A DNA stretch of 64,000 nt from an uncultured Caldisericota bacterium (GCA_903871855.1 CAIQIK010000038.1:1-64000); one strand, 5' to 3'; positions 1 to 64,000 are shown, counted from the stretch's first letter. The notes: generated from the letters alone by a model not told the origin. Numbers and translations: made by a program.

Positions 1-21
1 GCACCCTCCGGATATGCAAAA

Positions 22-40
22 TCCCCCAACAAGGGGGGAG
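22..40 (-). terminator. Putative Rho-independent terminator of the rrn operon
   Basis: CCCCC-AACAA-GGGGG hairpin immediately 3' of 5S on the minus strand, followed by ATTTTG in that direction. Confidence 0.6.
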
Positions 41-57
41 ATGGGAAAAGACATGAC

Positions 58-175
<118 letters not shown>

Positions 176-239
176 ATGTCTTTGATTGAAAACGAGAAGG
201 CAATGCAGAGGTCTGCACCCTCAAAACTGTACGAGCCAA

Positions 240-3215
<2,976 letters not shown>

Positions 3216-3317
3216 GGTACAGTTTTCAAGGTGCGGACCACATGAAACCGCGTGAAGGTGTGTTTGCACCCTCAAAACTAGACAGTGAGTGGGGAACAGA
3301 CCAAAAGACGATGCTCC

Positions 3318-4862
<1,545 letters not shown>

Positions 4863-5084
4863 GAAAATCTGTGTTTGTATTTGTGATCTTCCCGAAGGAA
4901 GAATCGGTACAAAGGAATGACAGGGATTGTCTTGTACAATACTACTGAACGACATTCCTTGTCGGGTAAAAAACACACCTATTGTGTCTTTCAACCCGTT
5001 CTCTTCACTGTCTAGTTTTCAAGGTACCAACTGCGCGTGCTGAGCTGTCGACGAACACCCGTGGGGTGGGGGCGACAAATTTTA

Positions 5085-5112
5085 AATATACTCGATTGCT
5101 TCAGTCTGTCAA
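5085..5112 (-). promoter_or_regulatory. Putative rrn sigma70-type promoter
   Basis: On the minus strand: TTGACA - 16 nt - TATATT upstream of the 16S leader. Confidence 0.65.
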
Positions 5113-5322
5113 GAACAAACCCTTTTCGAACTTTCGTCTACGGGGGCTCCTGCGAGACCTGCTGTAACCGAACACAAGTAAATATATGCTAAACAGGGAA
5201 CGTGTCAAGCGCAACACACGGAGCAGACCAGATTTGCCGCCACAGCCACACAAAAACGGGCATCTGGAGGCTCGATCGGACGCCTATGCCGGGCAAACCG
5301 TTGATAGACCTGTGGAACCGAC

Positions 5323-5952
5323 CTACCCGCGAGAGGTAGCCTCTCCAGAGGTGTCCTTCTTCTGCTCCTCCTGTGACCAGGAACTGCCGTGCGGGTGCGC
5401 GGCGCGCCACTTCTCGGACTCTATCCTGGAATAGATGCAGCCACAGTAATTCTGGCGGTAGAGCCCATACTCCTTGCTCAGGCGCACGGACTCGCGGAAG
5501 CCGTCCTGCTTGCGGAACGCCTCGGGCAGAAAGGTAACGCCGTACAGCGCCCCCTTCTCGCGCCCGACCTGTTCCAGGAGGTGCACGTCCTTGTGAGGGC
5601 TGATGAGCAGTGTCGTCGTGAACATCGGCATCTGAAGCTCAGCCGCCCTCTGCGCCGCAGCGTCCAGCAGGAGCCCAAGACACAAGGGACACCGCAGGCC
5701 ACCCTCGGGCTCGTCCCGAAACTCACGGGTCACCGCCAGCCAGCGCTCAGGCTCGTACGGTCCAACGATCAGCTCAAAGCCCTCGATGCACGCCAGCTTA
5801 CGGGCCTGATCAAGGCGCAGATCATACTCCTCCTTCGGCTGAATGTTGGGATCGTAGAAGAACCCGACCGGTTCATAGCCCTTGGCCCGCAGGCGCACAA
5901 CCGGAACCGTGGCGTCCGGGGCGCAACAGATATGCATCAGCACTTGTTCCAT
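5323..5952 (-). CDS. queH: Epoxyqueuosine reductase QueH-like (DUF208) protein
   Basis: HICCAPD, FYDPNIQPKEEYDLR, CPLCL, GLYRQNYCGCIYS motifs characteristic of QueH. Confidence 0.85.
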   Translation of the reverse strand: MEQVLMHICCAPDATVPVVRLRAKGYEPVGFFYDPNIQPKEEYDLRLDQARKLACIEGFELIVGPYEPERWLAVTREFRDEPEGGLRCPLCLGLLLDAAAQRAAELQMPMFTTTLLISPHKDVHLLEQVGREKGALYGVTFLPEAFRKQDGFRESVRLSKEYGLYRQNYCGCIYSRIESEKWRAAHPHGSSWSQEEQKKDTSGEATSRG

Positions 5953-5993
5953 ATCTGTATCATACCCCTGTCCCCGGCCTCTTCAACCATTTA

Positions 5994-6187
5994 AGGGGTC
6001 AAACGTTAACTTCCGCTGAGTGTTAACTTCCTGGCCACATATGCAATCATTCACTGAAATAAGCAAGAAGCCCCCGCTCTGGCGAGCAGGGGCTAGTCTT
6101 ATACAGGTGATGGGTGCGTCAGGCTGGTCTCTCTCCCACAAGGCCAGCGAAATGGTAACACTGACCAAATGGTAACGCTTGACCCCA
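5994..6187. repeat. Inverted-repeat-bounded ~190 bp segment with internal terminator-like hairpin
   Basis: aaggggtcaaacgttaacttccgctgagtgttaac at the left end matches reverse complement of the right end (ttggggtcaagcgttaccatttggtcagtgttacc); internal agcccccgctctggcgagcaggggct. Confidence 0.6.
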
Positions 6188-6198
6188 AGCTAGAAGGA

Positions 6199-6708
6199 TC
6201 AGCGGTGGTGATGCTCCGTCTTGTCGTCGACAGGTGAGTCCTGGGTGATGTCCTTGCCTTCGCCTTCAACAGTGCCACTGCCCGTTGTCATGTGGGGCAG
6301 CTCCCCCTCGGGCTTCGCATTGCTGGATGGTCCACTCATACGTGTCGGCATCGGTGGAGCCTCAACGAAGCCGCCGAGGACCGAGAATCCAAGGATATAG
6401 ACGCCGAACAGGGTGTACTGCCCGATGACGGACAGACTGCGGCCCATCGCGTAAACCATGACGACAAAGATGACCATGATAGGGATGGTGATGAAGAAAT
6501 AGAGCTTGCGACTGACCGTCCTATGGCTGCGAGTGGACAGGAAGCGCCCCAGCAGGTTGCCCAGAAACATGACGGCAAGACCAGCGATCAGGAGAGTGAA
6601 GAAGCTTGGACCGGTACTCGTCGGGGTAGCCGGAGTTGTCGTCGTTGTCGATGCAAGTGTTGACACAGGTATCCTCCTATGGACGTGGGGCAGCCCAAGT
6701 ACTGACAC
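6199..6708 (-). CDS. Hypothetical membrane protein
   Basis: Intact ORF with two to three hydrophobic segments (FFTLLIAGLAVMFLGNLL, LYFFITIPIMVIFVVMVYAMG); no family recognised. Confidence 0.6.
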   Translation of the reverse strand: MSVLGLPHVHRRIPVSTLASTTTTTPATPTSTGPSFFTLLIAGLAVMFLGNLLGRFLSTRSHRTVSRKLYFFITIPIMVIFVVMVYAMGRSLSVIGQYTLFGVYILGFSVLGGFVEAPPMPTRMSGPSSNAKPEGELPHMTTGSGTVEGEGKDITQDSPVDDKTEHHHR

Positions 6709-6774
6709 GATCCGCTGCCCAACTGCGCGTTTACAAACTACCCCATCACTGTATACTCTTCGTGTGGATTATCA

Positions 6775-7254
6775 ATGGCAACCGAAGGGGCGAGCGTGAA
6801 CAACCTTTGGGACAACAAGATCTTCATTGTCGCCGTCATCGCGGCCCTTGTTGCGCAGGGAATCAAGCCGCTGATCCACTATGGCGAATATCGTGAGTGG
6901 AAGTGGCAGCTCCTCTTGTCCAACGGTGGCTTCCCCAGCTCGCACAGCGCTACCGTCACAGCCCTGACGGCTATGGTGGGATTCACGGCGGGCTTCGCAT
7001 CCCCCCTGTTCGCCATCTGTATGGTCTTCAGCGGTGTCGTCGTGTTCGATGCCTCCGGCGTCCGCCAGGAAGTCGGCAGACATGCGCGGACCTTGAATGC
7101 CGTTTTCGAGGAATTCAAGTTGTGGGACCGCTTCGACTACAAGCAGTTCACCGAGCTTGTCGGGCATACCTTGTTTGAAGTACTTGGAGGCATGGCGCTT
7201 GGATTGCTCACTGCGCTGCTGTCTCTTCGCATCCCATTCCTCAGACCGAGGTGA
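6775..7254 (+). CDS. Divergent PAP2 family protein (YuiD-like)
   Basis: GGFPSSHSATVTALTAMVG, FDASGVRQEVGRHA, KQFTELVGHTLFEVLGG motifs. Confidence 0.85.
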   Translation: MATEGASVNNLWDNKIFIVAVIAALVAQGIKPLIHYGEYREWKWQLLLSNGGFPSSHSATVTALTAMVGFTAGFASPLFAICMVFSGVVVFDASGVRQEVGRHARTLNAVFEEFKLWDRFDYKQFTELVGHTLFEVLGGMALGLLTALLSLRIPFLRPR

Positions 7255-7258
7255 GCAT

Positions 7259-7720
7259 ATGAAGATCATCATTGGTTCCGATCACGGCGGATTTCGCCTC
7301 AAGTCGTTCCTCATCCATGCATTGACGCTCAAGGGATACGAACTCGAGGACCTCGGCACCGACAGCGGGGACCACTCCGTCGACTATCCCGACTTCGCAG
7401 CCGCGGTGGCCCGCAAGGTCGTGGCAGATCCCACCGCGGTCGGTATCGTCATCTGCGGTACCGGCATCGGCGCCAGCATCGCGGCCAACAAGATCGCGGG
7501 CGTTCGCTGCGCGCTGGTTCACGACGGTTACACGGCACGGATGGCCAAGGAACACAACAACGCCAACGTGCTAGCGCTTGGTGGTCGGACGACGGCTGAG
7601 GAGATCGCGCTCGACTGCGTCGTCACCTGGCTGAACGCGACCTATCAGGGCGGGCGCCACCAACCGCGCCTCGACAAGATCGCCGCCCTCGAATGCCCTT
7701 CGGGCACAGCCGGCAGGTAG
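7259..7720 (+). CDS. rpiB: Ribose 5-phosphate isomerase B
   Basis: MKIIIGSDHGGFRLK, DLGTDS, VDYPDFA, GIVICGTGIGASIAANK, NANVLALGGRT; ATG at 7259 chosen over the longer ORF. Confidence 0.93.
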   Translation: MKIIIGSDHGGFRLKSFLIHALTLKGYELEDLGTDSGDHSVDYPDFAAAVARKVVADPTAVGIVICGTGIGASIAANKIAGVRCALVHDGYTARMAKEHNNANVLALGGRTTAEEIALDCVVTWLNATYQGGRHQPRLDKIAALECPSGTAGR

Positions 7721-7866
7721 CCACAGGAGTGGTACATCGTATATCGGCGAGATGAAAAGATGGATTCCCGCTTTTGCGGAGAAGCGCCCCTCGCATGGGA
7801 GAAAAGTGCTCGGGGGAATGACGGGCCTGTGCAGGGTCAGCTGGTGAGTAACCACAGGAGTGGTGT
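7721..7866. repeat. Degenerate copy of the interspersed repeat, flanked by direct repeats CCACAGGAGTGGT
   Basis: ccacaggagtggt at 7721 and 7852; between them ggattcccgcttttgcgg...gggaatgacgg and gggtcagctgg. Confidence 0.5.
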
Positions 7867-7882
7867 ATTCGGGATCTGACCA

Positions 7883-8443
7883 GTGAAGACCGCTCTCCTG
7901 CTCGTCGACATCCAGAGGGAGTATTTCCCGTGTGGCGCCATGCCCCTCGACGGCCCCGCCGAGGCAGCCATTCAGGCCCGAAAGCTGCTTGCCCTTTTCC
8001 GACACAACCACTTGCCCGTCGTCTTCATCCAGCATGTGTCCCTCAACCCCGAGGCGACTTCGTTCAGGTCCGGCTCCCCCGGCGTGAGCTTCACCACCAG
8101 TATCCATCCTCTGCCCGGCGAAGCGGTCGTCCGCAAGCATCATCCCAACAGCTTCCGGGACACGAATCTGCTGGAATTGGTGTGGACGGACATTATCTCG
8201 CGTCTGGTCATCTGCGGCATGATGACGCACATGTGTATCGATGCGACAACACGCGCTGCCAGTGACTATGGGTTCGAGTGCATCATCGCCGCCGACGCGT
8301 GCGCTACCCGAGACCTGACGTTTGCCGGAGAAATGGTGCCTGCGGCCATGGTCCAGCGAGCCTTTCTGGCTGCACTGGATGGCACGTACGGCAGGGTCAT
8401 GAGGGTCAACGAGATTGTGCCGCTGATCCAGGCCACGAGCTGA
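7883..8443 (+). CDS. Cysteine hydrolase (isochorismatase-like family)
   Basis: TALLLVDIQREYFP N-terminus, VICGMMTHMCIDATTRAASDYGFE catalytic Cys region. Confidence 0.88.
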   Translation: MKTALLLVDIQREYFPCGAMPLDGPAEAAIQARKLLALFRHNHLPVVFIQHVSLNPEATSFRSGSPGVSFTTSIHPLPGEAVVRKHHPNSFRDTNLLELVWTDIISRLVICGMMTHMCIDATTRAASDYGFECIIAADACATRDLTFAGEMVPAAMVQRAFLAALDGTYGRVMRVNEIVPLIQATS

Positions 8444-8690
8444 CCCCCTTCCACCGTCTGCCGCCCCGCGCCCGGCCATGACGCGACGTCCTCCCCTCGC
8501 GCCCACCGTTCGATGCCCCGTCCAGAGTTGTCGCACACGACGACTGAGGCCCCGGGGAGTCACGCTGCAATGTCGCAGATGACCGCATGGTACTCGCGCA
8601 GCCTCGTGTCGGTGTCGCTGGCGACGGTCCTGACTATCCCAACGGGCCCACCGTAGCCGTAAGCAGGACGACCACCGAACTCGCACTCAT
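8440..8690 (-). pseudogene. Possible decayed gene remnant
   Basis: Minus-strand frames give MSASSVVVLLTATVGPLG* then VRTVASDTDTRLREYHAVICDIAA* then SVVVCDNSGRGIERW, readable as one protein only by changing frames. Confidence 0.3.
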
Positions 8691-8692
8691 GG

Positions 8693-9832
8693 TCAGCCCC
8701 TGTCCTCCACACTCGCAAAAAGCACGGTTTCGTACATGCCGGGCGACTTGTGAGAAAGGAAGAACCGGTAATCGGGCCGAACTTCCCTGATCACGGCGAC
8801 GACGTCCGGCAGGTCATGGGCAAGGTGGTACACCGAGATGGCGAGGCGAGGAGCGTGTCGGAGGATCGTCTGCCGAGCGCCCTTGAGAGCCTCGACTTCT
8901 CCCCCTTCGATGTCCATTTTGATAAAGTCGACTCTCGCCAGCCTGTGCTCTGAAACGACGTCGTCCAGCGTCGTCACTTCAACTGGCATGTCGCCGCCGG
9001 TGTCGAGTCTCGAACAACTTTCTGCAGTACTGATGAAACTCTCGCGGCGCGGGCTTGAGCCCACCGCGACCGGTAGAATCTGTATTTGTGCCATGCCTGC
9101 GCCAGCGGCGCGTACGGCATTGCGCTCCAGGAAGGCCCTGGCAGCAGGGTTGGGCTCGAGTGCCAGCACCCGTCCGGACGGTCCTGCTTGGCTCGCCAAC
9201 CAGACACTGCTTTCCCCCTTGTATGCGCCCAGGTCCAGCACGACGTCTCCCGGCTGCACTTCGACGCGTTCTTCGAGGCGATACTGCTCGCGTACGAAAC
9301 AGTCGACGATAGCTTCATGGTCAGATTCAACAATGATGCCGCCGACCACATAGCCCTTTCCTCGCCTGTGTGGAAGGTCGTGTACCTTCTCGGAACTCCC
9401 ATCGGAGAGACCGGGTGAGGGATACAAGCTCAAGGACCCTTGGCCTATGAACGCCGCGGCAGTCCGGACATGGACGAACCAGTCGAATACCGACCGAGAC
9501 GAGTCGTCGGCCAAGATCCTATAGACGCCGTCAAAGTCCTCTGGTGCTACCAGCATGGCCCGAAGCGTGGCAACATTGCGCCATTCGCCACGGCGGTCGC
9601 CTTGCGCCCGCTGCACGTCGCGGGCATACGAGGCACGTGCCACATGGAATCCTATGAACTCGAAGACGCGGTTGAAAACATGAGTCACGGTGCCAAGATG
9701 AGCCGAGCTCCCCGCGCCGCCGGTGATGAACTCGTCAAAGTGCCCGCGACAAGACGTCTCAACAAGACTCATTGTCTCGTCGACGAGGGCAACCGTGTGA
9801 GACGTGTCGTATCCTGGCAAGTGCTCCTTCAT
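8693..9832 (-). CDS. FkbM family methyltransferase
   Basis: VVLDLGAYKGESSVWLASQAGPSGRVLALEPNPAARAFLERN, VDFIKMDIEGGEVEALKGA; AGGAGG upstream of ATG 9832. Confidence 0.88.
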   Translation of the reverse strand: MKEHLPGYDTSHTVALVDETMSLVETSCRGHFDEFITGGAGSSAHLGTVTHVFNRVFEFIGFHVARASYARDVQRAQGDRRGEWRNVATLRAMLVAPEDFDGVYRILADDSSRSVFDWFVHVRTAAAFIGQGSLSLYPSPGLSDGSSEKVHDLPHRRGKGYVVGGIIVESDHEAIVDCFVREQYRLEERVEVQPGDVVLDLGAYKGESSVWLASQAGPSGRVLALEPNPAARAFLERNAVRAAGAGMAQIQILPVAVGSSPRRESFISTAESCSRLDTGGDMPVEVTTLDDVVSEHRLARVDFIKMDIEGGEVEALKGARQTILRHAPRLAISVYHLAHDLPDVVAVIREVRPDYRFFLSHKSPGMYETVLFASVEDRG

Positions 9833-9991
9833 TTCTACTCTCGTCCTCCTGTCGTCCGGCCCTTCATCAAGCGTCACGCTCTGTCGTGATCGGCCACCCG
9901 TTCATGACGTTCATCATACACATTCACGTACACACAGTCAACCAGCTTGCGAAGCGTGGACAAAAGCGGCGTCCTGCGTAAGGTGATATTT

Positions 9992-11062
9992 ATGGAACGC
10001 ATGACGGGTAACACTCCTGTGTTGTCGGTGGTCATCGCCACCTGGAACAGGGCAACCATGGTGACCCAGGCCATAGAAAGTGTCCTTGCGCAGCACTTCT
10101 CGGAGTTCATCGAGGTCATCGTGGTCGACGACGGCTCAGAGGATGACTCGCCTACGGTCCTGACGGAGCTAGCACAGCGCCTGTTGCCCGTCAACCGCAC
10201 ACTCAGCATCATCCTGAGGGACCACAGGGGTCTGACGTCGACCATGCAGTGCGGCATCAACGCTGCCTCGGCAGACTACGTTTCTCTGCTGGACTCCGAC
10301 GACCTGTGGGAACCCGATCGGGCATCGGGGCTGCTCGCCGAGGAACGCCGCCTGGGCGGCAATGCCGTCGTCTATACCAACTACAGGAAGATGGACAGTG
10401 CAGGTACGCTCACGGGTACGCTTGGATTCGACCCGCGGAGCATGTCTTCACGGGCTGTCGACACGCCGACCCTGCGGCTGGATTTCCTGCACTCCTATGT
10501 CACGTCCGTGTTCCACAGCCATGCATTTTCTGGTTCGATCAGCATCTTCCCACGTGCCATGCTTCAGGGGCGCTACGCCCTTCCCGACGGAGCCGTCACG
10601 CAGGACTTCTGGCTGGCGCTGGTCGCGTATTTGCGGTGCACCGTGGCGTATCTCGACACGGCGACGCTGCGGGTGCGCGAGCATGCAGGGCAACAGCATG
10701 CTCTCACCGACGCCAATCGCTGGCACGGCCTGGTTGATGAGCAGGCCAGGACGTATGCCGCCATAGTCGATCTGTTGCGCGCCGAGGTCCCTGGGGAAAC
10801 TCAACTTATCCGCGTCATGGAGGCCCGCTGGCAGCTGACGGTCCTGCGCCGCTCGGCGCTTGAGGGTCACCGCCTCGCCTGCCTGAGCGGCACATTCGCG
10901 ATGGGAAGGACGATAGCGGCATTCCCATCTCTCCGCTCGACGGCGCTGTCCAACGTCATTCTGTCAGTCAACCCACGCCTGTTCAACCGGATACGCTATC
11001 ATCGTGGGCGCCGCAGGCTGGACGACCTGACCCTGTACGGACGGGAAACCCGCAATGGATGA
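9992..11062 (+). CDS. Glycosyltransferase family 2
   Basis: VLSVVIATWNRATMVTQAIESVLAQ, VVDDGSEDDSPTVL, DYVSLLDSDDLWEPDR. Confidence 0.88.
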   Translation: MERMTGNTPVLSVVIATWNRATMVTQAIESVLAQHFSEFIEVIVVDDGSEDDSPTVLTELAQRLLPVNRTLSIILRDHRGLTSTMQCGINAASADYVSLLDSDDLWEPDRASGLLAEERRLGGNAVVYTNYRKMDSAGTLTGTLGFDPRSMSSRAVDTPTLRLDFLHSYVTSVFHSHAFSGSISIFPRAMLQGRYALPDGAVTQDFWLALVAYLRCTVAYLDTATLRVREHAGQQHALTDANRWHGLVDEQARTYAAIVDLLRAEVPGETQLIRVMEARWQLTVLRRSALEGHRLACLSGTFAMGRTIAAFPSLRSTALSNVILSVNPRLFNRIRYHRGRRRLDDLTLYGRETRNG

Positions 11063-12053
11063 CGACGTCACGCACATGATCGTTGTGATCATCACGAAGG
11101 ATCGTGCAGACGATGTCGCGGCCATCAGCTTGCCGTCGCTCGCGGCTCAGACGTCCCAAGATTTCGCTATCCTGGTCTGGGACGCCAGTACAGACGACCG
11201 GACCCACCTGGCAGTCGCCGCCTTCGCCGCTGTGCACCCAGCCGTTTCCGTCCGCTATGTACATACAACGCGCCCGGGAACGAGCTGCCAGCGCAATGAT
11301 GCGATGGATTCCTGTACGTCCGACCTTATCCTATATATCGACGATGACCTGGAGCTGTTTCCGACAGCGATCGCCGAACTCCTGCGCGTGTTCGAAACAG
11401 ACACGTTGGGACGCCTGGCGGGCTGCCAGTGCACTCTTATCGGCAACCCTGCGCCACGGGGGCTTCCGGACCGCATCAGGCGTCTCTGGTACAAACTATG
11501 GGGTATGTGGTACGACGGAGACCGCCAGGTTGTCCGCCTGTCCGGGTTCAACACGGCGCTTCGCCCCACACGTCCCGAAGCGGCCGCCATCATGTCTTCC
11601 GGCGCACCGCCTCGAACGGACCTGGAGTGGTTGTCGGGGTGCACCATGGCGTTCCGCCGCGACGTGCTCGTCCGCCACGGATTGCGGTTCGACGAGCGTC
11701 TGATGCGCTTCGGCAGCTACGGTCGGGGTGAAGACCTCCTGTTGTCGGGACTCCTTCACCTGCGGCACGGCTATGACCTTGCGTGCGCTCCCTCAGCCCT
11801 TGCCGTGCATCACACGGGTCTCGGCGGCCACGGCGCCGACGCCGGCCAGCCGGCCATGGTCGTGTACAATCATGCCCTCATCTGGAAGGAGCTGGTATCG
11901 ACCAGAAGGGGCTCTCATGTCGCGCTGGCGTGGGCCAGGACCGGCCTTGCACTCCGGTATGCCGCGCCGGCCATCCTCGGACGTGGGACAGCCGAGCTCT
12001 CGTCATTCAGAGCAGGACTCCGCGCCGCGCGCGAGCCGGTAGGACCACGATGA
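11055..12053 (+). CDS. Glycosyltransferase family 2
   Basis: VVIITKDRADDVAAISLPSLAAQ, ILYIDDDLELFPTA, RGEDLLLSG. Confidence 0.85.
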   Translation: MDDDVTHMIVVIITKDRADDVAAISLPSLAAQTSQDFAILVWDASTDDRTHLAVAAFAAVHPAVSVRYVHTTRPGTSCQRNDAMDSCTSDLILYIDDDLELFPTAIAELLRVFETDTLGRLAGCQCTLIGNPAPRGLPDRIRRLWYKLWGMWYDGDRQVVRLSGFNTALRPTRPEAAAIMSSGAPPRTDLEWLSGCTMAFRRDVLVRHGLRFDERLMRFGSYGRGEDLLLSGLLHLRHGYDLACAPSALAVHHTGLGGHGADAGQPAMVVYNHALIWKELVSTRRGSHVALAWARTGLALRYAAPAILGRGTAELSSFRAGLRAAREPVGPR

Positions 12054-13045
12054 TCCCTGAGACTTCCATCTCCGTCATCATCGTGACCCGAAACCGGCCG
12101 GGACAGCTGGCAGGAATCAGCCTGCCATCGCTCGCGCGCCAGATCCTCTCGCCCGCCCAGATTCTCGTGTGGGACGCCAGTGACGGCGAGGCGACGCGAG
12201 ATGCTGCAGCCGGCATGCAAGCGTCTATACCCTTGCTGGCCTATATGCGCGCTCCCCGGCGCGGCATCCCCTCGCAGCGCAACGACGCCATCCCACACTG
12301 CACAGGTGACGTTATCCTGTTTCTCGACGACGACGCTGAGCTGTGGCCGGATGCCCTGCAGCAGATCGCACTCATCTTCGATGCGGACACCGACCACCGC
12401 ATAGCCGGATGCCAGTGCACGTTGGTCGCCGGGGCCAGATGGAAGAATAGGACGGCAGGTCTGCGTTGGTTTCTAGCTCACCTCTACCGTACCATATTCG
12501 TCCTCGACACGTTCTCACGGCGCCAGAGGTTCCTGCTGTCCGGCCACACAACCGGTGCCGAGCCTCTTCCCAAGGTGGCAGCACTGAACCAGGCCGCGAA
12601 AGGAGGATGCGAACATGGGCTGCAGTGGATGTGGGGCAACTGCATGGCATGGCGACGAGATGTGTTTGCCTTGCCTGGCATCCAATTTGACGAGGATCTG
12701 CAGCAGACGAGTCCATATGCCTTCCTTGAAGATGTCATGCTGTCCAGACAGGTCGTGCGCACGACTCACTTGGTTCTCGTCCGTGCCAGGGCAGCGCTCT
12801 GCGTTCACCACGAAACTGGCGGGGGTCGCGTGGATCTGCGGACCTTTGGCCGCATGTACGCCTTCAACTATTGGCTACTCTGGCACAAACAGGTCCCCCG
12901 TACACCTGCGTCCGTCCTCGCGTTCCTCTGGTCCCAGTGCGGCCTGCTGGTCGGGTTTGCCGCCCGCGACCTCGCCTCAGGACACTACGGCCGAGTGCGG
13001 GGCCTCATCCAGGGGTGGCGGGATATCAGACAGTGGAGGGCGTGA
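12050..13045 (+). CDS. Glycosyltransferase family 2 (paralog of preceding gene)
   Basis: SVIIVTRNRPGQLAGISLPSLARQ, ILFLDDDAELWPDAL, FLEDVMLSRQV; start ATG overlaps the upstream TGA. Confidence 0.85.
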   Translation: MIPETSISVIIVTRNRPGQLAGISLPSLARQILSPAQILVWDASDGEATRDAAAGMQASIPLLAYMRAPRRGIPSQRNDAIPHCTGDVILFLDDDAELWPDALQQIALIFDADTDHRIAGCQCTLVAGARWKNRTAGLRWFLAHLYRTIFVLDTFSRRQRFLLSGHTTGAEPLPKVAALNQAAKGGCEHGLQWMWGNCMAWRRDVFALPGIQFDEDLQQTSPYAFLEDVMLSRQVVRTTHLVLVRARAALCVHHETGGGRVDLRTFGRMYAFNYWLLWHKQVPRTPASVLAFLWSQCGLLVGFAARDLASGHYGRVRGLIQGWRDIRQWRA

Positions 13046-13137
13046 ACATCCCGAAGACCAAGGGGGCTGACCCGGGGGGATTCGCACGATTCAAGACAAG
13101 CCTTGCGACAAGGGCCTGCCCCCCATACGAACGGCTC

Positions 13138-14310
13138 CTATTTCGTCCTGTCGACATCACATCGCCGGTGGTGGTGAATAAACTCCGCATAGAGTGCTTC
13201 CCATTGGTCGACTATGACCGGCAGAGAGTAGCACTCCTCGACGATGCGCTGGCCGTTCCTGCCCATGGTGGTTCTCTGATCCTGCGTGAGCCCGACCATA
13301 TGAGCCATGGCGCGTGCCAGAGCCTCAGGGTCATCCGGAGGAACCAGGAAGCCAGTACTTCCATCTCGCACAATCTCGGGGATACCTCCCACATCGGTAG
13401 CGACCACGGGCAACAACGATGCTGCCGCTTCCAGCAGGACCACCCCCAGTCCCTCCCACCGCGACGGAAGAACCAGGGCATCGGCTGCTTGCATCAGATC
13501 TGGTACGTCGTCACGCGAGCCCAGGAACCGCACAACTTCCGCGCCCAGCCCCAGGGTAGACACCTGTGCCTCCAGCCTGCTCCGTTGGGAACCCTCTCCT
13601 GCGATCAGAACTACCACACTGTTGTCTCGTACCTGCATGAGGCACAAGGCTTGCAGGAGGACGTCTATCCCTTTCGCCCATTCAAGACGGGCAGCGACAA
13701 GAAAGACGAAGCATTTCGGAAACCCGAGTGATGCCCGCAGAAGCTCGTGCCTAGTCCTGTCATTATGGAACCGACTGAGGTCGACGCCGTCGGGCAGCCA
13801 ACGTATCCTGCCAGCTGGTGCTGCACCGATCCGTATATAGCGTTCGACGGCTGCCCTGCTGACGTTGGTCGTCACGTCGGCTAGGCCGTCGGTCAACCGG
13901 TACATCCACTCGCGCCATCGGCCTCCTTCGATGGTGTTATGCGCCGTACAGACCAGGACCGGCATACGACAGAACAGCCGCGTCACTCTGCTCAGCAGGT
14001 TCGCGTGCACCATGTGGCTGTGGACGACGTTGGGGCGAAACTCGTGAACGGCGCGAGCGAGCCGCACGACGCCCCGGAAGTCAGCGACGCCCTTCCGCAT
14101 GCCCAGGCTGACGACCTGGACGCCTGCATCGGTCAACTCCTGGACGAAGGCCTCAGGCTCCCGCAGTGACACCACCATGACCCGTACTCCTCGGCGGGCA
14201 TGTTCGCAGGCAAGGTCCTTGACCTGGGTTTCCGCGCCGGCCCGTGTCAGCCACGTCGTCACGAGCATGAGAGCTAGACGGCGGTCGCCGCTGCCCACAT
14301 CTGGACTCAC
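13138..14310 (-). CDS. Glycosyltransferase family 4
   Basis: FVFLVAARLEWAKGIDVLLQAL, VLIAGEGSQRSRLEAQ, ALVLPSRWEGLGVVLLEAAASLLPVVATDVGGIPEIV. Confidence 0.92.
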   Translation of the reverse strand: MSPDVGSGDRRLALMLVTTWLTRAGAETQVKDLACEHARRGVRVMVVSLREPEAFVQELTDAGVQVVSLGMRKGVADFRGVVRLARAVHEFRPNVVHSHMVHANLLSRVTRLFCRMPVLVCTAHNTIEGGRWREWMYRLTDGLADVTTNVSRAAVERYIRIGAAPAGRIRWLPDGVDLSRFHNDRTRHELLRASLGFPKCFVFLVAARLEWAKGIDVLLQALCLMQVRDNSVVVLIAGEGSQRSRLEAQVSTLGLGAEVVRFLGSRDDVPDLMQAADALVLPSRWEGLGVVLLEAAASLLPVVATDVGGIPEIVRDGSTGFLVPPDDPEALARAMAHMVGLTQDQRTTMGRNGQRIVEECYSLPVIVDQWEALYAEFIHHHRRCDVDRTK

Positions 14311-15620
14311 TTTCGACGCGTCGGCAAGAAGAACATCCTCAGGGTGTTGAGGATGACGTAGAGGTCACTCAGGATGACCGAGCGCTGGCGGAGGTAGCTG
14401 ATGTCCAGGTCCAGCTTGCGGTCCGGCGCGGTGTCGTACCGGCCGCGTATCTGCGCCAGTCCTGTGATTCCGGGCTTGACAGCCATGCGCAGGGTGAACT
14501 CCGGGTTCTCGGTCTCAATGGCTCCCGCCAGCTCAGGGCGCTCGGGGCGCGGCCCGACGACGCTCATCTCCCCGCGCAGGACATTGATAAACTGAGGTAC
14601 TTCGTCCAGCCCCGTTTTACGAAGGAAGCGCCCCACCCGCGTGATGCGCGTATCGCCGTCCGCACTGAGGACAGCGCCAGTTTCGTCCTCGGCTCCCCGT
14701 GTCATGGTCCTGAACTTGATGGCGCTGAAACACACGCCGTGAGCTCCCAGTCTCCGCTGGCGGTAGAAGACCGGCCATCCACTCTCAACCGGAATGAGCA
14801 CAGCCATGACGACGAACAGCGGTGCGAAGAACGCCAGCGCCAGCAACGAGACGACGATGTCCAGGATGCGCTTGAAGAATGCGTCAGCAGGCTGGTAGCC
14901 CAGGGGTCGCACCTCCAGCAGCAGTTGATCTCCTGCAAGCAGGTCAGCAGGGTTTTGCATGAGGAGGTCACCTGCGCTGGGCACGACGTATACACGCATG
15001 CCCTGGGACGCCGACCGCACCAACAGGTCACGTCGAGTGCCTGCGTCAAGGGAGTCGTCCAGCACAACAGCAGCCGTACCGGCCGGCAGCGCCGGAGTCT
15101 CGATCCCCACGGTGCGCCATACAAACGGTGTGGCAGCAAAGCCGCGGACGTCGTTCATGGTCCCAGCCAGCCGCACGGCCCGCTCCTCCGACCCCGCGAC
15201 GCACGCGACGCGTACGCTGGGCAGGGCCCTAAGCTGAACACGGAACAGCAGACCATTAAGGACGCTGAGACCGATGACCTGCACGAGGCCCGCCAGGCCT
15301 ACCATCGTTCTGGGCAGTCCAAACTGGCGAATAGCGAACGACAGGGCGTAGGAGATGACCATGAGCAGGACGACTGTGAGCACCAGGCCCAGAAACGACT
15401 CGTAGTAACTGCCTGGTGATCCCGCGCCAAGACTGTACACGAAGTAGAGGATGACGAACGTCATCAGCAGCCACGGAAGGACGCGCCCGAGCGTGACGAG
15501 GCTGCGCTGTTCGTAGGGAAACCCAAAGATGCCCCTGGCCACGTACACGAGGTAGTATGAGCTGGTGACAAGAATGAGGTCAAGAAACAGCTGCAGCGCT
15601 CCGAAGAACCGGCTACGCAT
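14307..15620 (-). CDS. Exopolysaccharide biosynthesis polyprenyl glycosylphosphotransferase (sugar transferase)
   Basis: FFKRILDIVVSLLALAFFAPL, FYRQRRLGAHGVCFSAIKFRTM, RVGRFLRKTGLDEVPQFINVLRGEMSVVGPRPERPE, MAVKPGITGLAQIRGRYDT; start MRSRFFGALQ at 15620. Confidence 0.9.
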   Translation of the reverse strand: MRSRFFGALQLFLDLILVTSSYYLVYVARGIFGFPYEQRSLVTLGRVLPWLLMTFVILYFVYSLGAGSPGSYYESFLGLVLTVVLLMVISYALSFAIRQFGLPRTMVGLAGLVQVIGLSVLNGLLFRVQLRALPSVRVACVAGSEERAVRLAGTMNDVRGFAATPFVWRTVGIETPALPAGTAAVVLDDSLDAGTRRDLLVRSASQGMRVYVVPSAGDLLMQNPADLLAGDQLLLEVRPLGYQPADAFFKRILDIVVSLLALAFFAPLFVVMAVLIPVESGWPVFYRQRRLGAHGVCFSAIKFRTMTRGAEDETGAVLSADGDTRITRVGRFLRKTGLDEVPQFINVLRGEMSVVGPRPERPELAGAIETENPEFTLRMAVKPGITGLAQIRGRYDTAPDRKLDLDISYLRQRSVILSDLYVILNTLRMFFLPTRRK

Positions 15621-16548
15621 GGCGACCGCTCTCTGCTTGCCCCACAAACCACTCCAGCGTCTGACGCAGGCCGTCTTCCAGCGCCCACAGCGGACGCCAC
15701 CCCATCTGCTCAGCCGCGAGGCCTGCGTCCAGGACCGAATCACGCACCTCGCCCGCGACCGCCTGCCTATGCTGCACAACCGCGACCGACCCGTGCAATG
15801 CGGTGCACAGTGCGACAAGGTCTTCGACGCTGGTCGAGGCACCTGTCCCGATGTTGTATGTCCCGGCTGGAGATGTCATGGCCAGCAGGTTGGCACGCAC
15901 GACATCCTGGACGTACACGAAGTCCCGCGTCTGCAGGCCGTCGCCGTTGATGACCAGTGGATCACCGTCTAGCATGCGCCTCAGGAACACAGCAACGACG
16001 CCGGCCTCCTGTGCAGCATTCTGCCGGGGACCATAGACGTTGGCGTATCGCAACGTCGTGCAGGCGACGCCGAATTGGCGGCTCACCCACGCAAGATACT
16101 GCTCGGCCGCATACTTGGCGACCCCATATGGAGACAAGAGCCGGATAGGCGACCGTTCGTCGGCGGGAGCGTGCACTTCACCATACAGCGCCCCTCCCGT
16201 CGATGCAAAGATGAGACGCCCCGCACCATGCCTCGCCCCTACGCTGAAGGTATTGAGCGAACCGAGCACGTTCGTGGATGCGTCCTGCACGGGGTCCTCG
16301 ATCGAATGGCGGACATCGACACGGCCGGCGAATGCCATGACGACGTCAGGTCTGGCTCTCCGCACGACGCCGTCCAGCACCACCGCATCCCTCACGTCGA
16401 CCTGTTCCAGGATTGCCGCGTCGTTCACGTTGGCACGCACACCGGTCGAGAGGTCGTCGACCACCGTTACGGCATGACCTGCCGCAAGTAGCGCATCGAC
16501 CGTGTGTGAACCGATGAACCCCGCCCCGCCCGTCACGAGGACATTCAT
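15613..16548 (-). CDS. NAD-dependent epimerase/dehydratase (nucleotide-sugar SDR)
   Basis: MNVLVTGGAGFIGSHTVDALL, SPYGVAKYAAEQYLAW, LRYANVYGPRQ. Confidence 0.92.
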   Translation of the reverse strand: MNVLVTGGAGFIGSHTVDALLAAGHAVTVVDDLSTGVRANVNDAAILEQVDVRDAVVLDGVVRRARPDVVMAFAGRVDVRHSIEDPVQDASTNVLGSLNTFSVGARHGAGRLIFASTGGALYGEVHAPADERSPIRLLSPYGVAKYAAEQYLAWVSRQFGVACTTLRYANVYGPRQNAAQEAGVVAVFLRRMLDGDPLVINGDGLQTRDFVYVQDVVRANLLAMTSPAGTYNIGTGASTSVEDLVALCTALHGSVAVVQHRQAVAGEVRDSVLDAGLAAEQMGWRPLWALEDGLRQTLEWFVGQAESGRHA

Positions 16549-17696
16549 CCAACCTCCTTGTTCAGCTGGCCGGCATAAATGCGGCCCATCACCTCGATGA
16601 CCGTCTTCTGGCTGAACTCGCGCATCACCCGCTCTCTCCCGGCCGCTCCCATGTCCCGCCGCTTGGCTTCATCGTGGGCCAGCAGGTCAAGCCGCGAGCA
16701 CATCCCTTTGATGTCACAGAAGGGAAGAAGAAAACCTGTCTCCCCGTCGACCACCAGGTCACGGCACCCGCGAATATCCCAGGCGATCACCGGCAGCCCG
16801 CACGCCATGCCTTCCAGGACATTGCGCGGCAATCCTTCCTGGCTCGCCGTCGACACGACAACGTCACAGGCAGCGAGAAACGACGGCACATCTCCCTGCC
16901 ACCCTGGGAACAGCACCGTACCCTCGAGCCCGTGGGCCACTGCGTCCTGCCGTGTACCGCGCTCCAGAGGACCATCGCCTGCCATCAGGAAGCGGATATC
17001 CGGCTGAGAGACGGCAAGACGGCGAGCCATGTCCAAGACGTCTCCGGGACGCTTGCGACGGGTGAACTCGCCGACCCAGCCCACGACGAGCCCTGCCCCG
17101 GTGACACCAAGCTGCGCCCTCGAGCGCCCGCGCACGCCGGGATCTGCCGGCACAAATGCCCCGGTATCGACGCCGACGCCAGGCACATACTCGATGTCAA
17201 GGCGCGGCCGTGCGAGCAGAGCATGCGCCGCCGCCGCGTCCTCGTGATTGATGACGATGAGCACGTCGGTCCAGCGTCCGGCCATCCTCTCAATCATGGT
17301 GTACACACGGTTGGCCATGGGTCTGCCCAGCGGGTGAAAGTGAAACCCGTGTGCCGTATACATGACGCTCGGGACGCCGGCACGGTGCGCGGCATACCTA
17401 CCGATGAATCCTGCGATGGGCGTATGCATGTGCACAAGGGCATAGCGTCGCTCTCGCATCAGCCGTGTGAGCTGACCGGTGATTCCCAGCAGATGTGGGT
17501 CCAGCGGGTTTTTGGTGAAGGCAAACGGGATCACGTGGAACCCCGCCGATTCGATGCGCGCGGCAAATCCTGATGGTCCAGCCGCCGCCTCGACCTCATA
17601 TCCCATCTCACTGAGCAGGCGCATGAACGGCAGGTGGAAGTAGTAGAGATGACTATCCACGGTAGCCACGAAGAGAATGCGAGGGCGATCAGCCAT
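16545..17696 (-). CDS. Glycosyltransferase family 4
   Basis: ILFVATVDSHLYYFHLPFMRLLSEMGYEV, VHMHTPIAGFIGRYAA, SQEGLPRNVLEGMACGLPVIAWDIRGCRDLV. Confidence 0.9.
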   Translation of the reverse strand: MADRPRILFVATVDSHLYYFHLPFMRLLSEMGYEVEAAAGPSGFAARIESAGFHVIPFAFTKNPLDPHLLGITGQLTRLMRERRYALVHMHTPIAGFIGRYAAHRAGVPSVMYTAHGFHFHPLGRPMANRVYTMIERMAGRWTDVLIVINHEDAAAAHALLARPRLDIEYVPGVGVDTGAFVPADPGVRGRSRAQLGVTGAGLVVGWVGEFTRRKRPGDVLDMARRLAVSQPDIRFLMAGDGPLERGTRQDAVAHGLEGTVLFPGWQGDVPSFLAACDVVVSTASQEGLPRNVLEGMACGLPVIAWDIRGCRDLVVDGETGFLLPFCDIKGMCSRLDLLAHDEAKRRDMGAAGRERVMREFSQKTVIEVMGRIYAGQLNKEVG

Positions 17697-17838
17697 GGGC
17701 CAGTCCTGCGACCCTGCGCTCACCCCGTACCGACATCGTGCCGTCGTCCTTTGGGAAAAGGTAGTGTGGGTGTTGGTCGTATCGCGTCCGTCGGAGTCCG
17801 TTCAATGCTCTGCCCCTCGTGTGCGGCGTCAGAAGCGC

Positions 17839-20310
17839 TCAGGGAGCCGTAAGGACCAGTGGGTCGCTCTCGACCCAGGACACCCATGGGACCTCGGCGC
17901 CGGCCAGCGCCACGGGCGCCATGGCGTAGAGGCACAGCTGGAAGGGTCCGTCCTGCACGGTCTGCGGTATGGATGCCTGAACAGTGCGCTTTCCCAGCGC
18001 GATATCCTCGGCGAGGATGATGTCGCCCGTGCCTGGTCGCACCAGAACCAGCCTGTACGACTCGGCGACCTGCTTGCCGCTGGTTGTCCACGCCACGTCG
18101 GCCTGCCGCCCGTCAATGGTGGCACGGTTCAGCTTGATAGTCAGTCCGAAGGCCGAGAACGCCGACTTGGCGCTCGCAGAGTCAGGCTCCCTCTGCACAA
18201 GCTCGAACGCCACCCGCGCAGCTCCCGCAGTGTTCCCCTTCGCCTCGTAGAGACTGCCCAGGCTGCCCAGCGCCTGCACATCGGCCACGTTCCCTTCTAC
18301 GGCCTTCCAGTAGTCCGCGATCGCCTCGGGTATCTTCCCCTTGGACTCCTGGATACGCCCCAGCACCAGCCACGCTTCGTAGTAGCTCTTGTCGACAGCA
18401 AACGCCTGGTCCAGCGCCTGCAGTGCCTTTGTGTCGTTCTGGTAGAGCAGGTGGTATGCCCATGCGAGGCTCGTGAATGTCCCGGGGTCGCCTGGATCGA
18501 TGCGTGTCAGGTTCTCGTACACCGTAACGCTTTCCGTATCGCCTTGCGTCAGGAGGTATCTCGCCTGCTCGATCTGGTACTCGACGTACCAGCGGTTCAA
18601 GGCGACGGCACGGTCGAACCCGTCGCGAATCGCCTGATCGATCGACGGCACGCTCCCGCTCGCGGCCAGCGCGATGTTCGCTTTGGCATAGAGATATGGA
18701 TACTCGGAGCTCAGGGGATTGAGACGCTCGGCGCCAGCAAAGAGGTGCGCGGCCTCGACAATGTTGCTCCCGGACAGGGTGACGCCCTTCTCGGCCATCA
18801 GGGCCGCCGTGGCCGTCACAACCGCCACTGCGATACACAGGGACGTACCCGCAATCACCAAGGGACGCCAGCTCATGCGCGGTTTAGCTGCGCGTTTCGA
18901 CGTCGCATGGACCGGGGAAGGCACGCGTCTCCATGGCCTCAGCAGCCAGACATCCCGATGCGCCAGTGCCGACGCTGCCACGCCGCAGAAAACTGCCACC
19001 ATCAGCGGCAGGAAATACGACTGGAAATCCCAGTCCAGCATCGCGTGGACGATGACGCCGGTAATGCCAAACGCAGCGCCCACCATGAGCGGGTCTCGCC
19101 CGGCGTCACCCACGGCGGCGATCCACATCAGCGCCAGGACAGCCAGCACGAGCAAGGTCTGGCCCACCAGCCCGCTCACTCCGGTTTCCGTCAGCCAGAG
19201 CATGGCTTGTGAGTGAGGATCGGTGGCGAAGAAGTTGGTGCTCCGGAACCGAAAGTACGCACTGGAGTACGTCCCTGGACCGCTGCCAAACACGGGGTAC
19301 GCAGCTCCGTAGCGCAGCGCGTCCCGGATCATCGCGATACGTCCGCCAATACTCGACATCTCTGGGTCGATGTTGCGGACCTCTGCACCGATCCCACTAA
19401 AGCGTTCTGCGACGCCAAGAGCGGACGACGAAACGGCCGATGCAGGCATCAACATGGATATTATTGCTAGCACCAGGACCATGCAGGTGATCGTAACAGC
19501 CCGCATGCGTGTGAATCCGCCTCGCTTCGCCAGGCGCAAACCCAGGATGAGCATCGCTACGAGTACCAGGCCCAGGACGACGTATCCCCAGCGGGAGGCT
19601 GCCAACTGCATGGCAATCAGTGGAACAATAAGCCCGACCAACGCCGCGGTGCCTCTCCTCCCTCCGTGCCACGCCAGTGCAACTCCCAGTGCTATCGGCA
19701 CCAGCAAGAACGCAGCAAAAGCATTGGCATACCCGAAAAACGCGCTGAGACGGTTCGCAACTGTCGCCAGCGTCCGCACTGCGTAGCTCCCCAGCCAGCT
19801 CTTCGGCCAGCGCATGCCCGCCACGTACAGAACCGAACCGGCGCCGGCCACGGCAACGCTCCACCAGTAGAACGCGACCAGCAAGCGGTCTCGGACGGCT
19901 TCTCGGTCAACGAGAGTCGCGCCTAGCAGGAACGCCTCGACCAGGGCCAAATCCTTCAGGAGTTCCTTGATGCTCGCCCAGTGATAGACCGACAGGATAG
20001 CAGCAATGACCAGCACGACGCCGTCCAGCGCCGCCAGGAGCCCAAGTCTCGTGCACGCAACCGCGCAGATCGCGCTCCATCGCTTCACAGTGAACACAAG
20101 CCCCAGGCAGAGCACGACGACGGCCGCAACGAGCTGGCTGGACTCATGAAACAGCGCGCCATCACTGACAAGAGCGGCGCTGGCAGCGATCAGCAAAGCA
20201 GTCGGCCCCACCCAGCCAACCCACGGCCAAGTCACGCGCCCCTCCCTGGCTACTGCTGGTCGGGAAGTGCCCTTCGCCTGCCTCGTCATGCCTGTATGCT
20301 CCTTGCCCAC
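17839..20310 (-). CDS. O-antigen ligase family membrane protein with C-terminal TPR region
   Basis: Multiple TM segments, FGSGPGTYSSAYFRFRS and DPHSQAMLWLTETGVSGLVG Wzy/WaaL-type loop, C-terminal tetratricopeptide-like helices. Confidence 0.8.
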   Translation of the reverse strand: MGKEHTGMTRQAKGTSRPAVAREGRVTWPWVGWVGPTALLIAASAALVSDGALFHESSQLVAAVVVLCLGLVFTVKRWSAICAVACTRLGLLAALDGVVLVIAAILSVYHWASIKELLKDLALVEAFLLGATLVDREAVRDRLLVAFYWWSVAVAGAGSVLYVAGMRWPKSWLGSYAVRTLATVANRLSAFFGYANAFAAFLLVPIALGVALAWHGGRRGTAALVGLIVPLIAMQLAASRWGYVVLGLVLVAMLILGLRLAKRGGFTRMRAVTITCMVLVLAIISMLMPASAVSSSALGVAERFSGIGAEVRNIDPEMSSIGGRIAMIRDALRYGAAYPVFGSGPGTYSSAYFRFRSTNFFATDPHSQAMLWLTETGVSGLVGQTLLVLAVLALMWIAAVGDAGRDPLMVGAAFGITGVIVHAMLDWDFQSYFLPLMVAVFCGVAASALAHRDVWLLRPWRRVPSPVHATSKRAAKPRMSWRPLVIAGTSLCIAVAVVTATAALMAEKGVTLSGSNIVEAAHLFAGAERLNPLSSEYPYLYAKANIALAASGSVPSIDQAIRDGFDRAVALNRWYVEYQIEQARYLLTQGDTESVTVYENLTRIDPGDPGTFTSLAWAYHLLYQNDTKALQALDQAFAVDKSYYEAWLVLGRIQESKGKIPEAIADYWKAVEGNVADVQALGSLGSLYEAKGNTAGAARVAFELVQREPDSASAKSAFSAFGLTIKLNRATIDGRQADVAWTTSGKQVAESYRLVLVRPGTGDIILAEDIALGKRTVQASIPQTVQDGPFQLCLYAMAPVALAGAEVPWVSWVESDPLVLTAP

Positions 20311-20318
20311 CTGCTACC

Positions 20319-20367
20319 GTTTACCAGCTGATCCCAAAGGCGGCTAATAACCAGCTGTCCCCAAAGA
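20319..20367. repeat. Two degenerate terminal ends of the interspersed repeat family
   Basis: tttaccagctgatcccaaagg and taataaccagctgtccccaaag. Confidence 0.65.
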
Positions 20368-22548
20368 AAGAAGGGGGTAGGTAAGATGCACGGTCGTGCC
20401 GACCTTGACAGTCAAGGTTGCCGTGTAGTCCATGTATCCGGACAAGCTGAGCGTAATAGTAACCTCCTTGCCGGGCAGCGTCAGCGACACGGGTGTGACG
20501 CCTTTATCGGTTCCATTGATGACCACGTGGGCACCTGGGGGGACACTGGTCAGGACGACGATTCCGGTCGTTGGTTTGACGACGGGGGACGGTGTCGGCG
20601 TTACAACGACTGGTGCCGATGAGGGCCGGACATACTCGCCCGACACCCACCCGGTCAATCCCGCCTTGCCATCGGCGTCATAACAGCGCACATACCACCA
20701 CGGCGTCGTTTCAACAAGCGTCGGTCCGGACAGCACTCGAGCGCGTTCCGTGACCAGAAGGTACCCCAGGACAGACGTGTCCGTCCCTGCTCCGCTGCGC
20801 ACGCGCAGCAAGTCAGTCGCCACCACCCACAGCCCCGTTTTCACTCCATAGGTGACAATCACTGGCGGCGTCGTTGTTGCAGGTTTGACCACAACGGGTG
20901 AAGTAGCCGGGGGTACTTCAGGGGTCACCGTAACTGCTGACGGTGTGGAAACCGCATCATTGCCAGGAAGGCTCACGGACGGCGTCGAAGGAGTAGTTAC
21001 CGCGGGTGACCCATTCGCCGCAATACCCGCCCGCTTCCCGTGCTGGACGGCTATAACTGTGGCCACTATCGCCACCACCACGACGGCAGTGACTACGGCA
21101 ACAAGACGCAACCGCCGTAGTTTTCCTTGAGCAGGCTGGTCGGACTGCAGCGATAGAACTCTCGCGGGTTGGTCGTCCACAGGAACGGTCTGCACTGGTG
21201 CATCGTCGGACACACCACTCTCGGGGGTCCCTTCTTCTACTGGTACCAATGGTGTGGATGGGGTCAGGGGTTTGGGTGCATCCACAACCTCCAGTCTGCC
21301 GGTCTTAACATTCCCTGGTGCAAAAGGTGCCACCCACTCATCAACAACCTGAAACGTCGGCGCCAACAAGTAGTGCAGGTGAGGCAGACGTCCCTGAGGC
21401 ATGTGTTCTTCCATCCACCCCATGATCATGTCACGCCGTCCTATATCCAAGACCTCTTTGTCGTCGATGGCGGTGACCTGTACTGTTTCGGCCCCCGCAG
21501 GTCCGGCCATAACTGCCACGGCCCTACCGTCCACACGCATCTGCAACCCACAGATAGACGGCGCCACAATGTGCAGCCGCAGGTGCTCTCCACGCAGGTC
21601 TATACTCCACAGGCCCAAGTCACCGCTCTCGACCGGGGCCACGACCCACAGATGCTCAGGAGTGGCCGCAACATCCACGATACGCACAAACGAAGCGGTC
21701 AGAACAGTCCGGGCCCCGTCCGTCACGTCCGCCACAACCCATGCGTCGTCGGACTTCCCTGCGACCAGCACGCGGTTGCCCACGAAACTGAGCCAGCACA
21801 CGTCTTCCCATGGTTCACCCTGCTCGGTCGATGCACCAGTGGCAGTATCCACCAGCTGGATATGAATGCCGTCCCCATGCTCGGATACGGCATACAACAG
21901 AGAGCCGGACGCAGTCCAGGGAGCGGTTCCCAGCATGACGCGCTCGCCCGACACGAGAGGTCCCTCGCGCCCGTCCGTCGTGACGACGAGAGCGACCTGC
22001 GCATCTCCGCGTTCGAGACCAACCACAGCTACTGCGTCGCCCGCAGGTGACCAGCGCGGGATGCCCGGCAACGCGATGGGGCCCGTGATCGGCGTGAAGT
22101 CAGGATCATCCGTGCCTGCCATGAACAAGGAGAAGACCGGCAGCGCACCCCGTGCTTGGCTGCCGTCCATCGATAACACACCTACTGATGGGTCTTCCGC
22201 TACAATACAAAGCCGTTTCCCAGCCGGCGACCATGCCATGCCGTACACGCGTGTGAAGGCACTGGGCACTGTCCGGACGACAGGACCCGGCAGAGCCACT
22301 ATGCAGACATGCCGCTCAACTCCACTGACAGCAACAAACGCGCTATGCTGCCCGTCAGGAGACGCTTGCGGGCGCGCAAGTGGATCAAGGTCGAACGCCT
22401 CGGACTTGTCCTTGAGCACGATCTGCCACGCGTCTCGCCCGTTGTCGCGGCGGAACACATCACGCCCCACACTGCAAAAAAGCCCTGCAGCAGCTGCCTG
22501 CGCTCCACTTTCTTTCTTATCACTGACCATCATACATGCCTCCCTCAA
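20344..22548 (-). CDS. Beta-propeller-like / single TM / SH3b / PEGA domain protein
   Basis: Repeated WSPAGKRL..DGS..PRWSPAGDAVAVVG blocks; TM LRLVAVVTAVVVVAIVATVIAV; SH3b LLRVRSGAGTDTSVLGYL..GLTGWVSGEYV; PEGA GIVVLTSVPPGAHVVINGTDKGVTPVSLTLPGKEVTITLSLSGY. Confidence 0.75.
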   Translation of the reverse strand: MREACMMVSDKKESGAQAAAAGLFCSVGRDVFRRDNGRDAWQIVLKDKSEAFDLDPLARPQASPDGQHSAFVAVSGVERHVCIVALPGPVVRTVPSAFTRVYGMAWSPAGKRLCIVAEDPSVGVLSMDGSQARGALPVFSLFMAGTDDPDFTPITGPIALPGIPRWSPAGDAVAVVGLERGDAQVALVVTTDGREGPLVSGERVMLGTAPWTASGSLLYAVSEHGDGIHIQLVDTATGASTEQGEPWEDVCWLSFVGNRVLVAGKSDDAWVVADVTDGARTVLTASFVRIVDVAATPEHLWVVAPVESGDLGLWSIDLRGEHLRLHIVAPSICGLQMRVDGRAVAVMAGPAGAETVQVTAIDDKEVLDIGRRDMIMGWMEEHMPQGRLPHLHYLLAPTFQVVDEWVAPFAPGNVKTGRLEVVDAPKPLTPSTPLVPVEEGTPESGVSDDAPVQTVPVDDQPARVLSLQSDQPAQGKLRRLRLVAVVTAVVVVAIVATVIAVQHGKRAGIAANGSPAVTTPSTPSVSLPGNDAVSTPSAVTVTPEVPPATSPVVVKPATTTPPVIVTYGVKTGLWVVATDLLRVRSGAGTDTSVLGYLLVTERARVLSGPTLVETTPWWYVRCYDADGKAGLTGWVSGEYVRPSSAPVVVTPTPSPVVKPTTGIVVLTSVPPGAHVVINGTDKGVTPVSLTLPGKEVTITLSLSGYMDYTATLTVKVGTTVHLTYPLLSLGTAGY

Positions 22549-22589
22549 ACCGCAGGAACCAAGGAGACCGTCTCCACTACGTTGTTATC

Positions 22590-22770
22590 ATACCGGTTTC
22601 CGGACGATAATCAACGCCCTCCTGCCGTTCCGTCATCCCCCCGAGCCCTTTTGTTCAAGGCCCCCGAGTATGTTTGTCCCTCGCATCCTTTTGTCCAAGA
22701 TGCGAGGTGTTCTTCAATACGAGGGGCGTCTCTGAGGGGCGCTCTCGGCGCAGGCGGGAATCCGGCCATG
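22590..22770. repeat. Interspersed repeat, composite/rearranged copy
   Basis: ccgagcccttttgttcaagg, gagtatgtttgtcc...aatacgaggggcg, cggcgcaggcgggaatcc modules shared with the copies at 26.5 and 61.7 kb. Confidence 0.65.
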
Positions 22771-22848
22771 TCGTGACGCATGGGTCCCAGCCTTCGCAAG
22801 GATGACGAGAAAATGACCTCTTCTCTCCGCTATTCCCGCGGTGCTCTG

Positions 22849-23091
22849 TCATTCCAGCAACTTCCCCTCGACCAGCATGATGGCGCGCCTGAGGTCGTCC
22901 ATGCCCTGCTTGAAGCGCTTGACAGCCGTTGTCACCGAGCAGTGGCGGTCCTTGGCTATGGCCGGCCACGTGCGTTCGCGCCAGAAACGATCACGGATGA
23001 TGGCCGCCTTTCCCCTATCGATCATGGTAAGGCCAAGCGTGACGCGCCCCGTGATGTCCAGGGCCGTCTGATGTGGCGTGAGGTCGCTCAT
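22849..23091 (-). CDS. Sigma-70 region 4-like HTH protein (second half of split sigma)
   Basis: IDRGKAAIIRDRFWRERTWPAIAKDRHCSVTTAVKRFKQGMDDLRRAI resembles region 4; start ATG overlaps upstream TGA (ATGA). Confidence 0.6.
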   Translation of the reverse strand: MSDLTPHQTALDITGRVTLGLTMIDRGKAAIIRDRFWRERTWPAIAKDRHCSVTTAVKRFKQGMDDLRRAIMLVEGKLLE

Positions 23092-23420
23092 GGCTCCTCC
23101 TGGGGCGACAGGAAGGCTTCGCCGGCCCCGGCAGTGAACCATGGCGACGTCCCCGCCGTGCCAAGGTGAGTGGGCGCGTGACCCTCGTGGTCGCACCAGT
23201 GCAGCATTGTACGTCTCGCGACCGTATTGCCGATGCGCAGCTGCTCGCTCAGTGGGCGGCCCTGGTACCGGCCGCAGCAGGACCAGAGGGCATACCCAGC
23301 GATCTGGATCAGGTCGTCGGCGTCGAGTCCCCACGTTCGCGCGTAGTTGCGCGCCATGCCGGCGATGGCAGGGCGCAAACCATCATACAGTGGTACAAAC
23401 CAGGCATCATTCCGCTTCAC
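23088..23420 (-). CDS. Sigma-70 region 2-like protein (first half of split sigma)
   Basis: MARNYARTWGLDADDLIQIAGYALWSCCGRYQGRPLSEQLRIGNTVARRTMLHW resembles region 2. Confidence 0.6.
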   Translation of the reverse strand: MKRNDAWFVPLYDGLRPAIAGMARNYARTWGLDADDLIQIAGYALWSCCGRYQGRPLSEQLRIGNTVARRTMLHWCDHEGHAPTHLGTAGTSPWFTAGAGEAFLSPQEEP

Positions 23421-23652
23421 AGAAACCCTCCTTGGTGTTCATAATTTTACACAACTTTAGAACAACGCAAGTACTTCAAGCAGTCTCCTGTGTGTAATTT
23501 TTTGCGCTGTCGTGTATAATATGGTAGCCACCACCAGAGTAGAATGCTGTATGACAGTTCCAGTGCGGTGTCGCGTGGTGGGAACCAAGTCCATGGCATG
23601 GCTTGCCACGACGTAGGCGCATGTGGTTCTTTACTTAATGTGAAAGGAGCAG

Positions 23653-23988
23653 ATGATGGGGTTCAAGAAGAATGTTCAGACACTGCTTGCACAACGTGGC
23701 TGGAGTCAGCGAGAGCTGGCTGCGGCCGCCGGCATCTCCCCCGGCGCTGTCGGGGACATTCTCGAGGGAGAATCGTCCAACCTGCGGACCGTCACCAAGG
23801 TGGCCGCCGCGTTTGGCGTCGAGGTGGGTGACCTCATGCGAGAGGAGAAGCCCATGGAGCCACGCGACGAACTGGATGTGGCACTGCGTCACCAGGGGGA
23901 CTTATCCCCTACCGACATCCAGGCAGTGCATGCCTTTATCTCCTATATCCGGGGCGCCCGGCCGGAACGGGGCAAGCGTGGCCGGTAA
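23653..23988 (+). CDS. Xre-family HTH transcriptional regulator
   Basis: VQTLLAQRGWSQRELAAAAGISPGAVGDILEGESSNLRTVTKVAAAFGVEVGDLM. Confidence 0.88.
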   Translation: MMGFKKNVQTLLAQRGWSQRELAAAAGISPGAVGDILEGESSNLRTVTKVAAAFGVEVGDLMREEKPMEPRDELDVALRHQGDLSPTDIQAVHAFISYIRGARPERGKRGR

Positions 23989-24685
23989 AACCTGCCTCTC
24001 GCCACGATTGATGGCGTATGCTGAGCTCGTGCGCGAGCGGTTCCCCCGGGTAATTGCAGGGACGACGGTCACAAACTTGGACGCGCTGGCCGACGATCTG
24101 TGCACGTCCCTTGACGATTTCCCTCTGACGACAGGGGTGCTGGGCTGCACGGTGTTTGAGCATGGTGAAGCCTACACCGCCATCCGGGAAGGTCTGCGGC
24201 GCGACGAGCCGATGCGTTACCGCTTCACCCTGGCGCACGAGCTCAGCGAGATCCTCCTGCGTCGCTACCTGGGTGCCCTGCCCGACCAGTGCTGGCGCGA
24301 GCGTGTCTGTGACGCCTTCGCGGCCGAGCTCCTGCTCCCGCATGCAATGGTCCTTGCCAGCGTTGGCGTTCTCATCGCGTCCCATGCTGGCGGTCCGGGG
24401 CCGTCCGATGCAACACTCGACGAGCTGGCGCGGCACTTGGCATACACCTACGAGGTGTCACTCACGTCCGCACGCATTTCGGTTGCCGAGTGCTCCAGCT
24501 GTCATTCCCGCAAAAGCGGGAATCCATTCCCTGATTCGTCATTCCCGCTCGGTTCGGTCATTCCCGCGCAGGCGGGAATCCACCTTGTCCTTTGTCCACG
24601 GTTTGCTGAGGCATGGGTTAACCCTGCGCAGCAAACCTACCACTTGGTACCTGTTTACCAGCTGACCAAAAACCAGCATTTGTAA
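23978..24685 (+). CDS. ImmA/IrrE-like metallopeptidase-family protein (motif HELSE)
   Basis: RYRFTLAHELSEILL..CWRERVCDAFAAELLLPHAMV; GTG start overlaps the Xre stop (alternative ATG 24011); C-terminal ~60 aa encoded by repeat DNA. Confidence 0.7.
   Translation: MAGKTCLSPRLMAYAELVRERFPRVIAGTTVTNLDALADDLCTSLDDFPLTTGVLGCTVFEHGEAYTAIREGLRRDEPMRYRFTLAHELSEILLRRYLGALPDQCWRERVCDAFAAELLLPHAMVLASVGVLIASHAGGPGPSDATLDELARHLAYTYEVSLTSARISVAECSSCHSRKSGNPFPDSSFPLGSVIPAQAGIHLVLCPRFAEAWVNPAQQTYHLVPVYQLTKNQHL
24500..24684. repeat. Interspersed repeat copy with two CATTCCCGC..GCGGGAATCC hairpins and one terminal end
   Basis: tcattcccgcaaaagcgggaatcc, tcattcccgcgcaggcgggaatcc, tttaccagctgacc. Confidence 0.8.
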
Positions 24686-24776
24686 CATGTGTAGACCTGA
24701 CCTCAAAAGCCAAAGGTAGACAGCAGCCCGGCCCGTGGCTATAATGCTAAATCACTCCAGAAGAGGAGGCACCACT

Positions 24777-26411
24777 GTGTTGTCCGAAAACACCCGGAAA
24801 ACGAGAACGTCGCGCCGATCGTCCCTGACCCGTCTCCTCCACAAGCAGTCGGTGGCCGAGGCGGCGGTGCTCATCGCCGTAATTGGCTTCCTCAGCAAGT
24901 TCGTCGGCTTTGCCCGCGAGGTTGTCATCGCCCGCCAGTTCGGCGCCACCGGGCAGACAGACGCCTTCCTCGTCGGCATGATGGTCCCCAGCCTGGTGCT
25001 CGGCCTCTTCGCCGGAGGGCTGGGCACGCTCATCGTGCCCTGGTACCTGGGACACAAGAAGGAGGATGCCGAACGCGCCCGCTTGCTGGTTGATCAGGTA
25101 GCCTTGGTGTGGGGCGTCGTCTTCGCGCTCGTCTGCGTCGGCGTATGGGCCTTCGCCCCTCAGCTGGTGCACATCTTTGCCCGCGGCTTCGTGGGCGCCC
25201 GCTACACACTAGCCGTCCTGGTGACCCGCCTGCTGGTTCCTATGGGCTTCATGAACATCATGACGGGCCTCTGCACAGGCCTCCTGCAGGCCGAGAGCAG
25301 CTTCCTCGTCGCACTCATGTGGTCCTTTCTGGGCAACACCGCCATCGTCGCCTGCCTGCTCATATTCTCGTCCCGCCTGGGCATTCATGCGTGGACGCTG
25401 GGCCAGACACTGATGGCCGTCATGATCTTCGTCCCCTTGGTTATCCTGCTGGCCGGCAAGAGGTACGGCTTCTTCCGCCGTTTCGATGTCCGCTACATGG
25501 ATTGGCCCGCCATCCTGCAGTTCGCCGCCCTGCTCATGCCGCTGGTGCTCGCGGGCGGCGTGAGCAGCCTTAATGTCATGGTGGACCGCTGGGTCGCCTC
25601 GCGCCTACCCGAGGGAGCAATTGCAGCTCTCAGCTTTTCAGGTCGCGTTTGGACCATTCCTATCAGCCTGCTCGCCGCTCCCGTCGCCACGGCCGTTTTT
25701 CCCTCCTTTTCGTCCATGGCCGTGGACGGCTCGGCCCTGCATGGCATGGACGACAAGGTGCGGCGCACGGTGGCCTTTCTCGCCTACATCGTCATCCCAT
25801 CCTCTGTGGGAATCATCGTCCTGGCAACACCCATCACCCGTCTGTTGTTCCAGCGAGGGGCCTTTGACACCACCGCGACTGCCATCACGGCCTCCTGCGT
25901 CCAGATGTATGCCCTGGGTCTCGTGTTCCAAGCAGTAGCACCGGTTCTAGCCAAGGTCTTCTATGCGTTCAAGAACACGGTAACGCCCCTGCTCGTCGGT
26001 CTGGGCATCGTGGGCGCCAACATGGCCGGCAACATCATCCTCAGCAGGTACCTGGGAGCTGCGGGCATCGCGCTCGCCACCACCATCACGGTGTCCCTGG
26101 GCACAGCCATTTATGCACTCCTGTTGCGTCGCTACTTCCGTTCGGAGGACCGCGCCAGCAAGACCTATCCGCTGTGGACCCAGACGCTCAGGACGCTGCT
26201 GGCGACTGTTCCTGTCGGGCTCATCGCCTGGCTGGGCCTTAAGTGGGTCGGCCCCGTCGCGGCGTTCATCCCTCTACTCACCCGCACCATGACCGTCTGC
26301 CTCGTCGCAGCACTTGCCTACGCGGTTTGCAGTATTGCACTGCATCTCGACGGGTGGCAGACCATCGCGAATCGCTTCAAAGGCAAGGCCCTCCGACTGC
26401 GGGACAGATAA
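24777..26411 (+). CDS. murJ: Murein biosynthesis integral membrane protein MurJ (lipid II flippase family)
   Basis: LSKFVGFAREVVIARQFGATGQTDAFLVGMMVP, VPMGFMNIMTGL, LFQRGAFDTTAT; GTG start after aagaggaggc. Confidence 0.92.
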   Translation: MLSENTRKTRTSRRSSLTRLLHKQSVAEAAVLIAVIGFLSKFVGFAREVVIARQFGATGQTDAFLVGMMVPSLVLGLFAGGLGTLIVPWYLGHKKEDAERARLLVDQVALVWGVVFALVCVGVWAFAPQLVHIFARGFVGARYTLAVLVTRLLVPMGFMNIMTGLCTGLLQAESSFLVALMWSFLGNTAIVACLLIFSSRLGIHAWTLGQTLMAVMIFVPLVILLAGKRYGFFRRFDVRYMDWPAILQFAALLMPLVLAGGVSSLNVMVDRWVASRLPEGAIAALSFSGRVWTIPISLLAAPVATAVFPSFSSMAVDGSALHGMDDKVRRTVAFLAYIVIPSSVGIIVLATPITRLLFQRGAFDTTATAITASCVQMYALGLVFQAVAPVLAKVFYAFKNTVTPLLVGLGIVGANMAGNIILSRYLGAAGIALATTITVSLGTAIYALLLRRYFRSEDRASKTYPLWTQTLRTLLATVPVGLIAWLGLKWVGPVAAFIPLLTRTMTVCLVAALAYAVCSIALHLDGWQTIANRFKGKALRLRDR

Positions 26412-26414
26412 CCC

Positions 26415-26610
26415 TTGGGGGGGTCAGTTGGTAAAGAGACCCCCGCGTATGTTCCCCCAATACGAGGGGCGCTTCAAAGGGGCGTTGTTCGGAAATGGTA
26501 GGTTCACCGTTCTTCCAGCCAAGTTCTGTCATTCCCCCCTGAGCCCTTTTGTTCAAGGCAAGGGGTGCTTTCGGCGCAGGCGGGAATCCACTCCTTGTTC
26601 TTGTCTATCC
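26415..26610. repeat. Interspersed repeat copy (left end plus internal modules)
   Basis: ttgggggggtcagttggtaaagagac, cccccgcgtatgttcccccaatacgaggggcg, ttcggaaatggtaggttcaccg, ggcgcaggcgggaatccactc. Confidence 0.8.
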
Positions 26611-26615
26611 TTTGT

Positions 26616-28499
26616 CTACGGGATGTTGATGGATGGATCGATGGCGTGCAGTGCGGCCCGCATGGCACTTGCGTCATGACTGCGCGCAGCGTCTAGCAGG
26701 GCGTCGACAGCCGGGCGAAGCACGGCGAGTTCGGTGCACGCAGGACACTCGACACGCATGATGCTCTCGAAGGTCGTCGACACGACGTGCTCTGCGGAGG
26801 ACCACAGCTCCTCGGTCATCTTCTCGTTGCCGCGGTTGCCGGTGATAACGATGCTGGCGTCCCGCCCGACCTCCAGACCTGCCAACTTGATGTAGCTGCG
26901 AGCAAGGTCAAGGATCCGGATGGGCTCGCCCATGCGCAGGACAAAGATGTCCCTCCCCTGTGTCAGCGCGCCGGCCTGGAGAACGAGTTGCACCGCCTCG
27001 GGAATAAGCATGAAGAAACGTTCCATATTGGGGTCAGTTACGCGCAGTGTCCGGGTCTCCTGCAGCTGCTTCTGGAAGGCTTCAGTCACGCTGCCCTCGC
27101 TGCCCAGCACGTTCCCGAATCGGACGCTGGTCGCCCGCAGGTGTCCACGCCCGTCATTTACCTGGACCACGAGTTCTGCGATGCGCTTGCTTGCACCCAT
27201 GAAGTTCACAGGGTTGACCGCCTTGTCGGTGGAGATGTTGACGAAGCGCTCTGCCCCATGCGACACGGCCAGCCGCAAGAGCGTGCGCGTCCCCCCGACG
27301 TTGTTGAGAATGGCTTCCTCCGGGTTCTGTTCCATCAGCGGTACATGCTTATGCGCTGCAGCATGGAAGATGATATCGGGCTGGTACGTGTCGAACAACC
27401 AGGACATGCGAGCTTCATCACGCATGTCCCCGATGACAGGCACAGCGCATGTCACCCCTTCATGCTCCTGCAGCTCGCGGCTGATGCGAAAGATGCGGTT
27501 CTCTCCCCTGCCCAACATGATCAGCTGCGACGGGTTCAACCGCGTCACCTGCCGCACGATCTCGGACCCGATGGAACCACCTGCGCCTGTCACCAAGACG
27601 CACTTGCCCTCCACATAATCCCGCACCGGCCTCAGGTCCGTGGACGCCGGTGTCCTGGTCAGCAGGTCGTCCAGCTGGATCGGACGCATCTCTTCCACAT
27701 GGATGGATCCGTCCACGAGCTCCCACAGGCCCGGAAGGGTCCGTACCTGAACCTCGGTGTCAGCCAGGTTCGACAGCACGGCGCGCGTGACGGCTGCAGC
27801 GTGCGACGGGATGGCGATGACCGTCAGGGTAGCGCCGGCCCGCCGTGCCGCGTCGGCAATCGTGGCGACGGGGCCCAGCACGCGCACGCCACGCACGGTA
27901 CATCCTCGCTTGGATGGATCGTCGTCGATCAAGCCAACCGCGCTGCCCAACTGAGGGTGTGCCTCAAACTCGCGGAGTACCTTGTCCCCCGCATCCCCCG
28001 CCCCTACAATCAACACGCGTGAGCACACCCTCGCCTGCTGAGCAGGGACGCCCTTGTGTTTCTGCAGGGTAAGGCGTTCGTACCGCCACCGTGCGGCCGC
28101 ACGCACACCTGCCATGAGCAAGAAACAGAGCACTGCAGACGCCGCAAATGCCCCCCGCGACCACTGTACCTCTCCACGCATAACCATGAGCAGCAACAGG
28201 GTCAGAGCCTTCGTGATGGCGACGACCAAGGCCACACGCTCCACGTCCCGCAGGCTGGCGTACGACCACAGCGCGAATGGGGTCTGCAGGAGCACAGACG
28301 CTGCGACGAACACCAGGTTCTCCACAAGTCCTGGGAATCTCAGGGTGTAAACGAGGGGCCACGGTATCCCATGGAAGTCCATGCGCACCCAGGCAGCGGC
28401 GATGGTGACAAGGTTCAGGAGAGCGAGGTCCACCAGCATGTGTAACTCTGCGGAAGCCCATCCGGAATGCGCTGTCCGGCGCACGACTGGAGGCATCAT
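26616..28499 (-). CDS. Nucleoside-diphosphate-sugar 4,6-dehydratase, CapD/WbpM-like polysaccharide biosynthesis protein
   Basis: N-terminal TMs, VLIVGAGDAGDKVLRE, VLVTGAGGSIGSEIVRQV, HAAAHKHVPLMEQNP, VNISTDKAVNPVNFMGASKRIAEL. Confidence 0.92.
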   Translation of the reverse strand: MMPPVVRRTAHSGWASAELHMLVDLALLNLVTIAAAWVRMDFHGIPWPLVYTLRFPGLVENLVFVAASVLLQTPFALWSYASLRDVERVALVVAITKALTLLLLMVMRGEVQWSRGAFAASAVLCFLLMAGVRAAARWRYERLTLQKHKGVPAQQARVCSRVLIVGAGDAGDKVLREFEAHPQLGSAVGLIDDDPSKRGCTVRGVRVLGPVATIADAARRAGATLTVIAIPSHAAAVTRAVLSNLADTEVQVRTLPGLWELVDGSIHVEEMRPIQLDDLLTRTPASTDLRPVRDYVEGKCVLVTGAGGSIGSEIVRQVTRLNPSQLIMLGRGENRIFRISRELQEHEGVTCAVPVIGDMRDEARMSWLFDTYQPDIIFHAAAHKHVPLMEQNPEEAILNNVGGTRTLLRLAVSHGAERFVNISTDKAVNPVNFMGASKRIAELVVQVNDGRGHLRATSVRFGNVLGSEGSVTEAFQKQLQETRTLRVTDPNMERFFMLIPEAVQLVLQAGALTQGRDIFVLRMGEPIRILDLARSYIKLAGLEVGRDASIVITGNRGNEKMTEELWSSAEHVVSTTFESIMRVECPACTELAVLRPAVDALLDAARSHDASAMRAALHAIDPSINIP

Positions 28500-29635
28500 C
28501 GCGCCACCTCCCTAGCCCTCGTTGCTAGCCCATCCTTCAGACACGTCACGACTTCCTGCTGCTGCTCGGGGGCAATCATCGTAAAGAACGGCAGGGCGAT
28601 GGTCCGTGCGGCAACGCGTTCGGTGATCGGGAAGTCGCCCGACTTGTACCCGAATTCCTGTACGTAGAACGGCTGGAGATGGATAGGTGTAAAGTAAGGC
28701 CGGCTCTGAATACCGTGGTCCGCCAACCAACCGATCAGCCAGTCGCGGTCAGCCTGCATGAACTGGTCTGCAAGACGGATCACGTACACGAACCAACTCA
28801 TCCTTGTCACGTCGGACAGGACCCTCTGCGTGATAACTTCTGGCACATCCTTCAACAGAGCATTGTATCGTTCAGCTGCCTGCCCCCTCAACTCAATGAT
28901 GGTGTCCAGCCGTCGCAGTTGTGAGGTTCCCAGCGCACAGCTGATGTCCGAGATGCGGTAGTTGTACCCAAGGCGCTCGTGGTCCAGCCACTCGCAGGTT
29001 GCTCCCCGTCCCTGGTTGCGCATACTGCGACACAGTGCGGCGATATCGTTCGACTGCGTGACAATGCATCCTCCCTCTCCTGTCGTGATCTGCTTGTTGG
29101 GGTAGAACGCAAACGCCCCCGCGACGCCCCAGCCACCACAGCGCCGCCCTTTCCATTTGGAGCCGAGAGACTCGCAAGAGTCCTCGATCAGCTCCAAGTT
29201 GTGCTGGCGCGCGATGCCCTCGATCGCATCCAGCTCTGCTGGCTGGCCGAACGCGTCCACAGCGAGGATGGCCCTAGTCCGCTCGGTGATCGCTGCAGCT
29301 ATACGTGTGGGATCGATGTTGTACGTGTCCGGCCGGATATCCACGAAGACCGGCTTCACCCGTTCGAACAGAAGGCAGTTGGAGGATGCGATGAAGCTGA
29401 ATGGCGTCGTGACGACCTCGTCGCTCTCCTTCAGTCCAAGTGACCGGACAATCAGGTGCAACGCCGACGTCCCGCTGTTCACGGCAATGCCATGCGCGAC
29501 ACCAGCGACGCGCGCCAACCCCTCTTCAAATTCAGGCAGCCGCGGCCCCAGGCTCAGGTGGTCACTCCTGAGGACGTCCAGCACGGCCGACTCATCACCT
29601 GCATTAATCCATTGAGAAGACAGTGGAATCTTCAT
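28496..29635 (-). CDS. DegT/DnrJ/EryC1/StrS family aminotransferase
   Basis: IPLSSQWINAGDESAVLDVLRSDHLSLGPRLPEFEEG, GTSALHLIVRSLG, IEDSCESLGSKWKGRRCG, FAFYPNKQITTGEGG. Confidence 0.93.
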   Translation of the reverse strand: MKIPLSSQWINAGDESAVLDVLRSDHLSLGPRLPEFEEGLARVAGVAHGIAVNSGTSALHLIVRSLGLKESDEVVTTPFSFIASSNCLLFERVKPVFVDIRPDTYNIDPTRIAAAITERTRAILAVDAFGQPAELDAIEGIARQHNLELIEDSCESLGSKWKGRRCGGWGVAGAFAFYPNKQITTGEGGCIVTQSNDIAALCRSMRNQGRGATCEWLDHERLGYNYRISDISCALGTSQLRRLDTIIELRGQAAERYNALLKDVPEVITQRVLSDVTRMSWFVYVIRLADQFMQADRDWLIGWLADHGIQSRPYFTPIHLQPFYVQEFGYKSGDFPITERVAARTIALPFFTMIAPEQQQEVVTCLKDGLATRAREVAR

Positions 29636-30618
29636 ATCGCAGCCATCCTTCCAGTCTGAGATCTTCGATACAGGAGAACAACGAGAATGCATAGCACTGC
29701 CAACCAACCCACGCCTATCATGGCCGGTGCTCCCCGCCATACGAGCACTCCGATGCCTGAGCTGACCAGACCGATGACGCCGTACAATACATCTACTCTC
29801 GTCGCAGACAGCCCCATACACACCTGGAGAACGTCGTAGATATGGCGCCGATCGCCTCCCATCAATCCCTGATGCCCGTGCGTGCGCCTCAGGATCGAGG
29901 CGATCAACTCAAGTTCCAGTAGAGCCATAATACACACGACGCCAACTGCAGCATGCCACGATGCCAGCGCAGGAACGCACAGAGCCGTCAGGAGAAAGCC
30001 CATCCAGTAGGCCCCTGAGTCACCAAGGTACACCCGAGCAGGTGGCCAATTGAAGAACAGGAAGCCCACGATACTGCCACAAGAAGCAGCAGCGATGCTT
30101 CCAAGGACAGTGTCACCAGCAAGTAGCCAGCCAACCTGCAGGCCGCCAGCCGCGAACAAGCCTACTGTGCCAGACAGACCGTCGCTCCCGTCTGTCATGT
30201 TGTAGGCGTTCATGCTGGCACTGACCAGGACGGCACAGCACGCGACCGCGACGACCGTGCTCGACCAGGCTGACGACCCAAAGGGCCACATGAAGAAGAG
30301 TGTACTGCCAGCCAATAGTCCGACAGCGAGCCGCCACCGCGGATGTACCTCCATGACGTCATCCAAAATTCCTAGAAGCAAAACGGTGAGCGCTCCAACG
30401 GCGGGAATATCGGGCAATACCAGTCGTGACAGCAGGAGTACGGCCCCCATTCCTATGGCAACGGCAATCCCGCCCCCATATGGCACTGCATGGCTCTGAG
30501 GTTTCAGAGGACCGGTGGGGCAATCCAACCAACCCCATCGCACGACACAGTATCGTACCAATGGCATGGCCCCGCATGTCACAATCAGCGACGCGCCGCC
30601 CACGACAAGGGCATTCAT
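29632..30618 (-). CDS. MraY/WecA-like undecaprenyl-phosphate sugar-1-phosphate transferase
   Basis: QSHAVPYGGGIAVAIG, LGILDDVMEVHPRWRLAV, YNMTDGSDGLSGTVGLFA, YLGDSGAYWMGFLL. Confidence 0.9.
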   Translation of the reverse strand: MNALVVGGASLIVTCGAMPLVRYCVVRWGWLDCPTGPLKPQSHAVPYGGGIAVAIGMGAVLLLSRLVLPDIPAVGALTVLLLGILDDVMEVHPRWRLAVGLLAGSTLFFMWPFGSSAWSSTVVAVACCAVLVSASMNAYNMTDGSDGLSGTVGLFAAGGLQVGWLLAGDTVLGSIAAASCGSIVGFLFFNWPPARVYLGDSGAYWMGFLLTALCVPALASWHAAVGVVCIMALLELELIASILRRTHGHQGLMGGDRRHIYDVLQVCMGLSATRVDVLYGVIGLVSSGIGVLVWRGAPAMIGVGWLAVLCILVVLLYRRSQTGRMAAI

Positions 30619-31880
30619 TGCGCCCTCCTATGTTGGCACGCCCACAGAAGCGCAGCTTCGTAGCGCCCAGCCAGGACCCCATAGGCGAAGTGGGTCCGGC
30701 AATAGGCAGCGCCATGTCGTCCGAGCTCGGCGCGCTCCTCTGCTGAAAGGGCAACGAGCTGTCGGATCCCCGCGGCAATATCCTCAGGAACAGCATGGGG
30801 CACCGACAGACCGCACCCAGCCTCCGACACAACGTCGTTGAAGACATCGGCATGGCCTGCAAACAGAGCGCACACACCTGCCATCATGTAGTCGTAGAGC
30901 TTGTTGGGCGAGATACCGTAGCGATACAGAGGACTCGCACCAATGCCAATATAGGCGATGTCAGCGAAGGCAAGCAACCCCTCCAACTGTTCTCTTGGAA
31001 TGGGTGGCAGGAACGACACGTTCGTCAGTCCGAGGTCGGCTGCTAGCCGTTTTAGGAACTCTAGCTCAGGCCCTGTCCCGACGAAGACGACCTGCAACGG
31101 AACATCTCGAACCAGCACTGCCGCGCGCAGAAGTGCATCAAGTCGATTAGAAACACCTTCTGACCCAGCGTAAAGCACTACAAGCCGCCCAGCAGCATGC
31201 GCGCGCTGCAAGGAACCCGTGTGCGTGTCCGGTGCCACTTGATGTTCCGGCCCCTCTTTCACCTCGACCCCATTCGGTATGACGACGTACCTGTCGGTCG
31301 TCAAGCCGCGAGTTACTAGGTGCCCAATCGCATTGGGCAGCACGGAAACGACGAGATCGGCATGTTGACAGTAGTAGTCCTCAGCCTGCTGCATAATCCT
31401 GATAAACGGGTGCTGCTCCGACATCCCCCCAAGCAGTTGCGGCGTCAAGGGCCACAGGTCGTGAACCTCGAAGACCAACGCAGCTCCGGCGATCCGCGCG
31501 ATCCGCGCCGCCGTGTAGATGTCGAGGGGATATGTCGAGCTGGCAATCACCACGTCCGGTCGCTGCTCTTTTGCTAAGCGCCGCGCAAGCACCCAAGATC
31601 GAGCCGCGAACTCCAGCATGCTAAGCACACGTCTGGCTCCATTACCACGATACTGTCCGGTCGGGATCCAGTACCAGTCGATGCCTTCAACGGTCGTGTG
31701 ATTGATCCTTCTAGGTCCTTGCGCACGGGGATTGTCTTGCCGTAGGTGGGAATACGTTCCGGCAACGACGGTGCAATGGTGACCCCGCGCATTCAGCTCA
31801 CGTGATAGACAATATGGGCGATATTCCATCCCCATTGATGGTGAGCCAGCATAGTGGTTGATCAACAGGATCTTCAACAC
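30615..31880 (-). CDS. Glycosyltransferase family 4
   Basis: ILLINHYAGSPSMGMEYRPYCLSRELNARGHHCTVV, FEVHDLWPLTPQ, GTGPELEFLKRLAADLG. Confidence 0.9.
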   Translation of the reverse strand: MLKILLINHYAGSPSMGMEYRPYCLSRELNARGHHCTVVAGTYSHLRQDNPRAQGPRRINHTTVEGIDWYWIPTGQYRGNGARRVLSMLEFAARSWVLARRLAKEQRPDVVIASSTYPLDIYTAARIARIAGAALVFEVHDLWPLTPQLLGGMSEQHPFIRIMQQAEDYYCQHADLVVSVLPNAIGHLVTRGLTTDRYVVIPNGVEVKEGPEHQVAPDTHTGSLQRAHAAGRLVVLYAGSEGVSNRLDALLRAAVLVRDVPLQVVFVGTGPELEFLKRLAADLGLTNVSFLPPIPREQLEGLLAFADIAYIGIGASPLYRYGISPNKLYDYMMAGVCALFAGHADVFNDVVSEAGCGLSVPHAVPEDIAAGIRQLVALSAEERAELGRHGAAYCRTHFAYGVLAGRYEAALLWACQHRRAQ

Positions 31881-31902
31881 TGGCAATCCATTCTGCACCT
31901 GC

Positions 31903-32916
31903 TCACCATTGCAGCAGCGCGCTGGCCCACGACAAGCCGACGCCAAAGCCTGAGATCAAGACGCGGCTGCCAGGCGTGATAACATGGGCAGTCAATGCAT
32001 CATTCAGTGCGATCGGTATAGAGGACGAGACGGTATTGCCCAACTGCTCAAGGTTCGTGTAGACCTTCTCCGGGGGAATCCTCAGGAGTCTCGTCAGCGA
32101 GTCCAAGACCAGGGCGCTTGCTTGGTGAAAGACGAAGAGATCGATATCGTTCACCGTCAGCTGGTTACGCTTGAGCAGTTCCTTCACCTGTTGTGGTACC
32201 TTCCCGGTGGCAAATGTTAGAATGGCAAGGCCATCCATGTGGATGTCCTGCTGGCTACGCCAGTTACCATTGTCATCCTCGTGCTCCACCGAGGTATCAG
32301 CCGACAGGGGTATCCGGTCGCCTCCGGCGGGAATGATAAACTTGTCATACCCAGTGCCATCAGTGGCACACACCACATCCACGACTTGCCCGGATCCAGA
32401 GTCGTCGCTGAGCCACGTGACAGCGGCGCCGTCCCCGAAGAGGACGCGAGATGATCGGTCACGGGGATTGATCTTCTTGGAGTATGTGTCCGCCGTGACC
32501 AACAGGACAGTGTGACAGATGCCGGTGGCCGTGAGCCCCCTGGCAAGAGCCAGCCCGTAGACGAAGCCGGAACACGCAAGGTTGATGTCCGTGACAAGAC
32601 AGTCCTGCCGCAGTCCCAACAGGCCATGGAGAACACACCCGTCTGGCAGCAGCGAGTAGTCCTCGCTCTCCGTGCACATGATGAGTCCATCGACCGCGGC
32701 GGGCAAATCCGGGTTCCTAGACAGCAGATCACGACATGCCACCACAGCGAGATCGAGCGCTGTCTCGCCATCGGCAGCAACGTGACGGGAGTGAACACCA
32801 GACCGTCCGGCAATCTTGGTCATGTCCCACTCCGGGTTCTCTGCACACAGCTGTTCGTTGGTCATGATCCTGTCGGGCAACCCGACAGCAATATCGACTA
32901 TTCGCATGTCATCCAA
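31903..32916 (-). CDS. 3-oxoacyl-ACP synthase III family protein (KASIII/FabH-like)
   Basis: GRSGVHSRHVAADGETALDLAVVA, DINLACSGFVYGLALA, SRVLFGDGAAVTWL, DLFVFHQASALVLDSL. Confidence 0.9.
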   Translation of the reverse strand: MDDMRIVDIAVGLPDRIMTNEQLCAENPEWDMTKIAGRSGVHSRHVAADGETALDLAVVACRDLLSRNPDLPAAVDGLIMCTESEDYSLLPDGCVLHGLLGLRQDCLVTDINLACSGFVYGLALARGLTATGICHTVLLVTADTYSKKINPRDRSSRVLFGDGAAVTWLSDDSGSGQVVDVVCATDGTGYDKFIIPAGGDRIPLSADTSVEHEDDNGNWRSQQDIHMDGLAILTFATGKVPQQVKELLKRNQLTVNDIDLFVFHQASALVLDSLTRLLRIPPEKVYTNLEQLGNTVSSSIPIALNDALTAHVITPGSRVLISGFGVGLSWASALLQW

Positions 32917-32937
32917 CCTCCTTCTTGTCAGGTCCGC

Positions 32938-33642
32938 CTAGACGGCTCCAACGTAGATGATCTGACCCGTGACTGCCTGGCTGGCCGGGCTCAGCAAGAA
33001 GTCGATCACAGAAGTGACATCGTCGAGTGACACACCTTTGCCCGTGCCACTTGCCGCAATCGTCTGAGCCACGACATCGGGGGACATTGCTGCGGCCATG
33101 CCCGAATCTGTGATGATAGACGGTCCGACGGCATTGGCCGTAACACCCAGCGGCGCAACCTCACGCGCAACCACCCGTGCCAGCTCCTCTATCGCTGCCT
33201 TCGATGCAGCATATGCGCCCAAGCCAGTGGTGGCCAGGGGGACAGCGATCGACGACACGAACACAACTCTACCAGAGCGCCGGCGAGCCATGAGTCTGAT
33301 CGCCTCCTGTGTACAAGCAAATGCCCCCACCAGGTTCACTCCGACTGTCTCCGCTACTTCCGAGACCAGCTGAGTCGCGACAAGACCGGGCATCATGATC
33401 CCTGCGTTGTTGATCAGAGCATCGACCCGCCCAAACTCGTGTCGGATGGCCAGGAACATCTGACTAACCTCGGCCGCCTGCGAGACGTCGCACGTGAAGT
33501 GGCGGTAGTGCTCCGACTCCAGGTCCGATGGTTGACGACTGCAACCGACGACTGTCCAGCCCAGGGAAAGGTAGTGCTCAGCCAGATGGCGGCCAAGGCC
33601 GGCCCTGGCTCCAGTCACGACCAGTACCTGTTCCTGGATCAC
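32938..33642 (-). CDS. SDR family oxidoreductase (FabG-like)
   Basis: VVTGARAGLGRHLAEHYLSLGW, LINNAGIMMPG, GAYAASKAAIEELARVVA. Confidence 0.9.
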   Translation of the reverse strand: MIQEQVLVVTGARAGLGRHLAEHYLSLGWTVVGCSRQPSDLESEHYRHFTCDVSQAAEVSQMFLAIRHEFGRVDALINNAGIMMPGLVATQLVSEVAETVGVNLVGAFACTQEAIRLMARRRSGRVVFVSSIAVPLATTGLGAYAASKAAIEELARVVAREVAPLGVTANAVGPSIITDSGMAAAMSPDVVAQTIAASGTGKGVSLDDVTSVIDFLLSPASQAVTGQIIYVGAV

Positions 33643-33977
33643 TGTTGCGCTGCCCGCACTACTTCGGTGACATACCGCTTGATCGATCCAACGGTTGCAA
33701 ATGGTGACCCCTGGGATACCTTTCCAAGTCCCGCGGCCAGGGAAACCACAACTCCCAACTCTGATTCGATGGCGCCCTCCAACTCAGCAAGGAGCGCAAC
33801 GAGCGCCAAGGAGTCAAACGGCCCTTCGGGACGTTTTACATACGATGCGTCGTCAAGGATGACCTTGTCATCGACAATTCCCGCCTCATTGATTGACTCA
33901 ATCGAACGCTCAACCAACAGGCTGATCGACCTGTCTTCATTCTCCATTGCCATCACATCCTCCCAGATGACTGTCAT
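33639..33977 (-). CDS. Acyl carrier protein-like
   Basis: FDSLALVALLAELEGAIESELG contains a DSL-type phosphopantetheine site; located in a KASIII/SDR context. Confidence 0.75.
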   Translation of the reverse strand: MTVIWEDVMAMENEDRSISLLVERSIESINEAGIVDDKVILDDASYVKRPEGPFDSLALVALLAELEGAIESELGVVVSLAAGLGKVSQGSPFATVGSIKRYVTEVVRAAQQ

Positions 33978-34080
33978 TACTTGATAAGTCCACCAGACGC
34001 CGACCTAGTCGGACATCTCCACGACCCTACACGACAGCGGCGTGCAACACCTTACACCCGGCTGACACCCGCATCAGGTG

Positions 34081-35028
34081 TCATTTCCCGTCGACTCGCT
34101 TGTTCCGGATTGCCCGTGCCGGATTTCCGATCAGCACATCCCCAGCCTTGCAGCCCATGATAACCACGGCACCCAGTCCAACAAAGCAATCCTCCCCAAG
34201 CTCAATGCCGTTCATGACAGACGCGTTCGGGGCGATCCACGACCTGGCACCTACTCTGACACTGCCACTAAGTTCTGCACAGGCTGTTACGGTAACTTGC
34301 TGTCCAATGTGGCAGTTGTGTGCCACGTGGACGTGATCGTCGATAGCCACGTCATCCTCGATGACTGTGGGGTCAATGGCCCCCGCACAGATCGTTACGA
34401 GTGAACCGACCTCAACCCTGGATCCGATTGCGACCCCTCCAACATGGGGCAACCGGACAACCCTGCCTTCCCCGTCGCGCTCAAAACCGAATCCTTGCCC
34501 TCCTATGACGGTGTTCTCGCGAACCGTGCACGAATCACCAATTGTGGTGCCTGACAAGAGACGCACTCCGGCTCCAATAGTACAGTGAGCACCTATTCTG
34601 ACATTATGCTCAATTGTGACTGCCCGGCCAATGATGGTTTCGCTGCCAATACTACTGGACTCCTCGATGTTGGTACCACCGGGGAGCTCCCTGTATCGAT
34701 ATCTGATGCTCTGCTCGCGCGAACGGACAATGAATTGAAGCAAGCGCGCGAATTCCAGCCGAGGATTCTGCACAAAGAGTATCTGGTTTCCGTCCGCCAA
34801 GTCCGGCCATGGCAGTTCAGCTATGTCAGGGACTACGATAAGGGAGCCTGTCGTGTGAAGTGACTCGCGCTTGCTCTCCCGCCACTCGCGTAAGAACATG
34901 AGTGCGTGGTCAGCAGGGTTGCCAATCGAGGCAACAGTAGTCAGGTTGACCGAGTCGCCGACTACCTTTCCATATCTGCCTGCTTTCAAGAGTTCTTGAG
35001 AGCCAACTTCAAAGTGAAGGACACTCAC
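34081..35028 (-). CDS. LpxD-like hexapeptide-repeat acyltransferase
   Basis: Left-handed beta-helix repeats (IGSETIIGRAVTIEHNVRIGAHCTIGAGVRLLSGTTIG), VIGGQGFGFERDGEG, IDDHVHVAHNCHIG. Confidence 0.85.
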   Translation of the reverse strand: MSVLHFEVGSQELLKAGRYGKVVGDSVNLTTVASIGNPADHALMFLREWRESKRESLHTTGSLIVVPDIAELPWPDLADGNQILFVQNPRLEFARLLQFIVRSREQSIRYRYRELPGGTNIEESSSIGSETIIGRAVTIEHNVRIGAHCTIGAGVRLLSGTTIGDSCTVRENTVIGGQGFGFERDGEGRVVRLPHVGGVAIGSRVEVGSLVTICAGAIDPTVIEDDVAIDDHVHVAHNCHIGQQVTVTACAELSGSVRVGARSWIAPNASVMNGIELGEDCFVGLGAVVIMGCKAGDVLIGNPARAIRNKRVDGK

Positions 35029-35071
35029 ACGTGAACCCCCCCCACAGAATCAACCACAGCAACTAGTCTGC

Positions 35072-35722
35072 TTAACGCGCTGAACTCGAGATAACCCATC
35101 TGATGACCTCAAAAGCCTCTGCAAGTTGAGTGCCAATCTGAACGCCACGCATTCTGGCCCACCCCCGGATAAAGTCAGCCTCCATATAGTCCCTGCCAGC
35201 CTGAGACCCATACGCCATCAGCGCGGACACCTTCGTCTCCACCTGCGCAGGCGTCACGTGCACAAATGCCTGTGCATTGAACTCAATAGTGTTCCATGGC
35301 AGCTCATAGCCAAGAATCGAGACCTTCTTGAAGGCCCGCAGACCTTCCGCCGCGACCGTACTGTGGTCCTGATGCACATCATGAGGGCACGGCATGAGCA
35401 CCAGATCGGGCTGAATGTCCTCGCGAAGCCGGACCAGGCGCTCCAGAATCTCCTGCCGTACGTAGTTTAGTTTGCGCACCTCGTAGTCATAGACAAGCAC
35501 GTTCTCTTGCGGGATCCCTAGGACCGCTGTTGCTGCGCGCAATTCCTGCGCCAGTGTCCCCGGAGGACGACCCTCAGGCAAAGACTGATCAGCCGTTGAG
35601 AACGCTGCGTAGAAGACGTCAGCTCCTTCCTCTACGAACCGCGCAATCGATGCCCCACAACCCAGCTCGCCGTCATCGGTATGCGGCGCTACGACCAAGA
35701 CTCTCCTTATTCCCTCATGCAT
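35072..35722 (-). CDS. PIG-L family deacetylase
   Basis: VLVVAPHTDDGELGCGASIARFVEEG, PDLVLMPCPHDVHQDHS. Confidence 0.9.
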   Translation of the reverse strand: MHEGIRRVLVVAPHTDDGELGCGASIARFVEEGADVFYAAFSTADQSLPEGRPPGTLAQELRAATAVLGIPQENVLVYDYEVRKLNYVRQEILERLVRLREDIQPDLVLMPCPHDVHQDHSTVAAEGLRAFKKVSILGYELPWNTIEFNAQAFVHVTPAQVETKVSALMAYGSQAGRDYMEADFIRGWARMRGVQIGTQLAEAFEVIRWVISSSAR

Positions 35723-36854
35723 GGGTATCCTCCAATAGATCATCATACAGTGCCAGCAGCTTTGCGTTCTCCCTCTCCCAGTACCACCCATTTTCTTGAA
35801 GCAGGGCGAGACCTTGACGGCCCCTCTCACTTCTGCCAGCGGGATCATCGATGAGTTCAGCGAGAGCTACCGTGATAGACGCAGCAGTGGGTTCTGCAAC
35901 GTAGAGCGGGACATCCCCGAACATCTCATGCCAAAATGGCACATCCGTCAGTACAATTGGCAACCCACAGGCCATGTACTCAAGTACTTTGTTGGGGATG
36001 GACCGCATCATGTTGGGCCCCCGCTTTGGGCAGTGGACTCCAATGCTAGCCCCATGCAGTATACCCGGGATCTCCGAGTGGCTCACCACGCCAACGTACT
36101 CAACGCGCGGCCAGTTGGCACTCTGCTCACAATCATGCTGGAATTCGGCCGACTCCCACGGTCCAGCCAGCAGCAACCGCGCTGACGGGTCTTCCAACAT
36201 GCCCACGGCGTCCACCAACTCACGAATACCGCGCCCTTGGGCAAGCCCACCGACATAGACCACCTTCATTGGCAGGGCTACCGAGCGTTGAGACGCGTCC
36301 TTAGGTGCAAACAAGTCGGCGCGCGGAAAGTTTCTGACCAATACCGCCCGAACGTTCATTTTGGATTCTGTCTGGCCGTCGACAACGTAGACTACCGCGC
36401 TCAACCACCGCAGGCTTTTTTCTAGCCACCAGGCAAAGACCCTCGTCACAACGCCGGTCACAGGACGTTGCGCCCACCTCTTCTGCTGTAACTGCTTTGG
36501 CAAGTCTTCGTGCGCGTCATAGATGGTTTCCAGGCCAAGAACCTGCAACGCCACAGCCACAGGGATGAGTTCAGGATCATGGACGTGTACGATCCGGGGA
36601 TGCAGCCTCAGGACTCTCCCGAAAACGGAAGACCCCATCAACGGTCTTGTCCAACGATGAGTCTCATGTCGCAGTGGGATACACGCGACACCCTGCATGA
36701 TGCCGGCAGGAATGCCTGGCGCCAGCAGCATAACCTGATAGCCCGCAGATGCCAGTGACACACACTCCTTCCAGAAGATGCGGTCGTCCAAGCCGGTATG
36801 CACTGTGGAAACCTCACACACTCTCATCTTGCCTTCATCGGGTTTCTGTCTCAC
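35715..36854 (-). CDS. Glycosyltransferase family 4
   Basis: VCEVSTVHTGLDDRIFWKECVSLASAGYQV, VHVHDPELIPVA, YDAHEDLP, NKVLEYMACGLPIVLTD. Confidence 0.88.
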   Translation of the reverse strand: MRQKPDEGKMRVCEVSTVHTGLDDRIFWKECVSLASAGYQVMLLAPGIPAGIMQGVACIPLRHETHRWTRPLMGSSVFGRVLRLHPRIVHVHDPELIPVAVALQVLGLETIYDAHEDLPKQLQQKRWAQRPVTGVVTRVFAWWLEKSLRWLSAVVYVVDGQTESKMNVRAVLVRNFPRADLFAPKDASQRSVALPMKVVYVGGLAQGRGIRELVDAVGMLEDPSARLLLAGPWESAEFQHDCEQSANWPRVEYVGVVSHSEIPGILHGASIGVHCPKRGPNMMRSIPNKVLEYMACGLPIVLTDVPFWHEMFGDVPLYVAEPTAASITVALAELIDDPAGRSERGRQGLALLQENGWYWERENAKLLALYDDLLEDTHA

Positions 36855-37186
36855 TCAACATCCTCCGATATGCCTGCTCCAACTACCAACCCAGTTCTCA
36901 CGGCGGTCCCGCCGTGCCAACGACGTGACCGAGCTTCCTTCTTACACACACATTTCTGGCTTACCAGGCCTCCGTTCTGGTAATGCCGCAACGATGGCCA
37001 GGCCGGCATGCAAGAACTGCCGCTGCGCGGTGGCTCCAGCAAGAAGATCGGTCCCCCACACGCCGTACATAGGCCTTGTCCCTTGTACGCAGACCACAGT
37101 AAGAATCGGATAGTTGCTCTTCCAGCAACGTTGACCGCTGTAGGTTTTAGTACCTTGTCAACATCGGCGACCCACAAAAGTATCAT
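36851..37186 (-). CDS. Uncharacterised 111-aa ORF in the capsule operon
   Basis: ORF fits between neighbours (starts 4 nt from the 37190 stop, ATGA overlap with the 36854 start); no family recognised. Confidence 0.35.
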   Translation of the reverse strand: MILLWVADVDKVLKPTAVNVAGRATIRFLLWSAYKGQGLCTACGGPIFLLEPPRSGSSCMPAWPSLRHYQNGGLVSQKCVCKKEARSRRWHGGTAVRTGLVVGAGISEDVE

Positions 37187-37189
37187 CGG

Positions 37190-38659
37190 TCACGCGCTTC
37201 CTCGGCAGACCCGCCCAGTCGTCGCGATGCCTGACAACTGTGCTAGACCCGTGATCGAGCTTGCAACAGCCCCTTGAGCTATGGACTCCATCAACAACCG
37301 TTGCAGGTGTTGTCGAACAGGGGAAGCGTATATGTCGCTCCAATTGGTGTTGTGCCAGAGTGCCACCAGCACCCCGCCATACCGGGAGCACTCCTGCGTT
37401 AGTCGGTCCAGGACCTTCGTACCCTCAGTCCACGACAGGAGGTACGTTGCATCCATGAACATAAGCGGCCATTCCCAAATTGACATTTCCCTGTCATGCT
37501 CGATGTCGTAGGGCTTGAAGGGAAGACACGTCCCACATCTGAACCCGGCAGCCTTGCTGTAGCCCAACGTCGCATCGTAGGTGAGGCCCTCCTGTTCCCA
37601 GAGGCGCCATGTCAACGGCGTTTTCCACCGCAGATAGTGCTGACGCCCTCCCGCAACGGGAATGCCGGCTGACCTTACTCTTGACAGCTCGCTGTAGAAT
37701 CGCTGGGCATTCTCACTAGAGTCTATCCCGGCATGAAACCCGATTTCGTGCCCCATGCCCGCAACTGTCTGCATCGTTGCCACGACTGCCGGTGCATCCA
37801 CGACATAGTCTGCGCCATGCCAGCCAGCGTCGTCGCCCATGAAGTAGTAGGAAGCAGTCATTCCCACCGAAACCTCCCACGCTGCTATTGTCTGGAGGCA
37901 GTCATACTCGTCAGTTTTTCTACGGGCCGTGGTCTGCACGTAGTCGCGCATGAGGGCACCCACCTTGGGTGTCCACGGAGGCACTCTACCCATGCCATAA
38001 CGGGCGATATCAAGAACATTCATGGGGAAGCGATGTAGCTTATCGATGTCGTGTGTCACAGCTATCGCCCACGGGGCTGTCCCCCACCATCTCCGCCGTT
38101 CGCCCGTGAAACCTGCAGCCCGCAACATGTTGAGGAGATGTTCGGCATATTGATTGACGACCGGCTCCTGCAAGAACCCTTCCTGGTACGCAATACTCGA
38201 CTCGGCAGGAAAACGAGCGAATCCGTCGACTGAACTCACCACAGTCTCTTCGTATCGAGAGAGCATGAAGAAGGCACCCGCCACGATATCAACATGGCAC
38301 TCGATTTGATCGTTCCGCCCACCACCACGGACACTGTAAAACCTATCCACTGGCCCCCCATGATCCCTGTACGGCGCAGGAATATTCTCTATGCGAACAA
38401 CAGGACGCTGAGGCATTGCTTCGATTGTTCCATAGTGATCGTCGAAAAAGCCAGACTCGAATACGTGAATACCAGTGTCAATGACCTCAGGCGCTATCCC
38501 ATACGTTACCAAGACTTCATCATCGTGTCGCTCACCGACACAAGTCCCAGGAACGAGACAATCTGGAGAGATGACCATCTCGAGCAAAGTCCTTAAAGCG
38601 TACTCTGCAGCACCGGCGTTCCCCACCTTGCCGACACTGTACCTAACCTTGGCGATCAT
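37190..38659 (-). CDS. Polysaccharide deacetylase family protein
   Basis: IAVTHDIDKLHRFPMN, GHEIGFHAGIDSSENAQRF, YDATLGYSKAAGFRCGTC, LVALWHNTNWSD. Confidence 0.78.
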   Translation of the reverse strand: MIAKVRYSVGKVGNAGAAEYALRTLLEMVISPDCLVPGTCVGERHDDEVLVTYGIAPEVIDTGIHVFESGFFDDHYGTIEAMPQRPVVRIENIPAPYRDHGGPVDRFYSVRGGGRNDQIECHVDIVAGAFFMLSRYEETVVSSVDGFARFPAESSIAYQEGFLQEPVVNQYAEHLLNMLRAAGFTGERRRWWGTAPWAIAVTHDIDKLHRFPMNVLDIARYGMGRVPPWTPKVGALMRDYVQTTARRKTDEYDCLQTIAAWEVSVGMTASYYFMGDDAGWHGADYVVDAPAVVATMQTVAGMGHEIGFHAGIDSSENAQRFYSELSRVRSAGIPVAGGRQHYLRWKTPLTWRLWEQEGLTYDATLGYSKAAGFRCGTCLPFKPYDIEHDREMSIWEWPLMFMDATYLLSWTEGTKVLDRLTQECSRYGGVLVALWHNTNWSDIYASPVRQHLQRLLMESIAQGAVASSITGLAQLSGIATTGRVCRGSA

Positions 38660-39653
38660 GCTCCCCCCGTTTCAGGAAGCCGCGAATTCTCTTTGAATAG
38701 TGGTATCCGGCAAAGGCCGCCTTGAACCACCGGGGTTGCCTCGCGATTGACAGATTCGTTGCCAGCGTACCGCCGAATCTCAGCTTGAAATCCGACACAC
38801 CAGGCAGGTTGGCTCCGCACCAGTCAAGGTATTCATATCCCCTCGCCTGAAGTTCCTTGAGAACGACGGAAAACTGCGCCACTGCCGCGCCCTTGGCAAG
38901 ACCGACCTTGGAGGTTCCAGCCCATATCTCGAAGGCCACCCGTGTTCCATGAAACATGATGAAGACTGTGCTCAAAGGGGTGCCATCGACGTCACGGACG
39001 ACCACTTGCATGCCGTGCGACCCAACGCCTTCTACCAGAGCACGCAACTGCCTCCTGCTCTGGTGCAACCTGACATCCTGACGCAGCATGGTCGCTGTCA
39101 CGAGATCACACAGAATATCCGCATCTATCGGCTCAACACGTGCCACGATCTTCCAGCGTTCAGCTTTCTTCATCAATTCCTGTTCGCCGTGGGAGACGGA
39201 GCCTTCGAGCGTCCATGACTTCAGCGCTGTCACCACGGTCCAGCTTGTCGTCACATCCCAATGATGCCAAACCGCCTGCCGCAGATCGACCATGTCCGGG
39301 GTGCACGCAAGCGATGGTACGACCAGTCTGCGACGAGCCATCTCTTCAAGGAGCACACCAAGAGCACGCCGTGTCCGTTGAGTGCCTCTCGTTGCCATAA
39401 CAATGGGGCTGTAAAGGATTGAGAATCCAGCGAACTTCAAATAGCACGCATCCCTGACACGCAGAGCCACCCCACCGACCAGTTCTTCTCCATCAAAGAC
39501 ACCAAGGAGCAGAGGACGACCTCCGAACGCTCTGCAGTTTGCCTCAAGCCACCAAGCCGAGGAGAAAGGGGACCCCCACGGCTGCTGCGCGAGCCACGCA
39601 TCCCAGCGGTCCCATTCTGCCTGGTTGAGTTCGCGGACAACCACGTCTGTCAT
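38643..39653 (-). CDS. FemAB/GNAT-type acyltransferase (BioF2-like domain)
   Basis: WGSPFSSAWWLEANCRAFGGRPLLLGVFDGEELVGGVAL, GYEYLDWCGANLPGVSDFKLRFGG. Confidence 0.75.
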   Translation of the reverse strand: MTDVVVRELNQAEWDRWDAWLAQQPWGSPFSSAWWLEANCRAFGGRPLLLGVFDGEELVGGVALRVRDACYLKFAGFSILYSPIVMATRGTQRTRRALGVLLEEMARRRLVVPSLACTPDMVDLRQAVWHHWDVTTSWTVVTALKSWTLEGSVSHGEQELMKKAERWKIVARVEPIDADILCDLVTATMLRQDVRLHQSRRQLRALVEGVGSHGMQVVVRDVDGTPLSTVFIMFHGTRVAFEIWAGTSKVGLAKGAAVAQFSVVLKELQARGYEYLDWCGANLPGVSDFKLRFGGTLATNLSIARQPRWFKAAFAGYHYSKRIRGFLKRGEHDRQG

Positions 39654-40807
39654 GACACTGCTTTTCGCGTTGTCTCAGGCAAACTAGAATGAAGGACATC
39701 AGTCACAACACGTGTTGTCGAAGCGGGGTGTGACAATGGCAAACTCAACACGCTCGGCACGACTGCGTCAACATTCAAGGGTTCCTCCGGCAGTTCCTGG
39801 TGACCCACGAAGCAAGGCTGCCGATGCAACGGCTCAGGGTAGTAAACCTGCGTCTGAATGCCAGCTTGGGCCAAAGTCTCCTGAATGACCGCACGCCGGT
39901 CCGCGGGGACCTTGATGGTGTACTGGTGATAGGTATGCCTGCACTCAGGCATCACGTATGGCACCTGGAGCCAGTCAAGAGTTGAGAGTTCCTTATCGTA
40001 CGCTGCTGCGAGCGTGCGCTTGCGCTCGGTCCACGCGCCAACATGTTTCAGCTTGACGCGAAGGATCGCCGCCTGCATGGCATCCAGCCGGCTGTTGATG
40101 CCCAGCTCTTCGTGATGATACTTGCGGCGTGCGCCATGGACACGGAGCAGACGGACACGCTCGGCCAGGTCGTCATCATTGGTGGTCACCATGCCACCGT
40201 CGCCGTAGCCGCCAAGATTCTTGGTGGGGAAAAAGCTGAAACACCCAATATCTCCCATACTGCCCGATTGCTGTCCCTTGTACGTGGACCCGAAGGACTG
40301 AGCACAGTCCTCCACGACCTTGAGACTGTACTCGCGCGCAAGCTCGAGCAACGGGTCCATGTCGCAACATTGACCATACAGATGTACAGGGATGATGGCC
40401 TTAACAGCCGGAGCATAGGACGCTTCAAGGTATCGGCGCACGCTGTCTTGGTCAAGGTCGAAGGTGCGAGGGTCGATGTCACAGAACACCGGCGTTGCTC
40501 CGAGACGCACAATGCAGCTGGCAGTGGCATAGAAGCTGAACGAGGTTGTGATGACCTTGTCCCCCGGTCCAATACCGAGCGCCATGAGTGCAAGCAGCAG
40601 GGCATCGGAGCCGGACGCGACGCCTATGGCGTGCCGGATGCCCAGATATCTGGCAACCTCATGCTCGAAGGCCTCAACCTCATCGCCCAGGATAAAGTGT
40701 CCGCTGTCCAGAACACGGTGGACTGCCTCGTCGATCTCGTCCTTGATTTCGTGGTACTCGCCCTGCAGATCGAGCATCGGGATCTGCTGTCTCTGCACGC
40801 TGCTCAT
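39650..40807 (-). CDS. DegT/DnrJ/EryC1/StrS aminotransferase, WbpE-like
   Basis: IPMLDLQGEYHEIKDEIDEAVHRVLDSGHFILGDEVEAFE, GVASGSDALLLALMALG, VVEDCAQSFGSTYKGQQSGSMGDIGCFSFFPTKNLGGYGDGG. Confidence 0.93.
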   Translation of the reverse strand: MSSVQRQQIPMLDLQGEYHEIKDEIDEAVHRVLDSGHFILGDEVEAFEHEVARYLGIRHAIGVASGSDALLLALMALGIGPGDKVITTSFSFYATASCIVRLGATPVFCDIDPRTFDLDQDSVRRYLEASYAPAVKAIIPVHLYGQCCDMDPLLELAREYSLKVVEDCAQSFGSTYKGQQSGSMGDIGCFSFFPTKNLGGYGDGGMVTTNDDDLAERVRLLRVHGARRKYHHEELGINSRLDAMQAAILRVKLKHVGAWTERKRTLAAAYDKELSTLDWLQVPYVMPECRHTYHQYTIKVPADRRAVIQETLAQAGIQTQVYYPEPLHRQPCFVGHQELPEEPLNVDAVVPSVLSLPLSHPASTTRVVTDVLHSSLPETTRKAVS

Positions 40808-41592
40808 TTCTCCCCCCCCTGGTTCTCCAGCAGTTGATCCTCCGGAACATCCCGGAAGACGCGAGCTGGACTACCCGCGACAACGACCTGCGCAGGTACG
40901 TCGTGCGTTACTACCGACCCAGCCGCTACAACACCCTGCTCCTCGACCGTCCGGCCAGGCAGAATAGTCGCATTGACGCCGATGCGCCCCCCACGCCTGA
41001 CCGTCACGCCTTTGAAGTGCTTGAAGCGCTCGCTACCCCGTGCCATGTAATTGTCATTCGACGTCGCAACCATGGGAGCGATAAAGACATCGTCCTCCAG
41101 TTCAGAATACGCCGTGATGTATGCGTTGGTCTCCAGCTTGCAGCGCTTGCCAATCGTGCAGCGATTCTCGATGGCAACCCCGCGACCGACGATGGTCTGC
41201 TCGCCAATCGTGACGGCTTCACGCACCGTCGCCAAGTCTGCTATCATGACTTGCTGCCCAATAGAAACACCTGCATACAGAACACAGCCACAGCCAATCT
41301 GTACATCGTCTCCAATGACACATGCTCCGTCGTCCGTTACAGGAGGGAGTGCAGACCGGACGCTGCGCATAGGTTGCCTGCCAATCACGGTGTTGTCACC
41401 TACTGTAACGTGATGGCCAAGGTGGCTGCCCGCGTGAATGACAACATTGTGCCCAAGTGTGCACCCTTGCCCTATCGTCACATCAGCCTCAACCACGACG
41501 TTTTCTCCCATGATGACATCGGGTGCTACGTGGGCATCCGGACTAACTGACATCTGGTCCCCCCAGGCGACTATGCGGATAGGTTGTTCCAA
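40804..41592 (-). CDS. Hexapeptide N-acetyltransferase, WbpD-like
   Basis: Left-handed beta-helix repeats; DDVFIAPMVATSNDNYMARGSERFKHFKGVTVRRGGRIGVNATILPGRTV. Confidence 0.88.
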   Translation of the reverse strand: MEQPIRIVAWGDQMSVSPDAHVAPDVIMGENVVVEADVTIGQGCTLGHNVVIHAGSHLGHHVTVGDNTVIGRQPMRSVRSALPPVTDDGACVIGDDVQIGCGCVLYAGVSIGQQVMIADLATVREAVTIGEQTIVGRGVAIENRCTIGKRCKLETNAYITAYSELEDDVFIAPMVATSNDNYMARGSERFKHFKGVTVRRGGRIGVNATILPGRTVEEQGVVAAGSVVTHDVPAQVVVAGSPARVFRDVPEDQLLENQGGEK

Positions 41593-42670
41593 GCTTCACC
41601 GCCGTGTCGGTCTCCGTGGACTCGTACATGGCAGTGACTAATTCCAGAGCTTTGCGGCCCTCGCCGCCTTCCACCATGTTTGGCTGCCCCGTCGCCAGCG
41701 ATTGCAGGACCGACCGGAACAATGCTTCATGACCAAATCCGTAGACGCTGTCAGGAACGTAATTGGCATCCTGAACCTGCTTGTCTTCCGGCTGTTCATC
41801 CACAAAAGCCCATGTTCGCACCTGATTGACGGCAAAGCCTGCTATTTCGACCTCGCCCTTCTCACCTAGGACCGTGATGGAACCCTCAAGGTCCTTTGGA
41901 TTGGCGCACGTCGTCGCCTCGAAAGCGCCCAGGGCCCCGGACTGGTACTGCCAAGTTGCAACAGCTGCATCTTCGGCTTCCATACTATGCAGGAAACGGC
42001 GTGATGTGGCATACACAGAAGAGACTGGACCACCCAACCACTGCATGAGGTCAACGTAGTGGATAGCCTGGTTGGTGATACAGCCACCGTCCTGTGCCCA
42101 GGTTCCACGCCAAGGTGCCTGATCGTAGTACTCCTGTGTGCGGTGCCAGCGGACCCGTGATGTGATCATCAGGACGCGACCAAACCTGCCTTCCTCCAGC
42201 GCTTGCTTCAGAAGCTGGACAGGGCCGTTGAAGCGATTCTGTTTGATCGTAAAGATCCGGACGCCGGCCTCGCGCGCCGTCTCGATCATGGCATCAGCAT
42301 CCGACAACCGCAGCGCCATGGGCTTCTCCACGATGACATTGCAGGCGAACCTCTTCATAACGTCCATCGCGACACGTGCATGGTTGCCACTCTCGGTGCA
42401 GACATTCACGATATTGGCTGGCTGGTGCTCCAGCATGTCGTGATAGTCCGTGTACCACGGCACGCCAAGCTCGTTGCCAACAGTCTGTGCCCGTGCTTCG
42501 ACCAAGTCGCACACACTCACGACGCGGGCCGACGGAATCTTGGCCAGAGCACTGACATGCTTGGGTGCGATGCGGCCACAGCCTATGAGGGCGAACCGGA
42601 CGGGGCTATTCAATGCCTTCGGTCCCATCCCCAAGCCTGAAGAGCCTGGGGCCCTTATGCTGGATGGCAT
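41543..42670 (-). CDS. Gfo/Idh/MocA family oxidoreductase, WbpB-like
   Basis: RFALIGCGRIAPKHVSALAKIPSARVVSVCDL, VIVEKPMALRLSDADAMI, GTWAQDGGCITNQAIHYVDLMQWLGG; true start probably downstream of 42670. Confidence 0.9.
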   Translation of the reverse strand: MPSSIRAPGSSGLGMGPKALNSPVRFALIGCGRIAPKHVSALAKIPSARVVSVCDLVEARAQTVGNELGVPWYTDYHDMLEHQPANIVNVCTESGNHARVAMDVMKRFACNVIVEKPMALRLSDADAMIETAREAGVRIFTIKQNRFNGPVQLLKQALEEGRFGRVLMITSRVRWHRTQEYYDQAPWRGTWAQDGGCITNQAIHYVDLMQWLGGPVSSVYATSRRFLHSMEAEDAAVATWQYQSGALGAFEATTCANPKDLEGSITVLGEKGEVEIAGFAVNQVRTWAFVDEQPEDKQVQDANYVPDSVYGFGHEALFRSVLQSLATGQPNMVEGGEGRKALELVTAMYESTETDTAVKLGTTYPHSRLGGPDVS

Positions 42671-43910
42671 TGCGTGTGTCGACGATCAGCTGAGCACGTT
42701 GCTCAACCATCGCGTAGTCCACTGAGGTGTGGTCAGTCAGAATAACCACGCAGTCAGCACCGTGCACAGTTTCCGCGTCCAAGCGCGGCAGTGACCTGAG
42801 CGTCACACCGGCTACGCGTGCCTCGGGCACATGACTGTCGAAGTAGCTCACCTCGGCCCCCCATCGCTGCAGCTTCTCCAGTACCTTGAGTGCAGGCGAC
42901 TCGCGGAGGTCGCTGATATCCTTCTTGTAGGCGACGCCCAGGACGAGCACGCGCGCACCACGGGTGGCACGCCCGACCGAATTGAGGGCAAAGGCAACCT
43001 TGTCCACGACAAAGCCGGGCATGGCGTCATTCACCTTGCCCGCCGTCTCGACAAACGCAAGGTCGATGTCGTACTCCTTCGCCTTCCAGGAGAGGTAGAA
43101 GGGATCGATGGGGATGCAGTGCCCGCCGATGCCAGGCCCCGGGTAGAACGGCATGAAGCCGTATGGCTTGGTCTTGGCCGCGTCGATGATCTCCCAGATG
43201 TCCATGTCCATTTTCTCGCAGAGGACAGCCAGCTCGTTGATGAGTGACACGTTGACGAGCCTGAAAGTGTTCTCCAACAGTTTGGCCATCTCGGCTGCCC
43301 GACATGAACTGACGGGATACACCTGGGGAACGACCAGCGCATACAGTGTGCAGGCGCGTTCCGTCGAAGCTGCGTCCAGTCCGCCGACGACCTTGGGTGT
43401 GTTCAATGTGTTGTAGTGCACATTGCCAGGGTCTACCCGCTCGGGCGAAAACGCAAGGTAGAAGTCCACACCTGCCTTGAGGCCGCTGCTCTCGAGAATG
43501 GGCAACATGACCTCATCAGTCGTCCCGGGATAGGTCGTACTCTCGAGCACGACGAGCTCTCCTTTATGGAGATATGGCACCAGCGCGCGGGAAACGTTCT
43601 CGATGTACGAGACGTCGGGAGCCTTATTGATGGTCAGCGGCGTGGGGACGCATACGATCACCGCGTCACAGTTCTTGAGCGCCGAGAACTCGGTGGAAGC
43701 TGTCAAAGCACCACTGACAACGACGGCCTGAAGACGGGCAGACGTCACGTCGTCGATGTAGGAATCGCCGGCGTTGACGCGAGCCACCTTGTCGGGGTTC
43801 TGTTCCACACCGTGGACGGTCAACCCCGCCTGGGCAAATCCCACGGCCAGTGGCAGGCCTACGTACCCCAGACCAATAACACCTACAGAAGATGGTTTCC
43901 ATGCTTCCAT
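42606..43910 (-). CDS. Nucleotide sugar dehydrogenase, WbpA-like (UDP-GlcNAc 6-dehydrogenase family)
   Basis: VGVIGLGYVGLPLAVGFAQAGLTVHGVEQNPDKV, VVLESTTYPGTTDEVMLPILE, GPGIGGHCIPIDPFYLSWKA. Confidence 0.93.
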   Translation of the reverse strand: MEAWKPSSVGVIGLGYVGLPLAVGFAQAGLTVHGVEQNPDKVARVNAGDSYIDDVTSARLQAVVVSGALTASTEFSALKNCDAVIVCVPTPLTINKAPDVSYIENVSRALVPYLHKGELVVLESTTYPGTTDEVMLPILESSGLKAGVDFYLAFSPERVDPGNVHYNTLNTPKVVGGLDAASTERACTLYALVVPQVYPVSSCRAAEMAKLLENTFRLVNVSLINELAVLCEKMDMDIWEIIDAAKTKPYGFMPFYPGPGIGGHCIPIDPFYLSWKAKEYDIDLAFVETAGKVNDAMPGFVVDKVAFALNSVGRATRGARVLVLGVAYKKDISDLRESPALKVLEKLQRWGAEVSYFDSHVPEARVAGVTLRSLPRLDAETVHGADCVVILTDHTSVDYAMVEQRAQLIVDTRNAIQHKGPRLFRLGDGTEGIE

Positions 43911-44032
43911 GCTGTGCGCTCCTATGGCAGTTTCAAATCGTCGAACGAACGATGCAGACACTGACGGACGACTGGCCGCTCTGCTGACACATGATCCACA
44001 GCTCCTTGAGTGCACCAAGCTCGGCGTTGACC

Positions 44033-45253
44033 TCACTCAGTACCTCCCATATCGTCGCGGTTTGCCGCCTCTATACTTACGTGGTATAATTCCATTAGAG
44101 TCAGCGTCGTAGACTTCCACGTGTATTTTCCATAGACCAAGTCCTGTGCTCGCCTGCCGATGGCTGCTGACTCCAAAGCATGGTCTCTTGACCATAAAAG
44201 CGCGTCGGCCACGGCACCTACATCTCTGACTGGAACAAGAAGTCCTGTGACACGGTGCTCTACGATGCCATCGACTCCCTCGCCTTGGCACGCGATAACC
44301 ACCAGGCCAGCAGACATTGCTTCAAGGTATGCGACGCCGAGTGTCTCTCCCCAACTAGTCAGGCAGAATACCGTTGCTTTCCTAAGAAAAACGTTCACGC
44401 ATGGCTTAGTCTGCCAACCAACAAAAGTGACAACGTCATTTAGCGACAGGCTCTTCACCAACTCCTCTAGCTCTGTACGACAAGGGCCGTCCCCTACTAT
44501 TGTATATTCCACGGGAGTGCCAGCACGAGACAATCTGTCTATTGCTCTTATGGCGATGTCGATCCCTTTCCTGCGCAAGAGGCGCGACACAGTAACCACA
44601 TGCAATCGTCTATCAGATGTTTGGTAACTGTCTTCTAGCCGGTCTTCCCGCATTTCTACGTCGGTGCCATACGCGATTGTTTTCGCTCGGCAATGCAGAC
44701 TACGCCATAACTTGAGCTCCATGTTCGGTGAAGGGGCGATCACTACCGTCGCCTCTCCTACTACCCTGTCAAGAGCTTGACGACACGCACGAGAGCGTCT
44801 AATAGTGGAATCAACGTCGGTGCTCTGAAAAGTGACGACTACGGGAATCGCGAGACGACGCCCAATGGAACAAGCTGCCTCGCCGTCGGGCAACCCGAAA
44901 TGGGCATGGATGATGTCGAAGACCGTACCGGGCCAGTATTGCGCAATAGCTCGTCGTGCGGCTGTTGCAACACGTCGTCCATCGCTGGACAGGCTCAGAG
45001 CCCATGGAAACTGTACGAACCTAGGATGAATGACGTCCAGCCCCTTGACCCTCTCTCGGTGCGGAACAGCCGAGAAAGCACGCCAACGGGGGCGCAGACA
45101 CCTGAGCAACCAAGGGGCTGCTGGAATTGGAGCAACTACATGCACCTCTGCCCCTATGCTCTCCAATTCTATCGCCTGGCGTACAACAACCTGCGTACAC
45201 GCCATGTCGGAGCCGTTCAGCGGAAACATGTGGGCAATGATCAGAACCCTCAT
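44033..45253 (-). CDS. Glycosyltransferase family 4
   Basis: VLIIAHMFPLNGSDMACTQVVVRQAIELESIGAEVHVV, LHVVTVSRLLRRKGIDIAIRAIDRL, YLEAMSAGLVVIACQGEGVDGIV. Confidence 0.92.
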   Translation of the reverse strand: MRVLIIAHMFPLNGSDMACTQVVVRQAIELESIGAEVHVVAPIPAAPWLLRCLRPRWRAFSAVPHRERVKGLDVIHPRFVQFPWALSLSSDGRRVATAARRAIAQYWPGTVFDIIHAHFGLPDGEAACSIGRRLAIPVVVTFQSTDVDSTIRRSRACRQALDRVVGEATVVIAPSPNMELKLWRSLHCRAKTIAYGTDVEMREDRLEDSYQTSDRRLHVVTVSRLLRRKGIDIAIRAIDRLSRAGTPVEYTIVGDGPCRTELEELVKSLSLNDVVTFVGWQTKPCVNVFLRKATVFCLTSWGETLGVAYLEAMSAGLVVIACQGEGVDGIVEHRVTGLLVPVRDVGAVADALLWSRDHALESAAIGRRAQDLVYGKYTWKSTTLTLMELYHVSIEAANRDDMGGTE

Positions 45254-46521
45254 GTGACGTTAGCCTGGGGCTCAACCAGTTCTCGGAAAACGGGTAACAT
45301 CATGAGAAGGAAAATGCCCACAAGTTGATAGTTCTCATAGAACGCACCAGGAATCATGCACACTGCAATGCTGAGCAACGATGCTCTGGCAGCAATGGAG
45401 TAGTGCACATCGTCCTCAGCAGCAGTCGGCGAGTGGGTCAGGCCACGCCATAGTGCCAGTACCCACACCAGGAACGCGGCAAGTCCGACCACTCCATATT
45501 GTCTGGCCAGCATGAGCCACTCATTATCCACGTGTATGCCTATGACTAGTGTCTTGCCTGGGCCCAAGCCAAACACGGGCGATGTCCAGTACTGCTGCGT
45601 GGTTATGGACCAAGCCTTCAGCCGGTCAGTCAAGCCAGAGGCGGTGCGTATAGACTTCAGCTGCCCAAACCGACCCAAGTATTCTGGTGGGGTCACGGAG
45701 AACAGTGCAATCAGCACACAGCCAATAAGAAACCAAGGTAGCAGCCGCTTGATTGAGGAGTACTTCTTGACTCTGAGTCCTGGCCAGCTGAGGAGAAGCA
45801 CTCCCACTACCCCGGCCGATGCCGCGGTCAGTGCACCGCGAGATTGAGAAGTGGCGAGGGCGAGGCTAACAAGGATGATGAGAGCGACAGTCCTCCGGAG
45901 TTGCGAACGATTGCGCGCCCACATCGCACGGCTCACTGCCAAGCAGAGAACAAGCGACATCGATGCGCCAAACTCGTTGGGGTTGCCTAGCATGCCAACT
46001 GTCCTATGGGATTGCTGCAGGGTGGCTAGCTGGGTCGACACGTAGAGAGGTGCCAGCCACTCATTGATTCGAAACAAGTCAACCCATTGAGCCAGACCAA
46101 CCAGCGCAGATATGGCAGCAACTCCGAGTACCAGCCTTTCATAGTTGGCAATGTCCTCACGCTTCCACTCGAAACTTGCCCCAAGAAAAATTAGAAGCAT
46201 ATACTCGACCACCCGTGCAAATTCGAACCAATCGCTAACTGCCGGTGTGATTCCAAGGGCCAGACTCGCATACAGTAACGATACTGCTATTGCCCCACAG
46301 AAAGCGACACCACCCAAGGCAATCCCAAGAACACGATTCGGAATTCCCGGAGATCGCCGCCTCAACAGCATACTGACCAAGAGGCTTAGGGCATAACCGG
46401 CAGCCAGCACCTGTTCCCCTCTCACCGCCGGTAGCCCCTTTCCTATCGGCACGGCGGGCAGAAGGAAGGCCATCGTTAGCATCGTGGCCCGAAAAACGTA
46501 ACCGCTTCGATGGTTGGTCAT
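45250..46521 (-). CDS. O-antigen ligase/polymerase family membrane protein
   Basis: Multiple TM segments; SLVLCLAVSRAM, SQSRGALTAASAGVVGVLLL, FGLGPGKTLVIGIHVDNEWLMLARQYGVVGLAAF. Confidence 0.82.
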   Translation of the reverse strand: MTNHRSGYVFRATMLTMAFLLPAVPIGKGLPAVRGEQVLAAGYALSLLVSMLLRRRSPGIPNRVLGIALGGVAFCGAIAVSLLYASLALGITPAVSDWFEFARVVEYMLLIFLGASFEWKREDIANYERLVLGVAAISALVGLAQWVDLFRINEWLAPLYVSTQLATLQQSHRTVGMLGNPNEFGASMSLVLCLAVSRAMWARNRSQLRRTVALIILVSLALATSQSRGALTAASAGVVGVLLLSWPGLRVKKYSSIKRLLPWFLIGCVLIALFSVTPPEYLGRFGQLKSIRTASGLTDRLKAWSITTQQYWTSPVFGLGPGKTLVIGIHVDNEWLMLARQYGVVGLAAFLVWVLALWRGLTHSPTAAEDDVHYSIAARASLLSIAVCMIPGAFYENYQLVGIFLLMMLPVFRELVEPQANVT

Positions 46522-46825
46522 GTTGACGAACCAATCCCGGAACGGCCTATTGCGACGCCAATCAGCGCATCAGCAGCCAATCGCGCCAACACGCGAAGAC
46601 TCACTAGGTCAAGCCGCAATTCTCCGCTTGCTGATGGGTTTGTTCTACCGGTCGCATTTACGGCACAGTCCGCCGAGAACCGTACTGCCCTTTCACGACC
46701 TTGTTCAGTATCGCGAAGGACATAATAGCCACGTGTCGCCAATTGGCCACCACCCGCATCAAGTCGTATGCTCCAGCTGACAGTGGGGAGCACTGCACAG
46801 GCAAAGGTCGTTCTAGAGTGCCTCT

Positions 46826-47068
46826 TCAACGGTACTCCCTGACGTACGGTTTCCGCTCCTGGAACCCTCGGCCCACAGCCCAGACTGCAGAGTTCACGAC
46901 GACATCGAGTTGCAATGTCTCAACAGCTTTCTGCAAACCAGCGCGGTCCATGACGTCCAGCTGGTTCGTGACGCAGGCAGTCACCTCCACCACAGGAGAC
47001 AGGAGGCGGATGACGTCAGTGCTCAGCTCTCCATCTGCGCCCGCTCTAAGGAGTTTCATCGTCAACAC
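46826..47068 (-). pseudogene. rmlD (dTDP-4-dehydrorhamnose reductase) N-terminal remnant
   Basis: MKLLRAGADGELSTDVIRLLSPVVEVTACVTNQLDVMDRAGLQKAVETLQLDVVVNSAVWAVG resembles an RmlD N-terminus with eroded GADGQLG and NSAAWT motifs; truncated. Confidence 0.6.
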
Positions 47069-47360
47069 TCCCCTAGATGCTCAGCAAGGCTCTGAAGACC
47101 AGCATCCCACAGAAAAACGAGGAGAGGTGCAGGCGCCCTGGAGCGTCCAATCCACGCGACGTCGCCGATCGGACTACGTAATCCCTTCTCGTTCCCGGGG
47201 TCATACTCGGTGAAAAACTCGCACGCGAACTTGCTACCATCCTTGAGCGCAAGGACGCGCGTGCCATGGCCGCCTGGGGTGTCGAGCTGGTGCCACCCGC
47301 CAGGACGATACCTTTCACTCTGCGCCTCCAAAGCACACTCTGCCTGTACCTTGACTTGAG
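47062..47360 (-). pseudogene. rmlC (dTDP-4-dehydrorhamnose 3,5-epimerase) C-terminal remnant
   Basis: KFACEFFTEYDPGNEKGLRSPIGDVAWIGRSRAPAPLLVFLWDAGLQSLAEHLGE resembles the RmlC C-terminus with substitutions and frame damage. Confidence 0.5.
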
Positions 47361-47479
47361 AAACAATAGCCACAGCGTGCGCCAAGGCAAATCGTGAGCA
47401 ACCAGATGGCCCGACGCGCCTGTAGCTGCCGTTTCCTCGCCCATATCGACGAGCATCATCGCCGGTTCCCGGCCTGCTA

Positions 47480-48688
47480 TCAGTACACTGACTCACGAGC
47501 ACTGATATGCTCCTGCTCAAGGAACGGCCGCAAGACGTCGACAGCCTGTGCAGCACGTTGCTGTAGGCGAGGCACGATGTACGCGAGCCTGTTCCTCATA
47601 AAGGCCTCTTGCGACAGCATCGACTGGAAACTGTCGACCAAGTCAATGATAGTCATGTTGCGTGAATCGATGGCGAAACCTTGCCTGCCATAGACGTCCA
47701 GCGGAATGCCCTCTCCCTTGATGCTATAGCAAATCGTAATCGTGGGGACGAGAGAAGACATGGCCGCAATAGTGGAGTGGGTCCTGGCACCGATAAACAC
47801 CCGGCATTTGCCGATCGCATACTTGGTTTGAGCCGCGGACAGGCCGGTTGGCAAGAGTCTGACACTATCAAGTCGGTCGACTTGAGCCAACAATGCACTA
47901 AGTAGCAGACGGTCATCGTTCGTGGGTCTCATCACATGCGGTACGAGGAGAACTCCCATGTGATAGGTGTCGACAATGCGGCGTACGAGTGAAGAGAGCA
48001 TTGTGATGTAAAACTCATCGTTCACGCCTGTATTCATATGCGCAATAAGGGGAGAGAAATTCACCCCGACTATGCCGTTTTCCGCACTTGGCATGTAGGA
48101 AGTCATATCAAATTCCTGCGGCTTCAACGTGAATGCCGGATCCGCAGTAGCAGTCACGTTATCAGAGACTCCAGCTGCTGCCAAGCTCTGGATGGTCAGA
48201 GATTCACGCGCCGTGATGCAGTTGAACCTCTTGAGGTCTGCCCGCGCATCTGCGGGGAGCTTCTGTGCGTCGACTGACGCGCCCCAGAGAATTAGAGGTT
48301 TGTGCTGTTGGCGTACAGCCGCATCCAGCGCCAGGAAAGGTCCGGGATCCCCGTCGCAATAGTTGTCGCCACCAATCGAGAGTACGACATCAGCCTGCCG
48401 AATCACAGGAGTAAGGCGCCCGTACAGGACGTCGTAAGCTTGTCTTGTTCTACCAAGACGCTTGAAAACCTGCGACAAGTCCCAGGCCAATGACCAGCGG
48501 CGGACACAGTGTGGCACAATTTCGTCAACGACTGTAGGGTACCTGCAGTCGTTGACTGCATCATTTGACGCCAAGATGATTTTAACGTTCGGATACTGTG
48601 CCTTAATGAGGCTGCTCGTCGAGGCAACGATAGCCTCACAGCCCCTGTTATAGAAGCCAGCATGTCTAATCATAAGTACCGTTTTCAC
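47480..48688 (-). CDS. Polysaccharide pyruvyl transferase family protein
   Basis: MIRHAGFYNRGCEAIVASTSSLIKAQYPNVKIILAS, VLSIGGDNYCDG, CRVFIGARTHSTIAAMSSLVPTITICYSIKG. Confidence 0.9.
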   Translation of the reverse strand: MKTVLMIRHAGFYNRGCEAIVASTSSLIKAQYPNVKIILASNDAVNDCRYPTVVDEIVPHCVRRWSLAWDLSQVFKRLGRTRQAYDVLYGRLTPVIRQADVVLSIGGDNYCDGDPGPFLALDAAVRQQHKPLILWGASVDAQKLPADARADLKRFNCITARESLTIQSLAAAGVSDNVTATADPAFTLKPQEFDMTSYMPSAENGIVGVNFSPLIAHMNTGVNDEFYITMLSSLVRRIVDTYHMGVLLVPHVMRPTNDDRLLLSALLAQVDRLDSVRLLPTGLSAAQTKYAIGKCRVFIGARTHSTIAAMSSLVPTITICYSIKGEGIPLDVYGRQGFAIDSRNMTIIDLVDSFQSMLSQEAFMRNRLAYIVPRLQQRAAQAVDVLRPFLEQEHISARESVY

Positions 48689-49962
48689 CTGACTCTCCCC
48701 CTCTTGTTGCTGCTGAAAGCCGTCTTGAGCCAGTGGCATACCTGGGTCGCCACGCGGCTCCCCAGCCGGTAAGCCCTGGATGCTATGCGCCTGCCCAGCG
48801 GCACCGGTCGCAGGTAGCGCTTCGCCGCAGCCTCGTATCCTTCTTCAAGTAGCACGCGCTGGAAGGTCTCCCGCTGTGCTGGCACGGCGATATGGCCCGT
48901 CGTGAGCCGTGGATTGCCCGCCTGAGCGACACTCAGGGAAACCACGGTATGCCGTAGGCGTCCACACTGCTCCAACAGTTCTCGCCCACGAGCGGTGCGA
49001 ACAACAGCAATCGACACCCCTTTGTCGTCGTCCAAGGACGGCGACGCCCCCCAGAAGTCACCTAGTGTGAGATCCGCAACACTGTTTCCCGAACAGAACT
49101 CGCAGTCATAGCAGGAACGGCGAAGGCAGTAGTCGCGAAGGAAAGCCGCATTGAAGGCATCCTGCCTATGGTTTCTGACATACTCGCGCCCGTTGGTGAA
49201 CCGCGCCATGGTGTCATATCCATGCCAACCTTCTGGAAACTTGCTGCGGAAACGGTAGTCCATTACCTTGGAGCCGTATCGCGTTTCGAGCGAAGCCAGA
49301 TAGTTCTGCCAGACAACCTCAGAAGGAACACCATGACAGATGACTTCGACCGTGCTCAGCAGGTCAGCCCCCGCGTATTGCGCTGCCATTCGACGCATTC
49401 CTGCCACTTGGCAGGGCGTCCCGCTAAACAGTACTTGACGACCCATGCGCAGATACGTGCAGGCATCGTTGTATATGGTGCCTGGATGACTTTGAATGTA
49501 TTTGGAACCACGCGAGTATGTCAGGTCGACTACAGTAGTGCTCAAATAGTGCTCAGCTCTCCGCTGGTCCAAGTTCAGCCGCACTCCGGCTGCAACCCCG
49601 CCCTTTGCGACAAAATCAGCCGCTATTGCCCCGAAGACACCCCCGGACGAACTCTCTTGACGCAGCAGCGCATCGTTTGCCCAAGCAGCAAGTGCCTGAG
49701 GTTCTTCTCGAGGAGAGCCATGCTCATCAGGAGCGTTCAGAACGGGGCAGGCGACCGTACACAGACCACAATGTGTGCAAATCCTTTCGTCAATGTGCGG
49801 ATACTCGAAGCCCAACACATCTGGCTGCATGGTCAGGGCCTGCACAGAACACGCATTCGCGCAGACAGCACAACCAGTACATCGTTCCGAAGGCAGCAGA
49901 TCGACTACTGTCCGCTGGGTGTTCACACAGTCCCCCGCAGGCGCCGAATTGTCCAGCAACAA
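48685..49962 (-). CDS. Coenzyme F420 hydrogenase/dehydrogenase beta-subunit-like Fe-S protein
   Basis: CTGCAVCANACSVQAL and CTHCGLCTVACPV 4Fe-4S motifs, SSGGVFGAIAADFVAKGG, LFSGTPCQVAGMRRM, CYDCEFCSGNSVADLTLGDFWG. Confidence 0.9.
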   Translation of the reverse strand: MLLDNSAPAGDCVNTQRTVVDLLPSERCTGCAVCANACSVQALTMQPDVLGFEYPHIDERICTHCGLCTVACPVLNAPDEHGSPREEPQALAAWANDALLRQESSSGGVFGAIAADFVAKGGVAAGVRLNLDQRRAEHYLSTTVVDLTYSRGSKYIQSHPGTIYNDACTYLRMGRQVLFSGTPCQVAGMRRMAAQYAGADLLSTVEVICHGVPSEVVWQNYLASLETRYGSKVMDYRFRSKFPEGWHGYDTMARFTNGREYVRNHRQDAFNAAFLRDYCLRRSCYDCEFCSGNSVADLTLGDFWGASPSLDDDKGVSIAVVRTARGRELLEQCGRLRHTVVSLSVAQAGNPRLTTGHIAVPAQRETFQRVLLEEGYEAAAKRYLRPVPLGRRIASRAYRLGSRVATQVCHWLKTAFSSNKRGRVR

Positions 49963-49987
49963 GCGATTCCTGTCAGAACGACGCTAT

Positions 49988-50650
49988 TCACAACTGTTCC
50001 CCGTCGGGAAGGCTCACTCCCCACTCGTTCCAGATACTGCACGGCACTCGCTGGGTTGCGTCATGCGCATCCGTCGCCGTGCAGGCAACCAAGCCACGGT
50101 CCATCAGGTCCTGCGCGAGATCGTCACCCGCTCCGCGGTCCAGGCTCGACGCGTTGACTTGGGCCAGGCAGCCACGCTGGACCCAGCGGTCCAGGATGTG
50201 CCAGTCGCTGCGGACATAGGCATAGCGCTCGACATGGGCAAGGACGGGGATGAGGCCCTGCAGTTGCAGCTTGAAGATAACGTCATCCACGTAGGTGGGC
50301 AGGTCTTCGTAGGGCAGTTCAAGCAGGAGATGTGTGCCCCGGTCGGCGAGGGTCAGGACGTCGCCATGCTTCATCCGGTCGGGCAAGTCGGGGCAGATCA
50401 ACACCTCGTTGCCTGGCAGGACCGTGAGGGGAATGGCCCGACTGTTCAACTCGGCCTGCAGGTCCCTGGCAGTCCGACGCACGATGGCGGGGTCCGTCTC
50501 GTGCTCGTCCTCGATCCAATGCGGCGTGCCGATGATACTACTGATGCCGGCTGCGACAGCGAGACGTGCCATGGCGACGCTGATGGCCATGTCCGGCGCA
50601 CCGTCGTCCAGCCCCGGAAGGATGTGACAGTGTATGTCGACGACGCTCAT
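49988..50650 (-). CDS. PHP-type tyrosine-protein phosphatase (CpsB/CapC family)
   Basis: VDIHCHILPGLDDGAPDMAISVAMARLAVAAGISSIIGTPH, PVLAHVERY, TATDAHD. Confidence 0.92.
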   Translation of the reverse strand: MSVVDIHCHILPGLDDGAPDMAISVAMARLAVAAGISSIIGTPHWIEDEHETDPAIVRRTARDLQAELNSRAIPLTVLPGNEVLICPDLPDRMKHGDVLTLADRGTHLLLELPYEDLPTYVDDVIFKLQLQGLIPVLAHVERYAYVRSDWHILDRWVQRGCLAQVNASSLDRGAGDDLAQDLMDRGLVACTATDAHDATQRVPCSIWNEWGVSLPDGEQL

Positions 50651-51387
50651 GACTGGGCCGGTGCCTCCTCGGGCTTGGAGGGTTCGGTGCTATAGGCGCC
50701 ATACGTACGCGTGTAGTAGTAGTCGTTGACGCGGCGGCGGGCGCGGTTGAGCACGACACCCAGCACATTGGCGTGCGCTGCCTCCAGCACGTCCTGCGCG
50801 TGGTGCACCTCACCACTACGGGTGCGGCCAGCCCGGACGACCAGGATGACACCATCGGCCAAGGATGAGGCCACGACCGCGTCAGTGACGGGAAGCATGG
50901 GCGGGCTGTCCATGATGACCACATCGTACTCCTCCCGCAGGCGGTCCATCAGGTGCTTCATGCGGGCACTGCCCAGGAGCTCGGAGCTGTTGGGCGGGAT
51001 CGGGCCGGTGGTGATGACCGACAGGTTGGGGTACTCCTTGAGACGCGTGAACACGGTGAAGTCGGCATCGCCCACGATGAGGTTGGAGAGCCCACGCTGA
51101 TTTGGGATCCGGAAGCGGCGGTGCAGGGTCGGGTTGATGAGGTCGGCATCCAGCGCCATGACCTTCTTGCCCGTCTGGGAGATGGTCTGCGCAAGGTACT
51201 GCACAACGGTGCTCTTGCCTTCGTTGGGAGAGGGACTGGTCACCAAGATGACCTTCAGCTCCTTATCGACGGCAGCAAACTGCAGGTTGGTGCGGAGGAC
51301 ACGGAACGCCTCGGCCACCGGGCTGCGTGAGCCCTTGTAGCCGCCGTACCCGTAGCCGTAGCTGTCGGACCTAGTATGTGCGGCCAT
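50647..51387 (-). CDS. Tyrosine-protein kinase (CpsD/CapB family BY-kinase)
   Basis: VILVTSPSPNEGKSTVVQYLAQTI Walker A, VMALDADLINPTLHRRF, YDVVIMDSPPMLPVTDA, C-terminal YYYTRTYGAY. Confidence 0.93.
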   Translation of the reverse strand: MAAHTRSDSYGYGYGGYKGSRSPVAEAFRVLRTNLQFAAVDKELKVILVTSPSPNEGKSTVVQYLAQTISQTGKKVMALDADLINPTLHRRFRIPNQRGLSNLIVGDADFTVFTRLKEYPNLSVITTGPIPPNSSELLGSARMKHLMDRLREEYDVVIMDSPPMLPVTDAVVASSLADGVILVVRAGRTRSGEVHHAQDVLEAAHANVLGVVLNRARRRVNDYYYTRTYGAYSTEPSKPEEAPAQS

Positions 51388-52081
51388 GGCTGGCCCCCTT
51401 TGCGGTCATATCCGGAACGACCGCGAGCACGCGGAGGCCGAAGAGTTTCTTAACGTCGTCGGGTGTCTTGATGGTATCGTCGAAGTAGTCCACGAGGAAG
51501 GCGAGCAGGACGCCGAGCATAAGCGCGGCCACAAAGGCCACTACGATGTTGAGGAGAGGTCGCGGGCTGACCTGACCGGTCATGGGCACGGCGCGGTCTA
51601 TGACGCTGACGTTCTCGACCCGGTTGACCAGCTTGGGCAGCTGCTGGATGAACGACTTGGCCACGGTGTTGGCAATGAGGGCGGCACGGCTGGCATCCTT
51701 ATCCTTGACGCTGACGCCGATGATCTCGGTCTGCCCCTCCACCGCCACGGTCGTCATGCCGGTGAGCTGACCCACCGTCTCGGGTAGCTTGAGCGTGTCG
51801 ATGGTGTCCTGCAGGACGGCACGGCTGGTGATGATCTTGGCATACGTGACGGCGAGCGAACGGTACGTCTGGATCTGGCCAATGTCGAGGCTGTCTGCCG
51901 GTTGTGCCACGTTCTGGCGTTCGTTGACGATCAGGGACGTGTTGGCCTGGTAGACAGGGGGCAGGATCACGTAGGACAGCAGGGCAGCAGCTACCACTGC
52001 TACGAAGACAACGACGAGGACAATCCAGGCTCGGCGTCTGAGGACGCCCAATACATCGCGCAAACTCAGTTCCTGTTCCAT
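51371..52081 (-). CDS. Wzz/CpsC-like chain-length determinant (polysaccharide co-polymerase)
   Basis: LSLRDVLGVLRRRAWIVLVVVFVAVVAAALLSYVILPPVYQANTSLIV, C-terminal TM; start MEQELSLRD at 52081. Confidence 0.9.
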   Translation of the reverse strand: MEQELSLRDVLGVLRRRAWIVLVVVFVAVVAAALLSYVILPPVYQANTSLIVNERQNVAQPADSLDIGQIQTYRSLAVTYAKIITSRAVLQDTIDTLKLPETVGQLTGMTTVAVEGQTEIIGVSVKDKDASRAALIANTVAKSFIQQLPKLVNRVENVSVIDRAVPMTGQVSPRPLLNIVVAFVAALMLGVLLAFLVDYFDDTIKTPDDVKKLFGLRVLAVVPDMTAKGASHGRTY

Positions 52082-52290
52082 CAGTAGACACCTCGTAGAC
52101 AAAGGATGATGTGACCTTGGGAGAACATACCGTGACCCGTCCCGGCAACGCTCCGTTGGAGCGACATGCACGCTGTGCCAGGAGGATTACGGTCAAGCAA
52201 GCCTGTCATTGTATCACCCTTATGCCCCCTTCTTGTTGTTGCTGCCCACAACAAACCACTTGGCACTCTTCAAGTGCCCCAGCAACATAA

Positions 52291-52318
52291 AGTGTAGGCC
52301 AGTGGCTGTAATGGTCAA
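52291..52318 (-). promoter_or_regulatory. Putative promoter of the wzz/BY-kinase transcription unit
   Basis: On the minus strand: TTGACC - 16 nt - TACACT upstream of 52081. Confidence 0.35.
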
Positions 52319-52336
52319 GTGTCAGGGCGACGACCA

Positions 52337-54157
52337 TCAGTTGCTTCCCTGTTCTTGAAGCTGCATGGCGCGGTCAAACGCCTGGCCTGCGCCCACCTGG
52401 TCCCCGGCAGCGTTCCGCACGACTGCAAGGATGAACCAGCTGTCCGCACGCAGAGGGTTGTGATCGACTGCAGCCTGCGCCTCGATGACTGCTCGCGAGT
52501 CCCCCTGATTCAGGTACAGCCGCGCCAGGGCGTCGTGGTAGGCCCACATACGCGGATTGAGCCGCGCCGCCGCCTCGTACAGCTGCTGGACTTCCCGATC
52601 AACCTCCGTGGGGTCCTGCGCAGTCGCCTGCACATGATTCTGCAGAAAAGCCGCCAGGTCCGCTTTCTGCTCGGCGCCCAGCGGCGCCAGGCGCACCGCC
52701 GTACGGTAACGGTACTGGGCAGAGGGGAGGTCGCCCTGGGACTCCGCTCGCTGGGCCAAGCCGGTGTTGGCAGCCGACAGCAGGGTAACAAACACGATGC
52801 TCCAGACCGCTACGACGAAGAGGACCCCCGTCAGAAGGCGCACAGAACGGGGAGCGTGGTGGTAGCTCATACCGACATGTGGTACGGTGAAACCCGGCTC
52901 GCGCCTTTCGCGCGACACCAGCAGGCCACAGGTGACAAAGAAGAGTACCGGCATCACGAGCAGCGACCAGTCGAAGTCGACGGCAGCATGGAGGACACTG
53001 CCGAATGCCCCTGCGAGCAGGCCAGCGAAGATCGCCCCCTGTTCGCTCCTAGCAATGCGCAGACCCCTCCATAGAAGCGAGCCGACAAGAGCGAGAAACG
53101 CGCCCCCGCCCAGGATGCCCAGGTCCACCAGTTCCTCGAACAGGATGCTGTGGGGAAACTTGGCGTAGAACGGGATACTGCGGAACTGCGTGTATACGTA
53201 CTGATACGTGCCCGCCCCTGTGCCCAGCACCGGCCGGTGCAGGAACATGGACCACGCATCGCGGATCATGACCACACGCGCGTACAGGCTGGCATCTTGT
53301 ACCCCACCCACGAAGGCGAAGAGTCTTCGCATGCGTGTCGCCATGCTCAGCAGCATTGGCACGAACACATCCCGCTTCAGCCAGAACGTGAGGGCGAGGG
53401 TTACAACAAGGAGAAACACGGCGAGGATCCCCTTACGACGCTGCCCCCTCGGGAGCATAACCGGGAAGAGAATCAGAGTAATGAGAAAGACCAGCAGGCC
53501 TCCGCGCGACTGGCTCAAGATGAGCATGACGACGAAGAAGCCGGCGAAGGCTCCATATAGCACGCGCTCCCACCACCGGCGAACGTCCAGGGCGCGGGTG
53601 AGCGCGAGGAAAATGGGCAAAATGAGAAAGGCGGCAAAGGTGTTGCGGTACTGCAGAGTACTGCTGATGCTGAGACCCTGCGTCAGACCGTCCGTGGCCA
53701 GCCAGGTCCAGAAGGGGCCGGTCAACTGGTTACTTGCACCAACGTAAGCCAGGAGACCGATGAGGGACAGCACAGCACCCAGTCCAAGGAGGATGTCGAC
53801 TGCGAGGTCGAGCTGAGCCGTGTGGCGCGTGACATTGAAGACAACGTAGAAGAGGATTGCACAGAACAGTACCCTGAAGAACTCTACCATCGTGGCATGG
53901 AAGTAGACGGTCGCCACCATGGACAGTGCGCAGACGCCAAGGAAGGCCAGCATCGTGACGTCCACGGCACCTCCGGCACGAGCCCAGCCCTGTCGGGAAC
54001 GCGTTAGCACGAAGAGCAGAACAGCGGGCAAGGCCAGCACCATCATCAGGTACGCCTGCCATGTGAAGTAGCCGCCCTGGAACAGCGCACCGAAAACAAC
54101 TGGAACCAGTGCCAAGATCAGGATAACCTTGTCGTATCGGTGCATGTCGTCGTTCAC
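52337..54157 (-). CDS. O-antigen ligase family membrane protein with C-terminal TPR region
   Basis: Multiple TMs, SQSRGGLLVFLITLILF, LGTGAGTYQYVYTQFRSIPFYAKFPHSILFEELVDLGILGG, TPR-like C-terminus. Confidence 0.82.
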   Translation of the reverse strand: MNDDMHRYDKVILILALVPVVFGALFQGGYFTWQAYLMMVLALPAVLLFVLTRSRQGWARAGGAVDVTMLAFLGVCALSMVATVYFHATMVEFFRVLFCAILFYVVFNVTRHTAQLDLAVDILLGLGAVLSLIGLLAYVGASNQLTGPFWTWLATDGLTQGLSISSTLQYRNTFAAFLILPIFLALTRALDVRRWWERVLYGAFAGFFVVMLILSQSRGGLLVFLITLILFPVMLPRGQRRKGILAVFLLVVTLALTFWLKRDVFVPMLLSMATRMRRLFAFVGGVQDASLYARVVMIRDAWSMFLHRPVLGTGAGTYQYVYTQFRSIPFYAKFPHSILFEELVDLGILGGGAFLALVGSLLWRGLRIARSEQGAIFAGLLAGAFGSVLHAAVDFDWSLLVMPVLFFVTCGLLVSRERREPGFTVPHVGMSYHHAPRSVRLLTGVLFVVAVWSIVFVTLLSAANTGLAQRAESQGDLPSAQYRYRTAVRLAPLGAEQKADLAAFLQNHVQATAQDPTEVDREVQQLYEAAARLNPRMWAYHDALARLYLNQGDSRAVIEAQAAVDHNPLRADSWFILAVVRNAAGDQVGAGQAFDRAMQLQEQGSN

Positions 54158-54253
54158 AGTCGGAAACCTCCCCCAGAGCAGAACTGAGCTGTGCCGTAGG
54201 TTCTCTTGGTGCTTGCAATTGTATCCATGGTGCCAGGCTTTTGCAAGGAGGAC

Positions 54254-54282
54254 TTGACACGTTCACAATAATGGAGTAACGT
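54254..54282 (+). promoter_or_regulatory. Putative sigma70-type promoter
   Basis: TTGACA - 17 nt - TAACGT upstream of the 54368 gene. Confidence 0.4.
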
Positions 54283-54367
54283 ACTTTAGTAGTATCGGTT
54301 CCAAGGTATGAGCGTGCGGTTGTTTTGTTCAGCAGGGGCGAGTACAGGAGCGCCCGAGGGAGGAGTA

Positions 54368-54889
54368 ATGAGGAAGTTCAACAAGATTGTTGCGGCAGTG
54401 CTGGTGGTGTTGGCACTGAGTATGGTCATCGTACCAACGGCCGTCAGAGCCATAAATGTTCCGGCCGACGTCTATGAGCACCCGAGGTCCAAGGTTCTTT
54501 TCATCATCTTGACTGTCGATTCAAAGGACATCACGGTCGGAGGCTTTCTGAGCCACATCGACGCAGCTCCACAGATCAAGTGTGATCTCGTTTTTGCGCC
54601 GATTGCGCCCATCGTCAAGGCTCTCGGAGGCACTATTAAGTGGAATGCCGATACTGGCGTGGTCACCATCGTCTTGGGCACGAAGACCATCGTCCTCACC
54701 ATTGGTAGCCCAAATGCCCTGGTCAACGGCACGAGCGTCCGCATCAACAGCGACTGTGACGCTGCTCCCTACATCCAGGATCCCGGGATCACGATGTTGC
54801 CGGTTCGGTTCATAGGCGAGCAGCTGGGCGGATACGTTGGGTGGTACCCGATGTTCGGGCGTGTGACAATGATCTTCGTCAGGTCCTAA
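54368..54889 (+). CDS. Copper amine oxidase N-terminal-like (stalk) domain protein, secreted
   Basis: Signal peptide KIVAAVLVVLALSMVIVPTAVRA; FAPIAPIVKALGGTIKWNADTGVVTIVLGTKTIVLTIGSPNALVNGT, TMLPVRFIGEQLGGYVGWYPMFGRVTMI. Confidence 0.82.
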   Translation: MRKFNKIVAAVLVVLALSMVIVPTAVRAINVPADVYEHPRSKVLFIILTVDSKDITVGGFLSHIDAAPQIKCDLVFAPIAPIVKALGGTIKWNADTGVVTIVLGTKTIVLTIGSPNALVNGTSVRINSDCDAAPYIQDPGITMLPVRFIGEQLGGYVGWYPMFGRVTMIFVRS

Positions 54890-54963
54890 GCATCGCTGGC
54901 AGACCCCACAATCAGATTCACAACACGATCACGCGCCGGTCCGAGCGAGGGCTGGCGCTTCTC

Positions 54964-55104
54964 TTTGGGGTCAGCGGGTAAATCGATGTGGGTGGTACAT
55001 CCGTCAGGATGAAAGGATGGATTCCCGCCTGCGCGGGAATGACGGAACTTCGGCCTACAGATGACAAACTTGCCACTTCGGGCTGGAATGAGTGGTTGAC
55101 CCCA
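54964..55104. repeat. Interspersed repeat copy, ~141 bp
   Basis: tttggggtcagcgggtaaat ... ggatggattcccgcctgcgcgggaatgacgg ... gagtggttgacccca. Confidence 0.85.
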
Positions 55105-55136
55105 TATGAGTTGCAGGGGTAGGCGCGGCGCATACA

Positions 55137-57188
55137 ATGAACGCCATGAGAAAACGACTGTTCATGCTGCTCACTCTGCTTCTGCTCGTTGGCCTTGCCG
55201 TGGGAACGAGGTACGGGGATGTTGTGGTGTACACCGCCGACTGGGCGTTTGCGGCCAGCGTCCTCCTTGTTTTCGCCGCCTGGTGCTTCTGGTGGCTGCC
55301 CGACCACCCGCTGGTCTCGCTGTCGACCGACTGGACATCGCTGCTCCTGGTGGTCACCGTTATCGCTCTGACCCTGTTGTCCCCGTACCGCTATGGTGCA
55401 CAGGTCGAGGCAGCCAAGCTGGGCGCGGCTCTCTTGCTGGCTGTCATGGTCCTCAACCTGGTGCAGGAGCGTGGAGACCTGCAATTCTTCCTGAATGGCA
55501 TCCTCTTTACCGGTGTCGGCATGGCAGCCTTTTCCTTTGCTTGCTACATGGCGGCGATGTCACCCCTGTTTACCTTCACGCCGCTGTGGGCGCTCAACCA
55601 GCAGTACCACTTCGTCGTGAACGGCCAGCTGTGGGGCCTGTGGCAGTACCACAACTCCTTTGCCGGGTTCCTCGTCCTGTGCATCCTGCTGAGTGTCGGC
55701 ATGGCCACGGGGGACAAGCGCCGCGACCGGCGTTTTCTGTACGACGTCTGCACCGGTTTCCTGCTCATGGTGTTGTACCTCACGACATCACGCGGGGCGT
55801 TCCTCACAGGCATCATCGGCCTCATCGCGCTCATCCTGCTGACTCCACGGGGTTGGAGGAAACGCGTCGTCCTGCGCATGCTGATTGTCGGTACTGCCGC
55901 AGCAGGCTTCACCCTGCTCAACCGCGTGACCTGGGCGACGGAGGCCCTCAATGCAGAGAAGGGAGCGGCACTCGGCGCTTTTGTCACGGGTGCCGGTGAC
56001 CAATCCAACGACACGCGTGTTCACCTGATCGTGCTGGCGCTCCGTCTGTTCAGGGAGCATCCACTCGCGGGCACCGGTCTGGGGACGTTTGGACACGTCT
56101 GGACCGCGTTCGAGTGGGTGCCGGACGTGTCTCGCCGCATCGACCCCCACTCCGTCTTCTTCCGTTTCCTGGCCGAGACCGGCCTGCTGGGCACCATTCC
56201 CCTCTTCGCCTGGATCGCGCGGCGCGGCCTGCGCGGCCTCGACCGCGTGTTCGGCTCGCGCGAGGACATGGCGGTCACCGGCCTGTGGGCAGGTACCCTC
56301 GCGTACTTCCTCCACATGTGCATGGACGTCGACTACGTCTATGCGGTGGCGCCCGCCGTTCTCTTCGTCTGCCTGGCCCTGCTGTCGACCCGCACGGTGA
56401 CGTATGATCTGCTCAGCCGCGACGACCGCCGGCAGCTCATCCACCGCAGGCGCATCCCCTCTCTGATCGCGGGAGGGCTCGCGCTCCTGCTTGCGCTGGC
56501 GCCCATCCAGCGCGGGGTGGCATCGCTGTACGCACTGCGCCTGGGGGGATTAGAGACAGCCACGAAGGTTGAGCGTCTGACGGAAGCCACGGTCCTTGAC
56601 CCCTCCAACGACATGTACTGGAACCTGTTGGGGAGCACGTACGCCCATGCACTTGCGGGTGGTGTGGCGGGACCGGCGACCGACGCAGCACGCTTTGCGT
56701 TCGTCGAAGCCCAGAGGCTGACGCCCGAGGACTATCGGCCGTGGTGGAGCCAAGGCATGATGGAACTCAACTTGAAGAGCTCTCAGGCCCTGATCTGCCT
56801 GAAGGAGGCCGAGCGGCTGTATCCGACGCTGGCCGCCATCAAGGGATGGCTGGCGCTTGCCATGGTGTACGTGGGGGGTGACGTGACGGGCGCAGAGGCC
56901 AAGGCGGCCGAAGGGCTAGCCATCACGAAGGGAGAGCCGTATGCCGTCACGGCGCAGGCCTTCTGTGCACTCGCACGCGGAGAGACCGCGCATGCAAAGG
57001 AGCTGCTGACCAGCGTCGTCAAGCAAGGCTTCACCAACACCTTCGCCTACTACGGTCTGTCCCTGTGCTATCGTGCCGCGGGCGATACCGCGATGGAGCG
57101 CTCAGAGCTGGTTTACTCCAGCCGGATCAATCCTAACCTGGTAGAAGCCATGGCCCACCTGCGTTCTTTGGGGTCAGCTAGTAAATAG
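55137..57188 (+). CDS. O-antigen ligase family membrane protein with C-terminal TPR region
   Basis: Multiple TMs, TSRGAFLTGIIGLIALILL, LAGTGLGTFGHVWTAFEWVPDVSRRIDPHSVFFRFLAETGLLG, TPR-like C-terminus; stop codon lies inside the repeat end. Confidence 0.82.
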   Translation: MNAMRKRLFMLLTLLLLVGLAVGTRYGDVVVYTADWAFAASVLLVFAAWCFWWLPDHPLVSLSTDWTSLLLVVTVIALTLLSPYRYGAQVEAAKLGAALLLAVMVLNLVQERGDLQFFLNGILFTGVGMAAFSFACYMAAMSPLFTFTPLWALNQQYHFVVNGQLWGLWQYHNSFAGFLVLCILLSVGMATGDKRRDRRFLYDVCTGFLLMVLYLTTSRGAFLTGIIGLIALILLTPRGWRKRVVLRMLIVGTAAAGFTLLNRVTWATEALNAEKGAALGAFVTGAGDQSNDTRVHLIVLALRLFREHPLAGTGLGTFGHVWTAFEWVPDVSRRIDPHSVFFRFLAETGLLGTIPLFAWIARRGLRGLDRVFGSREDMAVTGLWAGTLAYFLHMCMDVDYVYAVAPAVLFVCLALLSTRTVTYDLLSRDDRRQLIHRRRIPSLIAGGLALLLALAPIQRGVASLYALRLGGLETATKVERLTEATVLDPSNDMYWNLLGSTYAHALAGGVAGPATDAARFAFVEAQRLTPEDYRPWWSQGMMELNLKSSQALICLKEAERLYPTLAAIKGWLALAMVYVGGDVTGAEAKAAEGLAITKGEPYAVTAQAFCALARGETAHAKELLTSVVKQGFTNTFAYYGLSLCYRAAGDTAMERSELVYSSRINPNLVEAMAHLRSLGSASK

Positions 57189-57310
57189 ACCACGCAGTAG
57201 TACATAGACACGGACGAAGGATGGATTCCCGCCTTCGCGGGAATGACAGAACTTCGGCGTAAGGACGGCGAACCTACTATTTTAGGCTGGAATTGCCAGC
57301 TGACCCCAAA
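57167..57310. repeat. Interspersed repeat copy, 144 bp with near-perfect terminal inverted repeats
   Basis: TTTGGGGTCAGCTAGTAAAT ... GGATTCCCGCCTTCGCGGGAATGACAG ... AATTGCCAGCTGACCCCAAA. Confidence 0.92.
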
Positions 57311-57945
57311 GCGGCGTCGAGGTCTAGGACGAACTGACGGAACGACGACGCGAAGAACGTTTTCACGTCGTCCCACCGGAGTGGCTGGCCCAGGTACTGC
57401 GGGTCAGGCTCCCCGTCCGCGTCATCGAACCAGGTGAGGCCCTTCCCGACTGCGACCGGCTCAATCAGCCCTGCACCGTACCGCTGGACGACCCGCGCCG
57501 CCACGGTGCGAAAAGGCATCTGCTGGAGGATGACGTACAGATCGACGAAATCTCGCCGGGCCGACTGTTGAGCAATAGCGACGAGCTTCATCGCGGCGAC
57601 ATCGAGAATACTTGCCACTGTCAGCCCCTCATACGGCTGGGGTAAGTCGACAAATGGATAGGGATACTGGAAGAAGGAGATCTTCACTTCCTCGATCACG
57701 ACTGAGAGGGTCTCTGGAGCGAGCTGCATGACCTCGGGGTTCAGATGCGCTTTGCGCAGCTCGCCCATCAGCAAGTCGGGAAGAACGTCCTCCTCTGAGA
57801 AGAAGTCAAGGTCAAACGACAGCCTGTGGCCAAGGAGCAACGCGAGAGAGGTCCCTCCCGCCAGGATGAAGTGGTGCCGCGCTACCGTGGGAGCAAGGCG
57901 AGGAATCAGCGCCAGGGCCCCTGGTGCCATCGCCTCAGGATGCAC
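57277..57945 (-). CDS. Nucleotidyltransferase AbiEii/AbiGii toxin family protein
   Basis: RHHFILAGGTSLALLLGHRLSFDLDFFSEED, DVAAMKLVAIAQQSARRDFVDLYVIL. Confidence 0.88.
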   Translation of the reverse strand: MHPEAMAPGALALIPRLAPTVARHHFILAGGTSLALLLGHRLSFDLDFFSEEDVLPDLLMGELRKAHLNPEVMQLAPETLSVVIEEVKISFFQYPYPFVDLPQPYEGLTVASILDVAAMKLVAIAQQSARRDFVDLYVILQQMPFRTVAARVVQRYGAGLIEPVAVGKGLTWFDDADGEPDPQYLGQPLRWDDVKTFFASSFRQFVLDLDAALGSAGNSSLK

Positions 57946-58321
57946 GGCTCACCTCAAACCAGGCGGACCAGAAGCGCCGTGAACGCGCCGACAGCCCTTT
58001 GTTTGATGCGAGAACTTGCAGGATGGTATTAGTCGGGTATTGACGCTGCAGCCACCAGACGGCGTGCAAACTTCCGGTTTCGAGGATCCGACTGATCACA
58101 TATGCTGCGTGCCGGTGCAGGTCGACGGCAGTGGGATCAGTGTCCCAGAAGTAGCGATAGAACGGAGGTGGGATACACCCCTCCTTCCTGAGAGCGGCAA
58201 CCTTGGCGGCAACATCAGCGCGCGCCATGGGTCCCAGGTATGTCTGAACCGTCCGAGTTCCACTGCGGCGAACCAGGTATGCGTACTGTCGATTGCCCAT
58301 CGTGCGGATCAGGATACTCAT
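57935..58321 (-). CDS. Uncharacterised partner protein of the AbiEii-like gene (putative antitoxin position)
   Basis: Overlapping upstream ORF in an operon with the AbiEii-like gene; NRQYAYLVRRSGTRTVQTYLGP. Confidence 0.55.
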   Translation of the reverse strand: MSILIRTMGNRQYAYLVRRSGTRTVQTYLGPMARADVAAKVAALRKEGCIPPPFYRYFWDTDPTAVDLHRHAAYVISRILETGSLHAVWWLQRQYPTNTILQVLASNKGLSARSRRFWSAWFEVSRAS

Positions 58322-58419
58322 GTCGGTGCTCCTTGGCAGATGGCGCCATGTTCACTCCATTTCCAGTTTACACTACATTTGTGTGTAAGCAACACGCCGA
58401 TTCCCGACCGACTTGATGT

Positions 58420-58452
58420 ACCGCTCGGAGCTAATTACCAGCTGACCCCAAA
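58420..58452. repeat. Single end of the interspersed repeat
   Basis: gctaattaccagctgaccccaaa. Confidence 0.8.
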
Positions 58453-58460
58453 GAGCTTGG

Positions 58461-60092
58461 TTACGGCACAAGTGAAGGGATGCGGTGCCTGATGCGGCCG
58501 AGGAGGATGCGCCAGCCGTCGATGCGCAGAAGCATGCTGGCAAGCATGTAACCGACGGCGGCCGCCCCGCACACCAACACTAGCCGAAGGGCAAGACCGA
58601 TGAAGCCGTTAGCCCCGTTGATCCATGTCGTGCAGGCGAGGGCGATACCGATGACCGGAATCACTGCCACCAGCGTCCTGGCGATCTCTGAGGCGAGTGG
58701 ATAGTGTGGTGTCGTGCGCACCTCGCTGCGGAAGAACTTGCGGACGAGCAGGATGTCCATGATCGTGCCGACGGTGACTGCAGCAGTCGTCGAAAGAGCG
58801 ATGCCCGCAGCCCCGAACCACATGCCAAACAGCCAGTCGGTGACTGCGTTGATCACGATCATCGCGACGCCGACGACCAGCGGCGTCCGCGTGTCCTTAA
58901 ACGAGTAGAACACGCGGTGAAAAACAGGAAACAGCGCCTGCCCCAGCAAACCCAGGCAGTACATCTGGACACACGCCGCCGTAAGCTGTGTCGCTCCTGT
59001 CGTGAAGGCTCCGCGCTGGAACAGGAGGCGCACGATGGGCTGGGCCAGCACGACCAGCCCGGCGATGCAGGGGACCATGATGTAGATCATGAGCGCTACC
59101 GTCTTCCTGATACGGTCCTCAAAAGTCGCAAGCAACGTCCCGTCGACCGCCATGGATGAGAACCACGGGAATACGGCCGTGACGATCGGCGTGGCCGCCA
59201 GCGCCAGGGGCAGGTTCCACAGCCGGTTGGAGTAGTCGAGGGCCGAGACGCTCCCCTGCGCAAGGTGCGACGCGAACCAGCGGTCGACGATCGTATTCAA
59301 GGACCCGCCTCCGCCGGAGATGATCAGCGGGACGAGCAGGGCGGCAAAGGCCCCGATGGTGCGCCATTCCACGCGGCGCAGGTCTAGGTGGCGAAAGAAA
59401 TCCCTGCGGTTTCGCAGGAACCAGAAGATCGGCGCGAAGCCGATGACCGACATGACGGTCAGGCCCAGCGCGTAGCTCTGGATGCCCAGCGGCGACGAGA
59501 AGAGGAGTAGGCATCCAACCAGCAGCACATTGCCGGCGACGTTGGACAGCAGGGGAACGAGAAACTGACCCTCGGCCTGCGACAGGCCGGTCACCAGGCC
59601 GGTCATCACGTTGAAGAACCCCATCGGCACCAGCAGGCGCGTCACCTTGACCGCCAGGTCGTAGCGGGCACCCGTGAAACTCGGCGCAAACAGATGGACC
59701 AGCTGAGGAGCGAAGATCAGGACGAACGCCGACACGACCAGGAACGCCATGCCCCAGACAACGGCCACCTGGTTGACCAGCTCGCGCGCATGCGCCGCGT
59801 CCTCCTTGCGGTGGGCGATGTACCACGGCACGATGAGCGTGCTGAGTCCTATCGAGATGATCCCGAGCAGGACACTGGGGACCATCATCCCGATGAGGAA
59901 GGCGTCCGTGACACCGGTCGCCCCCCAGTTGTGGGCCACAATGGCATCGCGTGCAAAGCCGATGAACTTGCTGAGCAGGGTGACAATGCTCAGGAAGACT
60001 GCCGCCTGTGCCACCGACTGCTTGCGCAGCAGCCGACCGCCACGCGACACCACACCCCCTGCTGCCCGCTGCCCACTATCCTCTGCCATCAT
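58461..60092 (-). CDS. MurJ-like flippase (second copy)
   Basis: RLLRKQSVAQAAVFLSIVTLLSKFIGFARDAIVAHNWGATGVTDAFLIGMMVPS; closely parallels the 24777 gene. Confidence 0.92.
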   Translation of the reverse strand: MMAEDSGQRAAGGVVSRGGRLLRKQSVAQAAVFLSIVTLLSKFIGFARDAIVAHNWGATGVTDAFLIGMMVPSVLLGIISIGLSTLIVPWYIAHRKEDAAHARELVNQVAVVWGMAFLVVSAFVLIFAPQLVHLFAPSFTGARYDLAVKVTRLLVPMGFFNVMTGLVTGLSQAEGQFLVPLLSNVAGNVLLVGCLLLFSSPLGIQSYALGLTVMSVIGFAPIFWFLRNRRDFFRHLDLRRVEWRTIGAFAALLVPLIISGGGGSLNTIVDRWFASHLAQGSVSALDYSNRLWNLPLALAATPIVTAVFPWFSSMAVDGTLLATFEDRIRKTVALMIYIMVPCIAGLVVLAQPIVRLLFQRGAFTTGATQLTAACVQMYCLGLLGQALFPVFHRVFYSFKDTRTPLVVGVAMIVINAVTDWLFGMWFGAAGIALSTTAAVTVGTIMDILLVRKFFRSEVRTTPHYPLASEIARTLVAVIPVIGIALACTTWINGANGFIGLALRLVLVCGAAAVGYMLASMLLRIDGWRILLGRIRHRIPSLVP

Positions 60093-60165
60093 CTCGCCTC
60101 CACGTGAGAAACCCTAGCACCATAGCACAGGCAACGGGGAGTGCAACCACCAAACCGTGGACGCC

Positions 60166-60340
60166 TTTGGGGTCAGCTGGCAAATAGACTGCAGTAGTAA
60201 GTTCACCGTCCTTCCAGCAGAATTCTGTCATTCCCGCGCAGGCGGGAATCCACTCTTGTACTTCGGCTATAGGCTTTGGGCTGCTCTCCGTCTCGGATAC
60301 TGAACTTACCATTCGGTGCCCATTTACCAGCTGGCCCCAA
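60166..60340. repeat. Interspersed repeat copy, ~175 bp
   Basis: tttggggtcagctggcaaatagac ... gtcattcccgcgcaggcgggaatccactc ... catttaccagctggccccaa. Confidence 0.9.
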
Positions 60341-61570
60341 TCATAGCATTGTCCAAGGAACCGCAACGATACGGCGCGTAAGGTTCTTGATGGAAAACCC
60401 TCCATAGACGACGATGCCGCTGATACAGGATGGATCATTGTCCAGCAACCATTGAATATGGGTAGCGTCGTTCATGGTCACGTCATCGCTCATCTTGGCT
60501 TCAACGGCAACGCTCTTGCCGCCACGTTCCAGAACGAAGTCCACTTCGTGCAGCTTACTTGTTCGACGAGTGCGCACGAAGTGCATACCCATGTCCCAGA
60601 GATCGCACAGCGTCTGCAGTGTCATAAAGACCATATCCTCGAAGAGATGCCCACAGAATATATCATCAAGTGCTGCGGGGGTCTTGAGTCCAAGGAGCGA
60701 ACAGATGAGCCCTGTGTCACATGGATACGGCTTCCATTGCCGCCGGACCGAGGTCGTGCTCGTCAGGGGTGCCGGAGGAAGAAGGGAGAGAAGGTATGCT
60801 TTCTGGATCGCATCAATGTACCTCGAGACCGTCCTCTCGTTGACATTCGTGTCGTCGGCAATCTTCCTGTACTCCATGAGCGATCCCGTCGTCATGGCAA
60901 CGCGACGCATGACCGCACGATAATCGAAGAGAGAGGTCGTCGGTGAGATGTCCGGCAGGTCGCGTTCAAGATAAGTCGTCACGTAGCTTTGCCAGAAGAC
61001 CGCCGCCTGTTCGGGTTCCGCATCCCTGATGCCTGGTAGGAACCCTCTGAACAGAATGGGGCGAAGGCCCAGCACTGGCACTGGCGATGGCGCTGAACCA
61101 CCCGCCGGAAGTTGCGTGTCAAACATGTTCAGAAGCCAGAGGGGTTCCGGCTGCTGAAGCCACTCGGTCCAGAGGGGCTGACGCAGAACATGGTAGGCGG
61201 CACGCCCCGCCAAGGAATCCTGGATTCGCCTCAGGAGCAGGAAATTGGCGGATCCGCTCAGCACGAACCGACGTGTCTTGTCCTTGCGAAGGGCTTCCTT
61301 GGCAGCCAGAAACAGGTCTGGTTCCCGATGAGCTTCGTCAATGATCAACCTGTCTGCCCTGTCCACAAATACTGCTGGGTTCCTGTGTGCTCTCTCGCGG
61401 GAATCCGGATCATCGAGACTCGTGTAGGAGTAGCCGCTGAACATCGGTTCATTGGCAAGGAGTGTGCTCTTCCCTGTCTGCCGCGCTCCGGTGAGTACGG
61501 TGATAGGGAGTATGGTCTCTGAAAGCTGCAATCGATGCATTAGCCAACGTTCTCTGTACATTGCCGTCAC
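60341..61570 (-). CDS. ATP-binding protein, AAA/DUF4143 family
   Basis: ITVLTGARQTGKSTLLANEP Walker A, ADRLIIDEAHREPDLFLAAKEALR, FVLSGSANFLLLRRIQDSLAGRAA, GKSVAVEAKMSDDV. Confidence 0.88.
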   Translation of the reverse strand: MTAMYRERWLMHRLQLSETILPITVLTGARQTGKSTLLANEPMFSGYSYTSLDDPDSRERAHRNPAVFVDRADRLIIDEAHREPDLFLAAKEALRKDKTRRFVLSGSANFLLLRRIQDSLAGRAAYHVLRQPLWTEWLQQPEPLWLLNMFDTQLPAGGSAPSPVPVLGLRPILFRGFLPGIRDAEPEQAAVFWQSYVTTYLERDLPDISPTTSLFDYRAVMRRVAMTTGSLMEYRKIADDTNVNERTVSRYIDAIQKAYLLSLLPPAPLTSTTSVRRQWKPYPCDTGLICSLLGLKTPAALDDIFCGHLFEDMVFMTLQTLCDLWDMGMHFVRTRRTSKLHEVDFVLERGGKSVAVEAKMSDDVTMNDATHIQWLLDNDPSCISGIVVYGGFSIKNLTRRIVAVPWTML

Positions 61571-61571
61571 C

Positions 61572-61608
61572 TCATGTCAATATTGTCGTCATGTCATGTC
61601 TGCATTGT
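61572..61608. repeat. Imperfect direct repeat upstream of the AAA/DUF4143 gene
   Basis: tcatgtcaatattgt (61572) and tcatgtctgcattgt (61594), period 22. Confidence 0.5.
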
Positions 61609-61656
61609 ACATGGACCCGTAGACAATACAATATAGGCCAGCATCGCGGCAACTCT

Positions 61657-61878
61657 TTGGGGTCAGCTGGTAAAGAGACCCCCGAGCATGTTTGTCCAAT
61701 ACGAGGGGCGTAGTTCGGAAATGGTAAGTTCGCCGTCGTTCCGCCAACGGAGACCTCTGCGCTGTGGGTGCTCTCCTAGGAAACGATAGTCTGAGACATC
61801 TCCCGAGATGCCCCGCGACAGCAAGCCCAGGGCCAGACGAACTTACCACTTTGGCCGCTAATTACCAGCTGACCCCAA
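61657..61878. repeat. Interspersed repeat copy, ~222 bp
   Basis: tttggggtcagctggtaaagagac ... cccccgagcatgtttgtccaatacgaggggcg ... ttcggaaatggtaagttcgccg ... gaacttaccac ... taattaccagctgaccccaa. Confidence 0.9.
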
Positions 61879-63111
61879 TAGCTCAAAGGTCTGCAGTGGT
61901 CGGTATTCCACCTGAACAGAACCAACGGTTCCAGCCCGTGTGACGCCGCGTGTCAGAACGACAGCCCGGGGCGGCTTGTACTGCTCGAGAAACGAGGTAA
62001 ACCCGTGTCCAGGAGCCGGGTCGCCGCTCCACTTGACCTCCACCGGCAGCAAGTCACCGTCAGCAACAACGAAGTCGACCTCGGCTCCAGACGTCTTGCG
62101 CCAGTAGTGCAGTCGCTCGCCCTGTCGGAGGGTACGACTCAGCGCGAGGAACGCATAGTTCTCGGCAATGGCGCCGGCATCGCCTCGTCGTTCGATGGGC
62201 AGGAAGCTGCCACGAGCCCAATTGAGCAGCCCGGTGTCACCGAAGTACAGCTTCGGCGTCCGCTTGACCTCGGACCGAACGTTGCGCGCCAGCGGCGGCA
62301 CCAGGTGCACCAGGTACAGCTGTTGCAGGATCTGGAGGTAGCGCCCCAGCGTCTTGTCCGAGACACCGATGTCCGACGCAATCTCACGGACGTTCACCAT
62401 CGAGCCGGCACTCGCTGACACGGCATGAATGAACCGTTCGAACGCAGCATCATCGCCAATCCTTGTCAGCGCGTCGACGTCGCGCCGTGCGTAGACACGG
62501 ATGAGGTCGCCAAGGTACTGCATCTTCATCTCGGCCGTTTCCAGCAGCGCCACGCGGGGGTACCCACCGTACTGGAGATACTCGCTGAACAGACGGTCGA
62601 CCTGTGGCAGCACGTCTTCCTGCGCTGTCTTCACGCCCGCCAGCGACCCATAACCCCTGAAGTCAAGATACTCCCGAAAGGACAGGACCGACAGCTCAAA
62701 CATCACGATGCGCCCGACCAGCTCGTCACTGAACCCGCGGACAATCGCCAGCGATGACGACCCCGAGACAACCAATTTGAGGCGTGGGTGATAGTCGACG
62801 CACAGCTTAATGAACCGCGGGAAGTCCGGCAGATGCTGGATCTCGTCGATGAAGACCGTCCCTCCGCCCGTAACCTGTTCCAGCGCGTCAGGCCCAGCCA
62901 GGGCGATGTCGCGATCCTCGGGAACCTCCATGTCAAGAACATGCGCCGGGCCCGACAACTGCCGTCCCAGCAGGTACATCAGGGAGGTCTTGCCTGTCCG
63001 GCGGCCACCGCTGATTACGATCGCTTCGTGCTCCTTAAGCCATGGCGTGATGCGAGGCGCTATGTCGCGCGAACGCAGCTGTAGTTCACCAAGCTCATCG
63101 AGAGATTTCAT
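61858..63111 (-). CDS. ATP-binding protein, AAA/DUF4143 family (second, divergent)
   Basis: EAIVISGGRRTGKTSLMYLLGRQL, GGTVFIDEIQHLPDFPRFIKL, LKLVVSGSSSLAIVRGFSDELVGRI, EVDFVVADGDLLPVEVKWSGDP. Confidence 0.9.
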   Translation of the reverse strand: MKSLDELGELQLRSRDIAPRITPWLKEHEAIVISGGRRTGKTSLMYLLGRQLSGPAHVLDMEVPEDRDIALAGPDALEQVTGGGTVFIDEIQHLPDFPRFIKLCVDYHPRLKLVVSGSSSLAIVRGFSDELVGRIVMFELSVLSFREYLDFRGYGSLAGVKTAQEDVLPQVDRLFSEYLQYGGYPRVALLETAEMKMQYLGDLIRVYARRDVDALTRIGDDAAFERFIHAVSASAGSMVNVREIASDIGVSDKTLGRYLQILQQLYLVHLVPPLARNVRSEVKRTPKLYFGDTGLLNWARGSFLPIERRGDAGAIAENYAFLALSRTLRQGERLHYWRKTSGAEVDFVVADGDLLPVEVKWSGDPAPGHGFTSFLEQYKPPRAVVLTRGVTRAGTVGSVQVEYRPLQTFELLGSAGN

Positions 63112-63130
63112 ACTCTTATCGTATCCATCC

Positions 63131-63189
63131 TCCGCAACAAGTCAATATTTGCGGAGTCGTTGTCCGCAATGAGTCAATATTTGCGGAGT
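63131..63189. repeat. Two 27-bp direct repeats, each an interrupted palindrome, period 32
   Basis: tccgcaacaagtcaatatttgcggagt (63131) and tccgcaatgagtcaatatttgcggagt (63163). Confidence 0.9.
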
Positions 63190-63234
63190 AGCCTTGTGCC
63201 AAATATGACTCGCGTCGCCATCCACCGCCTGATC

Positions 63235-63350
63235 TGTTCTTCCCGCGCAGGCGGGAATCCAGTCTTATCCTTGCGACGGACTATAGACGGACAGCTCTCC
63301 ATCTCAGGTGCTGAACTTACCATTCGGTGCCCATTTGCCCGTTGGCCTGT
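63235..63350. repeat. Interspersed repeat copy (partial)
   Basis: cttcccgcgcaggcgggaatccagtcttatcc ... gctctccatctcaggtgctgaacttaccattcggtgcccattt, parallel to the copy at 60230-60340. Confidence 0.85.
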
Positions 63351-63360
63351 ACCACCCGTA

Positions 63361-64000
63361 CTAGCGTGCTCCCCTCCTGCGCAAGACGGCGGGGATAGTC
63401 GCCGCCAGGATGCGTATGTCCAGCCACAAGCTCCAGTGCGTGATATAGTCCATGTCCAGCCTCACGCGCTCCGCGTAGTCCAAGTCGCTGCGCCCGCTGA
63501 CCTGCCACAGCCCCGTGAGCCCAGGCCGAACGCGCAGGATGACAGCAGCAACGGGGCCATACCTGGCGATCTCGTCTGCGACGATGGGACGGGGTCCCAC
63601 CAGCGAGAGGTCCCCCGCGAGGACGTTGAACAGCTGTGGCAGTTCGTCCAGCGATGTCCGACGCAACCAGCGTCCCAGCAGTGTTATCCGCGGGTCGTCT
63701 CGCAGTTTGTACGTCGCTTCGTACTCAACGCGCAAGAAGGGATCGTCCGCCAGCATGTCTTGCAGACGCGCCTCGGCGTCCACGACCATTGAGCGGAACT
63801 TGTAGACTCGGATGGGCTTGCCGCCCTCACCCAGACGCTGGTGCCCAAACAAGACGGGCCCGCGGGATGTGAGCTTCACCAGCACAGCGAGGATAAGCAG
63901 GAGCGGCGAGAGGATCACGACGCCAGCGCTCGCTAGCAGGACATCCATGAGGCGTTTGATACGGGCACCCACACCGACCACAAGGAGGTCCCGTACCCTG
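63361..64000 (-). CDS. Sugar transferase (WbaP/WcaJ-type catalytic domain), probably truncated by the window edge
   Basis: RIKRLMDVLLASAGVVILSPLLLILAVLVKLTSRGPVLFGHQRLGEGGKPIRVYKFRSM, LRRTSLDELPQLFNVLAGDLSLVGPRPI, RPGLTGLWQVSGRSD; frame appears open to the window end. Confidence 0.88.
   Translation of the reverse strand, partial: RVRDLLVVGVGARIKRLMDVLLASAGVVILSPLLLILAVLVKLTSRGPVLFGHQRLGEGGKPIRVYKFRSMVVDAEARLQDMLADDPFLRVEYEATYKLRDDPRITLLGRWLRRTSLDELPQLFNVLAGDLSLVGPRPIVADEIARYGPVAAVILRVRPGLTGLWQVSGRSDLDYAERVRLDMDYITHWSLWLDIRILAATIPAVLRRRGAR

Follow-up and report, generated by a model that had tools for sequence, protein, structure and literature searches.

The window analysed here, a stretch of 64,000 nucleotides from an uncultured Caldisericota bacterium, contains a dispersed repeat, copies of which lie next to an AbiEii toxin-like gene and two AAA/DUF4143 ATPase genes (Table 1). 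The AbiEii-like gene has its stop codon inside one inverted pair of repeat ends, and the DUF6922 gene next to it is its putative partner. In the congener G008, the AbiEii/DUF6922 segment (L159 7893-8510) is inverted relative to the window, lies between TIR ends and adjoins a second copy of the tail of an O-antigen-ligase gene. Further to the right, the segment 60163-63361 forms a block of 3.2 kb consisting of a pair, an AAA/DUF4143 gene, a second pair, a second AAA/DUF4143 gene and a half pair. The genome of origin (G000) is available as an assembly of 1.84 Mb in 50 contigs, 94.8 % complete, and is one of the 15 genomes of the genus Candidatus Cryosericum used for comparison. When a genome collection was scanned with the MurJ-like protein of the window, records of this genus (C. 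septentrionale, C. odellii and C. hinesii) and one MAG were obtained.

Table 1 Repeat ends and neighbouring genes in the window (TIR, terminal inverted repeat; dot, no strand)
Feature	Position	Strand	Remarks
Degenerate old ends with core hairpin	7705..7871	.	Congeners: intact solo ends at the same place
Two tandem right TIR ends	20321..20365	-	Spaced 27 bp
Core hairpins and right TIR end (24655-24672)	24499..24672	.	Right half
Left TIR end, CCCC module and core hairpin	26417..26608	.	Hotspot: congeners hold different contents
Degenerate inverted pair of TIR ends with core hairpin	54964..55104	.	141 bp; fold z -2.1
Complete inverted pair	57167..57310	.	144 bp; fold z -6.6
AbiEii nucleotidyltransferase-toxin-like gene	57277..57945	-	Pfam AbiEii, E 2.8e-16
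DUF6922 gene	57935..58321	-	Pfam DUF6922, E 1.4e-13
Solo TIR end, exact match	58435..58452	-	Far side of AbiEii/DUF6922 genes
Complete inverted pair	60166..60341	.	175-176 bp; fold z -3.4; left border of 3.2-kb block
AAA_14/DUF4143 ATPase gene 1	60341..61570	-	
Complete inverted pair, CCCC-hairpin module inside	61656..61879	.	222-224 bp; fold z -5.4
AAA_14/DUF4143 ATPase gene 2	61858..63111	-	Stop codon in TIR end
Right half of degenerate pair	63233..63347	.	81 % to 60166-60341 copy, same orientation; right border of 3.2-kb block

In the preliminary description of this DNA about eleven copies of the repeat were recognised. The window does contain 11 matches to the 18-mer TTTGGGGTCAGCTGGTAA with at most three mismatches, where 100 shuffles gave 0.03 on average, but the site near 22.6 kb is not a copy: it lacks a TTTGGGG end and consists solely of CCCC-hairpin modules and one half of a core hairpin. 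The inverted-repeat layout given for three complete copies (57167-57310, 60166-60341 and 61656-61879) was found as described, and the unit lengths of 141, 144, 175 and 222 bp agree with those measured (Table 1). The stretch 54964-55104 is a pair as well, albeit a degenerate one, whereas other copies are a solo end (58435-58452), a tandem (20321-20365) and right halves (63233-63347 and 24499-24672). Additional copies elsewhere, on which that description had made its reading depend, are present: the own genome carries 16 ends at two mismatches or fewer, 11 of them on the contig of the window, and the end occurs in 14 of the 15 Candidatus Cryosericum genomes and in 0 of 86 others, while a reversed control pattern gave no match in the same genome scan. 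Exact 18-mers are numerous and clustered in G010, a genome that still holds the transposase described below, and in the genus genomes the ends are clustered in few contigs. An Rfam scan of the window returned rRNAs only and no match for the repeat. A 17-mer was encountered on two viral contigs within a long phage structural gene; the viral matches are therefore due to chance, and a phage origin was rejected.

Since solitary, tandem and inverted single ends are all found, the unit is the end of about 40 nt and not a MITE of fixed layout. Among the 102 copies collected, WTAG, 5-9 variable bases and RTGGTA come after the conserved stretch TGGGGTCAGCTGGTAA, which gives ~40 nt in total, and GGGGTCAG, which fits the TIR motif GGGGWSAS, is near-invariant. 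The consensus of the inverted ends, again of ~40 nt, is (Y)CTTTGGGGTCAGCTGGTAAWTAG-N(5-9)-RTGGTA(C/A)(A/G)TT; the A-type end is also written TTTGGGGTCAGCTGGTAAATAGNNNNNAGTGGTACATT. CTT stands before the end in most copies, CGATA (GATA) in a second variant. Distinct left and right ends are not claimed: both CTT- and GATA-preceded ends exist, and CTT/CTT combinations are about as common as CTT/other among 16 listed pairs, some of which are listed twice. A single end folds no better than shuffled DNA (z 1.05 to -0.57). The inverted pairs fold as single DNA strands into one long stem (z -2.1 to -8.5), as had been proposed for the whole unit and as is seen for all four pairs of the window (Table 1). 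No GT[AG]G tetranucleotide is present at the hairpin foot in the end units. Folding of the inverted pairs but not of the single unit sets the repeat apart from GTAG REPs and fits TIRs.

The central hairpin noted earlier is indeed present in the pairs but belongs to a separate and wider family, CATTCCCGC..GCGGGAATCC; with the 175-bp copy as a query 57 genome matches were obtained, most of them to this core only. The CATTCCCGC and CCCC hairpins inside the pairs are other repeat families, nested within them. A GTCATTCCCGC..GCGGGAATCCA hairpin is an independent repeat with about 50 copies in the own genome (e.g. window 24499-24585). Another module, a hairpin of ~30-37 nt with the structure CCCCCGAG-stem-loop-stem'-CGAGGGGYGCTTC and interchangeable stems (GCAT/ATGC, GTAT/ATAC, GCCTT/AAGGC or GGAT/ATCC), is inserted into the CATTCCCGC hairpin and repeatedly nested inside itself (window 22637-22741, 26440-26589 and 61675-61710; L012 1240-1460; L164 12000-12300), and has the appearance of a very small mobile or structured element in its own right. 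At L163 ~2800-2832, L109 ~3440, L110 ~7640 and L064, a shortened end (TTTGGGG or TTTGGGGTC) was observed immediately upstream of a full copy. In three such cases the preceding 3-6 flanking bases are duplicated too, e.g. (GGGCCCTTTGGGGTC)x2; the shortened copies could mark slippage or the cleavage point.

Mobilisation by a trans-acting transposase, possibly of the REP-associated Y1 type, had been suggested, and a transposase gene with matching ends was sought. The three Y1 genes above the Pfam cut-off in the own genome are not flanked by these ends and were rejected as partners, as their flanks bear others (TGTAACATTCTCG; TTGTACCTGGTACC; TTAGGGTCAAGCGTTACC). A Y1 gene located between inverted copies of the end was found in three congeners (G006:C234 6894-7976, G014:C254 1517-2595 and G010:C133 2194-3401/3440). 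An A-type end lies within 1.5 kb of three of the 24 Y1 genes listed for the genus and of 0 of the 21 others listed; by our own arithmetic, three labels would land randomly on those three of the 24 genes with a chance of 1 in 2024. A protein search of the phylum gave exactly three members of this A family at 77 % identity or more, those of G006, G010 and G014. Identity to the G014 protein is 79 % for G010 and 77 % for G006, with the next family at 56-59 %. The A-family transposase, absent from the own assembly, is thus kept in 3 of the 15 genus genomes, or 3 of the 14 that bear ends, and the own-genome copies are probably relics or else rely on a partner in the unassembled ~5 %. In G010 and G006 the TIR end contributes the stop or last codons of the transposase gene itself, as it does for adjoining genes at 57188, 57277 and 61858 in the window and at the 7.7-kb site.

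The A-family protein is an HUH/Y1 transposase of 284-293 aa with a C-terminal helix-turn-helix and the motifs NHYH, HVFQ (FQ), Y-IVR-NP and WSS (SS motif). It matches Pfam Y1_Tnp and, weakly at its C-terminus, HTH_38 (21.3 bits vs a curated cut-off of 27); helix-turn-helix chains in the PDB match profile positions about 229-270. The best PDB match of the AlphaFold model (mean pLDDT 72) is RAYT 4er8 (E 5.7e-8), followed by ISDra2 and then IS608. TIRYT (TIR-associated tyrosine transposase) genes with TIRs that share GGGGWSAS, the repeats being single, dimeric or grouped, were surveyed in 2013 (Di Nocera et al., PMC3733652), and most TIRYTs were placed in subclass 2.1 in a 2018 survey (Quentin et al., PMC6006769). 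The suggested mobilisation in trans by a Y1-type transposase is supported, the partner of the window repeats being a TIRYT of subclass 2.1 and not a canonical GTAG-REP RAYT.

Each of the other Y1 families of the genus is bracketed by its own motif and not by the A-type end, namely TTAGGGTCAAGCGTTACC / GGTAACGCTTGACCCC for family B (its end is also written TTTAGGGTCAAGCGTTACC), TGTAACATTCTCGGGACGGTTCC for C, TTGTACCAGGTACAA for D and TGTTACAACAACTACGGCTGTCCCC for E. The A and B proteins are the most similar, and both have GGGGTCA-like ends. Families C and D each keep one conserved locus in several Cryosericum species, which suggests that they are domesticated, vertically inherited transposases; C adjoins one and the same peptidase-like gene, and D lies between MBL-fold-like and uvrB-like genes (C/D loci L017, L112, L116, L120, L122 and L018, L123-L127).

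Precise presence or absence of the repeat at an orthologous site was observed in the own genome, in which a ~345-bp array ending in TTACCAGCTGACCCCATA lies (G000:C42) where the DNA of G001, G008 and G013 runs on without interruption; eight congeners in total have the empty site. Only one side of this composite array shows a recognisable end. A target-site duplication, for which a search had been recommended, was not found at this one clean empty site (none of at least 3 bp), the other sites being too rearranged to judge. The pair at 57167-57310 has an orthologous pair in G011, and in G010 a transposase-bearing element occupies the orthologous site; the site of the solo end at 58435..58452 is likewise occupied by a transposase element in G006. 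Near the 57-kb site of G006, a 131-bp unit was identified as the 3' tip of the transposase element; it comprises an internal end, which overlaps the final codons, then the untranslated 3' stretch and finally the outer end. The insert with its empty sites, the 131-bp tip and the G010 element thus place parent, derivative, relic and empty site all within one genus.

Very probably, therefore, the repeats belong to a TIRtron of ~1.1 kb that encodes a single-strand DNA (HUH/Y1) TIRYT transposase, and represent its non-autonomous copies and its solo ends; the repeat, the class of its partner and its dispersal are well supported. The transposase would recognise the ends as single-stranded DNA and cleave next to GGGGTCA, its C-terminal helix-turn-helix reading CTGGTAA ... 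GTGGTA, the part by which the end differs between families. Inverted pairs would be moved or copied in trans during replication, without target duplication.

A variant of this explanation, the confidence in which overlaps with that in the explanation itself, is that the transposase only seeded the family long ago and that present dispersal and cargo shuffling are mainly a consequence of homologous recombination between old repeats. This is a serious possibility, if somewhat short of a probable one. Retention of the transposase in so few genomes agrees with it, as do a chimeric end in G010, in which TTTGGGGTCAGCTGG is fused to ACAG, and the solo end at 7.7 kb, which is vertically kept in several species at the 3' end of the same gene. 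The clustering of ends in few contigs and the inversion of G008 segments between ends show that recombination also shapes the pattern. The G000:C42 insert, on the other hand, looks like a gain in one lineage when set against the eight empty sites, and the clustered exact 18-mers in G010 suggest fairly recent copying.

Canonical REPIN/RAYT systems are built alike, from singlets, tandems and inverted doublets, the spacers of which vary; if the repeats were of this kind, each ~40-nt end would be a GTAG-type REP hairpin and the pairs would be REPINs copied by a group 2/3 RAYT. The A-family transposase is a relative of RAYTs, and REPs in inverted pairs form hairpins (PMC8049555). With the GT[AG]G foot absent, single ends that fold no better than shuffles and a protein that bears the signature of subclass 2.1, near the genes of which no REP-like repeats were found in the 2018 survey (PMC6006769), this origin is improbable. 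It is very improbable that the repeats are not mobile DNA at all but transcription terminators or RNA-structured elements selected at the 3' ends of genes. Many ends do lie just downstream of stop codons or supply them (ORFs ending at 57188, 61858 and 57277), and the folded pairs could stop transcription; yet solo ends are unstructured, Rfam gives no match, presence varies at orthologous sites and the repeats match the ends of the transposase element exactly. A terminator function may be a secondary role. A classic MITE of a DDE insertion sequence, for which the 18-bp terminal inverted repeats and the size of 140-220 bp would be fitting, is hardly credible at all given that the gene between the ends is of the HUH/Y1 type, that no target duplication of at least 3 bp is seen at the clean empty site and that solo ends are common.

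A new observation is the strong enrichment of the ends next to AbiE toxin-antitoxin and AAA/DUF4143 genes, shared blocks of which stop at ends. In the genus, an end lies within 1.5 kb of 12 of 47 AbiEii genes (1.2 expected) and of 10 of 30 DUF4143 genes (0.8 expected) when the ends are assumed to be spread evenly, with Poisson figures that ignore genome relatedness and clustering. Upon exclusion of five hot contigs, 10 of 45 AbiEii genes remain (1.1 expected), and DUF4143 falls to 2 of 21 (0.5 expected). PIN-domain genes, used as a control cargo, gave 6 matches, too few for comparison. The AbiE operons of G011 and G013 are located at different sites and have a common block that begins at an end in both. 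The G010 site that is orthologous to 26.4 kb of the window contains AAA gene 1 together with the ends that border it, and AAA gene 2 is present at that same site in G006 with 92.6 % identity over 1330 bp, the syntenic DNA being ~84 % identical. The entire 60163-63361 block is absent from G008 and G001, in which the same neighbours lie ~26 bp apart. A simple recent insertion of this block was rejected, as an end lies almost at this point in the more diverged G011, too; loss of the block in G008 and G001 is thus possible. These data are suggestive of cargo movement. That the TIRYT mobilises, or once mobilised, AbiE pairs and AAA/DUF4143 genes between ends, and thereby moves cassettes across sites and species, is nevertheless rather doubtful, as the same pattern could result from neutral or permissive hotspots that are shared, or from recombination between repeats.

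The family resembles the TIRYT/TIRtron systems (PMC3733652) in having a Y1 gene between terminal inverted repeats with GGGGWSAS (here GGGGTCAG), repeats dispersed as singles, dimers and groups, and several TIRYT genes in the same genome, which have individual TIRs and of which only some are amplified. It differs in its occurrence in a new genus, in the absence of the partner gene from most genomes while the ends persist, in one unit being traced to the 3' tip of the transposase element and in the association with AbiE and AAA/DUF4143 genes. NHYH, FQ, Y---NP and SS motifs, a C-terminal helix-turn-helix, a size of 240-300 aa and a low copy number are shared with TnpAY1 of subclass 2.1 (PMC6006769; Bertels group 1), but, unlike the genes of that survey, the Cryosericum gene is clearly linked to a dispersed repeat family. 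As in REPIN/RAYT systems (Bertels and Rainey 2011, PMC3116915), there are non-autonomous inverted pairs that would depend on a trans-acting Y1 protein and that persist after gene loss, whereas GTAG is absent, the single unit is non-palindromic, the ends are longer (~40 nt) and the RAYT group is another one. With IS200/IS605 elements the A-family protein would share the HUH/Y1 catalytic fold, to judge from the model matches to ISDra2 and IS608; it has Y-IVR-NP and 284-293 aa instead of the Y---Q and short protein of subclass 1.1, and the ends are inverted rather than subterminal hairpins, with no tnpB seen.

In conclusion, the repeat belongs to a kind already known from bacteria, here in a new lineage, and is unusual because its ends often border toxin-antitoxin and ATPase genes. 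It clearly links a protein of subclass 2.1 (TIRYT), for which the largest survey had found no repeats, to a dispersed repeat that has been amplified. With parents, derivatives, relics and empty sites all present among the 15 genomes of a single genus, one protein and one 18-mer would allow a direct test of the idea that TIRYTs spread repeats. If the association with cargo holds, it would represent a single-strand transposon route for the spread of toxin-antitoxin and ATPase genes.
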